From Parietichytrium sp. I65-24A (Eukaryota; Sar; Bigyra; Thraustochytrida; Thraustochytriidae), in the NCBI GenBank assembly GCA_012862575.1, contig BLSF01000009.1, forward strand, positions 707,961 to 771,960: DNA of 64,000 nucleotides, read 5' to 3'. Shown here in pieces: positions 1 through 64,000 of this stretch. The position numbers and the translations under genes were made by a program. Positions within the stretch are counted from its first letter, which is position 1. Every line of letters begins with the position of its first letter. The notes under the pieces are model-generated. The model ran no database searches and was not told the origin of the DNA. It saw nothing but the letters and a program-made list of their open reading frames with translations.

Positions 1-1583
1 CATCCAGAATCCAGAATTCTGACTTCTGACTCCTGGTCGCGGTCTAGCTGGACTGCGAACATGCTTGACTGCCTGACGGCCCTGTTCGCAGCGTGCAACT
101 TGCGTCGCTGCTCACAATTGTCAATAGTCGTCGCCGATCTCACCATCCACTGCGAGCTCATCGAAATCGATCATCCAATTGTCTCATCGGAACGGAACAA
201 ACTCGCAGTCCATGCGACTATTTAATTAATAAAGAGAGACAGCACAGTCTGTCTGTTTGTCATTCACAAACTACGTCAACCACGTGAACTGTCTTCCGAT
301 TTACTCACCCAACATTCTTCTTCTGCACGTTGCAGCTTGCAAGCAAGCTCATTACCACTACCAGTACGCACTCTCAGTGCAAACTCCCTCCCTCGCTTTA
401 CTAGTAGTCTAATTTTTTACTTATTTTGTTATTATAGGACTCACACATCACAGATCGTACTCTAGATAGGAAAGTATTACGTGCTAGTACTATGCCATGT
501 GTTGGTCTGGTTTTGCAAACTTTGCTTCGCCATCGATCGATCGATCAATTCAAAAGAAATGATGATCTGCGGTAATGTATCGCAATGGATTGGGAGGAAC
601 GTCGCTTTGTTTTTTATTTTTTCCGTCAAAGAAGGAAGGAAGGAAGGAAGGAAGGACTTTTTAAAAGAAATAGAGTTGGAGTTGCACCACCCGGATGAAA
701 GTACTGGTAGGATCATTCACGACATTATCTAAGGGCCAGAGTGGAAGGAAATGGATTCTCTGCAGAGAATGAACGAACCCAGATGGCACTACTGCATTGC
801 ATAGCACTCCTGTACACCGCTCGGATCTTATCCCACCTCAATCGTTTACAGTAGCCAACTCCTCCTCCTCCCTGAGTGCTTATGGGGTAGTGACTAGTAG
901 GTAGGGGATAGCGCAAGACATTTCTTCTTCTACTTCTTCCTCCTCCCCACTTCATACTTCCTCCTAGGTTGTGCGGGAATTGCCGAATATATATAATTTA
1001 CATAGAACCTGTGACTTTATCATCATCATTTCCAACATCTTGATGCGTTACTCATCCGTAATATTAATCAAATTACAAATCAACTCGAGGGAGAGAAAAG
1101 CATAGTGACGTTATGAAAAACAAATTCGAAAACTCAATCGAAAACAGAAAACACTAATTGAGCAAACCGACCCCCACACAACCTGCATCCTCTACTCCTC
1201 CCACCTACTGTATACCATAGCGGTACCTGCAAAAGATGCACGGCCGCCCCATCAATCCACTGTGCCCCACTCCTGCCCCCTACTCCACAGCTATCATATA
1301 CGCTAGCACCAACTCGAAGAGTGAGTGTGCGGGGGGAGAGAGCTGTGCAAGCGTTCCGGAGAGAAAAGGCTAGGTGGCCAGTAAGGTGCGCCGTACATTT
1401 GTAATGGGGCGGCAGTAGGAGTGCGGAGTGAAGAGCTCCGGCAACGAAAAAAAGAGGACGGGCAGACCCCAAACGCGTTTAGAGCGTTTAAGTTTAAGTA
1501 TTTCCGTGGCGGCGCGGCAAAGAGCAGACGCTGAATTGAAAGTTGAAAGTTGAACATTGAAAGTTGAAACAAGAGTGCGAAAG
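1..1583. other. Intergenic region upstream of the Urc1-like gene
   Basis: No convincing gene is seen; the open frames here are short and mostly lack ATG. It holds a degenerate GAATTC-type repeat at the left edge (about 1-30), a GAAG microsatellite (631-656) and a GAAAGTT-type short repeat just before the start codon (about 1534-1570). The last few hundred bases should contain the promoter and 5' leader of the downstream gene. Confidence 0.5.
631..656. repeat. (GAAG)n microsatellite
   Basis: About six perfect tandem copies of a GAAG/GGAA tetranucleotide in non-coding DNA. Confidence 0.9.
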
Positions 1584-2930
1584 ATGGCTGACGACAAGGT
1601 AGTTGAGAAGGAGTCCCGCGAGAGGTCCGGCAGCACCAGCTCGAGCGGGTCCGCCAAGAAGCGCAAGGTGTCCTACGTGAACCTGACCTCGCACCCTGGC
1701 GTGGCCAAGAGCAACCCAATCCCAATTGAATGGGGCAACGGAGACCCGCTCATCCGCGGACCAGTGGTGTGCACTGGGCAGAACAACAGCCGCAGAAATG
1801 CGATCGGAGCGCACGGAGGATCGTACTGCGTGTACCGCGCGCTGGCCATCGCATGCAACGCGCTGGACCCGGACTACAAGCCAAACTTCACCAACACGCA
1901 GCCAGCCGCTAAGATCGGGCCATTCCCACAGTGGGCAGACCCTGAGAAGATCGTGACCATCGACCCTTTCGGAGCAGTCGTGCCAACCGTCTACGAGGAG
2001 GACATCAAGAAGGGCATCGATGCTCGCCCAACCATCGCCATCACCAAGGCTCACGTCGACTTTCCTGAGGTCAAGGAGGCTGTGCGCGTCGGTCGTCTTA
2101 AGGCTGACGGAAAGATCCTCACCGCGGACGGCCAGGTGCACGTGACCAAGGCTGCCATCGAGCCTGTGTGGTACCTCCCTGGAGTGGCCAAGCGCTTCGG
2201 CTGTACCGAGGCACGCCTCCGCGAGCTTCTCTTCAAGGAGACCAACGGCATGTACCCTGAGCTCCTCACCCGTACCGACTTGGACGTCTTCCTTCCACCA
2301 ATCGGAGGTTTGACCATCTACATCTTCGGAGATGTCGCAGCCATCACTGACCCGGAAAAGAAACTCGCTGTGCGCGTCCACGACGAGTGCAACGGATCCG
2401 ATGTGTTTGGAAGTGACATCTGCACTTGCCGTCCATACCTCGCCCATGGTATCGAGGTCGCCATCGAGACTGCTCAGCAGGGAGGCGCTGGTATCATCAT
2501 CTACTTCCGCAAGGAGGGCCGCGCTCTCGGAGAGGTGACCAAATACCTTGTATACAACGCTCGCAAACGCCAGGAAGGTGGAGACAAGGCAAGCGAGTAC
2601 TTTAACTGCACACAGAACGTCGCTGGAGTCCAGGACAGCCGCTTCCAAGCGCTCATGCCTGATGCTCTCCACTGGCTCGGAGTCACCAAGATCGACCGGT
2701 TTGTGTCCATGAGTAACATGAAGTACGACGCCATCACCAGCAGTGGTATCGAGATTGTTGAGCGCGTCCCAATTCCAGAGGAGCTTGTGCCAAAGGATGC
2801 TCAGGTCGAGATTGCTGCAAAGGTTTTCGCTGGATACGAAGGTGGCAGCGTGTACAAGGTCAACGAGGAAACCCTCAAGACCGTCACTGGCCGCAACCGC
2901 GAGGAACTCGGAGTGGCTGACGAGAAGTAA
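1584..2930 (+). CDS. URC1: Urc1-type GTP cyclohydrolase II-like protein
   Basis: A 448-residue protein with the two-part layout of the Urc1 family: an N-terminal GTP_CH_N-type region (about 35-230) and a C-terminal GTP cyclohydrolase II fold (about 240-435). The zinc cysteines are visible in DECNGSDVFGSDICTC with the C-x10-C-x-C spacing of RibA, followed by YFRKEGRALGEVTK. Fungal Urc1 acts in the URC route of uracil breakdown, and similar proteins occur in bacteria. The family is distinct from riboflavin-forming RibA; where RibA has a DERDF-like motif this protein has QDSRF. The ATG at 1584 was chosen because the frame extends upstream only by non-ATG codons and the N-terminus (MADDKVVEKE) is ordinary. 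No intron is needed. Strong use of C-ending codons suggests high expression. Family is secure; the exact reaction is not. Confidence 0.9.
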   Translation: MADDKVVEKESRERSGSTSSSGSAKKRKVSYVNLTSHPGVAKSNPIPIEWGNGDPLIRGPVVCTGQNNSRRNAIGAHGGSYCVYRALAIACNALDPDYKPNFTNTQPAAKIGPFPQWADPEKIVTIDPFGAVVPTVYEEDIKKGIDARPTIAITKAHVDFPEVKEAVRVGRLKADGKILTADGQVHVTKAAIEPVWYLPGVAKRFGCTEARLRELLFKETNGMYPELLTRTDLDVFLPPIGGLTIYIFGDVAAITDPEKKLAVRVHDECNGSDVFGSDICTCRPYLAHGIEVAIETAQQGGAGIIIYFRKEGRALGEVTKYLVYNARKRQEGGDKASEYFNCTQNVAGVQDSRFQALMPDALHWLGVTKIDRFVSMSNMKYDAITSSGIEIVERVPIPEELVPKDAQVEIAAKVFAGYEGGSVYKVNEETLKTVTGRNREELGVADEK

Positions 2931-3663
2931 GCTCGCCTGCTCTGTTGATTTTTTTCTTTACAGTCAAGTCGCGCTATGCGAGACTTCTCTGTTGCATGCT
3001 GTTTTCTGTCGCACTTCTCTAATGTGGTTTCGATCTCGTATCGTTGAGTTGTGACACTTCTCAGATTTACGAACGAAGCCATTAGAGTCAAACTAAAGGT
3101 TCGAGCTCTTCTCTCTCTTTGTTCAATCGATGTTCAAAGGAGAATGAGGAAGAGTGCGGACCTCGAAACGTTTCCCTAACTCCAAAACGAAAGTGATGTT
3201 CACTACTTTTACTTTACCCCTTTTCTTTTATAGATTGGAAGTCTTTGCATTAGTGATAAGGTCCCATAACACAAACTGCTGATTGTTATGACCGGCTTGG
3301 AAGAATGTCCCTTTCGAAGCGCAACAGCTGCATGTTATCGGTGAAAGGAAGTCTCCGTTTCCGTCCGAAGGGCGTGTTGCTGGTCGGGTAACACTGAGCT
3401 TTCAACGTTGCTCGCAACTTGGTCAAAGTTGCAGCTTCATCAAAGCTGCGAGAGATTGCGGAGGTATGTAACGTTCATAGATGTGGAGCAAATGAAGTCG
3501 TTCCTTCAACTAAGCAAGGACGAATGAAGATCCAGCCTCGGATGGTCCTTGCGGCACCTTCGCAGGAAATGAGCTTGACTTTGCCTCGCCGCCGAGAGAT
3601 GGAGAGCTCTCACAAGAGGGATGCAAACGCTGCATTTCTTCCCTTCCTTCCTTCCTTCCCGAT
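2931..3663. other. Convergent intergenic region
   Basis: This is the 733-bp gap between the convergent Urc1-like and coiled-coil genes. It should hold both 3' ends. I see no gene. A short CTTCC repeat lies near 3640-3660. Confidence 0.5.
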
Positions 3664-4479
3664 TTACTTGTTATTTTCCAGCGACAGTCTTACCTTTCGC
3701 TGCTCCTTTGACTTTTCTCTCAACTTTTCAACGTACTCCCACTCCAAAACTTCCAGCTCATGCAAACGCTTCTCGCGCTCAAGCCGCTCGCACTCTTCTT
3801 TAGCCAATTTGTCTGCGAGATCCTTTCTCACTACGGCGATTCTTTTCTCCTCAATCTCTTTTGCCCTCTTTTTCGCGGCTTCTTTCTCTTGTACTACTTT
3901 GGCTTTCATTGCAAGCACCTGCTTCTCCTGAGCTCTCCGCTGCTTCTTCAACAGATTTTGAATCTCCTGTTTCTCTTTCTTGACTTGTTTTGCCTTTTGA
4001 ATTTTCTCATCATTGATTTTGTCCTGGATTGCATGCTTGGCTGCCTTGCTCTGGCCTTTGTCCAGGTAAAGCTTATTTCGGCTTTCTCGCTTAAACCGTG
4101 TCTCCTCCTCATGCTTGAGCAGCGATGCTCGGGATCGCATCGTCTTTGCTCTGACTTGTGCTTCTGCCTTTGCTTGCGTTTCACTCATCCTGCGCTCCAG
4201 CTTGGCCTCTTCCATTCTGAGCAGCTTGATGCGATTCTCCAGCGTCTGACAGTCCTTGTCGATGCGCTTCTTCTCGTGGTGCACCATATAAATCTGCCTT
4301 ATCACGCCCCCTTCTTGCGACGCCGGCCGCGACTTGGGTCGGCTCCGAATGGACCGCTTCTTAATCGCGGACTTTGGCCGCTTCACGTGGTCTTCGTGGC
4401 GCTCATCCGAGTCCTGGAAAGCATCTCCCTCTTCCACTCCCCTTGACCGCGCAGGGTCAACCAGCCATGACCCGTCCAT
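3664..4479 (-). CDS. Basic coiled-coil protein of unknown function
   Basis: The 271-residue product has a disordered basic N-terminus (about 1-60, rich in Ser, Arg and Lys) and an almost unbroken charged helix from about residue 70 to the end, full of Glu, Lys and Arg with heptad-like leucines. There are no membrane segments or signal peptide. I do not recognise the family. Lysine-rich single-helix proteins of this size are common among ciliary and cytoskeletal proteins, and several neighbours are of that type, but this is only a hint. The ATG at 4479 (MDGSWLVDP) is the first ATG in frame; the frame runs 26 codons further upstream without one. The gene is convergent with the Urc1-like gene. 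Confidence 0.7.
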   Translation of the reverse strand: MDGSWLVDPARSRGVEEGDAFQDSDERHEDHVKRPKSAIKKRSIRSRPKSRPASQEGGVIRQIYMVHHEKKRIDKDCQTLENRIKLLRMEEAKLERRMSETQAKAEAQVRAKTMRSRASLLKHEEETRFKRESRNKLYLDKGQSKAAKHAIQDKINDEKIQKAKQVKKEKQEIQNLLKKQRRAQEKQVLAMKAKVVQEKEAAKKRAKEIEEKRIAVVRKDLADKLAKEECERLEREKRLHELEVLEWEYVEKLREKSKEQRKVRLSLENNK

Positions 4480-5312
4480 CAACACTTTCAGTCTGTCTAT
4501 CTGTCTATCTGCCTGCGTGTCCGTCGGTTTGCAAACGCCTGCGATGCTTGTTTTCACAGCCAGTTCCCGAATTCAAGCCCCTTATGCACAGGCTCGCTTG
4601 TCTGTGGTAGCGGCCACTCCAAAACCGAGTCCCCGCCCCCGCACGCGCCTATGACCGAGGATCGCGCCTGTGATTGCAAAGTCAAAGGAAGAAACAGTGA
4701 AACCATTAAGGAATGAACGAATGAATGAGTGAATGTGCACTTGCGCGATTGGCCGTCTAGTCGTGACTCCTCTTTAGCTGTTCTGCAATCGATCGAGGTT
4801 ACTGAGCTTCGTCCAAGTTGGATGGTCTCCAATTCTTGGCCTGGACCTTTGCTGAGGGTTTCACATGCCAACCAAGAAAAAGCTTGTATGTTGATGTGAA
4901 GTTTTCAAGCTTTGTTTGTCGCGTATATTTTAGAGCTCTTCGTTCGTGTCATCAAATACTTGAGCATACAGTGAATCAGCTCACTGTCAACAATACTATT
5001 GTTGGTTACCATTATAGCTAGCTGTGCTGAGCTAGAGAGATGTAACGGATCGTTTTGACTGACAGTGAATTCTGAAATTCGTAGTGAATGGTAAAGACAT
5101 TGCTTGACCTGTGTTTTCTAAAATTCTGTACTGACTGTGAGTAATGACAAGATGGTTTCATCACTCAAGAAGCAATTCATTTGGCAAGCGAACCGAGTAA
5201 TAGCGGAGCGGGAAGAAGGAGAAAGAAAGTATGGCGATACACACGTCGAATTTTTACAATACGCACTCGAGGTGCAATAGTGGTGAGGTACTGAGCCATA
5301 CGCTGACTCCCT
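4480..5312. other. Intergenic region between two minus-strand genes
   Basis: It should contain the promoter of the coiled-coil gene and the 3' end of the C2/IQ gene. Short repeats are present (GTCTATCT near 4493-4510, GAATGAATGAGTGAATG near 4717-4735). No gene seen. Confidence 0.45.
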
Positions 5313-8300
5313 CTAAGAGGTAGATTCCTGATCGCTGCTGCTGGAGGATCCCGAAGATGAAGCGGAGGATGAGGAGGATGAGGACGATGGCGAGGAGCTC
5401 GAACCTGAAGACGACGGCGACGACGATGATGATGATGTGAAGCGAGATGTCAAGACTGGATCGGGGCGGCTTCTTTGGAGGCTAGATGAGTCACCTGGAG
5501 AACTCGACAGCTTCTGTTCCAAAATCTCTAGGCCCCCAACGTCCTCCTTCTCATAGCTGTAGCCGACGGGACTATGAGCCAAAAGCCCATCTTTAACCTT
5601 GTTTGTGGGCGGCGTTGGCAGGCCGTCCAAAGAAACGCTCACAAAGGCATGGATGGAACCCACAACGGCACCATTGTTGTCCTTGACAGGAAGATCGGCC
5701 TCCAGTGCGGTTTCACTCTTCGCAATTTGATCGAATAAAGCGTATTGCGCCGTGCCAACGGTAACTGATTTTCCTACCTTTGTGGTGCGCAGCAGCTTCA
5801 ATTCAAGCAATGGCCAGTCAGTCTCCCTCCGCTCCACTGGGAGCAAAAGCTCCAGCTCACCACTTCCGTCAGTCCATTCTCCGTCCTCGTTGCTCTGTAC
5901 AGAAGAGGACTGGAAGTTTCCAGGAATCACTTTCGCTGTGACGGAGAAGCCCTTCCGGTAAAGGAGACTCATCGACTCCTCTACGTTGGTCACCTTCTCG
6001 AGTCGCAGATGAACGATATCGTTCCCATCGCTCGTCTCTGCCCCAGGCTGGGACGCTTGTTCACCGGATGCCTTGAGCAGGGCCTTTTGTTCCAAAGCTC
6101 TTCTGGTCCGCTCCTCAAGCTGAAGTTGCAGTGTTGCATTAGGTTTTTGTGACCCTGATAATCGGCGAAAGGTTGACTGAATCACGTTTGCAGCCCTGTT
6201 CTGAGACACCCTGACCTGTTTTTTCTTCCAAAATTCACGCTTGGCCGATTTTTGTCGTACGATGCTTTGAATTCTCACTGCGGCAAGCTCGTTTGCATCC
6301 GTCAATACAACATGCTCAACTCCTCCCGAAGTCTCGAATTGAACCGAGATTGAGTCTTGAGACTTGCGTGGAGAAGATTTTGGCGAATGGCTTCTCGGAG
6401 CATCACTCTTAACTTCTGCATGTTTCTCCTCGACGAGATCTTGCTCCTTGTTCTCTAACATATTTTGCAGCCTTGGACTCCAGCGCAGCACATCGTCTTC
6501 GGTCTGAGCGTGCTCTCTTGGTGAATGATTCAGCTCGCGAAGTTGTTGCTCAGCGACGAGTCTATCGTGTTCCTCTTTTTCTTTCATTTTTAGATCCACA
6601 AGCTCTTTGAATGACTTCCTTTCTAGATGGCCGCGCACTCGCTTTTGAATCATGACAGCCTTCGCAACGCGAGCCTTGAGTAACTGGAATCTTGACTGAT
6701 CAATACGACCGCGCAGTCTACTCTGCACTTTGACGACCGATTCTAAAATATCCTTCTCGGGAATCCAGGAGAGTTTAAGTTCGAGTACTCCTTTGTTCTC
6801 ATCCAACAGCACACGATATATGTTACCATCTATAGCGGCATTGTGGAACATAATATGGTTGAGGCGCATCCAACTCCGCGCACGAGCAATAGGTGAGTCA
6901 AACCCGATAAATGCTTTATCGTATATGCTGAGGTCCAGCTTCAAGTCCGCGCAGGACTTTGTTTTGTCTGCGGTTATAAAAAACGTATGCTCTGACTTGT
7001 GGCTATCTGCATCCCATTCTGGGGTGACACCACCGCCCTTGCAGTGCAGCGTCTTGAACTCGTGATGTCCCGGTTCAAGAAGCATTTTAACGTACGGATC
7101 CTGGCTGCCAATCCAAGTGATTTTGCGCAGTCCCCAGGCACGTAGAAATTGGACCTTCAGCACCCCTCCGGGGATACTTGTTCGGCTCATCTTGTAAAGT
7201 GTCTTGGCTCGGAATCGGCGCACATAGCTCTGTATCCTTACCACGTGTTTTGCAGCTCTTTGCATGTGAAATTTTTGCCTCGCTTGATGTCCACGGATCT
7301 GCGCTTGAATTTTCATAGCAGACTTCGATTCTTTCGCGATGCGGCTCTTTGCCTTGTCAATCGCGGATTTGCTAAAATCATCCAGCTCCATTAATCGAAG
7401 CTCCTTTTGTCGAACAAGCTGTGCACGTCTACGCGCAACCTTCCCGCGCATGATTCGCTGAATAGTGTTTGCTGCCCATTGTCGCAAAGTGAGAACTTGT
7501 GTCTCTTTGACAAAGAGGAGTTTACGTTTCGCAAGCTGTGCGCGGCGAGCATTCTGGATTACCTTTGCTGCTGCAGCCTCCTCGGTTGGCTTTTTAATCA
7601 GGACCAAACATACGTGGATGTCTCCGATCGCATTTTCCAGGGCATACCAGTGCGTGTTTTCGGCTTCATGCGCTTCCACTTCCTCCTCTTTGAAAGCTTC
7701 CAAGTTGCACAATGGAATTTCAATCGACCCGATCAGCTTTGCAGGGAAGGGAGTGTTTTGGGCGTATACTGACATTTCAATACACTCCTTCTCAGTGTCT
7801 AGAGGCCGGGTAGCGTCAAACGAAAACAAATGCCTCTCTCGAGTTGAGTCGCTCCATACAGGATTTGCAGTGGCCGGTGCTGGCTTTGACCTCCAAGACC
7901 GATTTCGGAACGACGTCTTGCAGTAGAGTTTGCAATTCGACTTCTCAAAGTTTCGCCCACGCAAAACGCGCACCCAGATGGCGGAAAGGTCAGGTTCTGG
8001 CGCATCCACCGTCTTCTTGCTCCACATTTTCGGTGACATAGGAGACAGCAACGTAGACCCATATTCTAGAAACATGCGCATCCAGTTAATAGGCTCAAAA
8101 TTAAAAAGTTTGCTGAGATGCTCCTCGTTGCCATTGTAGACAAAGATACACATCTTCATCTGCAAGAGACCGGCGTCTTTTCCATTCTTATCCTTGAGGC
8201 GAAAACTGATCGTTGCGTCAGTCCCGTGAGACTTGTGCTTCAATACGTCCGCCCACAGATTCACCGTGGCGAAACCTATCAGACGATTTGCCATTACTGT

Positions 8301-11300
8301 CTCTTCATCGTATACCTCAATCAACAAGGACTCCTCACCATTTAATTTTGCCCCCTCCAAGAGAATGCGCAAGTCACTCTTGTGTTTTACAGCGTCCCAT
8401 TTCGGATCCGTGCCTCCTCCCGAAATGCACTTGCTTCTAGCCTTGTTAGCGCTACGCACATGCGTGATTTGCACAAACGGGTCCTGCTTTCCAATCGTTT
8501 GAACTCGCTTCAAACCATTTGCCTCGATAGCAACGGCGCGGAGAGCCAAGCGTTGCTCTACGTGCATATTGTCAAGCTCTTTTGGCGAAGTTGGAGACGG
8601 TGCTGAAATTTCTTTCTCCTCGGTGACTTCCTCCGAAGGCTTATCTCGGAAACCAACATACATGTTCAAGGTCCCAGCCTCCTTTCCACTCCTGTCCTTC
8701 AAATCGACTTGAAGGGCTAGCGCAGCAGGGCTTTCAAACACTTCCAAAGGAACTCGATACATAGCCTGTCCTATGAGGCGATCAGTCAGCACAGGCATTT
8801 CATCAAGAACTTCTACAAGGAGCTCCGGGCACTCTCCCGTTGGCGGAGCGCCAGGATACGCCAAGCTTGTGAAGCCGGATCTTGGACTCCAGCTGGGCGC
8901 GTCTCCCCCTTTCTGGTGCGTCTTAATCTTTGCGGATGTATTCCACGGCAACAAGGTGAAACGCACGATAGGGTCCATCTTGCTCCACCTCTGCACGTCT
9001 CGCAAGTTGACACATGACGTGGCCTGGCAGGTTATTTGTCCAACCTTTGCGAGTAATTCCCACTGCGACTTGCGGTCCGGCACTTTTCCCGCGCGATTTG
9101 CGTTTGCGGTAGGACTGCTGAGAACAACGTGCTGAGAGCCTTCTGGGACAGCAGGATCGAACCACACTTCCACGACCAGTGTTCCAGCATGCGGAACTTC
9201 AGGCGCGGACAGTGGTAAAGCAAACCTCCTACGATCCTTGATCAAAGCATCTAGTTGCATACTCGTGTTGGCAATCAACCGATCCTTCATGACAACCTCT
9301 TTGTCCATCACCGTGAAGCTCAGGATTGGCCACTCGGTTTGGGACTTCGTTCCAGCATAATTCAGGGCCATAGTGCCGTCCGCTTCTGACCACTTGGGAT
9401 TCTTGCCACCGGAGTGATGAGGTTTGCTTTTTGCCTCGGCCTGATTCGTATTCAGCCTGACGATTACGTACGGGTCTTGCTTGCCAATCATTTGAACGAC
9501 TCGAAGATCATGACACTCAACTGCGCGGACGTGAATTTTACCAAACTGGGCGAACTCCATCGTCTTCCCAACTGTTGGTGAGTTGACGACCTGAACAGTC
9601 TTGGCCTGCGACCTGGTCTTCGGCATTTCAATTGCGGGAATTTCGAGAAGTGCTGGGGATGCAGGAGCTCTGGGAATCAATTCTCGCGGCAGGTTGAGAG
9701 GGGATACGGGCGAATGAGGCACCCCAGAAATCACCATCGGCGACATCGCATTTGGCGAACCGGGAGAACACAACACTTTCATTTCTGCTGGTAAGGCGGG
9801 GGTCTGTGGACTCAGATTTTCGTGCGTGTCGCTCTGTGGCGAGACCGGCGATGTGGGAAGATGTGTCCAATTCTGCCCACCCGGAGACACAATTACGTTT
9901 TCGGCCAAGAATGGGCTGCCATGAGCCTGCCTTGGGGCGGATGTATTGCGATTATAGCTGTATTCGTTCTCAAAGAGTGGGCTCGGCTCTTGGACACACT
10001 TTGTGCATCCGTTGCACCCGGAATCGTGGCAATCGGAGGCTTGATGTTGTCCTTTGGTCTCGGCAAAAGCGATGTGAATCGAGATTTGCCCAGAGAGACG
10101 TCCAGCAGCGTCGTGCAGCTGAATGGTTTTGCACTGCGTCTGTTGATTGCCACAAACAATATGTGAAAGCTCCAATTGCCCAGAGGCAATGTGTCTTGCC
10201 TTTGCTGCGACTTCGCTGTCCATGACATCAAGTTGCAGTACTGGCATCTCCGGAGCGGGGGGAGGTCCCGGGAATTCAAGATCAAACGTGGCCTCCTTCT
10301 TGGTCCATCGCGCGCTTTGTCCCGCAAATCTCTTTGTTGGGGTTTTTCTCTGCACTCTCCAAGGCAGTAGAGTAAGAACTACGAAAGGGTCCTGGGGAAA
10401 AATCCGCTGTATATTTTGCAAGGAACCAACCTCCACAACTCGCACCCGAATGATGCCAGGCTTTGCCACTGGGAGTCTGCTCTGCGGCGCAGTTCGAATG
10501 AGCTCTTCCTTGAGATTCCCATTGAGACCATCTTGGCCGTAGTCCGTGAATGTCGTGTAGAATTTGAGAATTCCATACCCGTTGGTGAGGGAGACTTGCT
10601 GAAAAGATGGCGAAGAAGTCATCAGCTTGGCAACTGACAGCTCAGAAACTGCTCGCAGCGACATCACACCGTTTTCCATCGAATGGAGCTCTATTTCAAC
10701 GGCTGCGTCTTGAATATGGTTCGAGTATCGGTATTCTAAAGCTGCGCTTTGCCCAGTGGTGTCTCCCAGCTGCAAAAGATCCGACCCCCCGTCGGGGTGC
10801 AGGGAAACTCTGACTGAGGTACTGTTGAGATCTAACCGCCGGTGTAAGAAGTGCTCAACCAGCGCAATATGAATCCGGCCGCTGCGAGCCAAGCTTGATC
10901 GATGTGGAATACCAAGCGCATTTTCCACCGTCCGACGAATCGCCGGTCTTGAGCGCAGAGCAGAGGGGTGCACCTGGTTCAGAGCGTCGTTAAAGTCCGT
11001 CTTGTACTCATCATTCAGTTCACGGAGACGCTCCTCTCGCCGCTCAAGCTCCCGCGCAGCCCTTCTACGCTTCTTCTCAAGCTGCTTCCGATACCGCTCC
11101 TCCTCTTTGTCCAATGCCAGCTCGCGCCTTTTGCGCTCATACTCGAGTGCGTACTCTCGCTCAGCAGCGGAACGAGCACGAGCTCTCATGGCCATACGCT
11201 CACTTCGGGATACAGCGCCCTGCTTATTTCCCGTGGAGCCTATCCTCTTGGCTTCGTCCAATGCTTCAATATGCCTAGCCTTCCGTCTCTGCTTTTTGGA

Positions 11301-11867
11301 CGTTGGTGACTTTTGATGAGTGGCTTTACGCAGATAATCGAGCTCCTTATCCCTCTCTCTGATGTCTAGCTCCCGCTCTCTGAGCCGCTCTTGAAGCTTA
11401 TCCGTCTGCTGTTTAGTTTTGTCCAGATGATCACGCAGCTCGAATGCCGCATTCCGATACCGCTCCGCTTCGGGGTTTGGTTTGGGCGAATGTTTCGGTG
11501 ACGTTGGAGACACCCAGCACATCTCCCCGGCGTTAGCTTTGTTCTTTCTTGATCGCCTGCGTCGGGATGGACTCGAACGTTTGGCCCCGCTGTGATCCGC
11601 CTTTACCGGTGAACTTTGTTCGCGCCGGACCTTGCGCTTGCCATTATGCGGACTTTTGCTCCGTCTAGCGCTCTGCGAACCATTCTGTCGAGGAGACCTG
11701 GCCGGTTTCTTCCTTGACGAGAGGTGATGTTCATCGCCGCTGTCTCCTTCTTCGGCGAACGCCAGTTTCGCCTTCCGTAGTGAGGCAACTTCCTTGCGAA
11801 GCCGTTTGACCACCGAGTCCTCCTTGTCGACGTTAAAAAGCTCATCTCCGAGCGGGTCCACCATCAT
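5313..11867 (-). CDS. Giant multi-C2-domain, IQ-motif protein
   Basis: One uninterrupted frame encodes 2,184 residues. The N-terminal 300 residues are basic, Ser-rich and coiled-coil. C2-like domains begin near residues 326, 471, 774, 944, 1105, 1292, 1566 and 1949. Several carry the loop signature GKQDPYV/GKQDPFV and end in DRLIG or NRLIG. IQ-type calmodulin-binding helices lie between them (about 1436-1540, 1715-1755 and 1860-1895; for example AANTIQRIMRGKVARR and VVRIQSYVRRFRAK). The C-terminus is a Ser-rich tail (about 2130-2184). C2 domains generally bind Ca2+ and phospholipid, and IQ motifs bind calmodulin or EF-hand light chains, so a calcium-responsive scaffold at membrane or axoneme is plausible. 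There is no enzyme or membrane domain. The start is MMVDPLGDELF at 11867; the frame continues 16 codons upstream without an ATG. Confidence 0.85.
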   Translation of the reverse strand: MMVDPLGDELFNVDKEDSVVKRLRKEVASLRKAKLAFAEEGDSGDEHHLSSRKKPARSPRQNGSQSARRSKSPHNGKRKVRREQSSPVKADHSGAKRSSPSRRRRSRKNKANAGEMCWVSPTSPKHSPKPNPEAERYRNAAFELRDHLDKTKQQTDKLQERLRERELDIRERDKELDYLRKATHQKSPTSKKQRRKARHIEALDEAKRIGSTGNKQGAVSRSERMAMRARARSAAEREYALEYERKRRELALDKEEERYRKQLEKKRRRAARELERREERLRELNDEYKTDFNDALNQVHPSALRSRPAIRRTVENALGIPHRSSLARSGRIHIALVEHFLHRRLDLNSTSVRVSLHPDGGSDLLQLGDTTGQSAALEYRYSNHIQDAAVEIELHSMENGVMSLRAVSELSVAKLMTSSPSFQQVSLTNGYGILKFYTTFTDYGQDGLNGNLKEELIRTAPQSRLPVAKPGIIRVRVVEVGSLQNIQRIFPQDPFVVLTLLPWRVQRKTPTKRFAGQSARWTKKEATFDLEFPGPPPAPEMPVLQLDVMDSEVAAKARHIASGQLELSHIVCGNQQTQCKTIQLHDAAGRLSGQISIHIAFAETKGQHQASDCHDSGCNGCTKCVQEPSPLFENEYSYNRNTSAPRQAHGSPFLAENVIVSPGGQNWTHLPTSPVSPQSDTHENLSPQTPALPAEMKVLCSPGSPNAMSPMVISGVPHSPVSPLNLPRELIPRAPASPALLEIPAIEMPKTRSQAKTVQVVNSPTVGKTMEFAQFGKIHVRAVECHDLRVVQMIGKQDPYVIVRLNTNQAEAKSKPHHSGGKNPKWSEADGTMALNYAGTKSQTEWPILSFTVMDKEVVMKDRLIANTSMQLDALIKDRRRFALPLSAPEVPHAGTLVVEVWFDPAVPEGSQHVVLSSPTANANRAGKVPDRKSQWELLAKVGQITCQATSCVNLRDVQRWSKMDPIVRFTLLPWNTSAKIKTHQKGGDAPSWSPRSGFTSLAYPGAPPTGECPELLVEVLDEMPVLTDRLIGQAMYRVPLEVFESPAALALQVDLKDRSGKEAGTLNMYVGFRDKPSEEVTEEKEISAPSPTSPKELDNMHVEQRLALRAVAIEANGLKRVQTIGKQDPFVQITHVRSANKARSKCISGGGTDPKWDAVKHKSDLRILLEGAKLNGEESLLIEVYDEETVMANRLIGFATVNLWADVLKHKSHGTDATISFRLKDKNGKDAGLLQMKMCIFVYNGNEEHLSKLFNFEPINWMRMFLEYGSTLLSPMSPKMWSKKTVDAPEPDLSAIWVRVLRGRNFEKSNCKLYCKTSFRNRSWRSKPAPATANPVWSDSTRERHLFSFDATRPLDTEKECIEMSVYAQNTPFPAKLIGSIEIPLCNLEAFKEEEVEAHEAENTHWYALENAIGDIHVCLVLIKKPTEEAAAAKVIQNARRAQLAKRKLLFVKETQVLTLRQWAANTIQRIMRGKVARRRAQLVRQKELRLMELDDFSKSAIDKAKSRIAKESKSAMKIQAQIRGHQARQKFHMQRAAKHVVRIQSYVRRFRAKTLYKMSRTSIPGGVLKVQFLRAWGLRKITWIGSQDPYVKMLLEPGHHEFKTLHCKGGGVTPEWDADSHKSEHTFFITADKTKSCADLKLDLSIYDKAFIGFDSPIARARSWMRLNHIMFHNAAIDGNIYRVLLDENKGVLELKLSWIPEKDILESVVKVQSRLRGRIDQSRFQLLKARVAKAVMIQKRVRGHLERKSFKELVDLKMKEKEEHDRLVAEQQLRELNHSPREHAQTEDDVLRWSPRLQNMLENKEQDLVEEKHAEVKSDAPRSHSPKSSPRKSQDSISVQFETSGGVEHVVLTDANELAAVRIQSIVRQKSAKREFWKKKQVRVSQNRAANVIQSTFRRLSGSQKPNATLQLQLEERTRRALEQKALLKASGEQASQPGAETSDGNDIVHLRLEKVTNVEESMSLLYRKGFSVTAKVIPGNFQSSSVQSNEDGEWTDGSGELELLLPVERRETDWPLLELKLLRTTKVGKSVTVGTAQYALFDQIAKSETALEADLPVKDNNGAVVGSIHAFVSVSLDGLPTPPTNKVKDGLLAHSPVGYSYEKEDVGGLEILEQKLSSSPGDSSSLQRSRPDPVLTSRFTSSSSSSPSSSGSSSSPSSSSSSSSASSSGSSSSSDQESTS

Positions 11868-12212
11868 GAATCGACTCGGTTCAACTGAACAGCCGCGGTC
11901 GCGGAGCGCAGTCAACTCTCACTCGCTCTTTTCGCCTCACTTTGAGGGCTACAAAACACGCTGCCTCCGGGGGAACTCTGCTCTTGGCATTCACTTCCAA
12001 CAGAGGTCGGCGCCGCTCGAGCGACTTATTCCGTCCTCCGTCCTCTGTCGCTGTCGGGGTCGTCTCCGGGGCACTTGGAGCGCCAGAACACGCACGACCA
12101 GGTTACAATTATGGCGCACGCGAGTCTCTTTTTCTGTGCTGCACCAGCGCCAAGGCCAGAGCCACGCTCGACTTGACTTGCGGAGGAGCTGCAGCGGGGC
12201 GTGATTCACTCT

Positions 12213-12254
12213 CAGCAATGCCAGCAATGTCAGCAATGTCAGCAATGTAAGCAA
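12213..12254. repeat. CAGCAATGT short tandem repeat
   Basis: About four imperfect copies of a 10-bp unit TCAGCAATGT in the 5' flank of the C2/IQ gene. Confidence 0.8.
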
Positions 12255-12518
12255 CCCCAACGAGGACGGAGTGCGCAGAGCTACGAGAGTGAGTGAGCGA
12301 GTGAATGAGTGAGCCTTTACAGTACAGAGAGAACAGAGAGAGGGAGTCCACAATCAAGACGTTGATTCGTGCCTCGCCCCTCCTTCCTCAATCCCTACAC
12401 CTGCAAACAAACAAACAAACAACAAAGAAAGGAAGGAAGTGCTCCAGCTTTTTGTGTGCTGGGTACTCCGTGCTCACAGTCACTGCCTAACTGATTGGCG
12501 GTGCCCTCACATGCGAGT

Positions 12519-12559
<41 letters not shown>

Positions 12560-12564
12560 CTCTC
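12519..12564. repeat. (TC)n/(TTTC)n microsatellite
   Basis: A TCTC run passes into about eight TTTC units and then back to TCTC. Confidence 0.9.
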
Positions 12565-13966
12565 GCGTGGTCTCGAGCAAGTCAAGGCCAAAATCAGTTC
12601 GCTGCTGATTCCAAGTTGAAGTGAAACAGGAGTGCCTTTCCTTGGTCCTTGGTCTGAGACTTGTGCGAGTGAATCGCAATAGTCTCCAAACGTTCGCATT
12701 TCGCATTTCGTGTTTTTGCATTTTAGCATTTTTCATTTTGCATTGCCAAGCGGATGAACGGTCGTCGCTCTCCAAATGTATATTTCCATTTGTTTTCTCT
12801 CTGCTTGTTCGCTTCTCTTACTCTCACTCTCAGTGAGCTCGCACAAAAAAATGGCCGTTGGAGACGCGATCAAGGAATCGTTCTTCGGAAGAACATTCAC
12901 GTGCTCGCGAATTGTTCACCCACACACATCATATTTGCGGAACGCATGTCTTTGTTGAGAAATTGGATCGGTACTAGTATCATGATCATCAGTGGTTGAG
13001 AGAGGAGTCAAGTCCGTAGGTCCAATGGACATAGATTGATTCATAAGGTGCAAGCACCGCTCTGTTCTTCTATGGCGGCGCTCGAAACGCTCGAATGGGC
13101 TTTGAAATGGATTTCAAACGCTCAACTTGTCAGCAGCGCCAACAGCGAAACCCTCGATTGAAATCCGGGCCAGATTGCAAGCCACAGCACATGTATGGCA
13201 GCTGTCAGTGTACGTGTACTCTCACTTACAGTCATTACCACAGCCTGTAAAGCTTACGGTAGCATAGGTTACAGAACTTTCGTTTAACAGAGTGCGCACA
13301 CTCCTGCTAGCTAGGTGGCTCGTAATCTCCTGACCTGAAGAGGTAATTTCGTAAGGACAGATAGGCGCTTCATTAGTAGCAGTCTCCGCTTTTCCTTGAG
13401 GATCCAATGAATAACAAACTACTATGGATATGGACACTAGTAGGTACAGTACAGTGAATCAAGATTTTGCGTACTAATACCATTAGAGTCCACTACAGAG
13501 ATCGCGCGCATGGAAGGGCTACAATACGCTAATCTTAGATAACCAAGTCCATAAGACTAGCCATTCCTGGTCAAGGTATATTTACCGTTAACGGTAACGC
13601 CTCCCATCCCCACATCCAGACTCTACCTAAAACACTGACCAAAACAAACAAACAAACCTATAGCCACGACTATCCGCTTCCACTATCTATCACCATCTCT
13701 AAGCATCCCTCTATAAACTCTATCTAGCTAGTTACTCATTCAACTAGGCTAGTACAAATTAACAAATTACACATGAACTACTTATGGTTGTTAAAAGGCT
13801 AGGCAAGGAATGTAACAACAATTCACGTAATAAGTTAGTTTCACTGTTCATCAAAAGCCTTCTATTTCTCCATCACGAAAAGAGACATAGAAAGACAAGA
13901 CAAGAAAGGAAAAAGCAAAGGACACAGTGGACATCAGTGGACACAGAACCGAAACGAAAGGCAAGT

Positions 13967-14033
13967 TGAACACACAACACACAACAAACAGCACACAACA
14001 AACAACAAACAACATACACAACAAACAACGCAC
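13967..14033. repeat. ACAACA-rich tract before the kinase gene
   Basis: Degenerate ACACAACAAAC units on the plus strand about 200 bp upstream of the kinase start codon; probably promoter or A-rich 5' leader. Confidence 0.6.
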
Positions 14034-14227
14034 AGTCAGAGACAGTCGGAGAGAGAGAGAGAAGGAAGCAGGCAATAGCGAGCGCGCATAGATCAAAGTG
14101 GAAACAGCAAACAGCAAACAGTAAACAAGTCAACAGCAGGAGGACAGTGGAGAGCGCGGACCGGTTTCTGTGCAGAGTGGGCGATCGCGTGGGCGATTTG
14201 AGCCGGTGATGTGAGCGAGCAGTAAAG

Positions 14228-16546
14228 ATGCGGATGTGGCGCTTGAAACGGTTGAAGGAGTTGAAGGAGCTGAAAGATTTCGGGGTGCTGAAAGATTGTG
14301 CAGCGGAAGACTGGAGAGCGAGACTGGGAGAACGAAAGCGTTGGAAATGGGGCCGCGCGAATGGGCGCGAAAAGAGCACAAGCGTCGCCGCTGTAGCTGC
14401 GGTCTTTGGTGTGTGGGGCATGGCAGCTGCGGATGTGGTGAGGAAAACGGAGACGGAATGCTATGGAAGACCCGGAGATTATGCGCTCGCGGAGGCGGCA
14501 TATGAAGGGGAAAATCGTTTCCAGTTTTTTAGTAAGGTGCTCGGTGAGGGATCGTACGGCGTGGTGAGGCTCGGTCGCGACAAGCTGACGGGCAGAAAAG
14601 TGGCAGTCAAGGTGGTGAGACATGGACGTGGGGTAAATGTGAGTAACGAGGTGGCGGCGATGCAGCAGATCATGGCCAAAGGTGGACATCGGAGCCTGAT
14701 AGAGCTGATTCAAATCATCGAGAAACCGGGCATCACAATGATTGTCACTGAGCTCATCTCGGGCGGAGAAATTTTTGATCGCCTAGTAGACAATGGGCCA
14801 TTTTCGGAGTCAGACGTGGCCACTATCGCGCAATCTCTGGCGCAAGGGATCGAATTTTTGCACGCCAAGTGCAATACTTGTCACTGCGACCTCAAGCCGG
14901 AGAATGTGCTATTCACGGACCTGAAGAGCTCGAAATCATCCTCATCGCAGGTAAAGATCGTGGACTTTGGAAGTGCACGAGATTTTAGTAAAGAAATTGC
15001 ATACACCGGTGACATGGGCACTACCGTATACTGGGCTCCTGAGAATTTTCAGTGGCGCGCAAGGCGCGACAAAACTTCTTCAGCCGAGGAAGCTGCATTT
15101 GGTCCTGCTTCCGATATGTTCGCGATTGGTTGCATCCTGTATATTTGTTTGTACGGTGCACATCCATTCGATCCGGACGGAAATTTAGAGGAGCATCAGA
15201 TTGCGGAGCGGATTCAGGACGGACGATGGAGCTTTGACGACTCGAAAGTACAAATTTCTGACTCTGCCAAAGACGTGATTTCGAGGCTATTGGAGCTTGA
15301 CGCTCCGAAGAGGCTTTCCGCCTCACAACTGCTCGAGCACCCTTGGATCCGCGGTGAAACGGCAAGCCAGCGGGTCATCGAGGGCTCCGCAGCGCGGCTT
15401 GAGGAATTTCAGCAGGCTCGAAAGAAAATTAAGGCCGGCCTACTTGCGGCTATGCTATTGCAAGCATTGCAAGATCAGGACGTGTCAGACGTGAATTCGT
15501 TCTTGGTAAAGATCCAGAAGCGTGAGCAAGAAAGTGCAGAGGCTGTTTTGAAGAGGACTTTTGATTTTTTCGACCAAGATGGGAAAGGTTTCCTAACACC
15601 GCTAGATGTCGCAAATGCACTCGAAAAGCTTGGAGACAATCAGGTCACCCCCAACGACGCCGGGAGCATCATCTCGGCTATCAATCGCCGCGTTCATGAA
15701 GCAGAGCCTGCCGCACCGCAGAAGAGATTCTCAATGTCTGGCCTCTTTCGTGATAGCTCCGCAAAACCTGAGTCTTTGGAGTTTCGGGATATCGTGGAGA
15801 TACTCTCTGAAATTCCGCGCAAGTCATACCGGGGCGGGGACATTGTCTTTCACCAAAACGACGTCCCAGACAATTTTTATTTCATTATGTCCGGTGAGGT
15901 GAACGTGATAGTCCGGTCCCAGGCAGGGGAGAGTATTCACACAGCTTCGCTCGGACCTGGAAACTTTTTTGGAGAGGGCGGAATGCTGAGCGGAAATCTG
16001 CGCACGGCAACGATCCAGTGCGAAGGACCAGTGGAGCTGCTTGTTTTGAGTAAATCTGATTTCGAGAGTCTCAAAGATGATGCCATGTTTCACAAGTCTG
16101 AGGCATCCATGAACGAGCTGGTGGTGGGTAGAGCTCTCGGCCGCGTACACGCTCTATTTACATCTGCTCCTGAATGCACCAACGTGAGCCTCCGGGAGAA
16201 TGAGATCGTCTTTCGGAAAGGCGATCGCGGCGAGGATGTCTATGTAGTGAATTCTGGAGAGATCGGGCTGTTTGAGCACACTGAGCGCGGGAGCCTTGGC
16301 GAAATTGTAAAGGTGCGAGCGGGCGGCATGTTTGGCGAAACTGCCCCTATGACCGGGACTCCCCGAAATGCTTCTGCCATTTGCTTGTCTAGGGAAGGCT
16401 GCAAGCTAAGCTGCTTGTCCAAGGGACCATTCCTGCGCGTGATGAGTGAGGTGGACTCTGCAGCAAATATGATCCGAACGCGGAAAAGCGCAAGCTTTCT
16501 TCGGTCCGAAGGCAAAGCAGGCTTGGTGGAGTCTCAGCGGAAGTAA
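14228..16546 (+). CDS. Protein kinase with one EF-hand and two cyclic-nucleotide-binding domains
   Basis: A 772-residue protein. A CDPK-like kinase domain spans about residues 97-375: glycine loop GEGSYGVV, VAVK lysine, DFG at about 244, and APE in YWAPENF. The catalytic loop reads HCDLKPEN, so the Arg of the usual HRD is Cys (non-RD). A single good EF-hand follows (DQDGKGFLTPLD, about 446-475). Two cyclic-nucleotide-binding domains come next (about 529-610 and 651-740). Their phosphate-binding cassettes, FGEGGMLSGNLRTATI and FGETAPMTGTPRNASA, each keep the key Arg. In PKG the CNB domains precede the kinase; here the order is reversed. Control by both Ca2+ and cyclic nucleotides is inferred. 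The first ATG gives a Leu/Lys-rich N-terminus of uncertain role; a later start near residue 74 is possible. Confidence 0.88.
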   Translation: MRMWRLKRLKELKELKDFGVLKDCAAEDWRARLGERKRWKWGRANGREKSTSVAAVAAVFGVWGMAAADVVRKTETECYGRPGDYALAEAAYEGENRFQFFSKVLGEGSYGVVRLGRDKLTGRKVAVKVVRHGRGVNVSNEVAAMQQIMAKGGHRSLIELIQIIEKPGITMIVTELISGGEIFDRLVDNGPFSESDVATIAQSLAQGIEFLHAKCNTCHCDLKPENVLFTDLKSSKSSSSQVKIVDFGSARDFSKEIAYTGDMGTTVYWAPENFQWRARRDKTSSAEEAAFGPASDMFAIGCILYICLYGAHPFDPDGNLEEHQIAERIQDGRWSFDDSKVQISDSAKDVISRLLELDAPKRLSASQLLEHPWIRGETASQRVIEGSAARLEEFQQARKKIKAGLLAAMLLQALQDQDVSDVNSFLVKIQKREQESAEAVLKRTFDFFDQDGKGFLTPLDVANALEKLGDNQVTPNDAGSIISAINRRVHEAEPAAPQKRFSMSGLFRDSSAKPESLEFRDIVEILSEIPRKSYRGGDIVFHQNDVPDNFYFIMSGEVNVIVRSQAGESIHTASLGPGNFFGEGGMLSGNLRTATIQCEGPVELLVLSKSDFESLKDDAMFHKSEASMNELVVGRALGRVHALFTSAPECTNVSLRENEIVFRKGDRGEDVYVVNSGEIGLFEHTERGSLGEIVKVRAGGMFGETAPMTGTPRNASAICLSREGCKLSCLSKGPFLRVMSEVDSAANMIRTRKSASFLRSEGKAGLVESQRK

Positions 16547-16946
16547 AACGCGAGCAATGCTCGGTGATGATGTTGACGATAATAGATGAACTTGCAGTTT
16601 CTTATTTTAATTAATATTCTGGAGGGGAAACGTAGTTCTTAGAACGCACGACGCCTACATTAAAAAAAGTTTTGGTATTTACTCCAGCATCTTCTCGATG
16701 TTCTTTTGTTGTTCATCTTTATTTTAGGCTTGCAAAGATAAGCTAATTGACATTGACGCTATCTTGACTCAGCGTTTCATTTTTATTGCTCTGGGGTGGT
16801 CTAGCAACAATATGCAGCAAAGATAATCAAACTTCAAGCCGTATTGAGAAGCTCACGCGCTTAGTTTTGAACTTGACGGTAAGGCAATGACTTTTAAAAA
16901 CCTGAAGTAAAAGCAAGAATTAAAACAAGACCCAACTCTTTTTACA
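16547..16946. other. Convergent intergenic region
   Basis: A 400-bp AT-rich gap between the convergent kinase and Pcf11-like genes, presumably holding both polyadenylation regions. No gene seen. Confidence 0.5.
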
Positions 16947-18521
16947 TCATTTGCTTATAAAAAGCCGAGACATTTTAGCTGGCGGCTCTTCCACACCATC
17001 ATCCTCGCGCTTGCGCTTAAGCTCTAAATAAGCGGAGGCAGAATACACGCGGCCGTCTGAACCAATAATCGCATTCTTGTACACCCATTCCCCTGCGTCG
17101 TCATCAAAGACCGTCTCGAGCTCGTCGCCGGTGATAGGGCACACCGCGCCATCACCTGCAGAGGAGACAGGAACTAAATAATTGCTAGAATCCTGCCCTC
17201 CTTTATTTGGTCCCCTCGCGCCAGAGCTGTCTCCATGTTCATTTGAGCCAGTCAAAACATCGTCATCTTCGAACCCGGTCCCGGCTACCATAAGCGATTG
17301 TTCTTTTCCCTGGACCCACTCTTCAGCTGTGTTGAACCAATCTCTAGAAGCGAAGGTATCCGCGTCGTCCTTCAACTTGACTTTATTAATGGCTTTATGC
17401 ACTTGGTTCTGAACTGACACATACGCGTCCATTTCGGCTTTCGTGGCAAAGTGAAGGCCCGTGTTTTCGTCCACAAATTGGCCCTCGGAGGCAGTGCCTC
17501 CCATGTGCAAGGCATAGATTGTGGCCTCCACACCGGCGGAGTCTTTTAGCCAATCTGAGCTCCAGTCTGCTACCTCCGGCTGCTCAACTGGAGGGGCCAT
17601 GAGAATTTGCTGTGGAGGCGGAGGAGTCTGCGTTGGGGGAGGAATAAATTGTTGGACCATCATAGCTGGACTTGGTGTGCGAGGCGGTTGCTTAAAGTAC
17701 CCTTCCCTGTTCAGCTCTTCCTGCGCATTGTCCAGAATCTGCCCAAAAAAAGCGGGGTCTTTATGCGCGTCCCGCATTGTGATTCGCATATTTAGCTGAA
17801 CGTTCTGTTCATTCTGAATGTCTTCTAAAATGATTGCCGCCCTCTGGTTCAGCAAATCTTCAAATTGAGGAGCTGTCAAAAATTTGGGGCTTCGGGGTGG
17901 AGGAAACCCAGGCATTGCTGCTGCCGGATGGCCGGCCGCGGCACCAGGCACTGGGCCAGGCATGGGTGGGGCTACTCGAGGGTATGTAGGAGGAGGGGCA
18001 GATGCCATGGGAGGCGGAGGCCCCGGCGGCGGCGCTCTCGGGGCTTGGGGCTGTCTTGCAGTTGCGTCCCTCACAAATGCGTTGACATCGAATCTAGGGT
18101 CTAAACGAGCGAATACGTCTGCGACAGCCTTCGGAGGGAAGGCGTTTCTGTGGGCCATTCTTCCTTTCCAGGCGTTGAGCAGTTTTTTCAACTTCTCCTT
18201 CACCGCATCGCCTCCGCTGCGAAAGGTATCCATGAACGAGGAAACCAGATTCTGAGAGAACAAGTTGGGGTACTCACCGCCGCAATTAAACACAATAGAG
18301 TCCATCAAGTACATGATCGGAAGCTTTTCATCGGGCTTAGCGCGGAAAAGCATACTTTCTATCGCGCCAACGAGGTCCTGCGGCCGAGTGCCTTGCGTTT
18401 GCGGCAGCCCTTGAAGCACGTCAGTCGCCATCATCGACAGCTGGTTAATGATCGCCTTGTCCGGATGCCTCCCCATTCCGCGCAGAATCTGCAGGTATCT
18501 CTCCACGTACGGATTCGCCAT
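16947..18521 (-). CDS. Pcf11-like mRNA 3'-end processing factor
   Basis: A 524-residue protein. Residues 1-140 form a CID-type helical domain (YVERYLQILRGM, PIMYLMDSIVFNCGG, LLNAWKGR), the module that binds the RNA polymerase II C-terminal repeat. A Pro-rich, disordered region follows (about 150-215, with a second Pro-rich stretch near 290-315). Near residue 457 comes CPITGDELETVFDDDAGEW followed by VYKNAI, which matches the zinc-binding region of Pcf11 (CPIC...E.VWDD..EEWV.KNA). Pcf11 is a subunit of the cleavage and polyadenylation machinery and acts in the nucleus. The second Cys of the CPxC knuckle is Thr here, so this zinc site looks incomplete. The start at 18521 (MANPYVERY) is the only sensible ATG and fits the family's short N-terminus. 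Confidence 0.85.
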   Translation of the reverse strand: MANPYVERYLQILRGMGRHPDKAIINQLSMMATDVLQGLPQTQGTRPQDLVGAIESMLFRAKPDEKLPIMYLMDSIVFNCGGEYPNLFSQNLVSSFMDTFRSGGDAVKEKLKKLLNAWKGRMAHRNAFPPKAVADVFARLDPRFDVNAFVRDATARQPQAPRAPPPGPPPPMASAPPPTYPRVAPPMPGPVPGAAAGHPAAAMPGFPPPRSPKFLTAPQFEDLLNQRAAIILEDIQNEQNVQLNMRITMRDAHKDPAFFGQILDNAQEELNREGYFKQPPRTPSPAMMVQQFIPPPTQTPPPPQQILMAPPVEQPEVADWSSDWLKDSAGVEATIYALHMGGTASEGQFVDENTGLHFATKAEMDAYVSVQNQVHKAINKVKLKDDADTFASRDWFNTAEEWVQGKEQSLMVAGTGFEDDDVLTGSNEHGDSSGARGPNKGGQDSSNYLVPVSSAGDGAVCPITGDELETVFDDDAGEWVYKNAIIGSDGRVYSASAYLELKRKREDDGVEEPPAKMSRLFISK

Positions 18522-18619
18522 GATTCTCAACTGTCCCCTATCCACTCGGCCACCCTCGCCTGTTCAAAAACAACACAATCCAACCCCTCCAGTTGCCGAA
18601 ACCAACTCAAATCTTTCCA

Positions 18620-18662
18620 GATAGATAGATAGATTGTTTGATTGATTGATTGATTGATTGAT
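18620..18662. repeat. (GATA)n/(GATT)n microsatellite
   Basis: Three to four GATA units followed by about seven TTGA units, about 100 bp upstream of the Pcf11-like start codon. Confidence 0.9.
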
Positions 18663-19219
18663 CCACCATGCGAATAGGCCCGCTACAGTCTTTTCAAGCG
18701 CACAACGCCACGCCTCCTCGTCAAATGAAAGCCGTGCAGCTCCACAATTGAGCTGCTCCTCGCGCCCCTTTCTTCGGCCTTCTTTACACTCTCGCAACAA
18801 CTGCTACAAGAAGGGCTTTGTTATGCTCTGTTCTAATTAGCAAAGCGCAAATGATCACAGGTCTGTTTTTTGGGTGGTTTGGTTCTATCTCTTGGCGATT
18901 CCTCTTCTTCCCAAAGCGCTTTTATCATGCTTTTGTGAATTGTGATTCACGTTCACAGCCAATTTCAAGTGCTGAAAAGAGGTTTTGTTGTCTGGCTGAT
19001 ATGACGATTCATGATCAAACATTGCAAACATATTTGCAAAGCGAAGCATGCGACAATGATAAAATTATTCGGATCTGTCTAACGAACAAAAACGAACATT
19101 CGCAGATATTGTCTGAGTATGTAACATAGTTGAGAATGTAAATACGTATCCGAGAGTGTAAAGAAATAGTTCTTTGTTCGCAATAGAGCCGGTAAAGCAA
19201 TGCAGAGCTGGGAAGAGCA

Positions 19220-19292
19220 TAACATGAACATGAGCATGAGCATGAGGATGTGACACCATGACCTTGACGATGATGAGCATGAGCATGAGAAA
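19220..19292. repeat. GAGCAT imperfect hexamer repeat
   Basis: Repeated ATGAGC/ATGAAC/ATGAGG hexamers, interrupted near 19250-19265, in the 5' flank of the ankyrin gene. Confidence 0.7.
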
Positions 19293-19629
19293 AGAGTTTT
19301 GAATTATTGCTGCTCACCAGCATCATAATCTTCATCGTCGCATTTCAGCATTATTCTGGAGATTTCAGGACAATTTGTGAGCATGAATACCGAAAGACAG
19401 TGTGAAGATTTGATGGAAGCTGGAAGACGAACCATTCACGACTCCTCTGGTCATGAATAGTATCAAATCATCCAAGGGTTCAATCTGTTCGAAGCACGTG
19501 GTCACGCAAAGACGGAGAGAGGAGGGTGACTGATCGACAGAGTTGACTGGAAGTCCAACACGCGCGGCGAGGCTGCGAGGGCGATGGGCAGCATCTGAGA
19601 GTTGGCCGGAAGCAGAGCTCTCCAGAAAA

Positions 19630-21654
19630 ATGGCCTTTCAGTTTTCGAGCAATGTGTACTCGAGCGGTCTCTCGTTTGATCCTATGCGATGCGGAGACCT
19701 GGCGCTCGCGGCTTGCTGGAATGGAGACGTGGAAGCGTTTTGCAGCGAAGTCGGGCTCGCAAGAGATGGATGTGACGTGAAGGGCAACGAAAGAGGCTCG
19801 GAGAATCGAAAGCTGGCACCAGTTCAAGGAAGGAGGCGTAGAATGGCCATCAGATTGAGTGATGAGGAAGCCGACCTGGACTTGAAGATCAGAAATCAAA
19901 TCGATCAGGAAGGCAACACGTTTCTGCACGTGTGCGCGTATCGCAACTCGCATGAAATCCTCAAAGTTATAAGCAATTCTCTGAATGGGCAAGTCCGGGA
20001 AGCAGCTGCCAACTACCAAAACAAGATTCTCCGAACGCCGCTACATTTTGCATGCCAAAGAAACCATCTAGAGTCCGTGGAAGTTTTGCTGGCGATGGGC
20101 GCAGACCCAGCAGCGGCAGATATGAACGGTTACAGCCCGCTTCATCTGGCAGTCGACATGCACGCCACGGACATCGTCCAGTATTTCACAAAGTTTAGGC
20201 TCCCATTTGACGCGGCAACGTGCAGCGGGATCACACCACTGGTTATAGCGACCCAAAAAGACTTTCGTGAGCTCGCAAAGATTTTGGCGGCGTCTGGAGC
20301 AGATATCTGCAAGAAGAGCACAATGCACGACGGACTTGCATATCTCAGCCCTTTTGTCATTGCAACCAAGAACGGCTGGGGAGAGGAGCTCAGACAAGCC
20401 GGGGCAGTGCCTGAAACACCGGATTCTCCCTACTTGGTGAATCAGACCGACGAAGAGGCAAAGTTTCAGTGGCATACGCCAGCCGGGCGGAGCGCTCCAG
20501 TTGATTACTTTCGTCTCCAGGTGAGAAAGATTGACAGGCTGGACCCGGACGCCCCATGGATTACGGTTGCCGACAAAGTAAAGACTCGAAATCATGTATT
20601 CTTCACATGCAAGCCGCATTGCAGCTCTTTTTCAAGGGATGCCGTAGAAGAGGATTTACTCCCAAGCGAGGTCTACGTGGTGCGAGTCTTTGCACATAGC
20701 ATCGTTGGGTGGAGCGAGCCAAGTCTGCCGAGCAAGCTCATGCAGACAGCAGCCGCGGCTCCGTGCAAGCCGGAATCGCCAAAGGTGCTCGGAGTGACTA
20801 ACAATACGGTTACACTGCAGTGGGTTCTCCCGGAGGACAATGGCGCACCTATCGACTATTCTGAGATACAGTGGCGCATGTGCCACACGGAATGGACTCC
20901 GTGGTCGACCGTTCCTGACCGAATAAGGGTTCATAGACCGGAAGACTCAGACGATGAGCCTTCCTCAAGTGAGTCTGATACCGATGACGAGGAGCAAAGG
21001 ATAAACATGCGCCAAACGTTCGAGTATACTGTGCGATATCTCTCTCCTCAGAACGACTACAGATTTCGAGTACGCTGTCACAATGTTGTCGGTTGGAGCT
21101 ACTACAGCGAACACACTGAAATCGTACGAACGATGACGAAGCCTGGCGGCAGGCGCCAAGCGATCGATTTTGGCGGGGAACAAGCTGTTCAGAAGCGGCT
21201 TTCCGGCACTGAAATGCATGCAAAAGCAAGATTCATGACAATGGAGCGGATCAGACTTGACGACGAGCTCTTGCAAAGGGTACAAAAGCACGATCGCGAT
21301 GCGGCTCTTATATCCTCTGCGAAAGGAAAGGCGGCAACCGCTCTACAGGCATTTTGGCGTAGAAAGCGGGCCATGATACGATTTGCGCAATACCAGCGAG
21401 ATGCTGCAAAGCAGCTTCCTTTTCTCGTCGAGTATGGCTTAGAAGATCAATTTCTACGTGAGTGGCGGGAGCTTTTGATGAAGCACGTCGAAAAGGACCA
21501 CGAGCAAAGGACACTAGCCCAAGCTCGCCGTGACGAGAGGCGACAACGGAAAATGCAAAGAAGAGCACGCAGAGAGAAGCGTCAACTGAGCAGACTGCGA
21601 AGAAACGAGGCAAGAGCTCTTTTGAATACTTGCTCTGCTCCTTCGTTGACCTAA
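19630..21654 (+). CDS. Ankyrin-repeat, fibronectin type III protein with IQ-like helix
   Basis: A 674-residue protein. Ankyrin repeats occupy about residues 92-260 (GNTFLHVCAYRNS, RTPLHFACQRNHLESVEVLL, GYSPLHLAVDMHATDIV). Two fibronectin type III domains follow (about 265-375 and 380-510); each ends in the typical YxxRVxAxNxxGWS pattern, seen as VRVFAHSIVGWSEPS and FRVRCHNVVGWSYYS. An acidic Ser/Glu/Asp loop interrupts the second. An IQ-like helix (ALQAFWRRKRAMIRF, about 565) and a very basic coiled-coil tail end the protein. There is no signal peptide, so the FN3 domains are probably cytoplasmic. Ank/FN3/IQ combinations are known among ciliary and cytoskeletal proteins, but I cannot name an orthologue. 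The start at 19630 (MAFQFSSNV) is the first in-frame ATG; 29 upstream codons are open without one. Confidence 0.85.
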   Translation: MAFQFSSNVYSSGLSFDPMRCGDLALAACWNGDVEAFCSEVGLARDGCDVKGNERGSENRKLAPVQGRRRRMAIRLSDEEADLDLKIRNQIDQEGNTFLHVCAYRNSHEILKVISNSLNGQVREAAANYQNKILRTPLHFACQRNHLESVEVLLAMGADPAAADMNGYSPLHLAVDMHATDIVQYFTKFRLPFDAATCSGITPLVIATQKDFRELAKILAASGADICKKSTMHDGLAYLSPFVIATKNGWGEELRQAGAVPETPDSPYLVNQTDEEAKFQWHTPAGRSAPVDYFRLQVRKIDRLDPDAPWITVADKVKTRNHVFFTCKPHCSSFSRDAVEEDLLPSEVYVVRVFAHSIVGWSEPSLPSKLMQTAAAAPCKPESPKVLGVTNNTVTLQWVLPEDNGAPIDYSEIQWRMCHTEWTPWSTVPDRIRVHRPEDSDDEPSSSESDTDDEEQRINMRQTFEYTVRYLSPQNDYRFRVRCHNVVGWSYYSEHTEIVRTMTKPGGRRQAIDFGGEQAVQKRLSGTEMHAKARFMTMERIRLDDELLQRVQKHDRDAALISSAKGKAATALQAFWRRKRAMIRFAQYQRDAAKQLPFLVEYGLEDQFLREWRELLMKHVEKDHEQRTLAQARRDERRQRKMQRRARREKRQLSRLRRNEARALLNTCSAPSLT

Positions 21655-21740
21655 TGATAAATATTGAGCAAAGTACCTGTAGAGTAGGATTTGCGAGTGA
21701 ACATTTAATATATATATATTTAATATTTCATCGCTTCAGA

Positions 21741-24098
21741 TTAAAACTCTGAACGAACGGGAGAGAGCTTGCTGGGATTATTGAAAATGCTTTCGCTCGA
21801 TCTTTGCTGCGCCTGCAGTTTTTGTGACGCATCAAAGTCGTGGTAACGGCTGTTCGCGTATGAGCCCCTCGCATCGGGCCGGGCATCAATACCATGCTCA
21901 GCTGGAACGGGAGCAATGACAAATGATTCAAAGTCGGCAAGATCATGGGACTTGCTATGTTGCTGCGAGCGAGAGGAGCTCGTCTTACGCTGCCCCGATT
22001 GTGAGAAGCTATGGGAAACAGCCGTGTGCTTTGCCGTGCTAGAGCTCGGCGGGAATATATTCAAGCTGGTGTCAACCGATTCTATCTCCGTAGCTGATTT
22101 TACCACAGGTGCTGGCAGCGTTGGCAGCGAGCGTTTGGAGATTGACTCGCTGGAAATCTCTGAAGAAATGGCTTCAAATGATTGCATGGGTAAGCTCTCG
22201 TTTGCTCGCGCTTCAGTCATTCGCAACACTGACCTTCCCTGGCTCTGCTCAGCTGCATCTTCAGCACTCCGTCCGGGGAGAACGCTATCAACCTCTTCAA
22301 CAATATCGGGGCTAAGCTCGCTTGAAGGTACTGATCTCTGTAAATCTGTCCTGCTAAAAGCAGCGCGCGGACTCACTCGCCCGCGCCACATCAGTTCGAG
22401 TTGCTTTGACCGAACTGCGCGCTCGTGATCTGTGTCGGAGACGCTCATGGAGTTTATCAATGACTCTAGCCTCATTTTCCCACTGTCTCGAAGCCTCTGT
22501 TCCTGCAGATATTTCCTCTCTTCCAGAGACCGCTCATTAAGAGCTCGCGCGCTAGCAAGGTCTGCTGCAATGTGCTGCATTTGGAACGGAGGAGTGTAGT
22601 CATTTTCGCCATCCCTCGACGAGCCAAATTGGTATTTGCGATGGTGCGCGCGTTCTCGCATAATCTGGGCTCGAGTCTTTCTAATTCTTAAAGGTTTACG
22701 CTTGCGATCTTCCGGTTTCGAGTTGGCTTCGTTCAATTCAACTGACCCAGAGCGCAGAATTCTGGATGCCCCGAGGAGTTTACGACTCTGGTGAGATTGG
22801 TTTGAAGTCACCGATGCCCGAGATGATCTCAGATTGGCCAGAGTTTCGCGGCCTTGCTCTGTGGAGCTCAGCAACTGTGCAAGCTTCTTCAGAAGTACTG
22901 GATCACCATCTTCGAGCTCCTTGATCAATTTTTCGAGCAGCCGATCCGTTCCTTGAGCGTCTGCATCCGTTCTCACTTGGTCACTCGATTCGCTGTCATA
23001 ATCGTCTTCGTCCTGGTCCTCCGACGGGCCGCTTTTGTAGTACATTGGTGGAGGAAGAGCTTGTCCTTCGATCTGCCCAGGGAGTGGCAACCATCTCTCT
23101 CCCTCGCTAATGTCATTTTCCGTTGTTCGAAAATCATCCTCAACATTATCTGCGAGGTCTCTAGCTTTGCTCTTTGCCGACTTGATGACAAATGGTCTAA
23201 TCTTTGAACTTTCTGGCTTGGCTTGATGACGGATTCGAGACTCTATGCTATCGAGCTTGGTTTCCAGGTTTTTGACGACCTGAAGCATCTGACCAGAAAA
23301 CGGCATCATACCTTCCAAACGGGCTCTCCCATCTTCCTCCTCGAGTTCAGAACTGATGTCGACATGAGGTTGTTCATCGTGTCTGTCTACCGGAGTGCTT
23401 TCTGGTAGTATATGAGGAAGGAGGCCATCGCCGAAATTGCACAGGCGAATCCGAATGTTCAAGAGAGCAACCCTTTTGCCCATGAGGTCAAACATGGGGA
23501 CCTCCCCAAACCTCCAACCCCACAACGATGACGGCGCAGGAAGTACGATATCTGCAACATCTGCTGTCTGCAGTCCGCAAAACTCAGATACGTCGATAGT
23601 TGCAGCCGCCAAAAGCGCCGCTCTGTCTTCCTGTCCTGTCGCCGTGTCAACCAACATCAGATACAGCGGCATTCCCTGCAGCTGCCTCGCGGCTTCTGCC
23701 AGCGGAATGCGAAACAAGCACGACTTTCCCGCGGAGAACTCCTGCCCGCTCTTCGGCGACACCATCACCGTCGGGAAATCCAGCATTCGGAAGCCCACGG
23801 CCAGTCCTTCAAGGCTTCCATTTTCGCCCTTCTCTCGGAGGTTCCCTTTGGCCACATCCACGCTCTCCACGAACAACTGCAGCGCGAACAGGTCTCCTTG
23901 CCCATCGCCTTCACCAGTTTCCTTGTCCGCCTTCCTCGTCGCATCGCCGTTCCCGGTATGCTCTGCGTCCTCGTATTCTTCTTCCAAGCCCTCTAGAACA
24001 CCAAACTCATCATCTTCAGCTTCCTCAAGGCCGGACAACACGTCATCGTCCGCTTCCAGCAGCCGCTCCACGCGATCCAAAAGATCCTTGCGGGACAT
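21741..24098 (-). CDS. MAP10-like protein with N-terminal C2-like domain
   Basis: A 785-residue protein. After an acidic N-terminus, about residues 69-215 match the N-terminal domain of microtubule-associated protein 10: LFALQLFVESV, then AVGFRMLDFPTVMV, then GKSCLFRIPL and MPLYLMLVD, and near the end LLNIRIRLCNFGDG. The rest is long, Ser-rich and probably disordered, with short helical stretches (for example RKYLQEQRLRDSGKMRLESL). In animals MAP10 binds microtubules; this domain is also found in ciliary and centrosomal proteins. Microtubule binding here is inferred from the family. The start MSRKDLLDRVERLL at 24098 is the first in-frame ATG. The gene ends only 86 bp from the convergent ankyrin gene. 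Confidence 0.75.
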   Translation of the reverse strand: MSRKDLLDRVERLLEADDDVLSGLEEAEDDEFGVLEGLEEEYEDAEHTGNGDATRKADKETGEGDGQGDLFALQLFVESVDVAKGNLREKGENGSLEGLAVGFRMLDFPTVMVSPKSGQEFSAGKSCLFRIPLAEAARQLQGMPLYLMLVDTATGQEDRAALLAAATIDVSEFCGLQTADVADIVLPAPSSLWGWRFGEVPMFDLMGKRVALLNIRIRLCNFGDGLLPHILPESTPVDRHDEQPHVDISSELEEEDGRARLEGMMPFSGQMLQVVKNLETKLDSIESRIRHQAKPESSKIRPFVIKSAKSKARDLADNVEDDFRTTENDISEGERWLPLPGQIEGQALPPPMYYKSGPSEDQDEDDYDSESSDQVRTDADAQGTDRLLEKLIKELEDGDPVLLKKLAQLLSSTEQGRETLANLRSSRASVTSNQSHQSRKLLGASRILRSGSVELNEANSKPEDRKRKPLRIRKTRAQIMRERAHHRKYQFGSSRDGENDYTPPFQMQHIAADLASARALNERSLEERKYLQEQRLRDSGKMRLESLINSMSVSDTDHERAVRSKQLELMWRGRVSPRAAFSRTDLQRSVPSSELSPDIVEEVDSVLPGRSAEDAAEQSQGRSVLRMTEARANESLPMQSFEAISSEISSESISKRSLPTLPAPVVKSATEIESVDTSLNIFPPSSSTAKHTAVSHSFSQSGQRKTSSSRSQQHSKSHDLADFESFVIAPVPAEHGIDARPDARGSYANSRYHDFDASQKLQAQQRSSESIFNNPSKLSPVRSEF

Positions 24099-24863
24099 TC
24101 GCCCCGCACGTTCCCCGCAGATAGCTTTACCCTCCCCGCACGTACGGTAACAGCTGTGGGACTTGTGGGACGCGCACAACAAGGTGCGTGCCAGGTGCTA
24201 ACAGTGGTTAGCGTAACGTGTAGTACTCCGCTCTGGTAACTGGAATTTTTGAATTTTGATCATTTTGAGAAGTACTTCATTCATTGAACAAATGTTGACT
24301 CCGACATTGAACAAAGTGTTTCGAAGTCTCTCAAAGTGTTTAATCGAAATAACTTTTTTATCAACCGCTGTCAATGACAGTGGAGATTTCCTCGCCGCCA
24401 AAGCCATTCCAAATCGATGGCTTGCCTGTGACTATTCCGAAATGTTGGAAATAACTTGAAGTAACGATTTACAAATGTAGCTGGTCATCTTGAGGTGAAC
24501 AAAACTTCAACGTTTGCGGTGCTGAACTGAGAGGCGCTGTCGGTGAGTACTCGGGTACTCGCTGTCAGTGCTCGATCATTGGTGTGGTTGAGAAGTGCGA
24601 GCTGAGAGCTTTTGGTTCATGTGCAAGAAGTTTGCGAAGGGTTTGTGTAGTGTGTATGTGGTTTCACCGCTGTCGAAGTGATGAGAATGAGGACTTCACA
24701 GTGATTTCGCCCGGTCGACCGTTTTAAGCAATCCACTGGCAGAAGAAGTCAATGGAGATCTAGAGCAAGACTTGTGTAGAGAGGAGATAGCGTACATGAG
24801 CTTCGCAAGTCGAGCTTCGGCTTTAGGGCGAGGCTTTGTCACGTGTGCGTGTGTTGCATCGAT
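24099..24863. other. Intergenic region between minus-strand genes
   Basis: It should carry the MAP10-like promoter and the 3' end of the next gene. A GAGTACTCGGGTACTC partial palindrome lies at about 24544-24559. No gene is seen. Confidence 0.45.
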
Positions 24864-27800
24864 TTAATTGAAAACATCGGTTTGCATCTCCGAGATGGAG
24901 TCCTCCTGGGCCTGGTCGCCGCTTGACTGAAACTCGGCGCGATTCGCGAAGGACGTCATTCGACGGAGTCGAAAGCTTTGGTCTTTTGGCGGCGGCTGAT
25001 TGGAGCTCGGCTTTCTAGCCTTCAGAAGCATAGATGGCATTCTTTTCAGTCTCCCAGGGGCTTCAGGGGTGTCGCTTAGGACAGCGAATTTGTTTCTGCG
25101 ACCGAAAGCTTCGTATTTGTCGCTCATTCGCTTCGACTTCTTGCGGAGAGACACGACCGTGTCGAGTGAGATCATCGTTTGAGAAGTGACCTCAACTTGC
25201 GCAGAAGGGTCAAAGAAAGGAGCGGCTGGCAGCAAAAGATATGCTTCTCGAAGCTGAGCGGAGAAAATCTCCGGGTCAACCGTTTGCTTCCAGTTTATTG
25301 TATCTTGCGAGCCAGTAGCCTTTGCGATCGCAAGATTGATATCTCCACGGGGAATAAGGCGGTCTACAGCGATGATTCCAGCTTTCATCACCGAGAGAGG
25401 AACCGAGGGAGTTTTGTTCTTGTCAAGTTCACCAGGAACCCAGTACGAGGATGACTTTCGCGTCAATTCTGGTGTTGTCGAAGGTGGGCTTTGACTTGCT
25501 CTTCGAGCATTCGACGCCTCTTCTTCCACCGCAACCTGTCGGAGGTTTTTTGCAATCTTTTCGTTGAAGGCCACTACTTTGTTGGTTATATCCATCAAAA
25601 GTGCCTGGAGAAACGCTGATTCTTTCGGAAAGTCAAACAGCCTCAAATAGTTGATCATTTTTTTCGAGCCGGAGTCAAGCTTGAGCTTGTCCTGGAGAGC
25701 CTCGATCTCAACCTGCGTCTTCATTGGGAGAAACGCGGAAAGGGAAAGCCCTACGTCGTCTTGGCTCACCTTGCCGGTGTGCAGAACTTGCCGCACGGAT
25801 TTCGTGCTAACCAAAGCGAGCTTTTGTCGTTCGAGATCCATGCGCTTGAAAAATTCCCTCATGGAGCTCAGAAAGCCGCTGTGTAACGAGAAAATGTCTT
25901 CGTGCATGTCGCCACTGACTACCAAAAGGAACGCCTTCGCTGTCGCCCAATAATCTGCCCGTTTCTTGAGCTCGTTGATGATGTTGTATCCCCACTCTGC
26001 AATCAAAGACTGGATACCAAACTTGCCTTTGAGGAATTCGTAGAGAAACTCGTTGAATGATTTGGCACCTTCCCCTTCTTGCAGACGGTCAGCAGCTCTT
26101 TCTTGAATAACGCTCTCTAGCAGCGTATTCAGGTCCTCGTCGCTAATTTCTCGCGCTCGAACCTTGCCGTTTTGCCTTAAAAATCTTGGCACGCTTTGAT
26201 CGGTGCCGATGCACACGAGAGCCTTTGCGTTTTGAGGAGCAGAGGTTTGGTTCTGGTGTCCGTTTGTATACATTCCCGACAACGCATTCGTCGCAAACGC
26301 TCGATTTTCCACTCCGGCCCCCTGCAGCTCCGGCGAAGATACTCTTCCAGTGCTGGATCGTTTAGCTTTACCTTTTTGAAGCTTCAACATGGTCATTATA
26401 ATGTCTTTTTTCTGTACCAGTTTCGTCCGCCGTTGTATAGCTTCTTTTGCCTTTGCGGCAAAATGCGCATACGTTTCCTCATCAGAAAGAGGGCGGTCTG
26501 TCTGAGAATCCTTAGTAACGCTTAGCGCCTCGCCAATTGGTTTCCGGAGCCTCTCAGTCGCCCGGCGCAAGGCTGATTGCACGCGGTCATCTGATGCCGA
26601 CTCAGGAGCGGGACTGTTGCGCCCCATCGAAAGAACTAGCTCCTCCGCCTCTTCGTCTTTCTTCTTCTCCGAGAAATAGGATGAATCTGGTGGAATGAGG
26701 GATTCCGCGTTTTCAAGCGCTTGGCGAGTGTCGACGATAGCGGCTTCTAGGTTTGCCACCTGAGCTTCGACTGATTCGATCAGACCAACCGCCTTTTCCT
26801 TGGGGTCCATTTTAGACCGCTTTGCTTCGTAACCGGCAACGAGTTCCGTCATCTTGCGAACTACGGCGAATGTGAAAGGTTCCAGAGATATGCTGTTTAT
26901 TCTCCGAGCGGCATTCCGGCTGCGTTGCATATGAAAGCTGCTGTCGTTATCCACTATTGTTCCGTGATTTTCGTCTGGGTTGATTGCTGCGTTGTACCTT
27001 GGATGCACCTTCACTTTGCTATCCAAATTTGGAAGAGTACCGAGTAATATTTCACCCCAATCAGGCCGAGGAGTGAGCGAACGATTTTCGGGCCTATCTC
27101 GAATATGTTGCATTCCTTCCAGATCTTTCAACTGAGCTTCCTGCTCTTTTATTGTCGCTTTAAGCTGATCAAGACGAAGTGTTTTTAAAGAGATGCCAGT
27201 GCTAAACGAGACATCCATATCTTCAAAGCGGTGTTCCTGGTCTCTGAGTTGTGAGAGCTCACCGAGAACACGGTCAAGCTCGGAACTGTCAACCCGTACG
27301 CTGCTCTGCCCGATACTGGCTTCGAGCTGTTGCTGTCGTTCTTTCTTCAAGTTTGCGTGCTCTTCGGTCAGGTGCTCAAGCTGTTCAAACAATGATTTGG
27401 AGGTCTCATCTTCCAGCACTATCTCTGCCTCTAACGAAAGTAGGCGTTGCTCGGCACTGTCCAGCTCTCTAACAAGTGTCTGAGTCCTCTCGCTTGCTCG
27501 TGCAATCTGGCTTTCTAGAGCAGATTTATCATCTTTGTGCCGTTTCAATTTGCGACGAATAGTCTCGAGGTTCCTTCGCCATAGGGTTTCTTCTCCTGTA
27601 GCTCGGTTAAAAACAGCACTCAGGTCCTTGAGCTTGTGTTGCACGTCTAATCGACGCGAGTCCCACACAGAATTTTCCTGCTGAATCCTTTCGATCTCAG
27701 ATTCTGACGTTATTGTTTGAACTGCGCATAGCATTCTTTCTTTGTGATTTGGCGCAAACAAGCATGGGCGAATTGCAGACAAAAGAGACGTCAATGTTGC

Positions 27801-28658
27801 GGACAATGATGATTCGGTCTTTGCTGCTAAGACGCGAAGACATTCCAGCGAGGTGTCCACCAGCTCCACGCTGAGCGGTATCTTGAGGCTTGAAGAAATA
27901 GTGTCATCGTTATGCCCACGAGCGTTTCGCATGCATTGATCGATTCGGTAGTGAAAGTCGACGCACAGCTCGTCCAATGAAAGTCCGTCACCTTCTTTAG
28001 AATAGCAAGCTCCGCTGCTTTGAGTCTCGAAGCCACTGTGTCCTATGAGGCGTGGTCGCCCAGTCAACTTGCTGGGCTGGGGGGTTGGTTCACTAGAAGC
28101 AGGCAATGTTACGAGTGCCAACTCCTCCGTTTCTTCCGCAATTTCTCCTCCGTTTTTAGTTACGGGATTTCGCTGGTATCTCACAGGTTTCCGCTTCCGG
28201 TGTTTGGCACCGCTTTTTGCGTCGGAGACTAATAAATTCACAAGGTTGTCGCTCTGTGATGCCACTGCTTGCCCATGGTTTCCAGAAAATATGCTTGCCA
28301 TGGCCACTGCTGCCTCGTGACTGTCTAGCCTTTTTGCCTTGCGCATGATAAATCCACTTTGTGTTGTTTTGGTTTCGAACGTTGTCTGAACCGCCTTTCG
28401 GACCTCGCACTCCTTGCCATTCCCTAGCGACATGCCTTCCGTATCTTGGGCTTTAGTTTCCCTGGGTTTTGCAGGCACCAGAGCCGTGGTCCCCTCCGGC
28501 TTCTGGTCCCCACCCGCAACCACATCTCGCCTCCCAAGATCGAGACCATTTTCGTTGGAGAATCCGCTCGCGGGCTCTGATCTGCGCAGCAGCCGGCCCG
28601 TCTTTCTCTTCTTCGCCTGCCTTAGTGCTTCAGCTCTGCTCAAAATTGTTTCCACCAT
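24864..28658 (-). CDS. Large coiled-coil protein of unknown function
   Basis: A single 1,264-residue frame. The first 210 residues are Ser/Lys-rich and disordered. Coiled coil dominates about residues 340-520 and 650-780. A compact, probably globular helical region covers about 849-1045 (FNEFLYEFLKGKFGIQSL, ELKKRADYWATAKAFLL, NYLRLFDFPKESAFLQALL). The C-terminus is basic and disordered with RLRRMTSF-type phosphorylation-like sites. I considered a formin FH2 domain, but its conserved motifs are absent. No enzyme motif, signal peptide or membrane segment is visible. I do not recognise the family. A cytoskeletal or ciliary role is possible given the neighbours, but nothing in the sequence proves it. 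ATG at 28658 (MVETILSRAEALRQ) is clear. Confidence 0.8.
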   Translation of the reverse strand: MVETILSRAEALRQAKKRKTGRLLRRSEPASGFSNENGLDLGRRDVVAGGDQKPEGTTALVPAKPRETKAQDTEGMSLGNGKECEVRKAVQTTFETKTTQSGFIMRKAKRLDSHEAAVAMASIFSGNHGQAVASQSDNLVNLLVSDAKSGAKHRKRKPVRYQRNPVTKNGGEIAEETEELALVTLPASSEPTPQPSKLTGRPRLIGHSGFETQSSGACYSKEGDGLSLDELCVDFHYRIDQCMRNARGHNDDTISSSLKIPLSVELVDTSLECLRVLAAKTESSLSATLTSLLSAIRPCLFAPNHKERMLCAVQTITSESEIERIQQENSVWDSRRLDVQHKLKDLSAVFNRATGEETLWRRNLETIRRKLKRHKDDKSALESQIARASERTQTLVRELDSAEQRLLSLEAEIVLEDETSKSLFEQLEHLTEEHANLKKERQQQLEASIGQSSVRVDSSELDRVLGELSQLRDQEHRFEDMDVSFSTGISLKTLRLDQLKATIKEQEAQLKDLEGMQHIRDRPENRSLTPRPDWGEILLGTLPNLDSKVKVHPRYNAAINPDENHGTIVDNDSSFHMQRSRNAARRINSISLEPFTFAVVRKMTELVAGYEAKRSKMDPKEKAVGLIESVEAQVANLEAAIVDTRQALENAESLIPPDSSYFSEKKKDEEAEELVLSMGRNSPAPESASDDRVQSALRRATERLRKPIGEALSVTKDSQTDRPLSDEETYAHFAAKAKEAIQRRTKLVQKKDIIMTMLKLQKGKAKRSSTGRVSSPELQGAGVENRAFATNALSGMYTNGHQNQTSAPQNAKALVCIGTDQSVPRFLRQNGKVRAREISDEDLNTLLESVIQERAADRLQEGEGAKSFNEFLYEFLKGKFGIQSLIAEWGYNIINELKKRADYWATAKAFLLVVSGDMHEDIFSLHSGFLSSMREFFKRMDLERQKLALVSTKSVRQVLHTGKVSQDDVGLSLSAFLPMKTQVEIEALQDKLKLDSGSKKMINYLRLFDFPKESAFLQALLMDITNKVVAFNEKIAKNLRQVAVEEEASNARRASQSPPSTTPELTRKSSSYWVPGELDKNKTPSVPLSVMKAGIIAVDRLIPRGDINLAIAKATGSQDTINWKQTVDPEIFSAQLREAYLLLPAAPFFDPSAQVEVTSQTMISLDTVVSLRKKSKRMSDKYEAFGRRNKFAVLSDTPEAPGRLKRMPSMLLKARKPSSNQPPPKDQSFRLRRMTSFANRAEFQSSGDQAQEDSISEMQTDVFN

Positions 28659-28790
28659 CCCGATCAGCTACCTCTGTTTTGGCGAAACCATTGAGGCGGC
28701 ACCCCCAACTCACGTGCGGCTTTCGTCTGACACAGCGGCACTATGTCACTATGTCACAAGGCAATACTCCGAGCTGTCTAGTAAACTCTT

Positions 28791-28863
28791 TCGCTCGCAC
28801 TTTTCTGCTCGCACTTTTCACGTTCGCACTTTTCACGTTCGCACTTTTTCTGCTCGCACTTTC
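28791..28863. repeat. Degenerate CGCTCGCACTTTTC tandem repeat
   Basis: About five imperfect 14-16-bp copies alternating CTGCTCGCACTTTT and ACGTTCGCACTTTT, in the 5' flank of the 1,264-residue gene. Confidence 0.85.
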
Positions 28864-29628
28864 CGGAGCGCAACACGAATCACCGGGCACACACATTTCA
28901 CATTTCACACCACCCACAGTCACCGTTAGCGCTAAGTGCTCATCTAGTACCCAGCTCCAAATCGAAGGCAGGAAGGTTTTCATTAGCAAACTGGTAAGAG
29001 CGTCAACTTTGACTGACTAGCAGCGGCTATGCTCTCACTGGCACTACACTACGGAGACAGTAAGACACGGGAACGGATCTTTTTTTTTTCTTCCAACACA
29101 TTTTTTGATTGATGGATTAAGTTGATCGAACGGTGAGAGAGGTCGCGAAGACGGAGGGAGCTGCGCCCGACAGAAGCTGGAACAAGCTAGCGCAGAATGG
29201 AAGTGGAAGTGCAGCGTACATCGTTTGGACGCTGGTCGCTGGTCGCTATTCAGCCCACGCCAATCGTGCTCTTAATGATTATTATGCGCAGATTAGGTGT
29301 TCTGACCTGAAAGACCTGAAGGGGCACGGAGGAACAAATAGAATAAAAAGGAACAATTTGCTCTATTGCGGAACGCTTCGCGCAAGCCTGGACTTGGCAC
29401 AGAACTCACATGAATTTTCTCTCGCCCACACGTAACGAAGGAGAAAAGAGGTGTACTCGCGTACAGCACATACGTAACGTTTCATTTGAGTTGTATGCGC
29501 GCACTGGAGGGGAAATCGTGGGCTCTGGGGTTATTGGGAAGCAACTGCGGGGCTGGAAATAAGTCTTTTCGCCAAAACAGGATCTCCACGCTTCAGTTTT
29601 GAACCTCAAAGTGCGGTTGGTGTACGTT

Positions 29629-29659
29629 TCGATTCGATTCGATTCGATTCCATTCCATT
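29629..29659. repeat. (GATTC)n pentamer repeat
   Basis: Four GATTC units followed by two CCATT variants. Confidence 0.85.
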
Positions 29660-29785
29660 GAAAGCGCATCGAGGCCGGCGAATTGTCTTGGGAGTTGAGA
29701 GATTCTTTGTCTGCAGTGGCCGACGCGGGCGATTTGGTGAAAAGATTCAGCGTTAGTTTGGAAAATCGGAGCTCTTTTAGTTGGG

Positions 29786-29813
29786 GGAATTCAGAATTCA
29801 GAATTCAGAATTT
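29786..29813. repeat. GAATTCA short tandem repeat
   Basis: About three and a half copies of an 8-bp unit (GAATTCAG) about 75 bp upstream of the syntaxin-like start codon. Confidence 0.85.
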
Positions 29814-29885
29814 ACAACAGGTTTTGTAAACCCTACTTTGGGCTTGTCGACTGTGGAGCCGTGTTTACACGTGGAGCTAAACATT

Positions 29886-31070
29886 ATGAGGGGCTTTCAA
29901 GGGAGCTTCCGCGTGGAGAGTGCACAGGGAAGTGGCCGTCAGACGTTCACGGAGGAGGTTTTAGAGAGCAGAGTACGAGCAGATGTTCTTCATGAAAAGG
30001 CGCATGGAAAATCATCGGCTCCGAAGGCTCGTCAGGAAGAAACTGTCAAGATGATCCACCTTCGCACAGGAAAGCCTGTGGCGTCTCTTGAAGAAGTTTC
30101 TTTGCCAGAGTTTGGAGAATGGACCTGGGCGACCAATTGGCGCATTACCCGAACAGCAGGTAGCGACATGGAGGGGTGGGCCCAAGACAGACTTGACGCG
30201 GAAAGGGAAAGCCGGAAATGGTCCCGTACGAGGGCCACAATGTCTGGGCCGTCTTCTAGCGATGCGCCTCGCGGAGCCGCAAAAGAGGACGCAGTAGATA
30301 TTGCTGGACAAGACCTCATAGTATCTCCAGATTCTCCGAAAACCCCAGAGATTTTCCAAAAAAAGATCATGGCAGGGCTGAACTTGCTTCAGCTGGACGT
30401 AGCCAAACTTATTCAATTCGAGTCCGCCTTCGGCGGAAAAGACGACTCTGAGGCATTTCGGAAAATAGCCACTGAACAATCGCGGAGGGCTGAGGAGCAC
30501 TTGAAAAGTATGGACGTCCTCTTCGTCGAACTTGCAAAGCTTGAAAAGGTTGAGACAAAGACAACTGGCGCATCGAAGACATCAATGCTCCAGGCTACCC
30601 GAAACAAGCTATTCAAGGACTACAACAGAGAGAAACAGGGCCTGCTAACTTCTTTGAGGACTGTGAAGCAAAAGGCACACACGACTCGCATCCCGCGAGA
30701 AAACTTGAACATCGCGAAGACGTCAGCTGCGCTCATCGAGAGTTCCGAAGAAGGGATGGAAACCGATGGAGGGTATATGACAAGAGAGCAGAGGACACAG
30801 CAAATCGCTTCCAAATTAGTCCTGGACTCAACCTTAAATGTCAACCGGTCATTGTTGCAAGAGCGCGAGGAGGAGCTGAAACACATTAATACCGAGCTTC
30901 ACGATGTACAATCCATGATGTCACAGGTTGCAGGTATGGTAGATACACAGGGCCAAGACATCAAGAAGGTGGAAAAGCATACTGAAGCTGCCTTGGTGAG
31001 TACAGAAAAAGGTTATGAAGATATCAAAGCCGCAGAAAAAATTCAGGCAAGCAACTGCGTGATTAGCTAA
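29886..31070 (+). CDS. Qa-SNARE (syntaxin-like) with DysF-like N-terminus and CaaX end
   Basis: A 394-residue protein. Residues 10-118 resemble the DysF module of ferlins, TECPR1 and yeast peroxins: FTEEVLESR, then EWTWATNW, MEGW and RKWSRTR in the usual order. About 155-300 is helical and Habc-like. About 321-388 is a SNARE motif of the Qa class (REEELKHINTELHDVQ, then the zero-layer Gln in VDTQGQDI). The stop follows directly after IQASNCVIS, so there is no transmembrane anchor. CVIS has the form of a CaaX prenylation box (farnesyl type), which could anchor the protein. Qa-SNAREs drive membrane fusion; DysF domains of TECPR1 bind sphingomyelin. Combining the two is inference from sequence. 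ATG at 29886 is the first in frame. A hidden last exon is unlikely because only 54 bp separate it from the convergent gene. Confidence 0.8.
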   Translation: MRGFQGSFRVESAQGSGRQTFTEEVLESRVRADVLHEKAHGKSSAPKARQEETVKMIHLRTGKPVASLEEVSLPEFGEWTWATNWRITRTAGSDMEGWAQDRLDAERESRKWSRTRATMSGPSSSDAPRGAAKEDAVDIAGQDLIVSPDSPKTPEIFQKKIMAGLNLLQLDVAKLIQFESAFGGKDDSEAFRKIATEQSRRAEEHLKSMDVLFVELAKLEKVETKTTGASKTSMLQATRNKLFKDYNREKQGLLTSLRTVKQKAHTTRIPRENLNIAKTSAALIESSEEGMETDGGYMTREQRTQQIASKLVLDSTLNVNRSLLQEREEELKHINTELHDVQSMMSQVAGMVDTQGQDIKKVEKHTEAALVSTEKGYEDIKAAEKIQASNCVIS

Positions 31071-31124
31071 ATGACACGAGTATCGACGAGATCTCTGGAA
31101 AGTACAGTGGCTTGCTGCCATTTT

Positions 31125-32665
31125 TCAAGGCAACCTCCAAAGTAGCTTACCGCTGGACCTAAATGGGCGGAGTAGTGATCTCGATACGAGCATTTCGACC
31201 ATCAGCTCAACCCTCGCCATCGTGTAGTCTGGCAGGTGTTTTGCAAGATCTTGAATTGTCATTGCTTGACCCTTTTGAAATTGACTATACACACATGTGA
31301 CCTGGGCCGCACCCTCCCCGGTTCTGAAGAGAGGTGGGAAGAGGGAGAGACTGAATTCTGGTGGAGCCGAGTCGCTGTCGTACTCTCCATCTACGGAGTT
31401 AAGATCGTCAGAGTCCACTGGATTAGAGTTTACTGCTTCAGCACAACGTTTCTCAGCGGACTTTCTTCCGATGTATTCGTATGGGGTTTGCGATTCTTCG
31501 AGAAGAATATCCTCCTCTTGCAAATGCCTTGGGAGCGACCGCTTGCTCTGTTTGGCTATTCGGTTCGACAACGGCGTGCCGATCGACCTTTTCGCCTTCT
31601 TTAGCGCCTTCTTTTCACTCTTAGTGGTAGATGCCAGCGACCTTTTTTTCTCGCTACGTTGAGTTTGCTCAGTATTCATTCGGGACATATCATTTTCTTC
31701 AAATCCCACTAAAAGCTCCTCCTCTTCTTCCTCTTGCCTTTTGGAGTATGGCTGCTGCACCTCCTCGCCATCGCTCGAAGCGCTGTCGTCTTCGCTATCC
31801 CATGGCTGTCCCCCTCTTGAGCCGAGTCTTCCAATCACTTCAGGAGACTGCATTTTTGGTGTTGCTGGATTTGATGAGACTCTAGAAATATTTACCGCGT
31901 TGCGCACACCAGAGGAAAGCATAAATTCTGTCAAAGACTTTGCAGGAGTGCTCCGTGAAAGCCTGCTAGAAGACTTTCTCGGATCGGTTAGAGCGTCGTA
32001 CTTGCCGTCCTCAGGTGTTGGCGGTGTGGCAGGTGTAATCTCGCTAATATCCAGAATGTTCGACGGAGAGGCTATGACTTGGCCACCGTACGCTTGTTGT
32101 GCCGGTTTTGAAGCGCTCGATTCTGCGAAGGACGCCGAGAAATTGGTCTTTGGCGGTGAGAATTTGAACTCCTCAATCAAATTTGTATCCTCGGAAGAGT
32201 AGGACTCGTTCATGCCAAGCCTACGGCCCATCGGAGTTTTCGCAAAAGACTTGGAAAACAAGGGCATTCGCGGGGTCGGTGGCATGTCGCTCGAGGATCC
32301 TGACATCGTGCTCTGATCGCTGTGAGGTTGCATGCCGCCTGCCTTGTTGGTTGACTTGGAGCTGTTTTCGGAGGCCGCAGGCTTAAGGTTCAGCGCCTCA
32401 ATGCTAGAAAAGAATCTACACCACGTGGATACTTGTTTCGCAGCATCCTGCATTCTTTGATCGAACGTTTTGACATGCTTGAGGAGTCTGCTACCCGCAT
32501 CGACGGCCTGCGCTCACACACACACACACATCCAGTTCCGATTAGACTTGCAAAACCACCAGACAATCCATCTGCACAATTCATCCCCCAACGCACCTTC
32601 ACAAAGTTCCCGTCGATCTCTTGCAGACACTGCGTGTATTGCAGCTCCAGCCCGTCGGCGTCCAT
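31125..32665 (-). CDS. Two-exon protein with C-terminal winged-helix-like region, unknown function
   Basis: Coding exons are 32597-32665 and 31125-32507, read on the minus strand. The 89-nt intron has GTGCGT at its donor and GCGCAG at its acceptor, and it contains the GT repeat. Joining is in phase and gives 483 residues. About 1-65 is a helical N-terminus (CLQEIDGNFVK from exon 1 continues as AVDAGSRLLKHVKTF). About 65-400 is Ser/Pro-rich and disordered, with many TP and SP sites (TPATPPTPEDG, NPATPKMQSPE), the kind used by cyclin-dependent kinases. About 420-483 looks like a small winged helix (MTIQDLAKHLPDYTMARVELMVE). The layout recalls kinetochore proteins such as SKA3 or DASH subunits, but no diagnostic motif is present, so I do not name it. 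Confidence 0.7.
32513..32531. repeat. (CA)n microsatellite inside an intron
   Basis: About nine CA units; on the coding strand it is a GT run immediately before the intron acceptor of the minus-strand gene. Confidence 0.9.
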
Positions 32666-32833
32666 CTGCTTTCGTCCAACTGCCCGACTTCAAGCTCTCT
32701 CCGATCAGCACTCACCGCGTACACTCTACCCCTCCGCTTTACTTGATTGTGTTCCTTTCTGCTGATATCGGCGATCACATCTATCACATCTATCACACCT
32801 GCTGTTCGTGCCGTTCTTCACGTCGTTGTCAAC

Positions 32834-32861
32834 GTTGTTGTTGTTGTTGTTGTTGTTGTTG
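32834..32861. repeat. (GTT)n microsatellite
   Basis: About nine perfect GTT units in non-coding DNA. Confidence 0.95.
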
Positions 32862-33684
32862 CTCGCAAGTCTTTGCTGAACGTCCCAATAATTCAAAATC
32901 AAAAGTAACTTATCTGTTGCTCTTGTTGCCCTCAGGCTCAGGCTAACTAAGGCTTCAAAAGTTACAACCACGAGCGACATTTCTAGGGTATATGGTATGA
33001 GTGGTATAGAACATTTAAGTTCTTCGCCGTTTTCTCACGAGCGGTCTTAATCTGTCCTAGTCTATGGGTAGTGAGACGGTGTCATGGAACAAAAGAGAAT
33101 AAGAGAGAGAACTTTGGGGATCTCGGAATATGGGGCGACTGCAACTTGAACGTGAGGCCGTGTGATAGCGCGTGCACCCTTCTGTTTTAAAATGCGTTGG
33201 ATGATCTGGTGGCGTACGGTTAGAGTTTTCGAGACACGCTTTTCAGTTTTCATGACTCATCAATTAATCACTTGTTGTTGTGAATGACAGCAGAGGAGTT
33301 CCCTGAAGTTTACTTGAAACATTTTCGTTCCGCTGGCCCATCGCGTACGGTCTCAAATATTGGAGGGCTTGGGGTCTTCTTTGCTAGCCTTCACAGTCAA
33401 ATCGTTGTCGGGTGACCTCCGTGGACAGCGATTCAGCGTGTCCCATCCAGCGATTCCTTAGATGCATTGACCAACTCCTCAAGCAGTGATTGTCAACACC
33501 AAATCCCAGTGCTCCCTCCTTCCTATTCTTTACAGTTTGACAAAGCCTACACACCAGAAGTCCCAGTCAACTGTCAACGTTCGTCCACACGTGGAATTTA
33601 TATCTTTCTTTGTCGAATGACGAATTCGCAAAGCTCCAATGCTTCGCACCAAAATGAGTTCGGCATTACACTCTCGCTGAACCG

Positions 33685-33693
33685 CTATAAGAG
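33685..33693 (+). promoter_or_regulatory. TATA-like box, array copy 1
   Basis: CTATAAGAG, preserved in all three units, 416 bp before the ATG. The long distance to the ATG implies a long leader, a leader intron, or that this is not the core promoter. Confidence 0.4.
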
Positions 33694-34100
33694 TACACAG
33701 AGCACGCACTAAGAAATAGCAAATGAGTTCTGCGATGTCCAAATGGAATTCCTCTGACCCACAGTAGGACATCTTACTCATCGCACTTTCTTTCCCACCT
33801 GTTCGACGAGATCGAAGACATCCAAGATATCGAGGACCTTCTGCGCTGCGATACAATGAGAATTTTGAGCGCCGAGCGAGCAAGTTCTCTGCCAGGCAGT
33901 TGAATTGTATGGAAAATGTGCGAGGAGAGGTATCTTTCTCAATAAAGCATTACTCGGAATCTCGCGCACGGCGTCAACTTGGACCAACACCAGAACCCAA
34001 ACTCGCAAGAGAGCAACTGCAACAAACACAATTCAAGACAAGAATCTCAGTTGCAAAACAAGAACAAAAGAAAACTTCCAAAACAAAACAGCAAGCAAAA

Positions 34101-35087
34101 ATGAAGATCGCTTACATCCTCGCATCGGTGCTCGTCGTTGCCACGTCCGTCAACGGCGTCCATGTCGACAGAAAGCTCCTCTCGAACCGCAAGATCCGCG
34201 GACTCGCCACCTCCGAGGAGGCCGCTACCGAGTCCAACTGGAGCTTGAAGAAGTGGGTCTCCAAGACCGTCAAAAGCGTCGAAAAAGACGTCAGCTCCGA
34301 CGTCAAGTCCATGGAGGACGAGATCGAGTCACTTGGCAAGGACGCCACCAAGTTCATCGATGACGCGGCAAAGACCATTGAAAGCGCACTCGAGAAAACC
34401 TTCGTCAAGAGAACCTCCTCGCTCTTTGACGACATCGTCTCGGACAGCGAGACTGGCTGGTCCGATCTGCTCGCCGGGTTCGACTCAGTGGAGGACTACT
34501 TNNNNNNNNNNNNNNNNNNNNNNNNNNNNNNNNNNNNNNNNNNNNNNNNNNNNNNNNNNNNNNNNNNNNNNNNNNNNNNNNNNNNNNNNNNNNNNNNNNN
34601 NNNNNNNNNNNNNNNNNNNNNNNNNNNNNNNNNNNNNNNNNNNNNNNNNNNNNNNNNNNNNNNNNNNNNNNNNNNNNNNNNNNNNNNNNNNNNNNNNNNN
34701 NNNNNNNNNNNNNNNNNNNNNNNNNNNNNNNNNNNNNNNNNNNNNNNNNNNNNNNNNNNNNNNNNNNNNNNNNNNNNNNNNNNNNNNNNNNNNNNNNNNN
34801 NNNNNNNNNNNNNNNNNNNNNNNNNNNNNNNNNNNNNNGCATACCAAGGCCTTTCGGAGCTTCCGATCGACGGTTGGTGCGACGGTATGGCGTACGCGAC
34901 TGCTCAGCTGATCACAGACATCTGGTCGTCTGATCCATTCACAGCGGCATGCACTGCAGCGATCGAATGCGCGTGCGGAACATGCCCTTACACCTGCGAC
35001 TACGAGGTGAGCGAGCTGTGCGAAGGAGACACATACGAAGACGCTGTGGAGGATCTCGTGGACGAGCTTGAAGATCTCTTCGACTGA
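34101..35087 (+). CDS. Secreted Cys-rich acidic protein, copy 1 (contains assembly gap)
   Basis: The signal peptide MKIAYILASVLVVATSVNG is followed by a basic segment (DRKLLSNRKIRGL), an amphipathic helical stretch rich in Lys, Asp and Ser (SLKKWVSKTVKSVEKDV), then a hydrophobic Cys-rich part and an acidic tail (EDLVDELEDLFD). A run of 337 Ns (34502-34838) hides the middle. Copy 2 has 244 bases there, so the N run is an estimate, not a real length. Visible residues are the same as in copy 2. The frame stays open upstream to an in-frame ATG at 33909, which would add 64 residues before the signal peptide; I prefer 34101 because the signal peptide starts there. I do not recognise the family. Confidence 0.85.
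   Translation: MKIAYILASVLVVATSVNGVHVDRKLLSNRKIRGLATSEEAATESNWSLKKWVSKTVKSVEKDVSSDVKSMEDEIESLGKDATKFIDDAAKTIESALEKTFVKRTSSLFDDIVSDSETGWSDLLAGFDSVEDYXXXXXXXXXXXXXXXXXXXXXXXXXXXXXXXXXXXXXXXXXXXXXXXXXXXXXXXXXXXXXXXXXXXXXXXXXXXXXXXXXXXXXXXXXXXXXXXXXXXXXXXXXXXXXXXXXAYQGLSELPIDGWCDGMAYATAQLITDIWSSDPFTAACTAAIECACGTCPYTCDYEVSELCEGDTYEDAVEDLVDELEDLFD
34502..34838. other. Assembly gap (Ns) inside copy 1
   Basis: 337 unknown bases. By alignment with copy 2 (36655-36898) about 244 bases are expected. The two lengths differ by a multiple of three. Confidence 0.95.
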
Positions 35088-36253
35088 TTTAACAAAAGTA
35101 CAGCATTGTAATACTAAGATAATATCTTTCCAAACATATATTTCGATTCGAACATAATCATCCACACTTCCAGGTCGAAACCCGCTGAGCAAGGCCGGCA
35201 TGCACGTCTTATGAGCGGTTAGTGTGAATGGTTTCGCCCTTGAAAGATAGTTCTTCGTTCACAGCTGGTCAAACTACTTCGAATCACACACATCTAATGT
35301 TATACTTTTAAAGATACCTGATGTCAAGTTTTCAGCTTCTCGGCGCTTGCTCATTATTGAATCTTGTTAGGTAGCAGTACAAATGGGAGTGAACGGATAC
35401 ACGAGTTTGTTTTAAAATGTGCTGGCTGACCTATTCACGTACGATCAGAAGCTTTGCGAGGCGATATCAGTTTTTCATCAATTACTCTCATGGAAAACCA
35501 GCTGAAGAAATCTCTATCGATTTCTAAGAAGGTTTTCGTTCCGCTGACCCATCGTGCACGGTTTAGATCTTGTAGGGCTTGGGATCTTCTTGGCGAGACT
35601 TGAAATCTTTGTCGAGTGACCTCGCTGGCCAGCAATTCAGCGTGTCACATCCAGCGATTCCTCAGTGAATTGACCAACATTTTGAACCAGCGATTGTCAA
35701 CACCAAATCCCAATACTTGACAAAGCCTATACACCCAGAAAGTCCCACTCGATCATCAGCGTTCGTTCACACGTGGGATTTATATCTTTGTCGAATGAAG
35801 AATTCGCAGAGCTCGAATGCTTCGCACCAAAATGAGTTCGGCATTACACTCTCGCTGAACCGCTATAAGAGTACACAAACCGAACACTATGGAATAGGAA
35901 ATGGATTCTGCGATGTCCAAACGGAATTCCTCTGACCCACAGTAGGACATCTTACTCATCGCACTTTCTTTCCCACCTGTTCGACGAGATCGAAGACATC
36001 CAAGATATCGAGGACCCTCTGCGCTGCGATACAATGAGAATTTTGAGCGCCGAGCGAGCAAATTCTCTGCCAGGCAGTTCAATTGTATGGAAAATGTGCG
36101 AGGAGAGGTATCTTTCTCAATAAAGCATGTACTCGGAATCTCGCGCACGGCATCAACTTGGACCAACACCAGAACCCAAACTCGCAAGAGAGCCACTGCA
36201 ACAAACACAATTCAAGAACCACAAAGCCACCCAAGCCAAAACAACAAACAACA
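35088..36253. other. Array spacer between copies 1 and 2
   Basis: It holds the copy 1 3' flank, the boundary near 35405 and the copy 2 promoter and leader. No further gene is seen. Confidence 0.6.
35863..35871 (+). promoter_or_regulatory. TATA-like box, array copy 2
   Basis: CTATAAGAG, same context as in copy 1, 391 bp before the ATG. Confidence 0.4.
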
Positions 36254-36257
36254 ATGA
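36087..36257 (+). other. Upstream ORF overlapping the copy 2 start codon
   Basis: A 56-codon frame starts MENVRGEVSF and ends with a TGA that overlaps the main ATG as ATGA. If the leader is not spliced it would precede the main frame in the mRNA and could limit translation. An equivalent exists in copy 3 (38159-38329). In copy 1 a one-base difference (GCATTACTC against GCATGTACTC, plus leader changes) puts the same ATG in frame with the main protein. Confidence 0.4.
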
Positions 36258-37147
36258 AAATCGCTTACATCCTCGCATCGGTGCTTGTCGTTGCCACGTC
36301 CGTCAACGGCGTCCATGTCGACAGAAAGCTCCTCTCGAACCGCAAGATCCGCGGACTCGCCACCTCCGAGGAGGCCGCTACCGAGTCCAACTGGAGCTTG
36401 AAGAAGTGGGTCTCCAAGACCGTCAAAAGCGTCGAAAAAGACGTCAGCTCCGACGTCAAGTCCATGGAGGACGAGATCGAGTCACTTGGCAAGGACGCCA
36501 CTAAGTTCATCGATGACGCGGCAAAGACCATTGAAAGCGCTCTCGAGAAAACCTTCGTCAAGAGAACCTCTTCGCTCTTTGACGACATCGTCTCGGACAG
36601 CGAGACTGGCTGGTCCGATCTGCTCGCCGGGTTCGACTCAGTGGAGGACTACTTCGACACCCAGTTTGTGGATGACCTCGAATGGCTCGGTGACGAGATC
36701 GCTGACGAGGTCGAAGATCTCGTGTGCGACTCGTCCGTCGGAAAGACAGCGACCATCACGGCTTGCTCGGCAGCTCTGAGCGCGATCACATGTCTCGCTA
36801 CGGACGGCATGGGTCCATGGTGCGGGTCCGGCACTCTCCTGGAGTCCATCGTCAGCTCCTCCGTGTCCGCGACCATCAAGACAGTTGTCACTTGTACCGC
36901 ATACCAAGGCCTTTCGGAGCTTCCGATCGACGGTTGGTGCGACGGTATGGCGTACGCGACTGCTCAGCTGATCACGGACATCTGGTCGTCTGATCCATTC
37001 ACAGCGGCATGCACTGCAGCGATCGAATGCGCGTGCGGAACATGCCCTTACACCTGCGACTACGAGGTGAGCGAGCTGTGCGAAGGAGACACATACGAAG
37101 ACGCTGTGGAGGATCTCGTGGACGAGCTCGAAGATCTCTTCGACTGA
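36254..37147 (+). CDS. Secreted Cys-rich acidic protein, copy 2 (complete)
   Basis: This is the only complete copy, at 297 residues. A signal peptide (1-19) is followed by a basic and then helical N-terminal half (20-150). The Cys-rich region (about 155-275) has twelve cysteines, including ECACGTCPYTC near its end. The last about 20 residues are strongly acidic. There is no second membrane segment, GPI signal or catalytic motif. Even cysteine number and secretion suggest disulphide bonds. The DRKLLSNRKIR segment just after the signal peptide looks superficially like an oomycete RxLR-type site but is not a true match. Codon choice is strongly biased and the leader is CAA/ACAA-rich and probably unstructured, both signs of high expression. 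Function is unknown. Confidence 0.9.
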   Translation: MKIAYILASVLVVATSVNGVHVDRKLLSNRKIRGLATSEEAATESNWSLKKWVSKTVKSVEKDVSSDVKSMEDEIESLGKDATKFIDDAAKTIESALEKTFVKRTSSLFDDIVSDSETGWSDLLAGFDSVEDYFDTQFVDDLEWLGDEIADEVEDLVCDSSVGKTATITACSAALSAITCLATDGMGPWCGSGTLLESIVSSSVSATIKTVVTCTAYQGLSELPIDGWCDGMAYATAQLITDIWSSDPFTAACTAAIECACGTCPYTCDYEVSELCEGDTYEDAVEDLVDELEDLFD

Positions 37148-38325
37148 TTTAACAAATTATTCAGCACTGTAATACTAAGATAATATCTTTCCAAATATAT
37201 ATTTCGATTCGAGCATAGTCATCTACACTTCCAGGTCGAAACCCGCTGAGTAAGGCCGGCATGCACGTCTTGTAAGCGGTTAGCGAGAGTGTTTTTGCCC
37301 TTAAAAGATTGTTCTTCGTTCACAGCTGGTCAAACTACTTCAAATCGCACACTTTTAATGTTATACTTTTAAAGATACCTCATGTCAAGTTTTCAGCTTC
37401 TCGGCGCTTGCTCATTATTGAATCTTGTTAGGTAGCAGTGCAAATGGGAGTGAACGGATACACGAGTTTGTTTTAAAATGTGCTGGCTGACCTATTCACG
37501 TACGATCAGAAGCTTTGCGAGGTGATATCAGTTTTTCATCAATTACTCTCATGGAAAACCAGCTGAAGAAATCTCTATCGATTTCTACGAAGGTTTTCGT
37601 TCCGCTGGCCCATCGTGCACGGTTTAGATCGTGTAGGGCTTGGGATGGTCTTGGCGAGACTTGAAACCGTTCGAGTGACCTCCCTGGCCAGCAATTCAGC
37701 GTGTCCCATCCAGCGATTCCTTAGATGCATTGACCAACTCCTCAAGCAGTGATTGTCAACACCAAATCCCAATACTCCCTCCTTCCTATTCTTTACAGTT
37801 TGACAAAGTCTACACACCAGAAAGTCCCAGTCAATCATCCACACATGGGATTCATATCTTTGTCGAATGAAGAATTCGCAGAGCTCGAATGCTTCGCACC
37901 AAAATGAGTTCGGCATTACACTCTCGCTGAACCCCTATAAGAGTACCCAGACCGCACACTATGGAACAGCAAATGGATTCTGCGATGTCCAAACGGAATT
38001 CCTCTGACCCACAGTAGGACATCTTACTCATCGCACTTTCTTTCCCACCTGTTCGACGAGATCGAAGACATCCAAGATATCGAGGACCGTCTGCGCTGCG
38101 ATAAGATGAGAATTTTGAGCGCCAAGCAAGCAAGTTCTCTGCCAGGCAGTTCAATTGTATGGAAAATGTGCGAGGAGAGGTATCTTTCTCAATAAAGCAT
38201 GTACTCGGAATCTCGCGCACGGCATCAACTTGGACCAACACCAGAACCCAAACTCGCAAGAGAGCCACTGCAACAAACACAATTCAAGAACCACAAAGCC
38301 ACCCAAGCCAAAACAACAAACAACA
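37148..38325. other. Array spacer between copies 2 and 3
   Basis: Close match to the preceding spacer, with copy 3 promoter and leader. No further gene is seen. Confidence 0.6.
37935..37943 (+). promoter_or_regulatory. TATA-like box, array copy 3
   Basis: CTATAAGAG, 391 bp before the ATG, as in copy 2. Confidence 0.4.
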
Positions 38326-38932
38326 ATGAAAATCGCTTACATCCTCGCATCGGTGCTTGTCGTTGCCACGTCCGTCAACGGCGTCCATGTCGACAGAAAG
38401 CTCCTCTCGAACCGCAAGATCCGCGGACTCGCCACCTCCGAGGAGGCCGCTACCGAGTCCAACTGGAGCTTGAAGAAGTGGGTCTCCAAGACCGTCAAAA
38501 GCGTCGAAAAAGACGTCAGCTCCGACGTCAAGTCCATGGAGGACGAGATCGAGTCACTTGGCAAGGACGCCACTAAGTTCATCGATGACGCGGCAAAGAC
38601 CATTGAAAGCGCTCTCGAGAAAACNGGAGTCCATCGTCAGCTCCTCCGTGTCCGCAACCATCAAAACAGTTGTCACTTGTACGGCATACCAAGGCCTTTC
38701 GGAGCTTCCGATCGACGGTTGGTGCGACGGTATGGCGTACGCGACTGCTCAGCTGATCACAGACATCTGGTCGTCTGATCCATTCACAGCGGCATGCACT
38801 GCAGCGATCGAATGCGCATGCGGAACATGCCCTTACACCTGCGACTACGAGGTGAGCGAGCTGTGCGAAGGAGACACATACGAAGACGCTGTGGAGGATC
38901 TCGTGGACGAGCTTGAGGATCTCTTTGACTAA
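38326..38932 (+). CDS. Secreted Cys-rich acidic protein, copy 3 (broken by a one-base assembly gap)
   Basis: The first about 99 residues and the last about 102 match copy 2. Between them a single N at 38625 stands where copy 2 has 288 bases (36553-36840). The reading frame changes across the N only because the missing length is not represented. I therefore read this as a complete gene in the organism with an under-sized gap in the assembly, not a pseudogene. The C-terminal part has the same cysteines and acidic tail. The 3' flank is unique to this copy. Confidence 0.8.
38625..38625. other. Single-N assembly gap hiding about 288 bp
   Basis: Sequence jumps from GAGAAAAC to GGAGTCCATC, positions that are 288 bases apart in copy 2. 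Confidence 0.85.
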
Positions 38933-39006
38933 ATTTTCGATCGAATAATACTTACAAATAAATTAATGAAAAGGAGCGACTAAATATACTGAGAACGAGT
39001 TGCAGA

Positions 39007-40602
39007 TCACTTCTTCGAATCTTCCCGCATCATTTCACAGAACTCGTCATAAGATATGCTCCCATCTTTATTAAGGTCCAGCTTTCGAAACTCTTCTTCT
39101 AGGCTCTCCGGCGCTTCGTCACCATAAGCGTCTCGGAGCTCGTCCAACGTGATGTCACCGCTCCCGTCTTTGTCAATAAAGTCAAAGGCAAACTTCAAGT
39201 TTGAAGACTGCAGGTAGATCGTCTCCGTAATTGCTGCGCCCATGAATTCACTAAGATCAATGGAGCTGCCTTCGTGAGCATATTCCTTTGTCAATAAGCT
39301 TGCAAGCTCGTCTTGAGAAGCGAGTACGTTGAACGAGTTTGTGCTCTTGGATTCCTCCAAGATATAGCTTGCCAGAGTACTTGCTGGCACCATGCCGGTG
39401 CAGTCTTCGTCGAGACTTTGAAAAATCTCACGCAAGCGATTGACATATACATTCTTATCTCCGGTCTTGCTAGTTGCTGCCAAATGCTTAGCGATGATTT
39501 TGATGGACAGTTTCTTGACACGCTCGTAAGAATGGAAGGCTTGCATATTTGTGTAAGCAACCTGAAGTGGCTCGTCTCGATTTTCTCCGAGCTGGTGGAT
39601 CCATGGGTGTGCAAGTGCTTCCGTCGCAGAGAGTCTTTCTAAAGGATTCACGTGCAAAAGTTTACGTACCAATGATTTCGCGCTTTCTGAGACCTCGTCC
39701 CAAGCAGGATCGTCAAAACTATAGTGCGCCAGGGACACGCTGCGCAAAATGTCATCATCGGTGTTTCCACCGAAAGGCACTTTTCCACAGAGCAGGATGT
39801 ACAAAATCACACCAACGCTCCACAAGTCACACTTTTCAGTATAATTCTTGTCCAGCACTTCTGGGGCCACATAAGTTGGACTTCCGCAAGTACAGTGCAA
39901 GAACTCCATCTCCTTAAACTCGCGCGCCATTCCAAAGTCGATAAGGCACAACGGGCTCTGTTCATTCTTGTACATGAAGAGCACATTTTCCGGCTTGACA
40001 TCTCGGTGAACAATGTGCAATTTGGTGTGCAGATACTCTAAACCCAGAAGAATTTGTCGAATAATTACCGCTGCGTCCTTTTCTGAGAAGCTCCCGTTTT
40101 CGATTATTCTATCAAACAGCTCCCCCCCAGTGCAGAGCTTGCTGATGAGGTGTACACTATCCTGGTCTTCAATCGCTTCGACGATCCCAAGAAGGTGGGG
40201 GTGGTCAAGTTTTTTCAGCATGTTTATCTCATTTGAAAGCTCGAACGCATCATTGACCTCATCTTTGGTAAGGGATTTGCATGCAAACTCTTCGTCGCGG
40301 TCCTTGCTGCGAACGAGCCGAACAACGCCAAATCTCCCAGTTCCGATTTCGTTCAGGATCTCATACTTTTCTTCCACGTCCTCAAACTGCTGGCCAGTAA
40401 TCGACTCGTCGCTTTGATTCTCTGAAAATGGGCTTATGAGCTTCCCAAACATGTTGGAGAGAGACGACGCAGGGCCGGCCCCGGCTCCATTCTTTGCCGC
40501 GCTGCTCAACCCAGACCTCTGCTGCCGAACTAAAGCTGCCAATCGTATTCTAGAGCCAGCCAGCGCCAACGCCCTGCTCTTACCGACTGCCCGTGCCAAC
40601 AT
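39007..40602 (-). CDS. Calcium-dependent protein kinase (CDPK) with mitochondrial-type presequence
   Basis: A 531-residue protein. The kinase domain lies at about residues 75-335: GTGRFGVVRL, ACKSL lysine, HRDVKPEN, DFGMA, and APE in YVAPEV. A CDPK-like linker follows, then four EF-hand positions. The first two are degenerate (LDEDCTGMV lacks key ligands); the last two are good (DKDGSGDITLDE and DLNKDGSISYDE). The N-terminus MLARAVGKSRALALAGSRIR is rich in Arg, Ala and Leu with no acidic residue for about 60 residues, as in mitochondrial targeting peptides. It lacks the N-terminal Gly used for myristoylation in many CDPKs. Mitochondrial location is inferred. ATG at 40602 is the first in frame; 22 further upstream codons are open but lack ATG. 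Confidence 0.88.
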   Translation of the reverse strand: MLARAVGKSRALALAGSRIRLAALVRQQRSGLSSAAKNGAGAGPASSLSNMFGKLISPFSENQSDESITGQQFEDVEEKYEILNEIGTGRFGVVRLVRSKDRDEEFACKSLTKDEVNDAFELSNEINMLKKLDHPHLLGIVEAIEDQDSVHLISKLCTGGELFDRIIENGSFSEKDAAVIIRQILLGLEYLHTKLHIVHRDVKPENVLFMYKNEQSPLCLIDFGMAREFKEMEFLHCTCGSPTYVAPEVLDKNYTEKCDLWSVGVILYILLCGKVPFGGNTDDDILRSVSLAHYSFDDPAWDEVSESAKSLVRKLLHVNPLERLSATEALAHPWIHQLGENRDEPLQVAYTNMQAFHSYERVKKLSIKIIAKHLAATSKTGDKNVYVNRLREIFQSLDEDCTGMVPASTLASYILEESKSTNSFNVLASQDELASLLTKEYAHEGSSIDLSEFMGAAITETIYLQSSNLKFAFDFIDKDGSGDITLDELRDAYGDEAPESLEEEFRKLDLNKDGSISYDEFCEMMREDSKK

Positions 40603-40940
40603 TGACCCAAGTCTGCCTCCCTCGCCACGCCCCCAGAAAACAGCACTAACGCTCACTCTGTGTTGCACTTTTCACAGATCCTGAGACCGCAATGTGAGGA
40701 GATCAGTCACTCGTTTTTGTCCATTGAGTGTCAGTTCTCGGTGGTATACGCGAGGACTTTCGAGGAAGCTTGCGTGTAATCTCACCGAGGACGAATAAGA
40801 TACCCGTCCGAGTCTCAACCTTTAGCGTGAACACGACTTCCACACCGGGGAGGCTAAGGTCGATAAACATTTTGCTTATTTATTGCTTTGAGGTCTTTGA
40901 GGCTCCCATAACCTAGGGTCCGCAACTTAACCGAATTACG
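40603..40940. other. Promoter region of the CDPK gene
   Basis: 338 bp between the CDPK start and the end of a possible small minus-strand gene. No other feature is seen. Confidence 0.4.
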
Positions 40941-41333
40941 TTAGAGATTTTGGTTGTTGGGAAGGCTACAACATACCGATGATTGAGGAATTGCGTAGTG
41001 GGTCAGTGCCGAACAGTTTGTTCGACTGAGGATTATGACAACTCTCGTTGCTTGCTTGGAAATGCAGTTTGATACACAGCAGTTGATAAGAAAAATGCCG
41101 CGCCTCGAGAGCGGGGAACATGTTGCGTTGGCAAGTAAGGCTACAACGATCGAGGCGCCAACAACGGCCCAAACCCCATGAGGTTCGCCGACAAGGTCAG
41201 CCCATTCGTTCTTGCCCCCTTTCAAGCTACTTCGGTTGCCTTCCTCTTTGTTATGTGCGCCGCCACTCCCTTTGTCATCTGAACTCTGGACAGCAGAAGC
41301 GAAGGCAACTTGACTCTTTGGTATCGTATCCAT
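40941..41333 (-). CDS. Possible small membrane protein
   Basis: From an ATG at 41333 the frame gives 130 residues: a hydrophilic N-terminus (MDTIPKSQVAFASAVQ), then one likely transmembrane segment (VWAVVGASIVVALLANA, about 54-70), then a Cys/Ser-rich tail. The N-terminal two thirds look like a real small membrane protein. The tail is less protein-like, and an unseen intron after the membrane segment is possible. Family not recognised. It could also be a chance frame. Confidence 0.35.
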   Translation of the reverse strand: MDTIPKSQVAFASAVQSSDDKGSGGAHNKEEGNRSSLKGGKNEWADLVGEPHGVWAVVGASIVVALLANATCSPLSRRGIFLINCCVSNCISKQATRVVIILSRTNCSALTHYAIPQSSVCCSLPNNQNL

Positions 41334-41976
41334 CACGACGCCCTCAGATCTAGATTCTTTCAACTGCGAATGAGAGCGCACAGTACAGTATCTTGGTTAA
41401 TTCATATTTTCAAGTTCAAACAAAAATTCTTGAGCGTAACAAACCTGCGCACAAATTTCCGGCAACTCCGCGCGCCTCTCGCATTGTACATTACAAAATA
41501 CGCCCACGGCTATTCAATGAAGTGTCATACGCTGCTCCTTTCGTCCCGTTCCTCCCTTTGCAAGAGTTGCAAAAGAGCCGTTAAAACCATGTTGAACTTG
41601 AACTCTAAACTCTGACTCTGACTTGAACCGGGTTGAACTTGAAACTTAAAGTTAAGAAGTTGAGCACAGTCAATCCGAACTGCATTGCCTCACAGTCGCT
41701 GGCATATAGAGCTGCTTCATAATTTGTTCATTGTTCATCGTTCATTTCATTTGCATTTCATGTGATTGATTGAGCATTTAGATTGAACGAGTACATCGTC
41801 GATGGTGAATTTGATTTGGTAGGCGTGAGAAGTGACGGGCCGCGCAATATCAGCGAAGGGGAATTGCGCGAACGTCAGAGTTAGTTTGGGGCTTTCCAGA
41901 TCTTGCGCTGGCGCGCCTGGAAGGTTAGGGGCGTGCATTTGGTTTCGGCTGCTGGAGGATTCAGACCGCAGCAACG
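41334..41976. other. Divergent intergenic region
   Basis: It contains degenerate GAACTTGAAACTT-type repeats (about 41590-41660) and TTCATTGTTCATCG-type repeats (about 41725-41765) upstream of the 207-residue gene. No gene is seen. Confidence 0.5.
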
Positions 41977-42600
41977 ATGAGCGATAACGTGAACGCGTTT
42001 GCCAAAGTGCTTGTGAAAACGTCCCCTCTGACAAATGAAGATGTTCAAGATCTGCGAGGCGTGTTTGAGTTTCTTGTGCAAGCGGGGGAGTCGAAAACCT
42101 ATATCACGGCCGCCCAAGCTGTGCGCGCGTACCAAAAATTAGGAATTCCAGGGGCGAAAGTGGAGGATGAGAATGGTGGGGTAACTGTGCAAGAAGGGGC
42201 TCAGCCAAAGCTTTTGCTGAATGAGCAGGAGTTTCTTCTTGTAGGTGCAAGACTTCTTCGTAAAGAAAGGGACACGCACATAGCACAGGAGGGCCGTATT
42301 ACACTGGACCCGGAGGAGATAGCAGAGGTGAAGGCCGAGAGAGTTTTCCAGGCTCTTCAATACAAGTCAAAAGGAAAGGTGACCTCAAAAGACATCCAAG
42401 AATGGCTCCTAGTATCGGGAGTGGCTGGTGCAGATGAGCAGGTCGGCAATCTCGTCTGCGATAAGATGGGCGGCCTGGAGCGTGTCATCGACCTGGATGA
42501 TGATGAGAGGCGATTTGTTGGCAAGGAGGAATTCGTTCGCTATCTGAAACCCATCATGTTGCAGCAAATAGAAAGTGCTTTGTCCGAAAAGGCGGCTTAG
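41977..42600 (+). CDS. Degenerate EF-hand-like protein
   Basis: A 207-residue, mostly helical soluble protein. Spacing of helices and short loops is like a calmodulin-type four-EF-hand protein (VFQALQYKSKGKVTSKDIQEW; then LDDDERRFVGKEEFVRYL), but the calcium-binding loops lack the usual Asp/Asn ligands. There is no signal peptide or membrane segment. Proteins of this type are common near cilia and cytoskeleton; this one is not recognised further. The ATG at 41977 (MSDNVNAFAKVLVK) is clear. It converges with CFAP418, 251 bp away. Confidence 0.75.
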   Translation: MSDNVNAFAKVLVKTSPLTNEDVQDLRGVFEFLVQAGESKTYITAAQAVRAYQKLGIPGAKVEDENGGVTVQEGAQPKLLLNEQEFLLVGARLLRKERDTHIAQEGRITLDPEEIAEVKAERVFQALQYKSKGKVTSKDIQEWLLVSGVAGADEQVGNLVCDKMGGLERVIDLDDDERRFVGKEEFVRYLKPIMLQQIESALSEKAA

Positions 42601-42851
42601 CTGTAAACCAGTTGACGGGAACATCTCGTCTCATCTTGTCTCGAATTTGAAATTTTGATGTAAGTACACCTCTCCGGGAACCAGATATCGAAGAATGACT
42701 CTTATTTTTACTTTTTACGATTAATGCGCACTCGAGTAGCGTAATACGTACGTAGTAAAGCTCTTTTCTCACGAAACATTACCAATGGTTGATCCAACTC
42801 CAAGCTCATCTGCTGCACTGCAATGTCTCGGAGACTGCTTGTAGCCTTTGA

Positions 42852-43632
42852 CTATGCAGCCACCCATTTCAGAGACTTGCCGTCCACTTCCTCACCAATT
42901 CGAATCGACCGAATCTCTTTGACGGACACCCAAGAGCACTGACAAGCATAAGCGGCAAAGCTGAAGTCCCAATTGACCAGTTAGCAAGCACGTCCAACAC
43001 ACTTCCCAAAACCAACATCGCTGATGTACGAGACTGTCAACTTACCCCTTCCTAGACTCCAGCATCGGTGCCATTTTCGCGCGGTCTGGAGCAGTATTCC
43101 TAAAAAACATGTAATCAGCAACTTCTTGCCACTGTTTCCCGGCCCATCTCTGCACAAGGAAATCGCAGTGAAGGCACCTGAGCGACTGGTTCGCAACTTT
43201 CATCACCACGGAGGCGTTTTTCCCTAGCTTCGCATTTTCTCCTCCGAGTATGGTGACCTTTCCTGAACTTTGTGCAAAGCTGCTGTTGTTGGTATGAAGA
43301 CCGGAGCACGCAGCTTCTTCATCGTCATCGTCGTCGTCAAAGTCGTCCGCGATGCTGCTCCTTTCTGACTTTTGGCTGGCTGCCCGAGACTGGAACGCTG
43401 GCTTTCGACACGAAGAAGTAACCGAGCGTTTGCCCCAAGCGTCTCCCTTCTTACCCTCCTCATTCGATTCGCTGTCGTCTAAACTCAGCTCTCGCAAGAG
43501 GTCGTCCACGTCATTTCCTGCCTTCTTTGACTGCGTCCATTTCTTACTGCTGGTGTTGTCATTCCTGGTTTCCGCTTTCGGTTTGCATCGAAATCCGTCG
43601 TCTCCAAGAATGTCGTCAAAGTCATCAAACAT
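42852..43632 (-). CDS. CFAP418: CFAP418 (C8orf37) homologue, two exons
   Basis: Exons on the minus strand are 43046-43632 and 42852-42960, with an 85-nt GT-AG intron (donor GTAAGT, acceptor TTCAG). The join is in phase and gives 231 residues. The N-terminus MFDDFDDILGDD and the acidic, disordered middle fit the family. The conserved C-terminal domain starts with LRCLHCDFLV, continues through DYMFFRN, and is completed only by exon 2 with AYACQCSW. The CxxC and CxC cysteines match those of the human protein. CFAP418 is a cilium and photoreceptor protein (retinal dystrophy and Bardet-Biedl syndrome gene in humans). The first-exon frame alone would stop at 43042 and miss the CxC motif. Confidence 0.9.
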
Positions 43633-44054
43633 GGCCGCTGCCCTCGCGAGAACCCCGCTCTCTACGTTGTCTTCCCTTCTGACCTCGCTGCGCAGGTTTG
43701 GGGTTTTGCGCGTACACTTTGTCAATTATTTTGCAGCAGCAAAGTCCAAATTGTTCATGAGATGCCCAGTAGGATTAGTGTGCACCAACACTAATACCTC
43801 TGCCAAGTGACTTAGCATTATTTACAAGATTTTACCGTTGCTTACCAGTCTTAGATAGGTAGTTCGCTAAAACAACCACCATTTGGTCTTGAAGATGTGA
43901 TAAACCGAGGGACTCTTGTGACGAGGGTCTCATTGCCAGAGCGCGTTTTCGTGGGATTTCGTGGGTATGAACAAGATGAAGAAGAGTAATGGCAGTGGTG
44001 GCAAAATGCCGAATCTACAATCAACATATTTTCACATTGGCTCTGGAGAGTTCC
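43633..44054. other. Intergenic region between CFAP418 and the PhyH gene
   Basis: CFAP418 promoter and 3' end of the dioxygenase gene. A short inverted element (AGTGTGCACCAACACTAA) lies near 43776-43793. No gene is seen. Confidence 0.4.
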
Positions 44055-45041
44055 TCAGTAGTACGCTCGATTGAAAACTAATTTATCGAAGGCTTTCTTC
44101 CCGTCGGAACGACCACTGGAGGTCACTGAAACGCGGTCCTCACCAGAGCTTTCATCTTTCTCCACTACAAGAACGTCTCTGTCGTACATTGAGTGAAACG
44201 GTGGCTGCATCACGGCCCTCTGTGCTCTAGTCATGTCTTCCAGGTATTCAGCGGGCCACCCTTCAGAGTATCCTCTTGCGAACGCAGCGTTGGCCGGTGC
44301 GAATCGGAAGAGTGCAATACGACGCTGAAAATCTGGGGTCCAAGGCAAGCAGCCATGTATCGTCGCTTCAGAGAAGATGACGGCATCTCCAGCTTTAGTG
44401 ACAGGCTGCTCCACGCACGTCTTGAAGAAATCGACATCTTCACAATCCATCATCGCCTTAGACAGAGGCCTGTTCAGTTTGTGAGAGCCTCTAACCACAC
44501 AAAACCCGCCATGCCCAGGTCCACAGTCTGTAAGCTGAAAAGCCACAGCAATAAGAGTATTATACATTCTCCCATTCTCATATCGGTATTGCAACATGGG
44601 GTTTGACTTTCCTTCGGAATCCAGCGGGCCGCCGTGTAGCTTGAACCCTTCGCTTCCGCGATCTTGTGCGAGCACCAGAGGGGAGTGGTCTAGCCTGTAA
44701 CCCTGCCCGACGAGCTCGTGCAGCACAGGCACCAGCTTCGGATGGCACAACATCGACCTGAAGACCTCGCGATCAGCCGCTGGCCAGCCGAGCATGCCTG
44801 CCAAGTCTGTTCTGGAATTGGGCCCGGAGAACGCCTCCGCGCCGCCTGCATTCTTTAGCTCCGTGGCACTTCTCTGTTGAGCCGCAGCCTCGCTTTGCTG
44901 TTGTCCTCCGGGCCTATTAGAACTGAGGCGCTTATCCAACGCCAAGTTTGCAGCCGATACCTCCCGTGCCGACAGAACCTGTGGAATTACGACGAAACCA
45001 TTCAGGTCGAACAGCGTTGCTGCGCGTTGCACCATCCCCAT
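44055..45041 (-). CDS. Phytanoyl-CoA dioxygenase (PhyH) family oxygenase
   Basis: A 328-residue protein of the PhyH branch of Fe(II)/2-oxoglutarate oxygenases. Seen are FDLNGFVVIPQVLS at the N-terminus, a first metal-ligand region FKLHGGPLD (about residue 136), GGFCVVRGSHK, GDAVIFSEATIHG with the second His (about 229), and the 2-oxoglutarate-binding Arg in QRRIALFRF. This subgroup usually has HGG-type first motifs and hydroxylates small or lipid-like molecules. The substrate cannot be told from sequence. It has no targeting signal or peroxisomal SKL end (the C-terminus is NRAYY). The start MGMVQRAATLF at 45041 is followed by another ATG two codons later; either could be used. Confidence 0.88.
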   Translation of the reverse strand: MGMVQRAATLFDLNGFVVIPQVLSAREVSAANLALDKRLSSNRPGGQQQSEAAAQQRSATELKNAGGAEAFSGPNSRTDLAGMLGWPAADREVFRSMLCHPKLVPVLHELVGQGYRLDHSPLVLAQDRGSEGFKLHGGPLDSEGKSNPMLQYRYENGRMYNTLIAVAFQLTDCGPGHGGFCVVRGSHKLNRPLSKAMMDCEDVDFFKTCVEQPVTKAGDAVIFSEATIHGCLPWTPDFQRRIALFRFAPANAAFARGYSEGWPAEYLEDMTRAQRAVMQPPFHSMYDRDVLVVEKDESSGEDRVSVTSSGRSDGKKAFDKLVFNRAYY

Positions 45042-45096
45042 TCTTTCAACTCACTCGCAGCTCTGCGCCAACTCGTCGTTCACTTGAAAGGAAGAA

Positions 45097-45117
45097 AGAT
45101 AGATAGATAGATAGATA
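45097..45117. repeat. (AGAT)n microsatellite
   Basis: Five GATA units in the 5' flank of the PhyH gene. Confidence 0.9.
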
Positions 45118-45200
45118 CAATGAAAGCAAGCAAGCAAGCTTCAACCCTCCAAATCGTCCGTATCTTGCAGCTACACTAAACTTATCACTCGATTAATCAA

Positions 45201-45212
45201 GTACTCGAGTAC
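45201..45212. promoter_or_regulatory. Perfect 12-bp palindrome GTACTCGAGTAC
   Basis: Between the divergent PhyH and GT60 starts. The same 12-mer recurs before MYG1 (51040). Its symmetry suggests a dimeric factor site; this is inference. Confidence 0.45.
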
Positions 45213-45643
45213 CCCTTTTACTGTATGCCCTCCTCCTTCCCTTTCCCTTGCGTCGATGATTGATATGTTACAGCTTCCTGACGTCCTCGAGTACTCACTT
45301 CCACACTCCCTCATCATTCATTGACACTCTTCACACATCTTTATCTTTACACATCTTCACACAGTCACTTGTGACTGAGTACTGAATCTCAGTACTCGGT
45401 CAGTAGTGAGCACCTTGAAGGGGGAAGGAGGCAAAGGAGGCCGTCGTCTACGTCTCTGAGCACACTGGGCATTGCTTTTCGTTTTTCGTTTTTCGTTTCG
45501 TTGTTTGAAACGTATGTTCTGAAAGTCACATTCTTACACGTATCAGAATTCGGAATTCGGAAGATTTGAAGGCTCGAAGAGGATAGTTTAGAGTTTGGAG
45601 TTTAGAGTTTAGGTTTGGCGTTGGCAAAGAGAGTGCTCAGGCG

Positions 45644-47801
45644 ATGGCGGAACAGCCGTGGTGGGCAAACCAGGGTCACACGCGGGCACTGGCGCAGCGC
45701 AGTGCTAGACTCGCGAAGAGTAGGAGGTCATGGTCCATCGCAGGTTGCGTGCTGCTTGCGTGGGCGGTGGTTTGGATTGTGGCGGGCACATTGTAAGTAC
45801 TATTTTGCCGTTGATGATGGTATTGTTTGTTCGGTGTGGTGTAGAATGAGACGTTGGACTGACGAAATGGGTCGGTGGAATAGTTATATGACGCAGAGCT
45901 CAAGCGCGGCGCAGGGGGCGGCGTGGAGGTCTGCAGCGTCTGGTGCAAGCGTATTGCCGCCAAATTTGCATGCTGGCGCTTTGGAGGAAGGGTTTTCGGA
46001 TGCCATTGAAGGCTTCCTATTCGGCAGGTATGATCCGCCGCGCTTTGAGCCGGGCCTCGCCCAAGCGCTCAAGGCCTGTGGACAAGATGATAAGTGCGGC
46101 GGGGTTACCTTCGTACCCTTTGCGAGCAATGGAGAAAAGTTTGAGTTGCGGACACAGACAATATCCTACATAACGACTGACGGGCAGGTGTCATTTTCAA
46201 AGGTCCGCTCAGGTGTAAATGAGATAGGTTTGCGACAAGGCACAACGCTCAACAACTTGCGGAAACCGCAAAGCAAGCAACCATCCTACGAAGATGCGGA
46301 ACTGGACAACGAGGACGGTGAGAAGCAGCAACCAGACGAGAGAACTGATGAGGCTGAAATTGACACGGAAGTAAATGAGGAAGAGGAAGAAGAGGATACA
46401 GGCGATGGCGACGGCGACGGCGGCGAGAACCCGAATGCGTCAGAAGACGGAGAAGACTTTGATAAACTCACTCGAGAGAGGTTTAGGAAATTATCTCCAG
46501 AGCAAGTCACCACGGATGATGGCGAGGGAGTCACGGATGGTCCTTTGGTTATAGATGAAGGCGAGGGTGGAGCCATGGCAATCCCGTTCTGGCAACCACC
46601 TCATAATATCCAGCTTGACAGTATTGATAAGATTGTAGACGGGCAGCCTACAATATTTGTAGGTATAGCGTCATACAGGGACAGAATGTGCCACGAAACC
46701 ATTGAGCGCGCGTTGCACTTTGCCGTTCATCCACAGCGTTTGCGCTTTGGGGTTGTTGAGCAAAACGCCCCTGTCGACATACCCTGCTTTTTCACCGAGA
46801 AAACATGTGAGGAAGACCCAGAGCAGCTCCTGTGCAAGTACAGAAACAATATTCGCATTCTCAAAGTTTCGGCCAAAGCTGCGCGTGGACCAACGTTCGG
46901 AAGATATAGAGCCGACTCGCTGTACCGCGGGGAGTCGTTCGCGTTGCAGCTGGATGCTCACATGTACTTCGCCAAAGACTGGGATGAGGGCATGATCGCT
47001 CAGTGGCTCTCCACCAAGAACGAGTATGCAGTGTTGAGCACATACCCCTCGGACTTCAATCGGCAAACAATAAACGAGAAGACCGGTGCCGTTCATGTCA
47101 GAACAACACCGATTATATGCAAGTCCAAATTCGTCGGCGACAACGGAATGACAAAACATCAGAGCGCTGAGGAATTTCTCCCGCCCAAAAAACTTCAGAC
47201 CCCAATTTTGCAGATCTGGTGGGCAGCGGGAATCTCATTCTCGCGTGGCCACAGAGTCGTTCGAGTCCCTTACGATGGATATCTCTTCATGCTGTTTGAC
47301 GGGGAGGAGACGTCCATGGCGTACCGTATGTGGACTCACGGGTATGATTTTTACACGTTTCATAATTCGCTGGTCTTCCATCCTTACGATCGCAAAGACC
47401 GTCCTCCTTTGTTCTGGGAAAACGAAAAGACAGACCACTTGGCCAGGGAACAAGATCTGGAACGTAGTGAAAATAGGTTGTTGAAAGTGTATGGCATGGA
47501 GCCGCTTGGCCCTTACGAAGACAGGGAGATAGAGCGATTTGGACTTGGCGACCGGCGTCCACTGCCCAAGTTTTGGAAGCTGTTTGGGGTGGATTACAAG
47601 AAACGCTCGGTTGTCAACTATTGTGAAGCAAGCCGCACAGCTTCCATACACTATGCTTTGACCCCGTTCCTTCGCAAAGATGGTCATGGAATCGACTACT
47701 CCAAGATTGAAGACAAATTAAACTTTCGCAAGGCTGCACGCCGTGCCATTCGAGGCCTCGGGGAATACGCATCCCTTGACACATCCTCAGGATCCTCATA
47801 A
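45644..47801 (+). CDS. GT60-type GlcNAc-transferase, type II membrane protein, two exons
   Basis: Exon 1 is 45644-45792 and exon 2 is 45845-47801; the 52-nt intron has GTAAGT and GTGTAG at its ends. The join gives 701 residues. Exon 1 supplies a short cytoplasmic head and a signal anchor (SIAGCVLLAWAVVWIVAG, about 31-48), as expected for a Golgi enzyme. An acidic Glu/Asp linker follows (about 200-262). The catalytic domain (about 311-575) has PTIFVGIASYRDRMC, QLDAHMYF (metal-binding DxH/DxD position) and QIWWAAGISFSRG. This matches family GT60, which includes the Dictyostelium Skp1 hydroxyproline GlcNAc-transferase (cytosolic) and Golgi relatives that glycosylate mucin-type sites. The anchor favours the Golgi type. 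Without splicing the frame would start at a non-ATG codon and lose the anchor. Confidence 0.88.
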
Positions 47802-48230
47802 GTGACAGCGAAGCGCAGGCATCACGCATCCTTGTCTTCGAGCTTTAAATAACACACACCAATCCATAAAAACAAACCGAACAAACGATGTACTCAGTAC
47901 CAGTCCACCAAACAAGCGGTGAATTCCCAAGTGGACCCACGAAGTGCAGCGTTAACAAACCCTCTCGGAAAGTGGGGTGGGGTATTCACATCAAGTTCTC
48001 CGAATCCTAAGATTGCGAAACAACAAACAAGAAGCTCAACCATCTGACTTTAGCGACGGTAGAGAAGAGAAGTGAAGTACGAGAACTATAATTACACTAT
48101 AGTTCAAGACTTCGTTCTCCACATCGATCGATTTCGTACATGGGACACTATCTCCTGCGCACACTGTACGGTAAGAGCATGCGTGTACCCTGAGCAAGAC
48201 GGCAGTGCTAATCCAATCCTAGCGTCCGCG
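47802..48230. other. Intergenic region upstream of the RCC1/zinc-site gene
   Basis: 429 bp. The downstream frame is open back to 48072, but only through non-ATG codons, so I treat it as leader. No gene is seen. Confidence 0.45.
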
Positions 48231-50726
48231 ATGGGCCAGCAGGCGTCGCAGGCGTCGCCAGTCCCCGGCCGTTACGCTGCGAGGACCGAAGCGGCGCTCC
48301 TCCCTGCTGCCCCTCGGCATGGGGATCGGCAGCGGGTTCTCCTGCTACCCCTGCGCGCCGGTTCCACGCGGGAGTGGACGGCGGGCGGGTTCTCCGGCGG
48401 ATTCTCGCCCGCAGACCGCGCTGGAACCGCATGCCGCGGACAGGTTCTCACTGCGATGGGTTCCGCCCCTGTTGGTGTCATGGATGGAGATGGAGACGGT
48501 GATGGAGACGGTGATGCACGGGGGAGAACGAATGGCGCGGGAGAAATGCTAGCAATTGGCGCGGACGCAAGGCTATGGACGCGAGTGTGTGGCGCTTGGC
48601 AACGCGCGGCTGTCGTTGTTCAGAACGATTCGTTGTGCGCTGGTACGGCTCAAGAAACGGCGCATGTCGAAGCCGATGCTCTACCCAAAGCCAGTGCAAA
48701 GAACAGTTCACGTGCCAATGCACTCGCGGAAGCGCGGGGCGCGGGGGAGTCCAAGTTAAGCGCAAACTACAATGCACATTTCAAGCTCAACGACAACGAC
48801 AACGCGGTCGCGGAAGCGCCAGGGATGCCAAGTGTGCGGGAATCCAATGCCAACGCATGTTCAGGAGCCAACTCGAATGTGGGTGCGAACGTGGACGGGA
48901 ATTGGGAACGCTTGCAGGAAGGGGAGACGGTGCAGTGGCGGTTGGCGGCCTTGGACGGCGGCAAGCATGACGGCGTAGCGTCAGAGCAGTTGTGGGCTGC
49001 AGTGCAAGAGCACACCGGCGAGAATTGGAAGGGCAGCGCGAGTGTGCTGGTGATGCGTTCAATTTGCGACGGTATTCAGACTCATGAACCTCGCGTGGCA
49101 GCCCACGCCCTGCTCCTCGCTCATGCTGGGTCCCGCGGCGACCACGGGGACCGCGAAAACAAGAGGGGAGAAACGACGCCGCTGCGCGCGACGCTGGTGA
49201 AGATTCAAGCTGGGGCCAGGATTGTGCAGGTGGCGTGCGGCGCTTCGCACGTTTTGGCGTTGGACGCCGCTGGTGTTGTCCACAGCTGGCAGGCGGCGGC
49301 GGGAGCCGGTGCTAGAGCTGCAGTTGCCGGATTGCTAATTGGCAGGACCGGCGGACCTAGTCATGAACCCGGAGTGGTGCAAGCGCTCAACGATGCTAAT
49401 GCGCCGATCGTGCAGGTGGCTGCGGGGCACTTTCACTCGATGGCGCTCAGCGCGAGTTGCAGGGTATTCACGTGGGGCGACGGCCGCGGGGGAAAGCTGG
49501 GCCATGGGGAGGAACTGGACGAGGTGTTTCCCAGGGAGGTCGAGTATGTGCAAGTGGGGCCCCGCGACGGAGAGAAGCTCGCGCTGAAGCTTCAGGTCCC
49601 GATCTCGTGCGTCGCTGCAGGTAGAACCCACTCGGCATTCCTCGGCGTTGGCGGAACACTTTTCGTCTTTGGATCCAACGCCGACGGGCAGCTGGGCTTT
49701 GAAACTGACGTCGTGCGGAAGGTGCAGACCCCGATGCACGTAGCAGCGCTGTCCAAAGGGAGAATGGCGGTGAAAACGTGCTTCTGCGGCGAATGGCACA
49801 CGGCCGTGCAGACCAGTACAGATTCACTGCTTGTGGCCGGACGGCTGGAGAGCACAAGCGGCGCAGGATGCGAAGAGGACGGGTTCTGCGGTGACAAGGA
49901 TGGGTTCCGTCTCTTTGCACCACCGCGTGGGACGAGGGTGAAAAATCTCGTCAGCGCCCTCGCTTACACCGTTTGTCCGGTCGACCAAGAAGAAGAGCCC
50001 GAAGCGGACGGTGCTTTAGATACGGAAGGCAGAGTTAGTATTACTTTAAAATTTAGGCCAATGCCGGATTTAAAATCTTGCGCAGAGGTTTTGCGTCCAC
50101 AGAGGGAGGAACTAATTCCGACAAAAGAATTGCCAAACCAATGCTGCGTGTGTTGTGCATATCATCAACAGTATGCAAAACGTCCGATGTGGAAACAGAG
50201 TCACCATCGCGCTTCCTCTCCAAAGTGCCCGGCCTGCAGCGAAGAGGTCATTCTGGCGCAGAGCAAGCAGCTGCGCGATCAAAAGGCGCAAATTGAGTCA
50301 ATGAGACAAATGCTTGAACAGAAAACTGTGGACGCTGCTAGCTTTCGGGAGCTATGTATTCGCAAAGCGAACACGGAAACAGCACTCGGCTCCATGCTGA
50401 GCAGAATGAGATCTGAGGATGCCGTCGAAGGAGGCTGGACCGCCTGTGCTGACGCCATTTGCGAGGTTCTTGAGGGCTTTCATGCGCGCGTCATTCAGCT
50501 AGAAAATGCAAATCAGCATCTTGCTGAAGAAAAGGCACACTTGCTGCAAAGGCTCGAAAGTTCCAACATTGCGAAAGCGCCATTTAGCTCAGATGGAGAT
50601 CAAGAATCTGTCGAGTCAGATTCCTCTGATCCTTCCATTGCAGCATTTCGATCCTCTAGCTCAGACCAGTTTCTGGTCGAAGATTCGGAGGCATGGCACG
50701 TTCCCATCTTTGACGAAGAATTTTAG
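48231..50726 (+). CDS. RCC1-repeat protein with RING-like zinc site and coiled coil
   Basis: An 831-residue protein. The N-terminus MGQQASQ has Gly2 and Ser6 and fits an N-myristoylation site. It is followed by a low-complexity, Gly/Ala/Asn-rich region with a DGDGDGDGDGD run (about 84-95). RCC1-type repeats (about 360-590) read VACGASHVLALD, VAAGHFHSMALSASCRVFTWGDG and CVAAGRTHSAFLG...LFVFGSNADGQLG. Only part of a seven-bladed propeller is recognisable. Near 636-670 is CCVCCAYH...CPAC, a possible RING-like or other zinc site. A coiled coil (about 680-790) and an acidic Ser-rich tail follow. RCC1 proteins act as exchange factors or scaffolds; the zinc site could suggest a ubiquitin ligase, but spacing is not canonical. 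ATG at 48231 is chosen as first in frame. Confidence 0.78.
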   Translation: MGQQASQASPVPGRYAARTEAALLPAAPRHGDRQRVLLLPLRAGSTREWTAGGFSGGFSPADRAGTACRGQVLTAMGSAPVGVMDGDGDGDGDGDARGRTNGAGEMLAIGADARLWTRVCGAWQRAAVVVQNDSLCAGTAQETAHVEADALPKASAKNSSRANALAEARGAGESKLSANYNAHFKLNDNDNAVAEAPGMPSVRESNANACSGANSNVGANVDGNWERLQEGETVQWRLAALDGGKHDGVASEQLWAAVQEHTGENWKGSASVLVMRSICDGIQTHEPRVAAHALLLAHAGSRGDHGDRENKRGETTPLRATLVKIQAGARIVQVACGASHVLALDAAGVVHSWQAAAGAGARAAVAGLLIGRTGGPSHEPGVVQALNDANAPIVQVAAGHFHSMALSASCRVFTWGDGRGGKLGHGEELDEVFPREVEYVQVGPRDGEKLALKLQVPISCVAAGRTHSAFLGVGGTLFVFGSNADGQLGFETDVVRKVQTPMHVAALSKGRMAVKTCFCGEWHTAVQTSTDSLLVAGRLESTSGAGCEEDGFCGDKDGFRLFAPPRGTRVKNLVSALAYTVCPVDQEEEPEADGALDTEGRVSITLKFRPMPDLKSCAEVLRPQREELIPTKELPNQCCVCCAYHQQYAKRPMWKQSHHRASSPKCPACSEEVILAQSKQLRDQKAQIESMRQMLEQKTVDAASFRELCIRKANTETALGSMLSRMRSEDAVEGGWTACADAICEVLEGFHARVIQLENANQHLAEEKAHLLQRLESSNIAKAPFSSDGDQESVESDSSDPSIAAFRSSSSDQFLVEDSEAWHVPIFDEEF

Positions 50727-51120
50727 AGCGAAAAGTCTTGCTTCCCACAGCTTTAAGACCTCGCGGGCCAAATTGATTCATCTCCAACCTCGCCTAGTTC
50801 TCGTCTTGCAGTTCGGTCCATTTCATTTCCAATCTTTTCTTTTCATTCACGTGTAAGTGAATGTTCATTGAAAATGATTGTGAGATTGATTACTTGACTC
50901 GGCAGATAGCGGGGAGGATGATGGGGAAGTAATAGTTGTCCCGATATCCGATTCTCTAATGCTACTGCTCCATCCATTGGATCGATCTGAACTCGTACTA
51001 TCTCGTAACTTACTGCTCGAAAGAGACTGGGCGAAGGAGGTACTCGAGTACACTGTCAGGCAGAGCAGCAGGAGCGCACACTTTGGCACTTTGGAAACAA
51101 TTTACAGGAGAGAAAGAACA
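50727..51120. other. Intergenic region, MYG1 promoter
   Basis: 394 bp. Contains the perfect palindrome at 51040-51051, 69 bp before the MYG1 start. No gene is seen. Confidence 0.45.
51040..51051. promoter_or_regulatory. Perfect 12-bp palindrome GTACTCGAGTAC
   Basis: Second exact copy of the 12-mer at 45201, here just upstream of MYG1. Confidence 0.5.
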
Positions 51121-52280
51121 ATGTCAGCCCGAAATCTTGCGCAATCGCTCGTGCGGTCGAGGTTGGGAGAGTCTTTGCGCGTCCGAGCGCCGTCGCAGAG
51201 CGGAGCTGCTGGGTGCATCGGAACGCACGATGGTCATTTCCACTGCGACGAGGCTTTTGCTTGCGGCATGCTTCAGCTTACCAAGGCCTTCGCAGGGAAG
51301 GAGATCGTGCGAACCAGGGCGAGCGACGTCCTAGACCAGTGCGATATTGTGGTGGACGTTGGAGGTGTATTTAGTGTTGAAAAGCAGCGTTTCGACCACC
51401 ACCAGCGCGGATTTGAGGAGAATTTCGGAAACGGATTCACCACCAAACTGTCCAGTGCGGGATTGGTGTATAAGTATTTTGGCAAAGAAATAATTGGAAG
51501 TATCGCTGAGCACTGCGGGACGACTCTCACCGAGGAAATGGTAAGTTGCTGTCTGCAGCGGAAGGACGTGGAGACAAACTAAATTTTCTGGAATCAGACC
51601 CTGACATTGTGTCCCATTTATCTGCAAAGAACGACATGCTGTTCCTGAAGACTTACAAACACTTTGTGGAGCACGTGGACGGCATTGACAACGGCATTGA
51701 GGCTTACACCGGTGACAAGAACTATTCCGTGTCAACTCATCTTTCAGCACGTGTTGGGTCGCTCAACCCAGCGTGGAACGAGGAGTCAAGCGTGGAGCAG
51801 GAGATGAGCAACTTTTCTGAAGCAGTCCGTTTGACCACGACTGAGTTCACAGAGTATGTAGCCTCGCTCCTCACTGTATGGCTTCCAGCTCGAGAGATTG
51901 TCGAAGCTGGTGTTCGCGACAGACTTCAAATCGATGATTCCGGTGAAATTATTCGTTTGGACAGATGGTGCCCTTGGAAGAGCCACTTGTTCAGTCTTGA
52001 AGAGGAGGGTTTCGAGGGCTTGAAATCTGGCCAAATTAAATACGTTCTTTATCCAGACTCAAGCGAAAAGTGGCGCATCCAATGCGTCCCTCTGGATGAA
52101 GTAAGCTTCACCAACAGATTGTCCATGCCTGAAAAGTATAGAGGAGTACGCGACGAAGCGCTCTCGAGCGCATGGGGAATCCCAGGTTGCATTTTTGTCC
52201 ACGCCGCTGGGTTCATCGGAGGCAACAATACGTACGAAGGAGTCGTGCAGATGGCTAAAAATAGTCTGAAGGGCGTATAA
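51121..52280 (+). CDS. MYG1: MYG1 exonuclease homologue, two exons
   Basis: Exon 1 is 51121-51540 and exon 2 is 51630-52280. The 89-nt intron starts GTAAGT and ends GCAAAG. Joining gives 356 residues; TLTEEM meets [17 protein letters not shown] with no gap against the human protein. Family motifs are [12 protein letters not shown] (metal site), [13 protein letters not shown] (DHH), [13 protein letters not shown] and [18 protein letters not shown]1 is a conserved metal-dependent 3'-5' RNA exonuclease found in mitochondria and nucleus. The N-terminus ([19 protein letters not shown]) is basic and Ser/Leu-rich and fits mitochondrial import. An AG at 51596-51597 is a stronger-looking acceptor but would break the frame, so it was not used. 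Confidence 0.92.
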
Positions 52281-54420
52281 ACCATAGATGAGTAGCTTTT
52301 TTTAATATGCGGTAAAATGCTTTCGAAAGTCGGTCTACTAGGGTAGCTAGCCATGTCAGGCTGCAGAATTTTGCGACTTCGCAAAACATCGGTCGATGGT
52401 GACACGGATGCAAGGTTTTGAAACGCGTGAATTTGATCACTCAGTAAATGTGAGTCGTTTGGATTGCATCCGAGTGCCACTTCTGTTGGTCAGACTGCGT
52501 ACCCTGAATTCAACTGTGGGTTTTCGTCGGAACTCGGAACGAGAACAACTTTTTCCCATTAGGCCTCATCAGAGATTCTTCGATCCTATCAATGCATCAT
52601 AATAGAGCGACCAAACTGCAAGCCTTCTGAGTACTTCCAGGCTGGCAATTTCTAAATTCTAGTTTCCTGCCGTCCACACCAGCCAACCGTTGGGAAAAAA
52701 GTCGACTCAGTCATCCGCTCTTTTTTTACGGTTGGTCCTGTTGCTTCACAAGCCCTTCTGGCATGATCGATGCCTTTGAAGTGCATTCCGCGCTCCAGCT
52801 AGTGCAGTTTTGTGTTGTTCTTCTTTCACGTGGCTTCTCGGGACTCGAATGGTTCAGACCTGGATACGATGAGCCTAACGAGATACGGAAAAATGATAAT
52901 AACAAAGAATAAGAAAATGTTGAACTGCAAGTGGGAATATTACTGTTAAATCAACTGTGTGAGAGAACAGATACGCACGGCATCGCACATGCGCGCACGA
53001 GCTCTCGCAAAGCAAAGCAGGCAGCAATTGTTTGCTAACAATGAGGACGATCGCATCTCAAGAGTCTCCAGAGACACATGTTGCCTTCCGCCGAGGCTTT
53101 CTTCCGATTCCCGAAATTTTCCTCCCTGGTGTGTATCCTCGCATTAGCCTTCCTCACTCACACCTGGCTTTCTTCGTTTTGGATTCTCTCGTGGACTCGT
53201 TTCCCGAAGAGAAGCAATCGGATAGAACGTTTTGATTCGAGGGCGAGTTGTCTGTGGCTGGTCTTGACATCGGTGCCGTCGTCATCCTAACTCGTGTACT
53301 TCAGGATTCTTGGATGTAACCGTTAGAGTGAAGTCTCAATTTGACCTACTGCGTCGTGCACTACCTCAGAGTAATACTACACCCTCTTCCCAACACCACT
53401 CTTGACTCGTGAGACTCTGCTGGGTCACTATGCGATGCACCTCCACAACGTTACACTTCCTTAAAAACAAACCACACTCGTTGCGAGCAATGCCTGACCC
53501 AAATAGCCTCCATCTTCTTTTTGCCACTGTAGAGTTCTCATTTGTCGCATTCGTTGCGTTATTGCAATTTCTTGCGATCATACAGAAGAGAATGGGTTAC
53601 CCAACTTTTCACGTTTCTTTTGTTTCCCTTCAACCGTGGGGAGTTGCATCGCGGATAACACAAAAACTTCTGAGCACTTCCGATTCATGATTTCAGCTGC
53701 TCAGCTCAGAAACCATTTGTGTTTTACGTTCCGTAAATACCCAAGGTTCCTTCTTCGTGCTTGTCAAATATGTCAATTCCATACCATGCCTCATTGATTG
53801 TGAAACCAGGAACTTCAAGAGCTTGACATTTGGCGACAAGAAGAAGAAGAAGAAGAAAAAATTGAAGAAAAACATGGCCTGCCAGGAACGTGCTGCCAGG
53901 AACAATTAAATCAAGCCTCGTCGTGCACGTTAATTCCAGGTCGGCCGTGAGTTTTCTAGTTTTAGATCACCACAGCCAATGGCAGGATGCCTTCGTCCCC
54001 ATCTTTGCTTCCCCGACCAATACATATAAGAGCTGCCCCGTTGCGTCCTCCTACCTTTCACGGCTCGGCAGCCTGCGAAAACGCTCGAAAAATTAATGTA
54101 CTATTGTCGAAAGGCCAAAGCTTTCATTCATTCCCCCTTTCTCCTAACCTTATTCCGACTCTCATTCCTCTCAGTTCAACAATAATTTCTTGTTCTTATT
54201 CTTGTTAGTTCAAATCTAGGACTTTATGACCGTTTGAACTGCACATTCAATTTCAAAGCTCATAATCCGACTTCCGGACCCTCGTAGGCTTCCAGCTTAT
54301 GATTGATTGGAAAGAAAGAAGAAAGAACGCCAAGTATTGAAAGCGCACAGGTCCTATCGCTTCCAGAAGTGCATAGCTGTCTCTGATATGGTGAGAAAGA
54401 AACGCACCCGTCGCGAGGGA

Positions 54421-54449
54421 GAGAAAGAAAGAAAGAAAGAAAGAAAGAA
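54421..54449. repeat. (AGAA)n microsatellite
   Basis: Seven tandem GAAA units. Confidence 0.95.
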
Positions 54450-54841
54450 TCGTTGTGCACTGCAACAGCACCGCTGGTCAAGAGCAGCTACCCACCACTG
54501 TAGACATGCATGGCCAAATCACCGCAGCGAGGCAACCCTGTATGGTAACCGTGGCCTTCGCTACTGGAATAGTTTCCAGACAGATAGCCCACCCCGCTCG
54601 AGAACTTGCTCTCTCAAACTCAAGTGTTTTCCAATGCGTTTACCGTTCCTACTTGCCGTCGTCGTTTTGTCTCCTGCGCTCGTTGGCCCGGCCCCCTGCA
54701 CGATACTGCCGAAGTCAAGTCTCCAAGCAGCTGCGATTGAGCGTTCTCGCCTCTCCCGATTGTAAATATTTTTTCATACCTGCTTGAAGTTCTTCTTCTT
54801 CTTCTTGTAATTTTATTTGTTTTTCGTTCGCGCTCGATGTT

Positions 54842-54885
54842 TTCTGTTCTGAATTCTGAATTCTGGATTCAGAAATTCTGGGTTA
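54842..54885. repeat. Degenerate TTCTGAA repeat
   Basis: TTCTGTTCTGAATTCTGAA and variants repeated about five times; same type as the elements at 1-30, 29786 and 45545. Confidence 0.7.
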
Positions 54886-55216
54886 GGAAATTGAGAATGA
54901 CAAACTGACAAACACAGAAACTTAAGTTCCACAAAAAACACAATAAGAAGAATCTGAACGCCTCTTTCATTGAGAGACTCTGTGGAGCGGCAGCCCAAAC
55001 TTACTGTTAGTACACTTAATTTCATTGAACAATTTCAAAACCAAATCGAACCAGAGTAAAAACAGAGTAAACTCGAATTAAAATAAGAACACGGAATCCG
55101 CGTGCCTTTGTTCTCTGCCAATGAATTGTTTTTTATTCTTCCGTTCAGCAAGTTCTCAAGGCCATGAGTGCTCCTCGATTCAAGAGCAGATCGAGAGACA
55201 GAGGCACAGAGAGACA

Positions 55217-55229
55217 GACACACACACAC

Positions 55230-55266
<37 letters not shown>
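55217..55266. repeat. (CA)n/(GA)n microsatellite
   Basis: A CA run of six units followed by about 16 GA units with one interruption. Confidence 0.95.
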
Positions 55267-55268
<2 letters not shown>

Positions 55269-55406
55269 AGTCACTGACAGCAAGTTCATTTACAACTCGG
55301 TGACTCGCTCCGTTCGTTCCGCTCCGTAAACCACAGTAAAAAAAAAAATCCGCCGTTCACTTCCTCCGCCATGGACAAATTTCACTTTTCAATTTTCACT
55401 TTTCAC

Positions 55407-55466
55407 ATTCGTTGCATTCATTGCATTCATTGCATTCGTTGCATTCATTGTATTCATTGCATTTGC
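55407..55466. repeat. TTGCATTCA nonamer tandem repeat
   Basis: About six copies of a 9-bp unit alternating TTGCATTCA and TTGCATTCG, followed by a TTTGCAGG end. Confidence 0.9.
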
Positions 55467-55698
55467 AGGCCCCGCTCACTGACCCACTTACTCGCTCGCT
55501 CATTGGCTCACGCACTGTCAGCAACAGCGCTGCGGACGGCGGAGAATTTTGTGAGCGAGCATCTACTTAACACTGAGGGAGAAGCAGGCAAGCCGTTTAC
55601 CAGTTCACTGACTCGGACTCAGTCTCAGATAGTTTACTGTTAGCCGAGAGTACCGGTAAAAAAGGTCAACCGTTTCCGCGAGTCGAGAGGGAGGCAAA

Positions 55699-55724
55699 AG
55701 AGAGAGAGAGAGAGAGAGAGAGAG
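55699..55724. repeat. (GA)n microsatellite
   Basis: About 13 perfect AG units, 430 bp upstream of the PAS/membrane gene. Confidence 0.95.
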
Positions 55725-56149
55725 GCGTGGAGGGGCAGAGAGGGCGTGAATGAGAGAGTGATGAGAAATAAAGCAATTGCTTCACATTTGTTACAAGTAT
55801 CAAGGTAGATTGGAACGAGTCATTGAGTCAGTCGGTGCTGTTTCATTTGCAAATGCATGCAAAAGCAGAGAAATCGGAAAAGGAAGCGGGGAAGCAGTAA
55901 GGGGATTGAGAAAGTGGAGAAAGCATGGGAAAAGCGCCGATAGCATTCGCCGTATTGCACTAAGAGCTAGAGTTTTACCACCGTCGCTTTTAAGAAGCAG
56001 GCCACCCCTGTCAGGGGCTGGCGGTGCTGGCGGCACATCAGCTATTCGGACATTCTTCAGCATTGTTGCGAGGACAAGCGCCTTGACCGTGCTGTTCTGC
56101 GGCTGCAGAGCCAGACGAAAGCGCCGGCCGTGACGTTCGTGGCGCCAAG

Positions 56150-59100
56150 ATGAACGACTTGATGCACAGCTCCTCGCGGGAGAGCCACGGCACCGTGGAG
56201 ACCGCGAAGAATGCCACCTTTTTAACGCTTTACAAGCTTCTCAAGAACATGAGCCTGGGGGAGAGGTACTTTTACGCTTCCACCGTGCTCACGACCCTGC
56301 AGCTACTCTATCTTCCATTCGCCGCAGAAATGGAGTTCGCGTGGCCAACATATTTTCGGGAAGGAATTGGAAACTCTCTCAAGTACATCTCCTTTGGGTT
56401 TTTGGCGCACGACAGCGATTTGTTATTCATCGTGTTGGTGTCGTTGTCGTTCGTGACAGTTGTTTCTGTTGTGGTGCTTTGCTCTCTTGTCGGACATGAC
56501 AGCTTTTGTAAGGAGAACAGGCATGCGGCTTTGGTGCCGCTGTTAGGAGCGCTTCTGCGCTTGGGCCACACCTTCCTTTTACATCCAGTGCTGGTCGCAC
56601 TCGGAAAGACCATCCCTTGCCATCCTGTCGTGGATAGTCTTCTAGGGTGCTCAAGCAATCTACATATTGCCTTGCAAGTGGCAGCTGCATCCTGCATTGT
56701 CGTCTTCCTCTCGCTGACCTCTTTGTATGCTTTGATCGTAATGAATCCGGTCCCGCCCCAGAACAAAGACCGACGTGTCATTGATTACTGTGCCCCTCAC
56801 GGGCGCGTGGAGTTTGTCTCAACGTGGGTACGCGGAGTAGTGGCACTTTGCGTCGCGGTCGTGAGTAACGAGGCAGCCCAGATTTCCACGACCGTGAGGA
56901 GCGCCTATGTGGTCTGTATTGTGGCAAGTGGGTTATTTCTCGTGGCATCGTACTTGTACTACCTTCCATTCTTTAAGATGAACTGGAACGTCGTTTGCAT
57001 CGCATGCTATTCGGTGTATCTGTGGTCCGGGATTAGCTTGGTTCTTGCTGAAGCCGTGTATGATCCCGACGACTTCAGCTCTCTCCTGGTGTTCTCGGTG
57101 GCGCTCCCTTTCTTCACATTCAGCTGCATTTCATTGATTCGACATAGGGTGAAGTCACTGACTCGAACCACAAACGACATCGTCCTCCAGAGTCCATACC
57201 TTGTTGAGCTTCGCCTTCGACTTCTGCACCAAATGAGCGAAAAGTTTGATTTTTCTGGGGATGCTGAAATTGGATATAGAAATGCTATGGAGTCCTATCC
57301 CGACTCCCCGTTCCTCTGCCTCTACGTTGCTGCTCTCGTCTTACACACGGGGAAAAAGGTGGTTTACGCCCTCAACTTGATTAGAAGAGCGCGACAACTT
57401 CCTCTGCCTCCTGATTTGGAGTTCTCGCTCTTCGTGCACAACAAAGCAAACGAAGAGAGGCAATCTGAAAGTTCTGGAGCGATTTCCTTCATGGAGTTTG
57501 ATCGCCACCTGACCCAAGCCCGAGAGAAAATAGTGGAGACTCTCAAGCATACTGCTCGCTTCTGGAAAAGAGTTGCAACGGATTGCAGTGTTTCAGACCT
57601 TATTAAGGATGGTAAAAATATCCACGATGCAGCGACAGCATGTCGACTCCACCTCAAAAGACTGTTAAAGCTCTCGGACTCTAACATTGAGGCGATCAGA
57701 TGGTATGCCATATTCGTTGCATACGTGATGAATGATCATCATTCGGCTGTCAAGTTTCTTCGCAAAAAGGACCAGGGCATCAATGACACCACAGGCGGCG
57801 GCTTCGCAGTGTGCACGGTGAGTGGAAATTCCGCAACGCTAGGTCAGGTTCTGGACTGCACAGATGCGCTTTGCAGTATGTTTGGGTACTCCAAGTCTGA
57901 GCTCGTTGGGAGAAACGTCAAGATGCTTTGCCCACAGCCTTTTGAGGTCATGCATGATCTTTTTTTGAAACAATTCCTCACTTCCGACGAAGAGTTTTCG
58001 ACTAAGACGCGAAGAATCTACGGCATGCATAGAAGCGGATTTTTGCTGCCCTTGGATTTTGTGATCACCCCAAGCACAAATTCGAATAGCGACCTTATTT
58101 TGATAGGCAAATTTGAAGAACGGCCTCTGCCAGAGTCACAACATCTCTTACTGCTTGATGGGAAGACCGGGTATATTACTTCCTCGAGCCAGTACGCCCC
58201 AGATGTGTTGCACATTGATCTGAGCGACATTTATACCCTGAATCTCCACATTTCGGACGTCATCCCGAACTTCTTCATGGAGGACAAGAGTATACGCTTC
58301 AAAAATGAAGAGAAAATCCAGATAGCTTCGGGGATATTCAAAGTTCGTGTGAAGCAGCAGGATTTCAAGAGCGCAGAGAGGTCCACCGTGAATTTCGATG
58401 TACGAATTATTGTCATCATGCTCACTTTGGTGGAGCGAGTCGAAGAGAACGAATTCCTAACTTCAGATCCTTGCTCTTACGAGCCAGATTCCGCTCAAGG
58501 TTCGATGTCTTCTGCAGAAGGTGACATTCCCCTCGTGGACTCGAATGACCCTACTGAGAAACTTGCTCACATTTTACATCCACCACCCGACTCGGCTGTC
58601 GAGACAAGCTCTTCTCAAGTAGAGTCTCGAAACTCCAAGATCGAACGCGACGAGTCCTCGACCGAGAGAGATACAAGCTTCAAGGACTCTAGCTATGCTC
58701 CTGTGCCTGATTCCGAAGAGAACAGTGCAGCGTTGCAACCTCCCAAGTTGCCAACCTTGAAAGCAATGCCTCCTCAAATTGGTCGAGGCGCAGTGATTCG
58801 ACAAGTCATGCCTTTGACCGCGTCAGGAAAGCGGAACGGAACTCAAATGTTTGGATCTCCGGTGCAGGCTAGTCCGAAGGTGCCACCAACGCAAAGAAGA
58901 GCAAAGCTGACGGGAGACGACGATCAGTCCGATACAGAAAGCGAGCTGAGTTTTTCATACAAAGCTGGACCCAGCAAAGGAAGTGGTGCCCGTGGACGTA
59001 ACTTTCGAAATCCCGGGCTGTCCCCATCATCGCCATCGAGCCCTTCTATTGTAAGCAGGTCCTGGAAAAACAAGAATCCTCTCGGAGACGGAGCAAGCCA

Positions 59101-61159
59101 AATTTCAGGTTCTTTAGACGGAAAGTCTGCACCAGAGGCTCAGATTGCTATACTGCAAAAGCGCATCATGATAAATTTGAACAGGAAGGACCCTCAATTG
59201 CTTCGCTTTGGCAAATTCGCAAAGCGATTCCTTCTTGGCTTCTCTCTTCTTGGAATCGCTCAAGCAGTTTTGACGTCTCGTCTGTACGCTTCATTTGTTG
59301 TAGATATCAATGGCGTCACAAACCTATTCAATGAGGCGCACTACTTGACGCAGTTGGTCAACATCGTGTTCTACAATACCGCGGACCCGATTTACGTGAA
59401 TGACACCGCGTATTACAGGAATGTGAGTGACTACGATAGCTTACTAGACGAAGGGATCAACGAGCTCAGAGACGCTCATTCGGATTTGGTGGATTTGGTA
59501 GAGTCGATATCTAGCAGCACGCTCAATGAGCTCATTTTTGACCCGACATTATCGATCATAATGGCGAATGATGGCGACGACAGCAGCGCTGAAAGTGATA
59601 CGATCAAGATCGTCAGCTTTCACGTCACAATTTTGGATATGATCAAGCATGCGGAAAAATTTCAGCGGCAGAATGTTTCGATCTGCACGGATAGTTGCGA
59701 GTACCTTGTTGACAATGTCGCTTCTAGCATGCTTGATGTTGCAGAGAAGATCAGCAAGGCCATGGAGTCGAGCGCATACAGCGCAACCGAGATGGTACAC
59801 ACTGCAGGAACTGGGTTCGTCATTGCCGTATCAGTTCTCTTGCTGCTTTCTTTCATCCGAGGGTTTGCGCCAATGATCATCAGTCAAGATAAGAATCGCA
59901 TACACGTCGGTGAAGCGTTCAAGTCTATTCCAGAGGAAATCTGTAACAACCTTCAGCGGAAAGCAGAAGGTAGACTCGCAAAGCTCAATTCTGGAAGAAG
60001 AATTGATCTTTTTGAGGAGGAAGATGACGATCCGCTGGAGGCTATCGATGAAATGGAGCCTTACGAGCCACAAGATGCCGAACCTGCCCCGGGCGTAGCC
60101 TCCAGCGACAAAAAGGAAGCGCTTGTTCGCGCTGAGAGCGTTGGAAGCGAAGATAGCGATGACAGGCCCTCCTTCTTGGCCCGAGTGAACATCTCCATTT
60201 CACAGCTTTTCCGGCGAACAAAAACCACCAAAGTCAACCCCCAAACTCTGAGCAACGGCTTGCAGCTTCAGCAGGGCTTACGGAATGCCCAGGGTGTGTC
60301 AAAGAACCGAAAATTCAAGCCGGACTCTATTTTGACCAGAAGCAGCAGAATCGTTCTTGCAGCCTTCAATATCGGTCTCGCTTTCTGGTTTGTCCTGGGA
60401 TACTTCATCATGAACACATATCTTGACGTTGGCTACAACTCGGAGGTAAAGGTACTCACTTCGATGATCCACCTGGCGGGATTGCGGTTTTTAGATACAT
60501 GCGAGCTCACGTTTTGGAGCGCCCAAGTGCCGTCTCAAGAGGCGGTCACCAAAAGCAAAAGCGCCATCTCTAAAGTTCGCAACTACGACTATTCCCTCAT
60601 TTACGGGAATAGTACGCTTGGGATATCGCCTTTTAAGGACTCGGATGGAAATTTGTACTCCTTGTACTACGAAGATGCTTGCGATGAGGACTGTCAGGAA
60701 TTTCTTCAGACGAAGGAATGGACTCAGGACGTTGAGTTTCTGCAATATGGTCTGCAACTCGCGTTGGAGAAGTACTTGGAGAGGATTGAAGACATTCAAG
60801 AAGCGATGGGTCGTTATTTAGAAAACCCTACTGCAGAAAGTCTTGAAGTGGTGGAAGCCGCACAATATTACTTGCTGAACCATGAGCCACACCGCCTCCT
60901 TACAATGGAATTGAAGAAGGCATTATACTACTATCTTGAGCTTTTGGACGAGAAGCTGCAGAGTATCAAGAAGGCGAAGGTGATGTCCACCAGCATTCTT
61001 ATTGGTATGCTTGTTCTGGGTCACATAATATCTATGAAAGCATTCACGCACATGGACAGGACTCTGAAGAACACCAAGACATTGCTCCTTATGCTTCCTA
61101 TTGAAGTGTTTAAGGAAGTTCCGAGTATGAAAAAACTGCTACAAGAAAGTCAAAACTAG
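56150..61159 (+). CDS. Large PAS-domain polytopic membrane protein (TmcB-like)
   Basis: A 1,669-residue protein. The N-terminal part (about 30-340) has roughly eight hydrophobic segments (for example LLFIVLVSLSFVTVVSVVVL and AYVVCIVASGLFLVASYLYY). A helical region follows that looks TPR-like (YRNAMESYPDSPFLCLYVAA). A PAS domain lies at about 555-680 (DALCSMFGYSKSELVGRNVK). About 770-1000 is a disordered Ser/Pro/Glu linker. The C-terminal part has four more hydrophobic segments (about 1024-1650), arranged as two pairs flanking ectodomain-like loops with possible N-glycosylation sites (YRNVSDYD, YGNSTLG). The layout resembles the tiny-macrocyst TmcA/B-type proteins of Dictyostelium, ciliates and other protists. 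Sensing of a ligand, redox state or light is only a family-level guess. The start MNDLMHSSSRES is the first ATG of the frame. Confidence 0.82.
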   Translation: MNDLMHSSSRESHGTVETAKNATFLTLYKLLKNMSLGERYFYASTVLTTLQLLYLPFAAEMEFAWPTYFREGIGNSLKYISFGFLAHDSDLLFIVLVSLSFVTVVSVVVLCSLVGHDSFCKENRHAALVPLLGALLRLGHTFLLHPVLVALGKTIPCHPVVDSLLGCSSNLHIALQVAAASCIVVFLSLTSLYALIVMNPVPPQNKDRRVIDYCAPHGRVEFVSTWVRGVVALCVAVVSNEAAQISTTVRSAYVVCIVASGLFLVASYLYYLPFFKMNWNVVCIACYSVYLWSGISLVLAEAVYDPDDFSSLLVFSVALPFFTFSCISLIRHRVKSLTRTTNDIVLQSPYLVELRLRLLHQMSEKFDFSGDAEIGYRNAMESYPDSPFLCLYVAALVLHTGKKVVYALNLIRRARQLPLPPDLEFSLFVHNKANEERQSESSGAISFMEFDRHLTQAREKIVETLKHTARFWKRVATDCSVSDLIKDGKNIHDAATACRLHLKRLLKLSDSNIEAIRWYAIFVAYVMNDHHSAVKFLRKKDQGINDTTGGGFAVCTVSGNSATLGQVLDCTDALCSMFGYSKSELVGRNVKMLCPQPFEVMHDLFLKQFLTSDEEFSTKTRRIYGMHRSGFLLPLDFVITPSTNSNSDLILIGKFEERPLPESQHLLLLDGKTGYITSSSQYAPDVLHIDLSDIYTLNLHISDVIPNFFMEDKSIRFKNEEKIQIASGIFKVRVKQQDFKSAERSTVNFDVRIIVIMLTLVERVEENEFLTSDPCSYEPDSAQGSMSSAEGDIPLVDSNDPTEKLAHILHPPPDSAVETSSSQVESRNSKIERDESSTERDTSFKDSSYAPVPDSEENSAALQPPKLPTLKAMPPQIGRGAVIRQVMPLTASGKRNGTQMFGSPVQASPKVPPTQRRAKLTGDDDQSDTESELSFSYKAGPSKGSGARGRNFRNPGLSPSSPSSPSIVSRSWKNKNPLGDGASQISGSLDGKSAPEAQIAILQKRIMINLNRKDPQLLRFGKFAKRFLLGFSLLGIAQAVLTSRLYASFVVDINGVTNLFNEAHYLTQLVNIVFYNTADPIYVNDTAYYRNVSDYDSLLDEGINELRDAHSDLVDLVESISSSTLNELIFDPTLSIIMANDGDDSSAESDTIKIVSFHVTILDMIKHAEKFQRQNVSICTDSCEYLVDNVASSMLDVAEKISKAMESSAYSATEMVHTAGTGFVIAVSVLLLLSFIRGFAPMIISQDKNRIHVGEAFKSIPEEICNNLQRKAEGRLAKLNSGRRIDLFEEEDDDPLEAIDEMEPYEPQDAEPAPGVASSDKKEALVRAESVGSEDSDDRPSFLARVNISISQLFRRTKTTKVNPQTLSNGLQLQQGLRNAQGVSKNRKFKPDSILTRSSRIVLAAFNIGLAFWFVLGYFIMNTYLDVGYNSEVKVLTSMIHLAGLRFLDTCELTFWSAQVPSQEAVTKSKSAISKVRNYDYSLIYGNSTLGISPFKDSDGNLYSLYYEDACDEDCQEFLQTKEWTQDVEFLQYGLQLALEKYLERIEDIQEAMGRYLENPTAESLEVVEAAQYYLLNHEPHRLLTMELKKALYYYLELLDEKLQSIKKAKVMSTSILIGMLVLGHIISMKAFTHMDRTLKNTKTLLLMLPIEVFKEVPSMKKLLQESQN

Positions 61160-61305
61160 CTCGCTAGATCGAAGCAAGTCTGGTTTGGGTGTCTCACAAT
61201 TTATGGCCAGTTGTTTGAGAAGAATATGTCCATAAACTTCTGATACGGACGCATTCACTTTGATTATTGAACACTTTCTCCAAAACCGATGTGAATTTTG
61301 GCACG

Positions 61306-61311
61306 AATAAA
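61306..61311 (+). terminator. Possible polyadenylation signal AATAAA
   Basis: 147 bp after the stop codon of the PAS/membrane gene. Canonical hexamer, but use of this signal in this organism is unknown. Confidence 0.3.
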
Positions 61312-61340
61312 ACATTAACATTAAAATGATAGTTACACCA

Positions 61341-63678
61341 CTAAATCCTCCCGAACGCAGCCGCTTGTTGAACCGTGTAACCCATGAGATGAGAGAGGTA
61401 AAAGTTACTTTCCTTGCGCACAGCCGCACAATCCTGTATTGCGGCAAGGATCACCGAAATGAGCTCAATTCCTGCATCGTTGGCATCGCTTCTCTCGAAC
61501 GAGCGGCTCTCGCCGAAAATTCCTAGCTTCTGCTTCGCACGAAGTACGACAGAGTCGATGCGCTCATTACTTGCCTCAAGAAGGCCGGCTACGCCTTCCA
61601 ACCTCTCGGCTATCAAACCATGTGCAGTGTTGTTTGGCGTCGCGCCTGTGCTGCCCGATGACATGGCAATGTCTTGTATCCCAGTTCTCTGCATTTCGTC
61701 CAAAGCTTGCCGAGATATCTCTATCCAGTCATGGACTATTGAGACCTGCGTTTCTACAAAGCCTCGTTTGAGCTTTTGCACACGGTCCTCTCTTACGGTC
61801 TGCAACACTTTAAAAAGATTGGTCTGGAGTTCGTGCTCTCTGCCGTGCACCTCTATTTGTTCCTGAAGCGACATGAGCTCCCGCTGAGACCGGGTCATTA
61901 AGGAAACCAAGTCCTGAACGCTTTGCTCTCCAGCAATCGCGCTGGCTTCGTAGTCTCGTAACATCTGCTCTAGAGACGACATTCGCAATTTGTTCCTTGA
62001 GCTTTGCCGGTCCAAGCGCTCGTCTGCAATCTGGGAGGTGATATCTTCAAACTCATTCCACATTTGAAGCACGACCTGGTCTGTACTCTTAACCATACTG
62101 CGATTGGTATCGATCTCCTCCTTTTTGGACTTTTGCGCCATCCGTAGCGTCGTAAGTTCGCGCTCAATCTGAAAGAGCTTATTATTCACACCATTGAGAA
62201 GGTGATCGAGTTCAGCAACGCGATCGTCTCGGTCAATTCTTCGGTCCACGATCGTCTTGGATTGCCCCTCGTCTCCAATTTGCCGCTTCGTCGCTGCAAA
62301 GCTTGGCGGCCGTCTCAGTTGAAGACTGGCGTGAGATGGGTTGTCGTGCCCCGACCGGATTGATAGCGGTCTGTACGGCACATCTTGATGCGAGCTTTTG
62401 GACACCGTTTCGTCCATTGAAGCAGATCGAATCCGCACACGGTGCTCCGCGCGCAAACGCTGGATGCTCATCTCTGCTTCAGCCAGCTCATGCTCCAGAT
62501 CTGTTAGCCTGGAGCTCATTGCTCTGAACGCTTCCTGCTGCTCAGCTTGCATAAATTTCCCTTGGGGAGTGACCCAACTAACTGCATGCTCAGTGCCTGC
62601 ATCCACCATGAGCCTATCGTACTCTAAAACATTCTCGACATTACTCGTTGCTTCGCCAACCTGTTTCGACAAGCTCGTGATTCTGGCAGGGGTCAAAATT
62701 GCGTCTTTGTCCTGATATTCCTGTTCCGTGAGGCCAAGTTGCTGCTTGTCATTTCGTCCAAAACCATACACATTGCCTTTCATCGTGATTGCGATGGTGA
62801 AGGAGCTCCCGCAGCTCACATGCACAATTCTAGTTTCACGAGGGAACTGAGATATAGCCTTTGGGTTGATGACTGTTTCTTTGTGTCCATGCCCGAGCTG
62901 CCCAAATTCGTTTCTACCCCATGTGAACAAATTGTTCGAATCTTGCTCAGTGACTGCGCACAGGTGATCATTGCCACAGGCAATCTGCACCACCCGTTTT
63001 CTGTTCGATGTCATCACTGGTCAGTGAGTAAATGCGGCGGGTCGCCCAGTTTAAGACTTGAACCGCAGAAACTTACTTTATCTTTTGCTGAACTGGGACT
63101 GGATTGCCGTTTCCCCAGAGCCACACCTCACCACTCACGAGAAGCGCCATTGTGAGAGTGTCTCCACAGGCTACTTGCCTAATGGCTTGAAACGGGATCC
63201 CGTTCACCCTTTGAGGAATGGACTGATCGGCATTTTTCCTCTCCCCTAGTTTTGAGCTCCTCGTGTCGCCAAAACTTTCTATGCCATGTACTGCAGAATC
63301 GCTCCGTTGACTTATCGGTTCTGGTTCCGGGACGGCTGAGAAATTTGCTAAACTTGATTTTTCCTCTTGCCCTGCGCTCTTAATGCCATTGCTGGTGCCC
63401 GACTTTCGCGAGAGCAACCTACCAAACGTTGACTTTGGCGGATCGAAAAGAGTATCCCCTAATTTATTCTCCGAAGATGAAGAAGGACTCGCACTGGACG
63501 GGAAGCTCTTCCCGACCTCTCCCTCGTTTTCATCGTCGTCATCTTCTTCCGCCTCGTCAATGGCTGCCTCCGACGGCTCCAAGCGCGACTTGCTCACTAT
63601 GAGCCCACTCTCCTCGCGAGCCAACCGTGTATTGGACGCCATGGACCTGAATCTCGAGAACGGATCATTCCGACTCAT
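61341..63678 (-). CDS. RCC1-repeat protein with long coiled-coil tail, two exons
   Basis: Exons on the minus strand are 63077-63678 and 61341-63000, separated by a 76-nt intron (GTAAGT to ACAG). The join is in phase and gives 753 residues. About 1-155 is Ser/Glu/Asp-rich and disordered. RCC1-type repeats (about 160-310) read QVACGDTLTMALLVSGEVWLWGNG from exon 1, then VVQIACGNDHLCAVTEQDSN and FTWGRNEFGQLGHG from exon 2, and VSCGSSFTIAITMKGNVYGFGRN. Only three or four repeats are present, fewer than in a full propeller. The rest (about 330-700) is coiled coil. Similar RCC1 plus coiled-coil proteins occur in protist cilia and cytoskeleton, but I cannot name an orthologue. The intron falls between two propeller repeats. 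Start MSRNDPFSRFRS at 63678 is clear. Confidence 0.85.
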
Positions 63679-64000
63679 CGTCCCATACCCTAGGGCGGGA
63701 CACCTTCTTCGCGTGCGCTAGAGACGCTTCCCCAAGCTCGGCGTTCACAACCGCTCGTTGACGAATTACGCTCCCACTAACGCCCACCGAGTATTCGAGT
63801 ATCCGAGTATTCGAGTATTCGAGTACGCTTTACCAACAAGTAGGAACCTCTCCCGTCGAGGACACTTTGTAACTTGGCCGTCTGCTTCTCTCTCTCTGTC
63901 TCTCGCCGATGGATATACTATTACAAAATAGCTATCTATTACCATACTTTCGCTTACTAATTTTACCATACTACCTATGAAAAATAGGAAATATTAAGGC
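63679..64000. other. Right-end intergenic region
   Basis: 5' flank of the RCC1/coiled-coil gene, with a GAGTATTCGAGTATCC-type repeat (63788-63826) and a TCTC run near 63888-63905. No gene is seen. Confidence 0.5.
63788..63826. repeat. CGAGTATT short tandem repeat
   Basis: About four copies of a 9-bp unit CGAGTATTC, about 110 bp upstream of the RCC1/coiled-coil start. The unit shares the TCGAGTA core with the 12-bp palindrome. Confidence 0.85.

Follow-up and report, generated by a model that had tools for sequence, protein, structure and literature searches.

The window (the whole stretch of DNA analyzed here, 64,000 nucleotides long) carries a gene for a 394-residue protein that we read, with a probability of roughly 55%, as a farnesylated Qa-SNARE, probably endosomal or vacuolar, that is directed by a divergent DysF module for lipid binding. 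A Qa-SNARE motif, a CaaX end, an ORF free of any transmembrane (TM) segment, a DysF-type ladder of Trp and Arg residues and, elsewhere in the genome, a gene for a farnesyltransferase beta subunit can be read directly from the DNA. We consider a gene for an additional, lineage-specific Qa-SNARE to be the best explanation.

The ORF runs uninterrupted from 29886 to 31070 on the plus strand and comprises 394 codons and a TAA stop (31068 to 31070). All of the motifs quoted in the preliminary description of this DNA were found in its translation: FTEEVLESR (residues 21 to 29), EWTWATNW (78 to 85), MEGW (95 to 98), RKWSRTR (110 to 116), the zero-layer Q355 and CVIS (391 to 394). With a training set of 15,412 codons, the codon log-odds were 0.255 per codon for the whole ORF, 0.209 for the first 120 codons and 0.398 for the last 120 nt. 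The GC3 of the ORF (0.53, versus 0.53 to 0.57 in its neighbors) and its codon preference are those of the surrounding genes. The window is the final 64 kb of contig C9 in an assembly of 42.5 Mb and 172 contigs. A search of the same genome with the protein (E value threshold, 0.001) returned the protein itself, in one copy, and a single distant SNARE (L002), and no relative was found in viral contigs (six pattern matches, none confirmed). The architecture is thus that of one gene model in one genome, with relatives sought in that genome and in viral contigs.

Table 1. Positions (in the window) of the Qa-SNARE gene, its parts and the converging ORF
Feature	Position	Strand	Remarks
Whole coding sequence	29886..31070	+	Order: DysF-like, linker, Habc-like helices, Qa-SNARE motif, CaaX
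DysF-like domain	29943..30239	+	Residues about 20-118
Habc-like three-helix region	30345..30683	+	Residues 154-266; from predicted model and Foldseek
Qa-SNARE motif	30849..31043	+	Residues 322-386; zero-layer Q355 (codon 30948-30950)
CVIS (CaaX box)	31056..31067	+	C391 lies eight residues past the +8 layer; sequence ends EKIQASNCVIS
Convergent ORF	31125..32513	-	462 aa; no Pfam match at E 0.001; 54 nt from the 31070 stop

Several other large frames came to light. At 14210 to 16543 (plus strand) of the window, a protein kinase domain is followed by a weak EF-hand (below the cutoff) and then by cyclic-nucleotide-binding sequence (two stretches, the best at residues 538 to 621), an order that is the reverse of the usual domain order of PKG. 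A 2,201-aa frame at 5316 to 11918 (minus strand) contains three C2 stretches and an IQ motif and has no further Pfam match at an E value of 0.001. A 4,180-aa frame, scanned in two parts, matches the alpha and beta families of fungal-type fatty acid synthase; a fused alpha/beta fatty acid synthase is typical of labyrinthulomycetes. A 5,583-aa open frame with four ketoacyl-synthase domains (L037 to L039 and L042; genome C66, about 8 to 19 kb) is polyketide-synthase-like.

The claim of a Qa-SNARE motif with a zero-layer Gln was borne out. Around Q355, the layers are L, I, L, V, M, V and V on the N-terminal side and I, V, T, A, T, G, I and A on the C-terminal side. Class profiles were built from the genome's own SNARE motifs (five Qa, seven R and three Qb/Qc, with classes assigned by eye); the Qa profile matched the protein at 26.6 bits (E value, 2.1e-10 against this single target), the R profile scored −2.5 bits (E value, 0.31), and the Qb/Qc profile reported no match. 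With phmmer against PDB sequences, the top match was 5buz_C (“SNAP receptor-like protein,” which we take to be Chaetomium Vam3) over residues 322 to 386 (E value, 1e-4); then came a second chain of the same name, entries for syntaxin 1A and, further down, syntaxins 7 and 13; with the whole protein, non-SNARE matches began at an E value of 0.24. The motif is nevertheless divergent, since the same Qa profile scored far higher with syntaxin 1A (69.8 bits) and 5buz (57.0 bits). The Pfam SNARE family (PF05739) does not report the protein, and the protein is absent from whole-genome searches with PF05739 (14 matches) and PF06398 (3 matches), both of which score first-look candidates only. By BLASTP, the nearest paralogue in the genome is L002 (28% identity over 85 residues; E value, 2e-9), which has a TM-like tail and a Syntaxin_2 match under threshold (18.4 bits; cutoff, 26.5), and comparisons with paralogues L010 and L008 gave nothing significant. 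Over the 55 residues of the motif, L002 and L006 each share 14 identities with the protein, and 5buz is identical at 16 of 55 positions. The residue after the zero layer is Asp in four of the five Qa motifs of the genome and Lys here (QGQDIKKV).

N-terminal to the motif, a single-sequence AlphaFold model placed helices at residues 154 to 182, 190 to 226, 229 to 266, 271 to 288 and 300 to 391, with block pLDDT values of 54 to 80 in the first three helices and 69 to 84 over most of the last. In a Foldseek search, syntaxin or SNARE titles appeared on 20 of the best 50 of 428 matches (our own count), among them the N-terminal domains of syntaxin 12 (TM-score by target, 0.77, the highest of these 50), syntaxin 6 (0.75) and syntaxin 1A (0.72). 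Because the E values start at 0.052, with none below 0.05, and because MIC60, Hsp70/BAG, spectrin and designed bundles are also among the matches, this result is taken only as a lean toward an Habc fold. A sequence search with the Habc-like part alone returned nothing convincing (four ribosomal-protein matches; E values, 1.5 to 1.9). We take the SNARE half to be a Qa-SNARE with a probable Habc domain, and its endosomal or vacuolar assignment is a lean.

Next, the N-terminal region was compared with DysF domains. According to the available part of the structural report, the TECPR1 DysF loop is held by W116, W118, W122 and W138 together with R159, R161, R165 and R167 (PMC10476172). In the window protein, all four ladder Trp positions are occupied (by W79, W81, W85 and W98), as are three of the four Arg positions (R110, R114 and R116 for R161, R165 and R167); E108 stands at the position of R159. 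A ladder pattern drawn up post hoc, with the sequence already seen, occurred in 9 of 200,000 shuffles of residues 1 to 130; among the 502 window frames of at least 60 aa, the 394-aa ORF alone has it. The pattern does not pick up the DysF domain of L004, in which the ladder differs. The best Pfam match of the protein is Pex24p (residues 57 to 106 to profile positions 282 to 339 of 358; 13.8 bits; E value, 0.029), under the cutoff of 26.8, and the runner-up is a coiled-coil family (E value, 0.052). The same end of the Pex24p profile (positions 226 to 358) matches a clear DysF domain in L003 (E value, 1.9e-17), which in turn matches the TECPR1 DysF domain (8p5p; E value, 4.2e-8).

The preliminary description had noted a DysF-like pattern, and profile comparisons upheld it in part. 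With a two-row profile (L003 and L004), the protein ranked 4th of 2,162, with three shuffles above it, and was not separated from shuffles. A five-row profile (L003, L004, TECPR1 and the inner and outer DysF domains of myoferlin), which replaced the two-row profile after its failure and after PDB relatives had turned up, scored residues 1 to 130 at 14.6 bits, a score reached by none of 10,000 shuffles (best shuffle, 12.2 bits), and ranked the 394-aa ORF first among 502 window frames (E value, 0.0044; second frame, 2.9); at 12.2 bits, the full-length protein was level with the top-scoring shuffle of residues 1 to 130. With hhalign, three DysF domains aligned with residues 1 to 130 over 38 columns in register (P value, 2.3e-4; Prob, 44.5%), with 39% identity to L003. 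The alignments reach over residues 61 to 99 (hhalign) and 77 to 114 (hmmsearch), and FTEEVLESR, which falls outside both, is the weakest piece. The DysF-like part is short between the GW and the Arg ladder, and neither the YA-x-F piece nor the first of the ladder Arg residues is present. AlphaFold gave residues 1 to 125 block pLDDT values of 29 to 56, with no strand in the full-length model and three short, low-confidence strands in a 125-residue model. We regard DysF homology of the N terminus as very probable.

The genome carries two other DysF domains. One lies in a 3,602-aa frame that is VPS13-like by eye (L003 and L034-L035; genome C63:13716-24521). The other is N terminal in a 300-aa frame (L004:853-1752, minus strand; genome C8), where a sub-threshold Pex24p match is followed by a coiled-coil-like stretch.

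Sphingomyelin sensing, which had been suggested by analogy with TECPR1, was not supported. As given in the accessible part of that report, the sphingomyelin-binding tip of TECPR1 comprises R76, W77, C84, L88, L89, S90, I142, D143, K152, K153, W154 and C157 (PMC10476172). Of these residues, R76 alone might be matched in the window protein, by R29, in a comparison by eye that equates ESR with ENQR; V30 would then stand at the W77 position. The 394-aa protein has no LLLSD-, YAIDF- or KKW-like piece, and the program alignments do not extend to the tip pieces of TECPR1. In vitro binding of phosphatidic acid has been described for Pex30-family and dysferlin DysF domains in the part of the text available (PMC12101078). 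By analogy, lipid binding by the DysF-like domain is plausible, and phosphatidic acid, although a guess, would be a better one than sphingomyelin. A role in vacuole repair or damage sensing is speculation.

At the other end of the protein, the CVIS tetrapeptide stands directly before the stop codon and the ORF contains no TM stretch (the highest Kyte-Doolittle mean over 19 residues is 0.98), as the preliminary description had it. Strict CaaX ends were found on 6 of 1,935 stop-ended frames of at least 60 aa in the window and the genome loci examined, and a looser pattern was found on 9 (overlapping loci were kept as they were; L001 and L036, which hold the same gene, were dropped). The six are the 394-aa protein, a Ykt6-like protein, an adjoining 275-aa frame and frames of 65, 100 and 65 aa. 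The 275-aa frame (L030:1959-2783, minus strand; genome C30) also ends in CVIS and converges with the Ykt6-like gene that it adjoins. The genome has three genes of the prenyltransferase-beta family, one of which (L023) encodes a farnesyltransferase beta subunit (E value, 2.2e-98). From the motif, CVIS is predicted to be farnesylated. Genes of the ICMT family (L032) and the Rce1 family (L048) are only candidates for later CaaX processing, because both family models also match prokaryotes (4 of 14 prokaryote controls over the cutoff for ICMT and 11 of 14 for Rce1). The Ykt6-like R-SNARE in L030, named by eye, ends in QCCIIC, which makes it probable that this genome uses a lipid-anchored SNARE.

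The preliminary description had named a spliced last exon encoding a TM helix as a refutation of its reading. In the version of this idea weighed here, CVIS would be read-through into an intron, and the real protein would be an ordinary tail-anchored syntaxin ending in LLLFFLLPFGVWLLHLLAIARSAVVFAIPWLSPS (31716 to 31817). The prior for a TM helix in a Qa-SNARE is high, and a splice scan, which paired donors within the final 90 nt with acceptors as far as 900 nt ahead, did yield four paper joins to TM-like tails, three of them in phase to LLLFFLLPFGVWLLHLLAIARSAVVFAIPWLSPS at 31716, from the donors TTG|GTGAGT (30996), CAG|GCAAGC (31047) and TGC|GTGATT (31059). These joins require introns of 657 to 720 nt (747 nt for the fourth), against 67 to 99 nt for the SNARE-gene introns measured here (L006, 99 nt; L025, 76 nt; L011, 83 and 67 nt; donors GTAAGT or GTGAGT, placed by eye), and a TM-capable paper exon was also obtained for 5 of 16 control ORFs, while a CaaX end by chance is rare, as the frame counts given above indicate. 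The donor at 30996 would, in addition, remove SNARE layers +5 to +8, whose sequence (STEKG and AEK) matches paralogue L006; the sequence past this donor (STEKGYEDIKAAEK) is considered coding because it matches L006 (STEKGVKELQVAEK). The Leu/Phe run of LLLFFLLPFGVWLLHLLAIARSAVVFAIPWLSPS is explained by the opposite strand, where a Glu-rich segment of the convergent, coding-like ORF (Table 1) lies antisense to it. Between 31140 and 32340, the frame of that ORF has a codon score above 0 in every one of the 11 full steps of 120 nt (0.06 to 0.36), with a plus frame outscoring it at step 31860, and over 31716 to 31817 it scores 0.35 to 0.36 per codon versus 0.17 for the plus-strand exon. A shorter join, from GTGAGT at 30996 to TACAG near 31107, was examined by eye and rejected; it gives a tail without a TM helix, with SNARE layers +5 to +8 lost. 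Given the long intron and the antisense position, a missed TM exon is judged very unlikely.

If the gene model stands, the protein could still be a nonfusogenic SNARE, an inhibitor or scaffold that is prenylated and binds partner SNAREs and thereby prevents fusion or slows it, a role suggested for tomosyn and amisyn. There is no TM helix to transmit the force of zippering, the motif is divergent enough to be missed by the Pfam SNARE family and has Lys for Asp after the zero layer, and T, T and G occupy layers +3, +5 and +6. However, the zero-layer Gln is retained, as are most of the hydrophobic layers, the predicted Habc-like region is as in fusogenic syntaxins, and SNAREs with lipid anchors are able to sustain fusion in some assays; we find an inhibitory role doubtful. 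It is also conceivable that the N terminus is a disordered, Trp/Arg-rich leader and the protein only a CaaX Qa-SNARE, a view to which the low-confidence models, the sub-cutoff Pfam score, the failure of the two-row profile and a full-length score that does not exceed the best shuffle all lend themselves. What makes it unlikely is that a ladder defined by structure is kept in order, at levels that shuffles of residues 1 to 130 reach rarely (ladder pattern) or not at all (five-row profile), that hhalign finds 38 columns in register, with the P value and the identity to L003 given above, and that DysF domains occur twice elsewhere in the genome.

For the farnesylated, DysF-steered Qa-SNARE that we prefer, prenylation, lipid binding, location, cycling and fusion activity are the inferred parts, and they would fit together as follows. 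C391 of CVIS would be farnesylated, followed by the usual trimming and methylation, and the prenyl group would replace a C-terminal TM helix as the hold on the membrane. By analogy with other DysF domains, the divergent DysF module would bind a lipid and so pick the membrane of the SNARE. A single prenyl group holds weakly, and cycling between cytosol and membrane would be possible, as in Ykt6. DysF and prenyl group together would make a two-point, lipid-dependent attachment, and pairing of the SNARE helix with its Qb, Qc and R partners would thereby be confined to the correct membrane. A bolder version, which we put forward tentatively and with the odds against it, is that the protein represents a new class of conditional t-SNARE, farnesylated and lacking a TM helix, with its site of fusion set by a DysF lipid sensor; a change in membrane lipid, such as phosphatidic acid where there is a contact site, a lipid droplet or a damaged vacuole, would then recruit the fusion machine directly, an extension that we hold to be just as tentative.

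A second SNARE with a lipid-binding domain is present in the genome: a 789-aa frame (L047:2217-4583, minus strand; genome C24:401217-403583) combines ankyrin repeats and a FYVE domain with an R-SNARE at its C terminus (Synaptobrevin E value, 3.3e-7), ends in SWFGLF and has no TM helix by eye. This ankyrin-FYVE-R-SNARE could be a lipid-steered partner of the 394-aa protein.

Fusion SNAREs are normally fixed in the membrane by a TM helix. If our reading is true, the protein offers a natural way of testing if membrane fusion by a t-SNARE depends on such a helix, and the poorly understood DysF domain gains a plain role as a targeting device; the result would surprise a SNARE specialist and is directly testable. 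Among the titles and abstract openings listed by full-text literature searches, whose coverage takes in a minority of subscription journals, none dealt with a DysF-SNARE or a CaaX Qa-SNARE. The terms CAAX, prenyl, farnesyl and palmitoyl are absent from a phylogeny of fungal SNAREs (PMC2639358), and in the portion of another paper that was at hand, the CaaX box belongs to a mosquito protein and the syntaxin has a TM helix (PMC13174592). Each part of the window protein is of a known kind, and the combination is new within the literature covered by these limited searches.

Compared with the endosomal and vacuolar syntaxins (Vam3 and syntaxins 7, 12 and 13), the window protein shares a Qa motif with a zero-layer Gln and, by prediction, Habc-like helices in front of it but differs in its DysF-like extension, in having a CaaX box for a TM helix and in a motif too divergent for the Pfam SNARE family. 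STX11 and STX19 are Qa-SNAREs without a TM helix that carry lipid-modified cysteines, in palmitoylated cysteine-rich tails, and are not known to have a DysF domain; Qa class, lack of a TM helix and a lipid-modified cysteine (predicted in the window protein) are common to them and the window protein, which differs by its DysF-like domain and CaaX box. Ykt6, a longin-type R-SNARE, shares with it a SNARE motif, a C-terminal CaaX lipid anchor (predicted in the window protein) and the lack of a TM helix. The window protein is, unlike Ykt6, of the Qa class, has a predicted Habc-like region and has one cysteine, and a Pfam scan of its 394 residues gave neither a Synaptobrevin nor a longin match. In Ykt6, two conserved cysteines at the C terminus carry the prenyl groups, as stated in the available part of the source (PMC12001115). 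With the DysF proteins (TECPR1, the ferlins, the Pex30 family and Spo73), the order of the Trp/Arg ladder and a probable lipid-binding finger are held in common, and the lipid-binding tip of TECPR1 is absent. The DysF carriers named in the accessible portions of three papers are ferlins, a beta-propeller protein and yeast peroxisomal and endoplasmic reticulum (ER) proteins, with no SNARE among them (PMC2923515, PMC10476172 and PMC12101078). A parallel in design is offered by the PX-Rheb and FYVE-Rheb proteins of protists, in which, in the part of the text available, a lipid-binding domain precedes a prenylated protein and the CaaX box is kept in PX-Rheb and one FYVE-Rheb (PMC5869587). The protein behind the lipid-binding domain is a GTPase there and a SNARE here, but a lipid-binding front domain (putative in the window protein) and a CaaX box are common to both.
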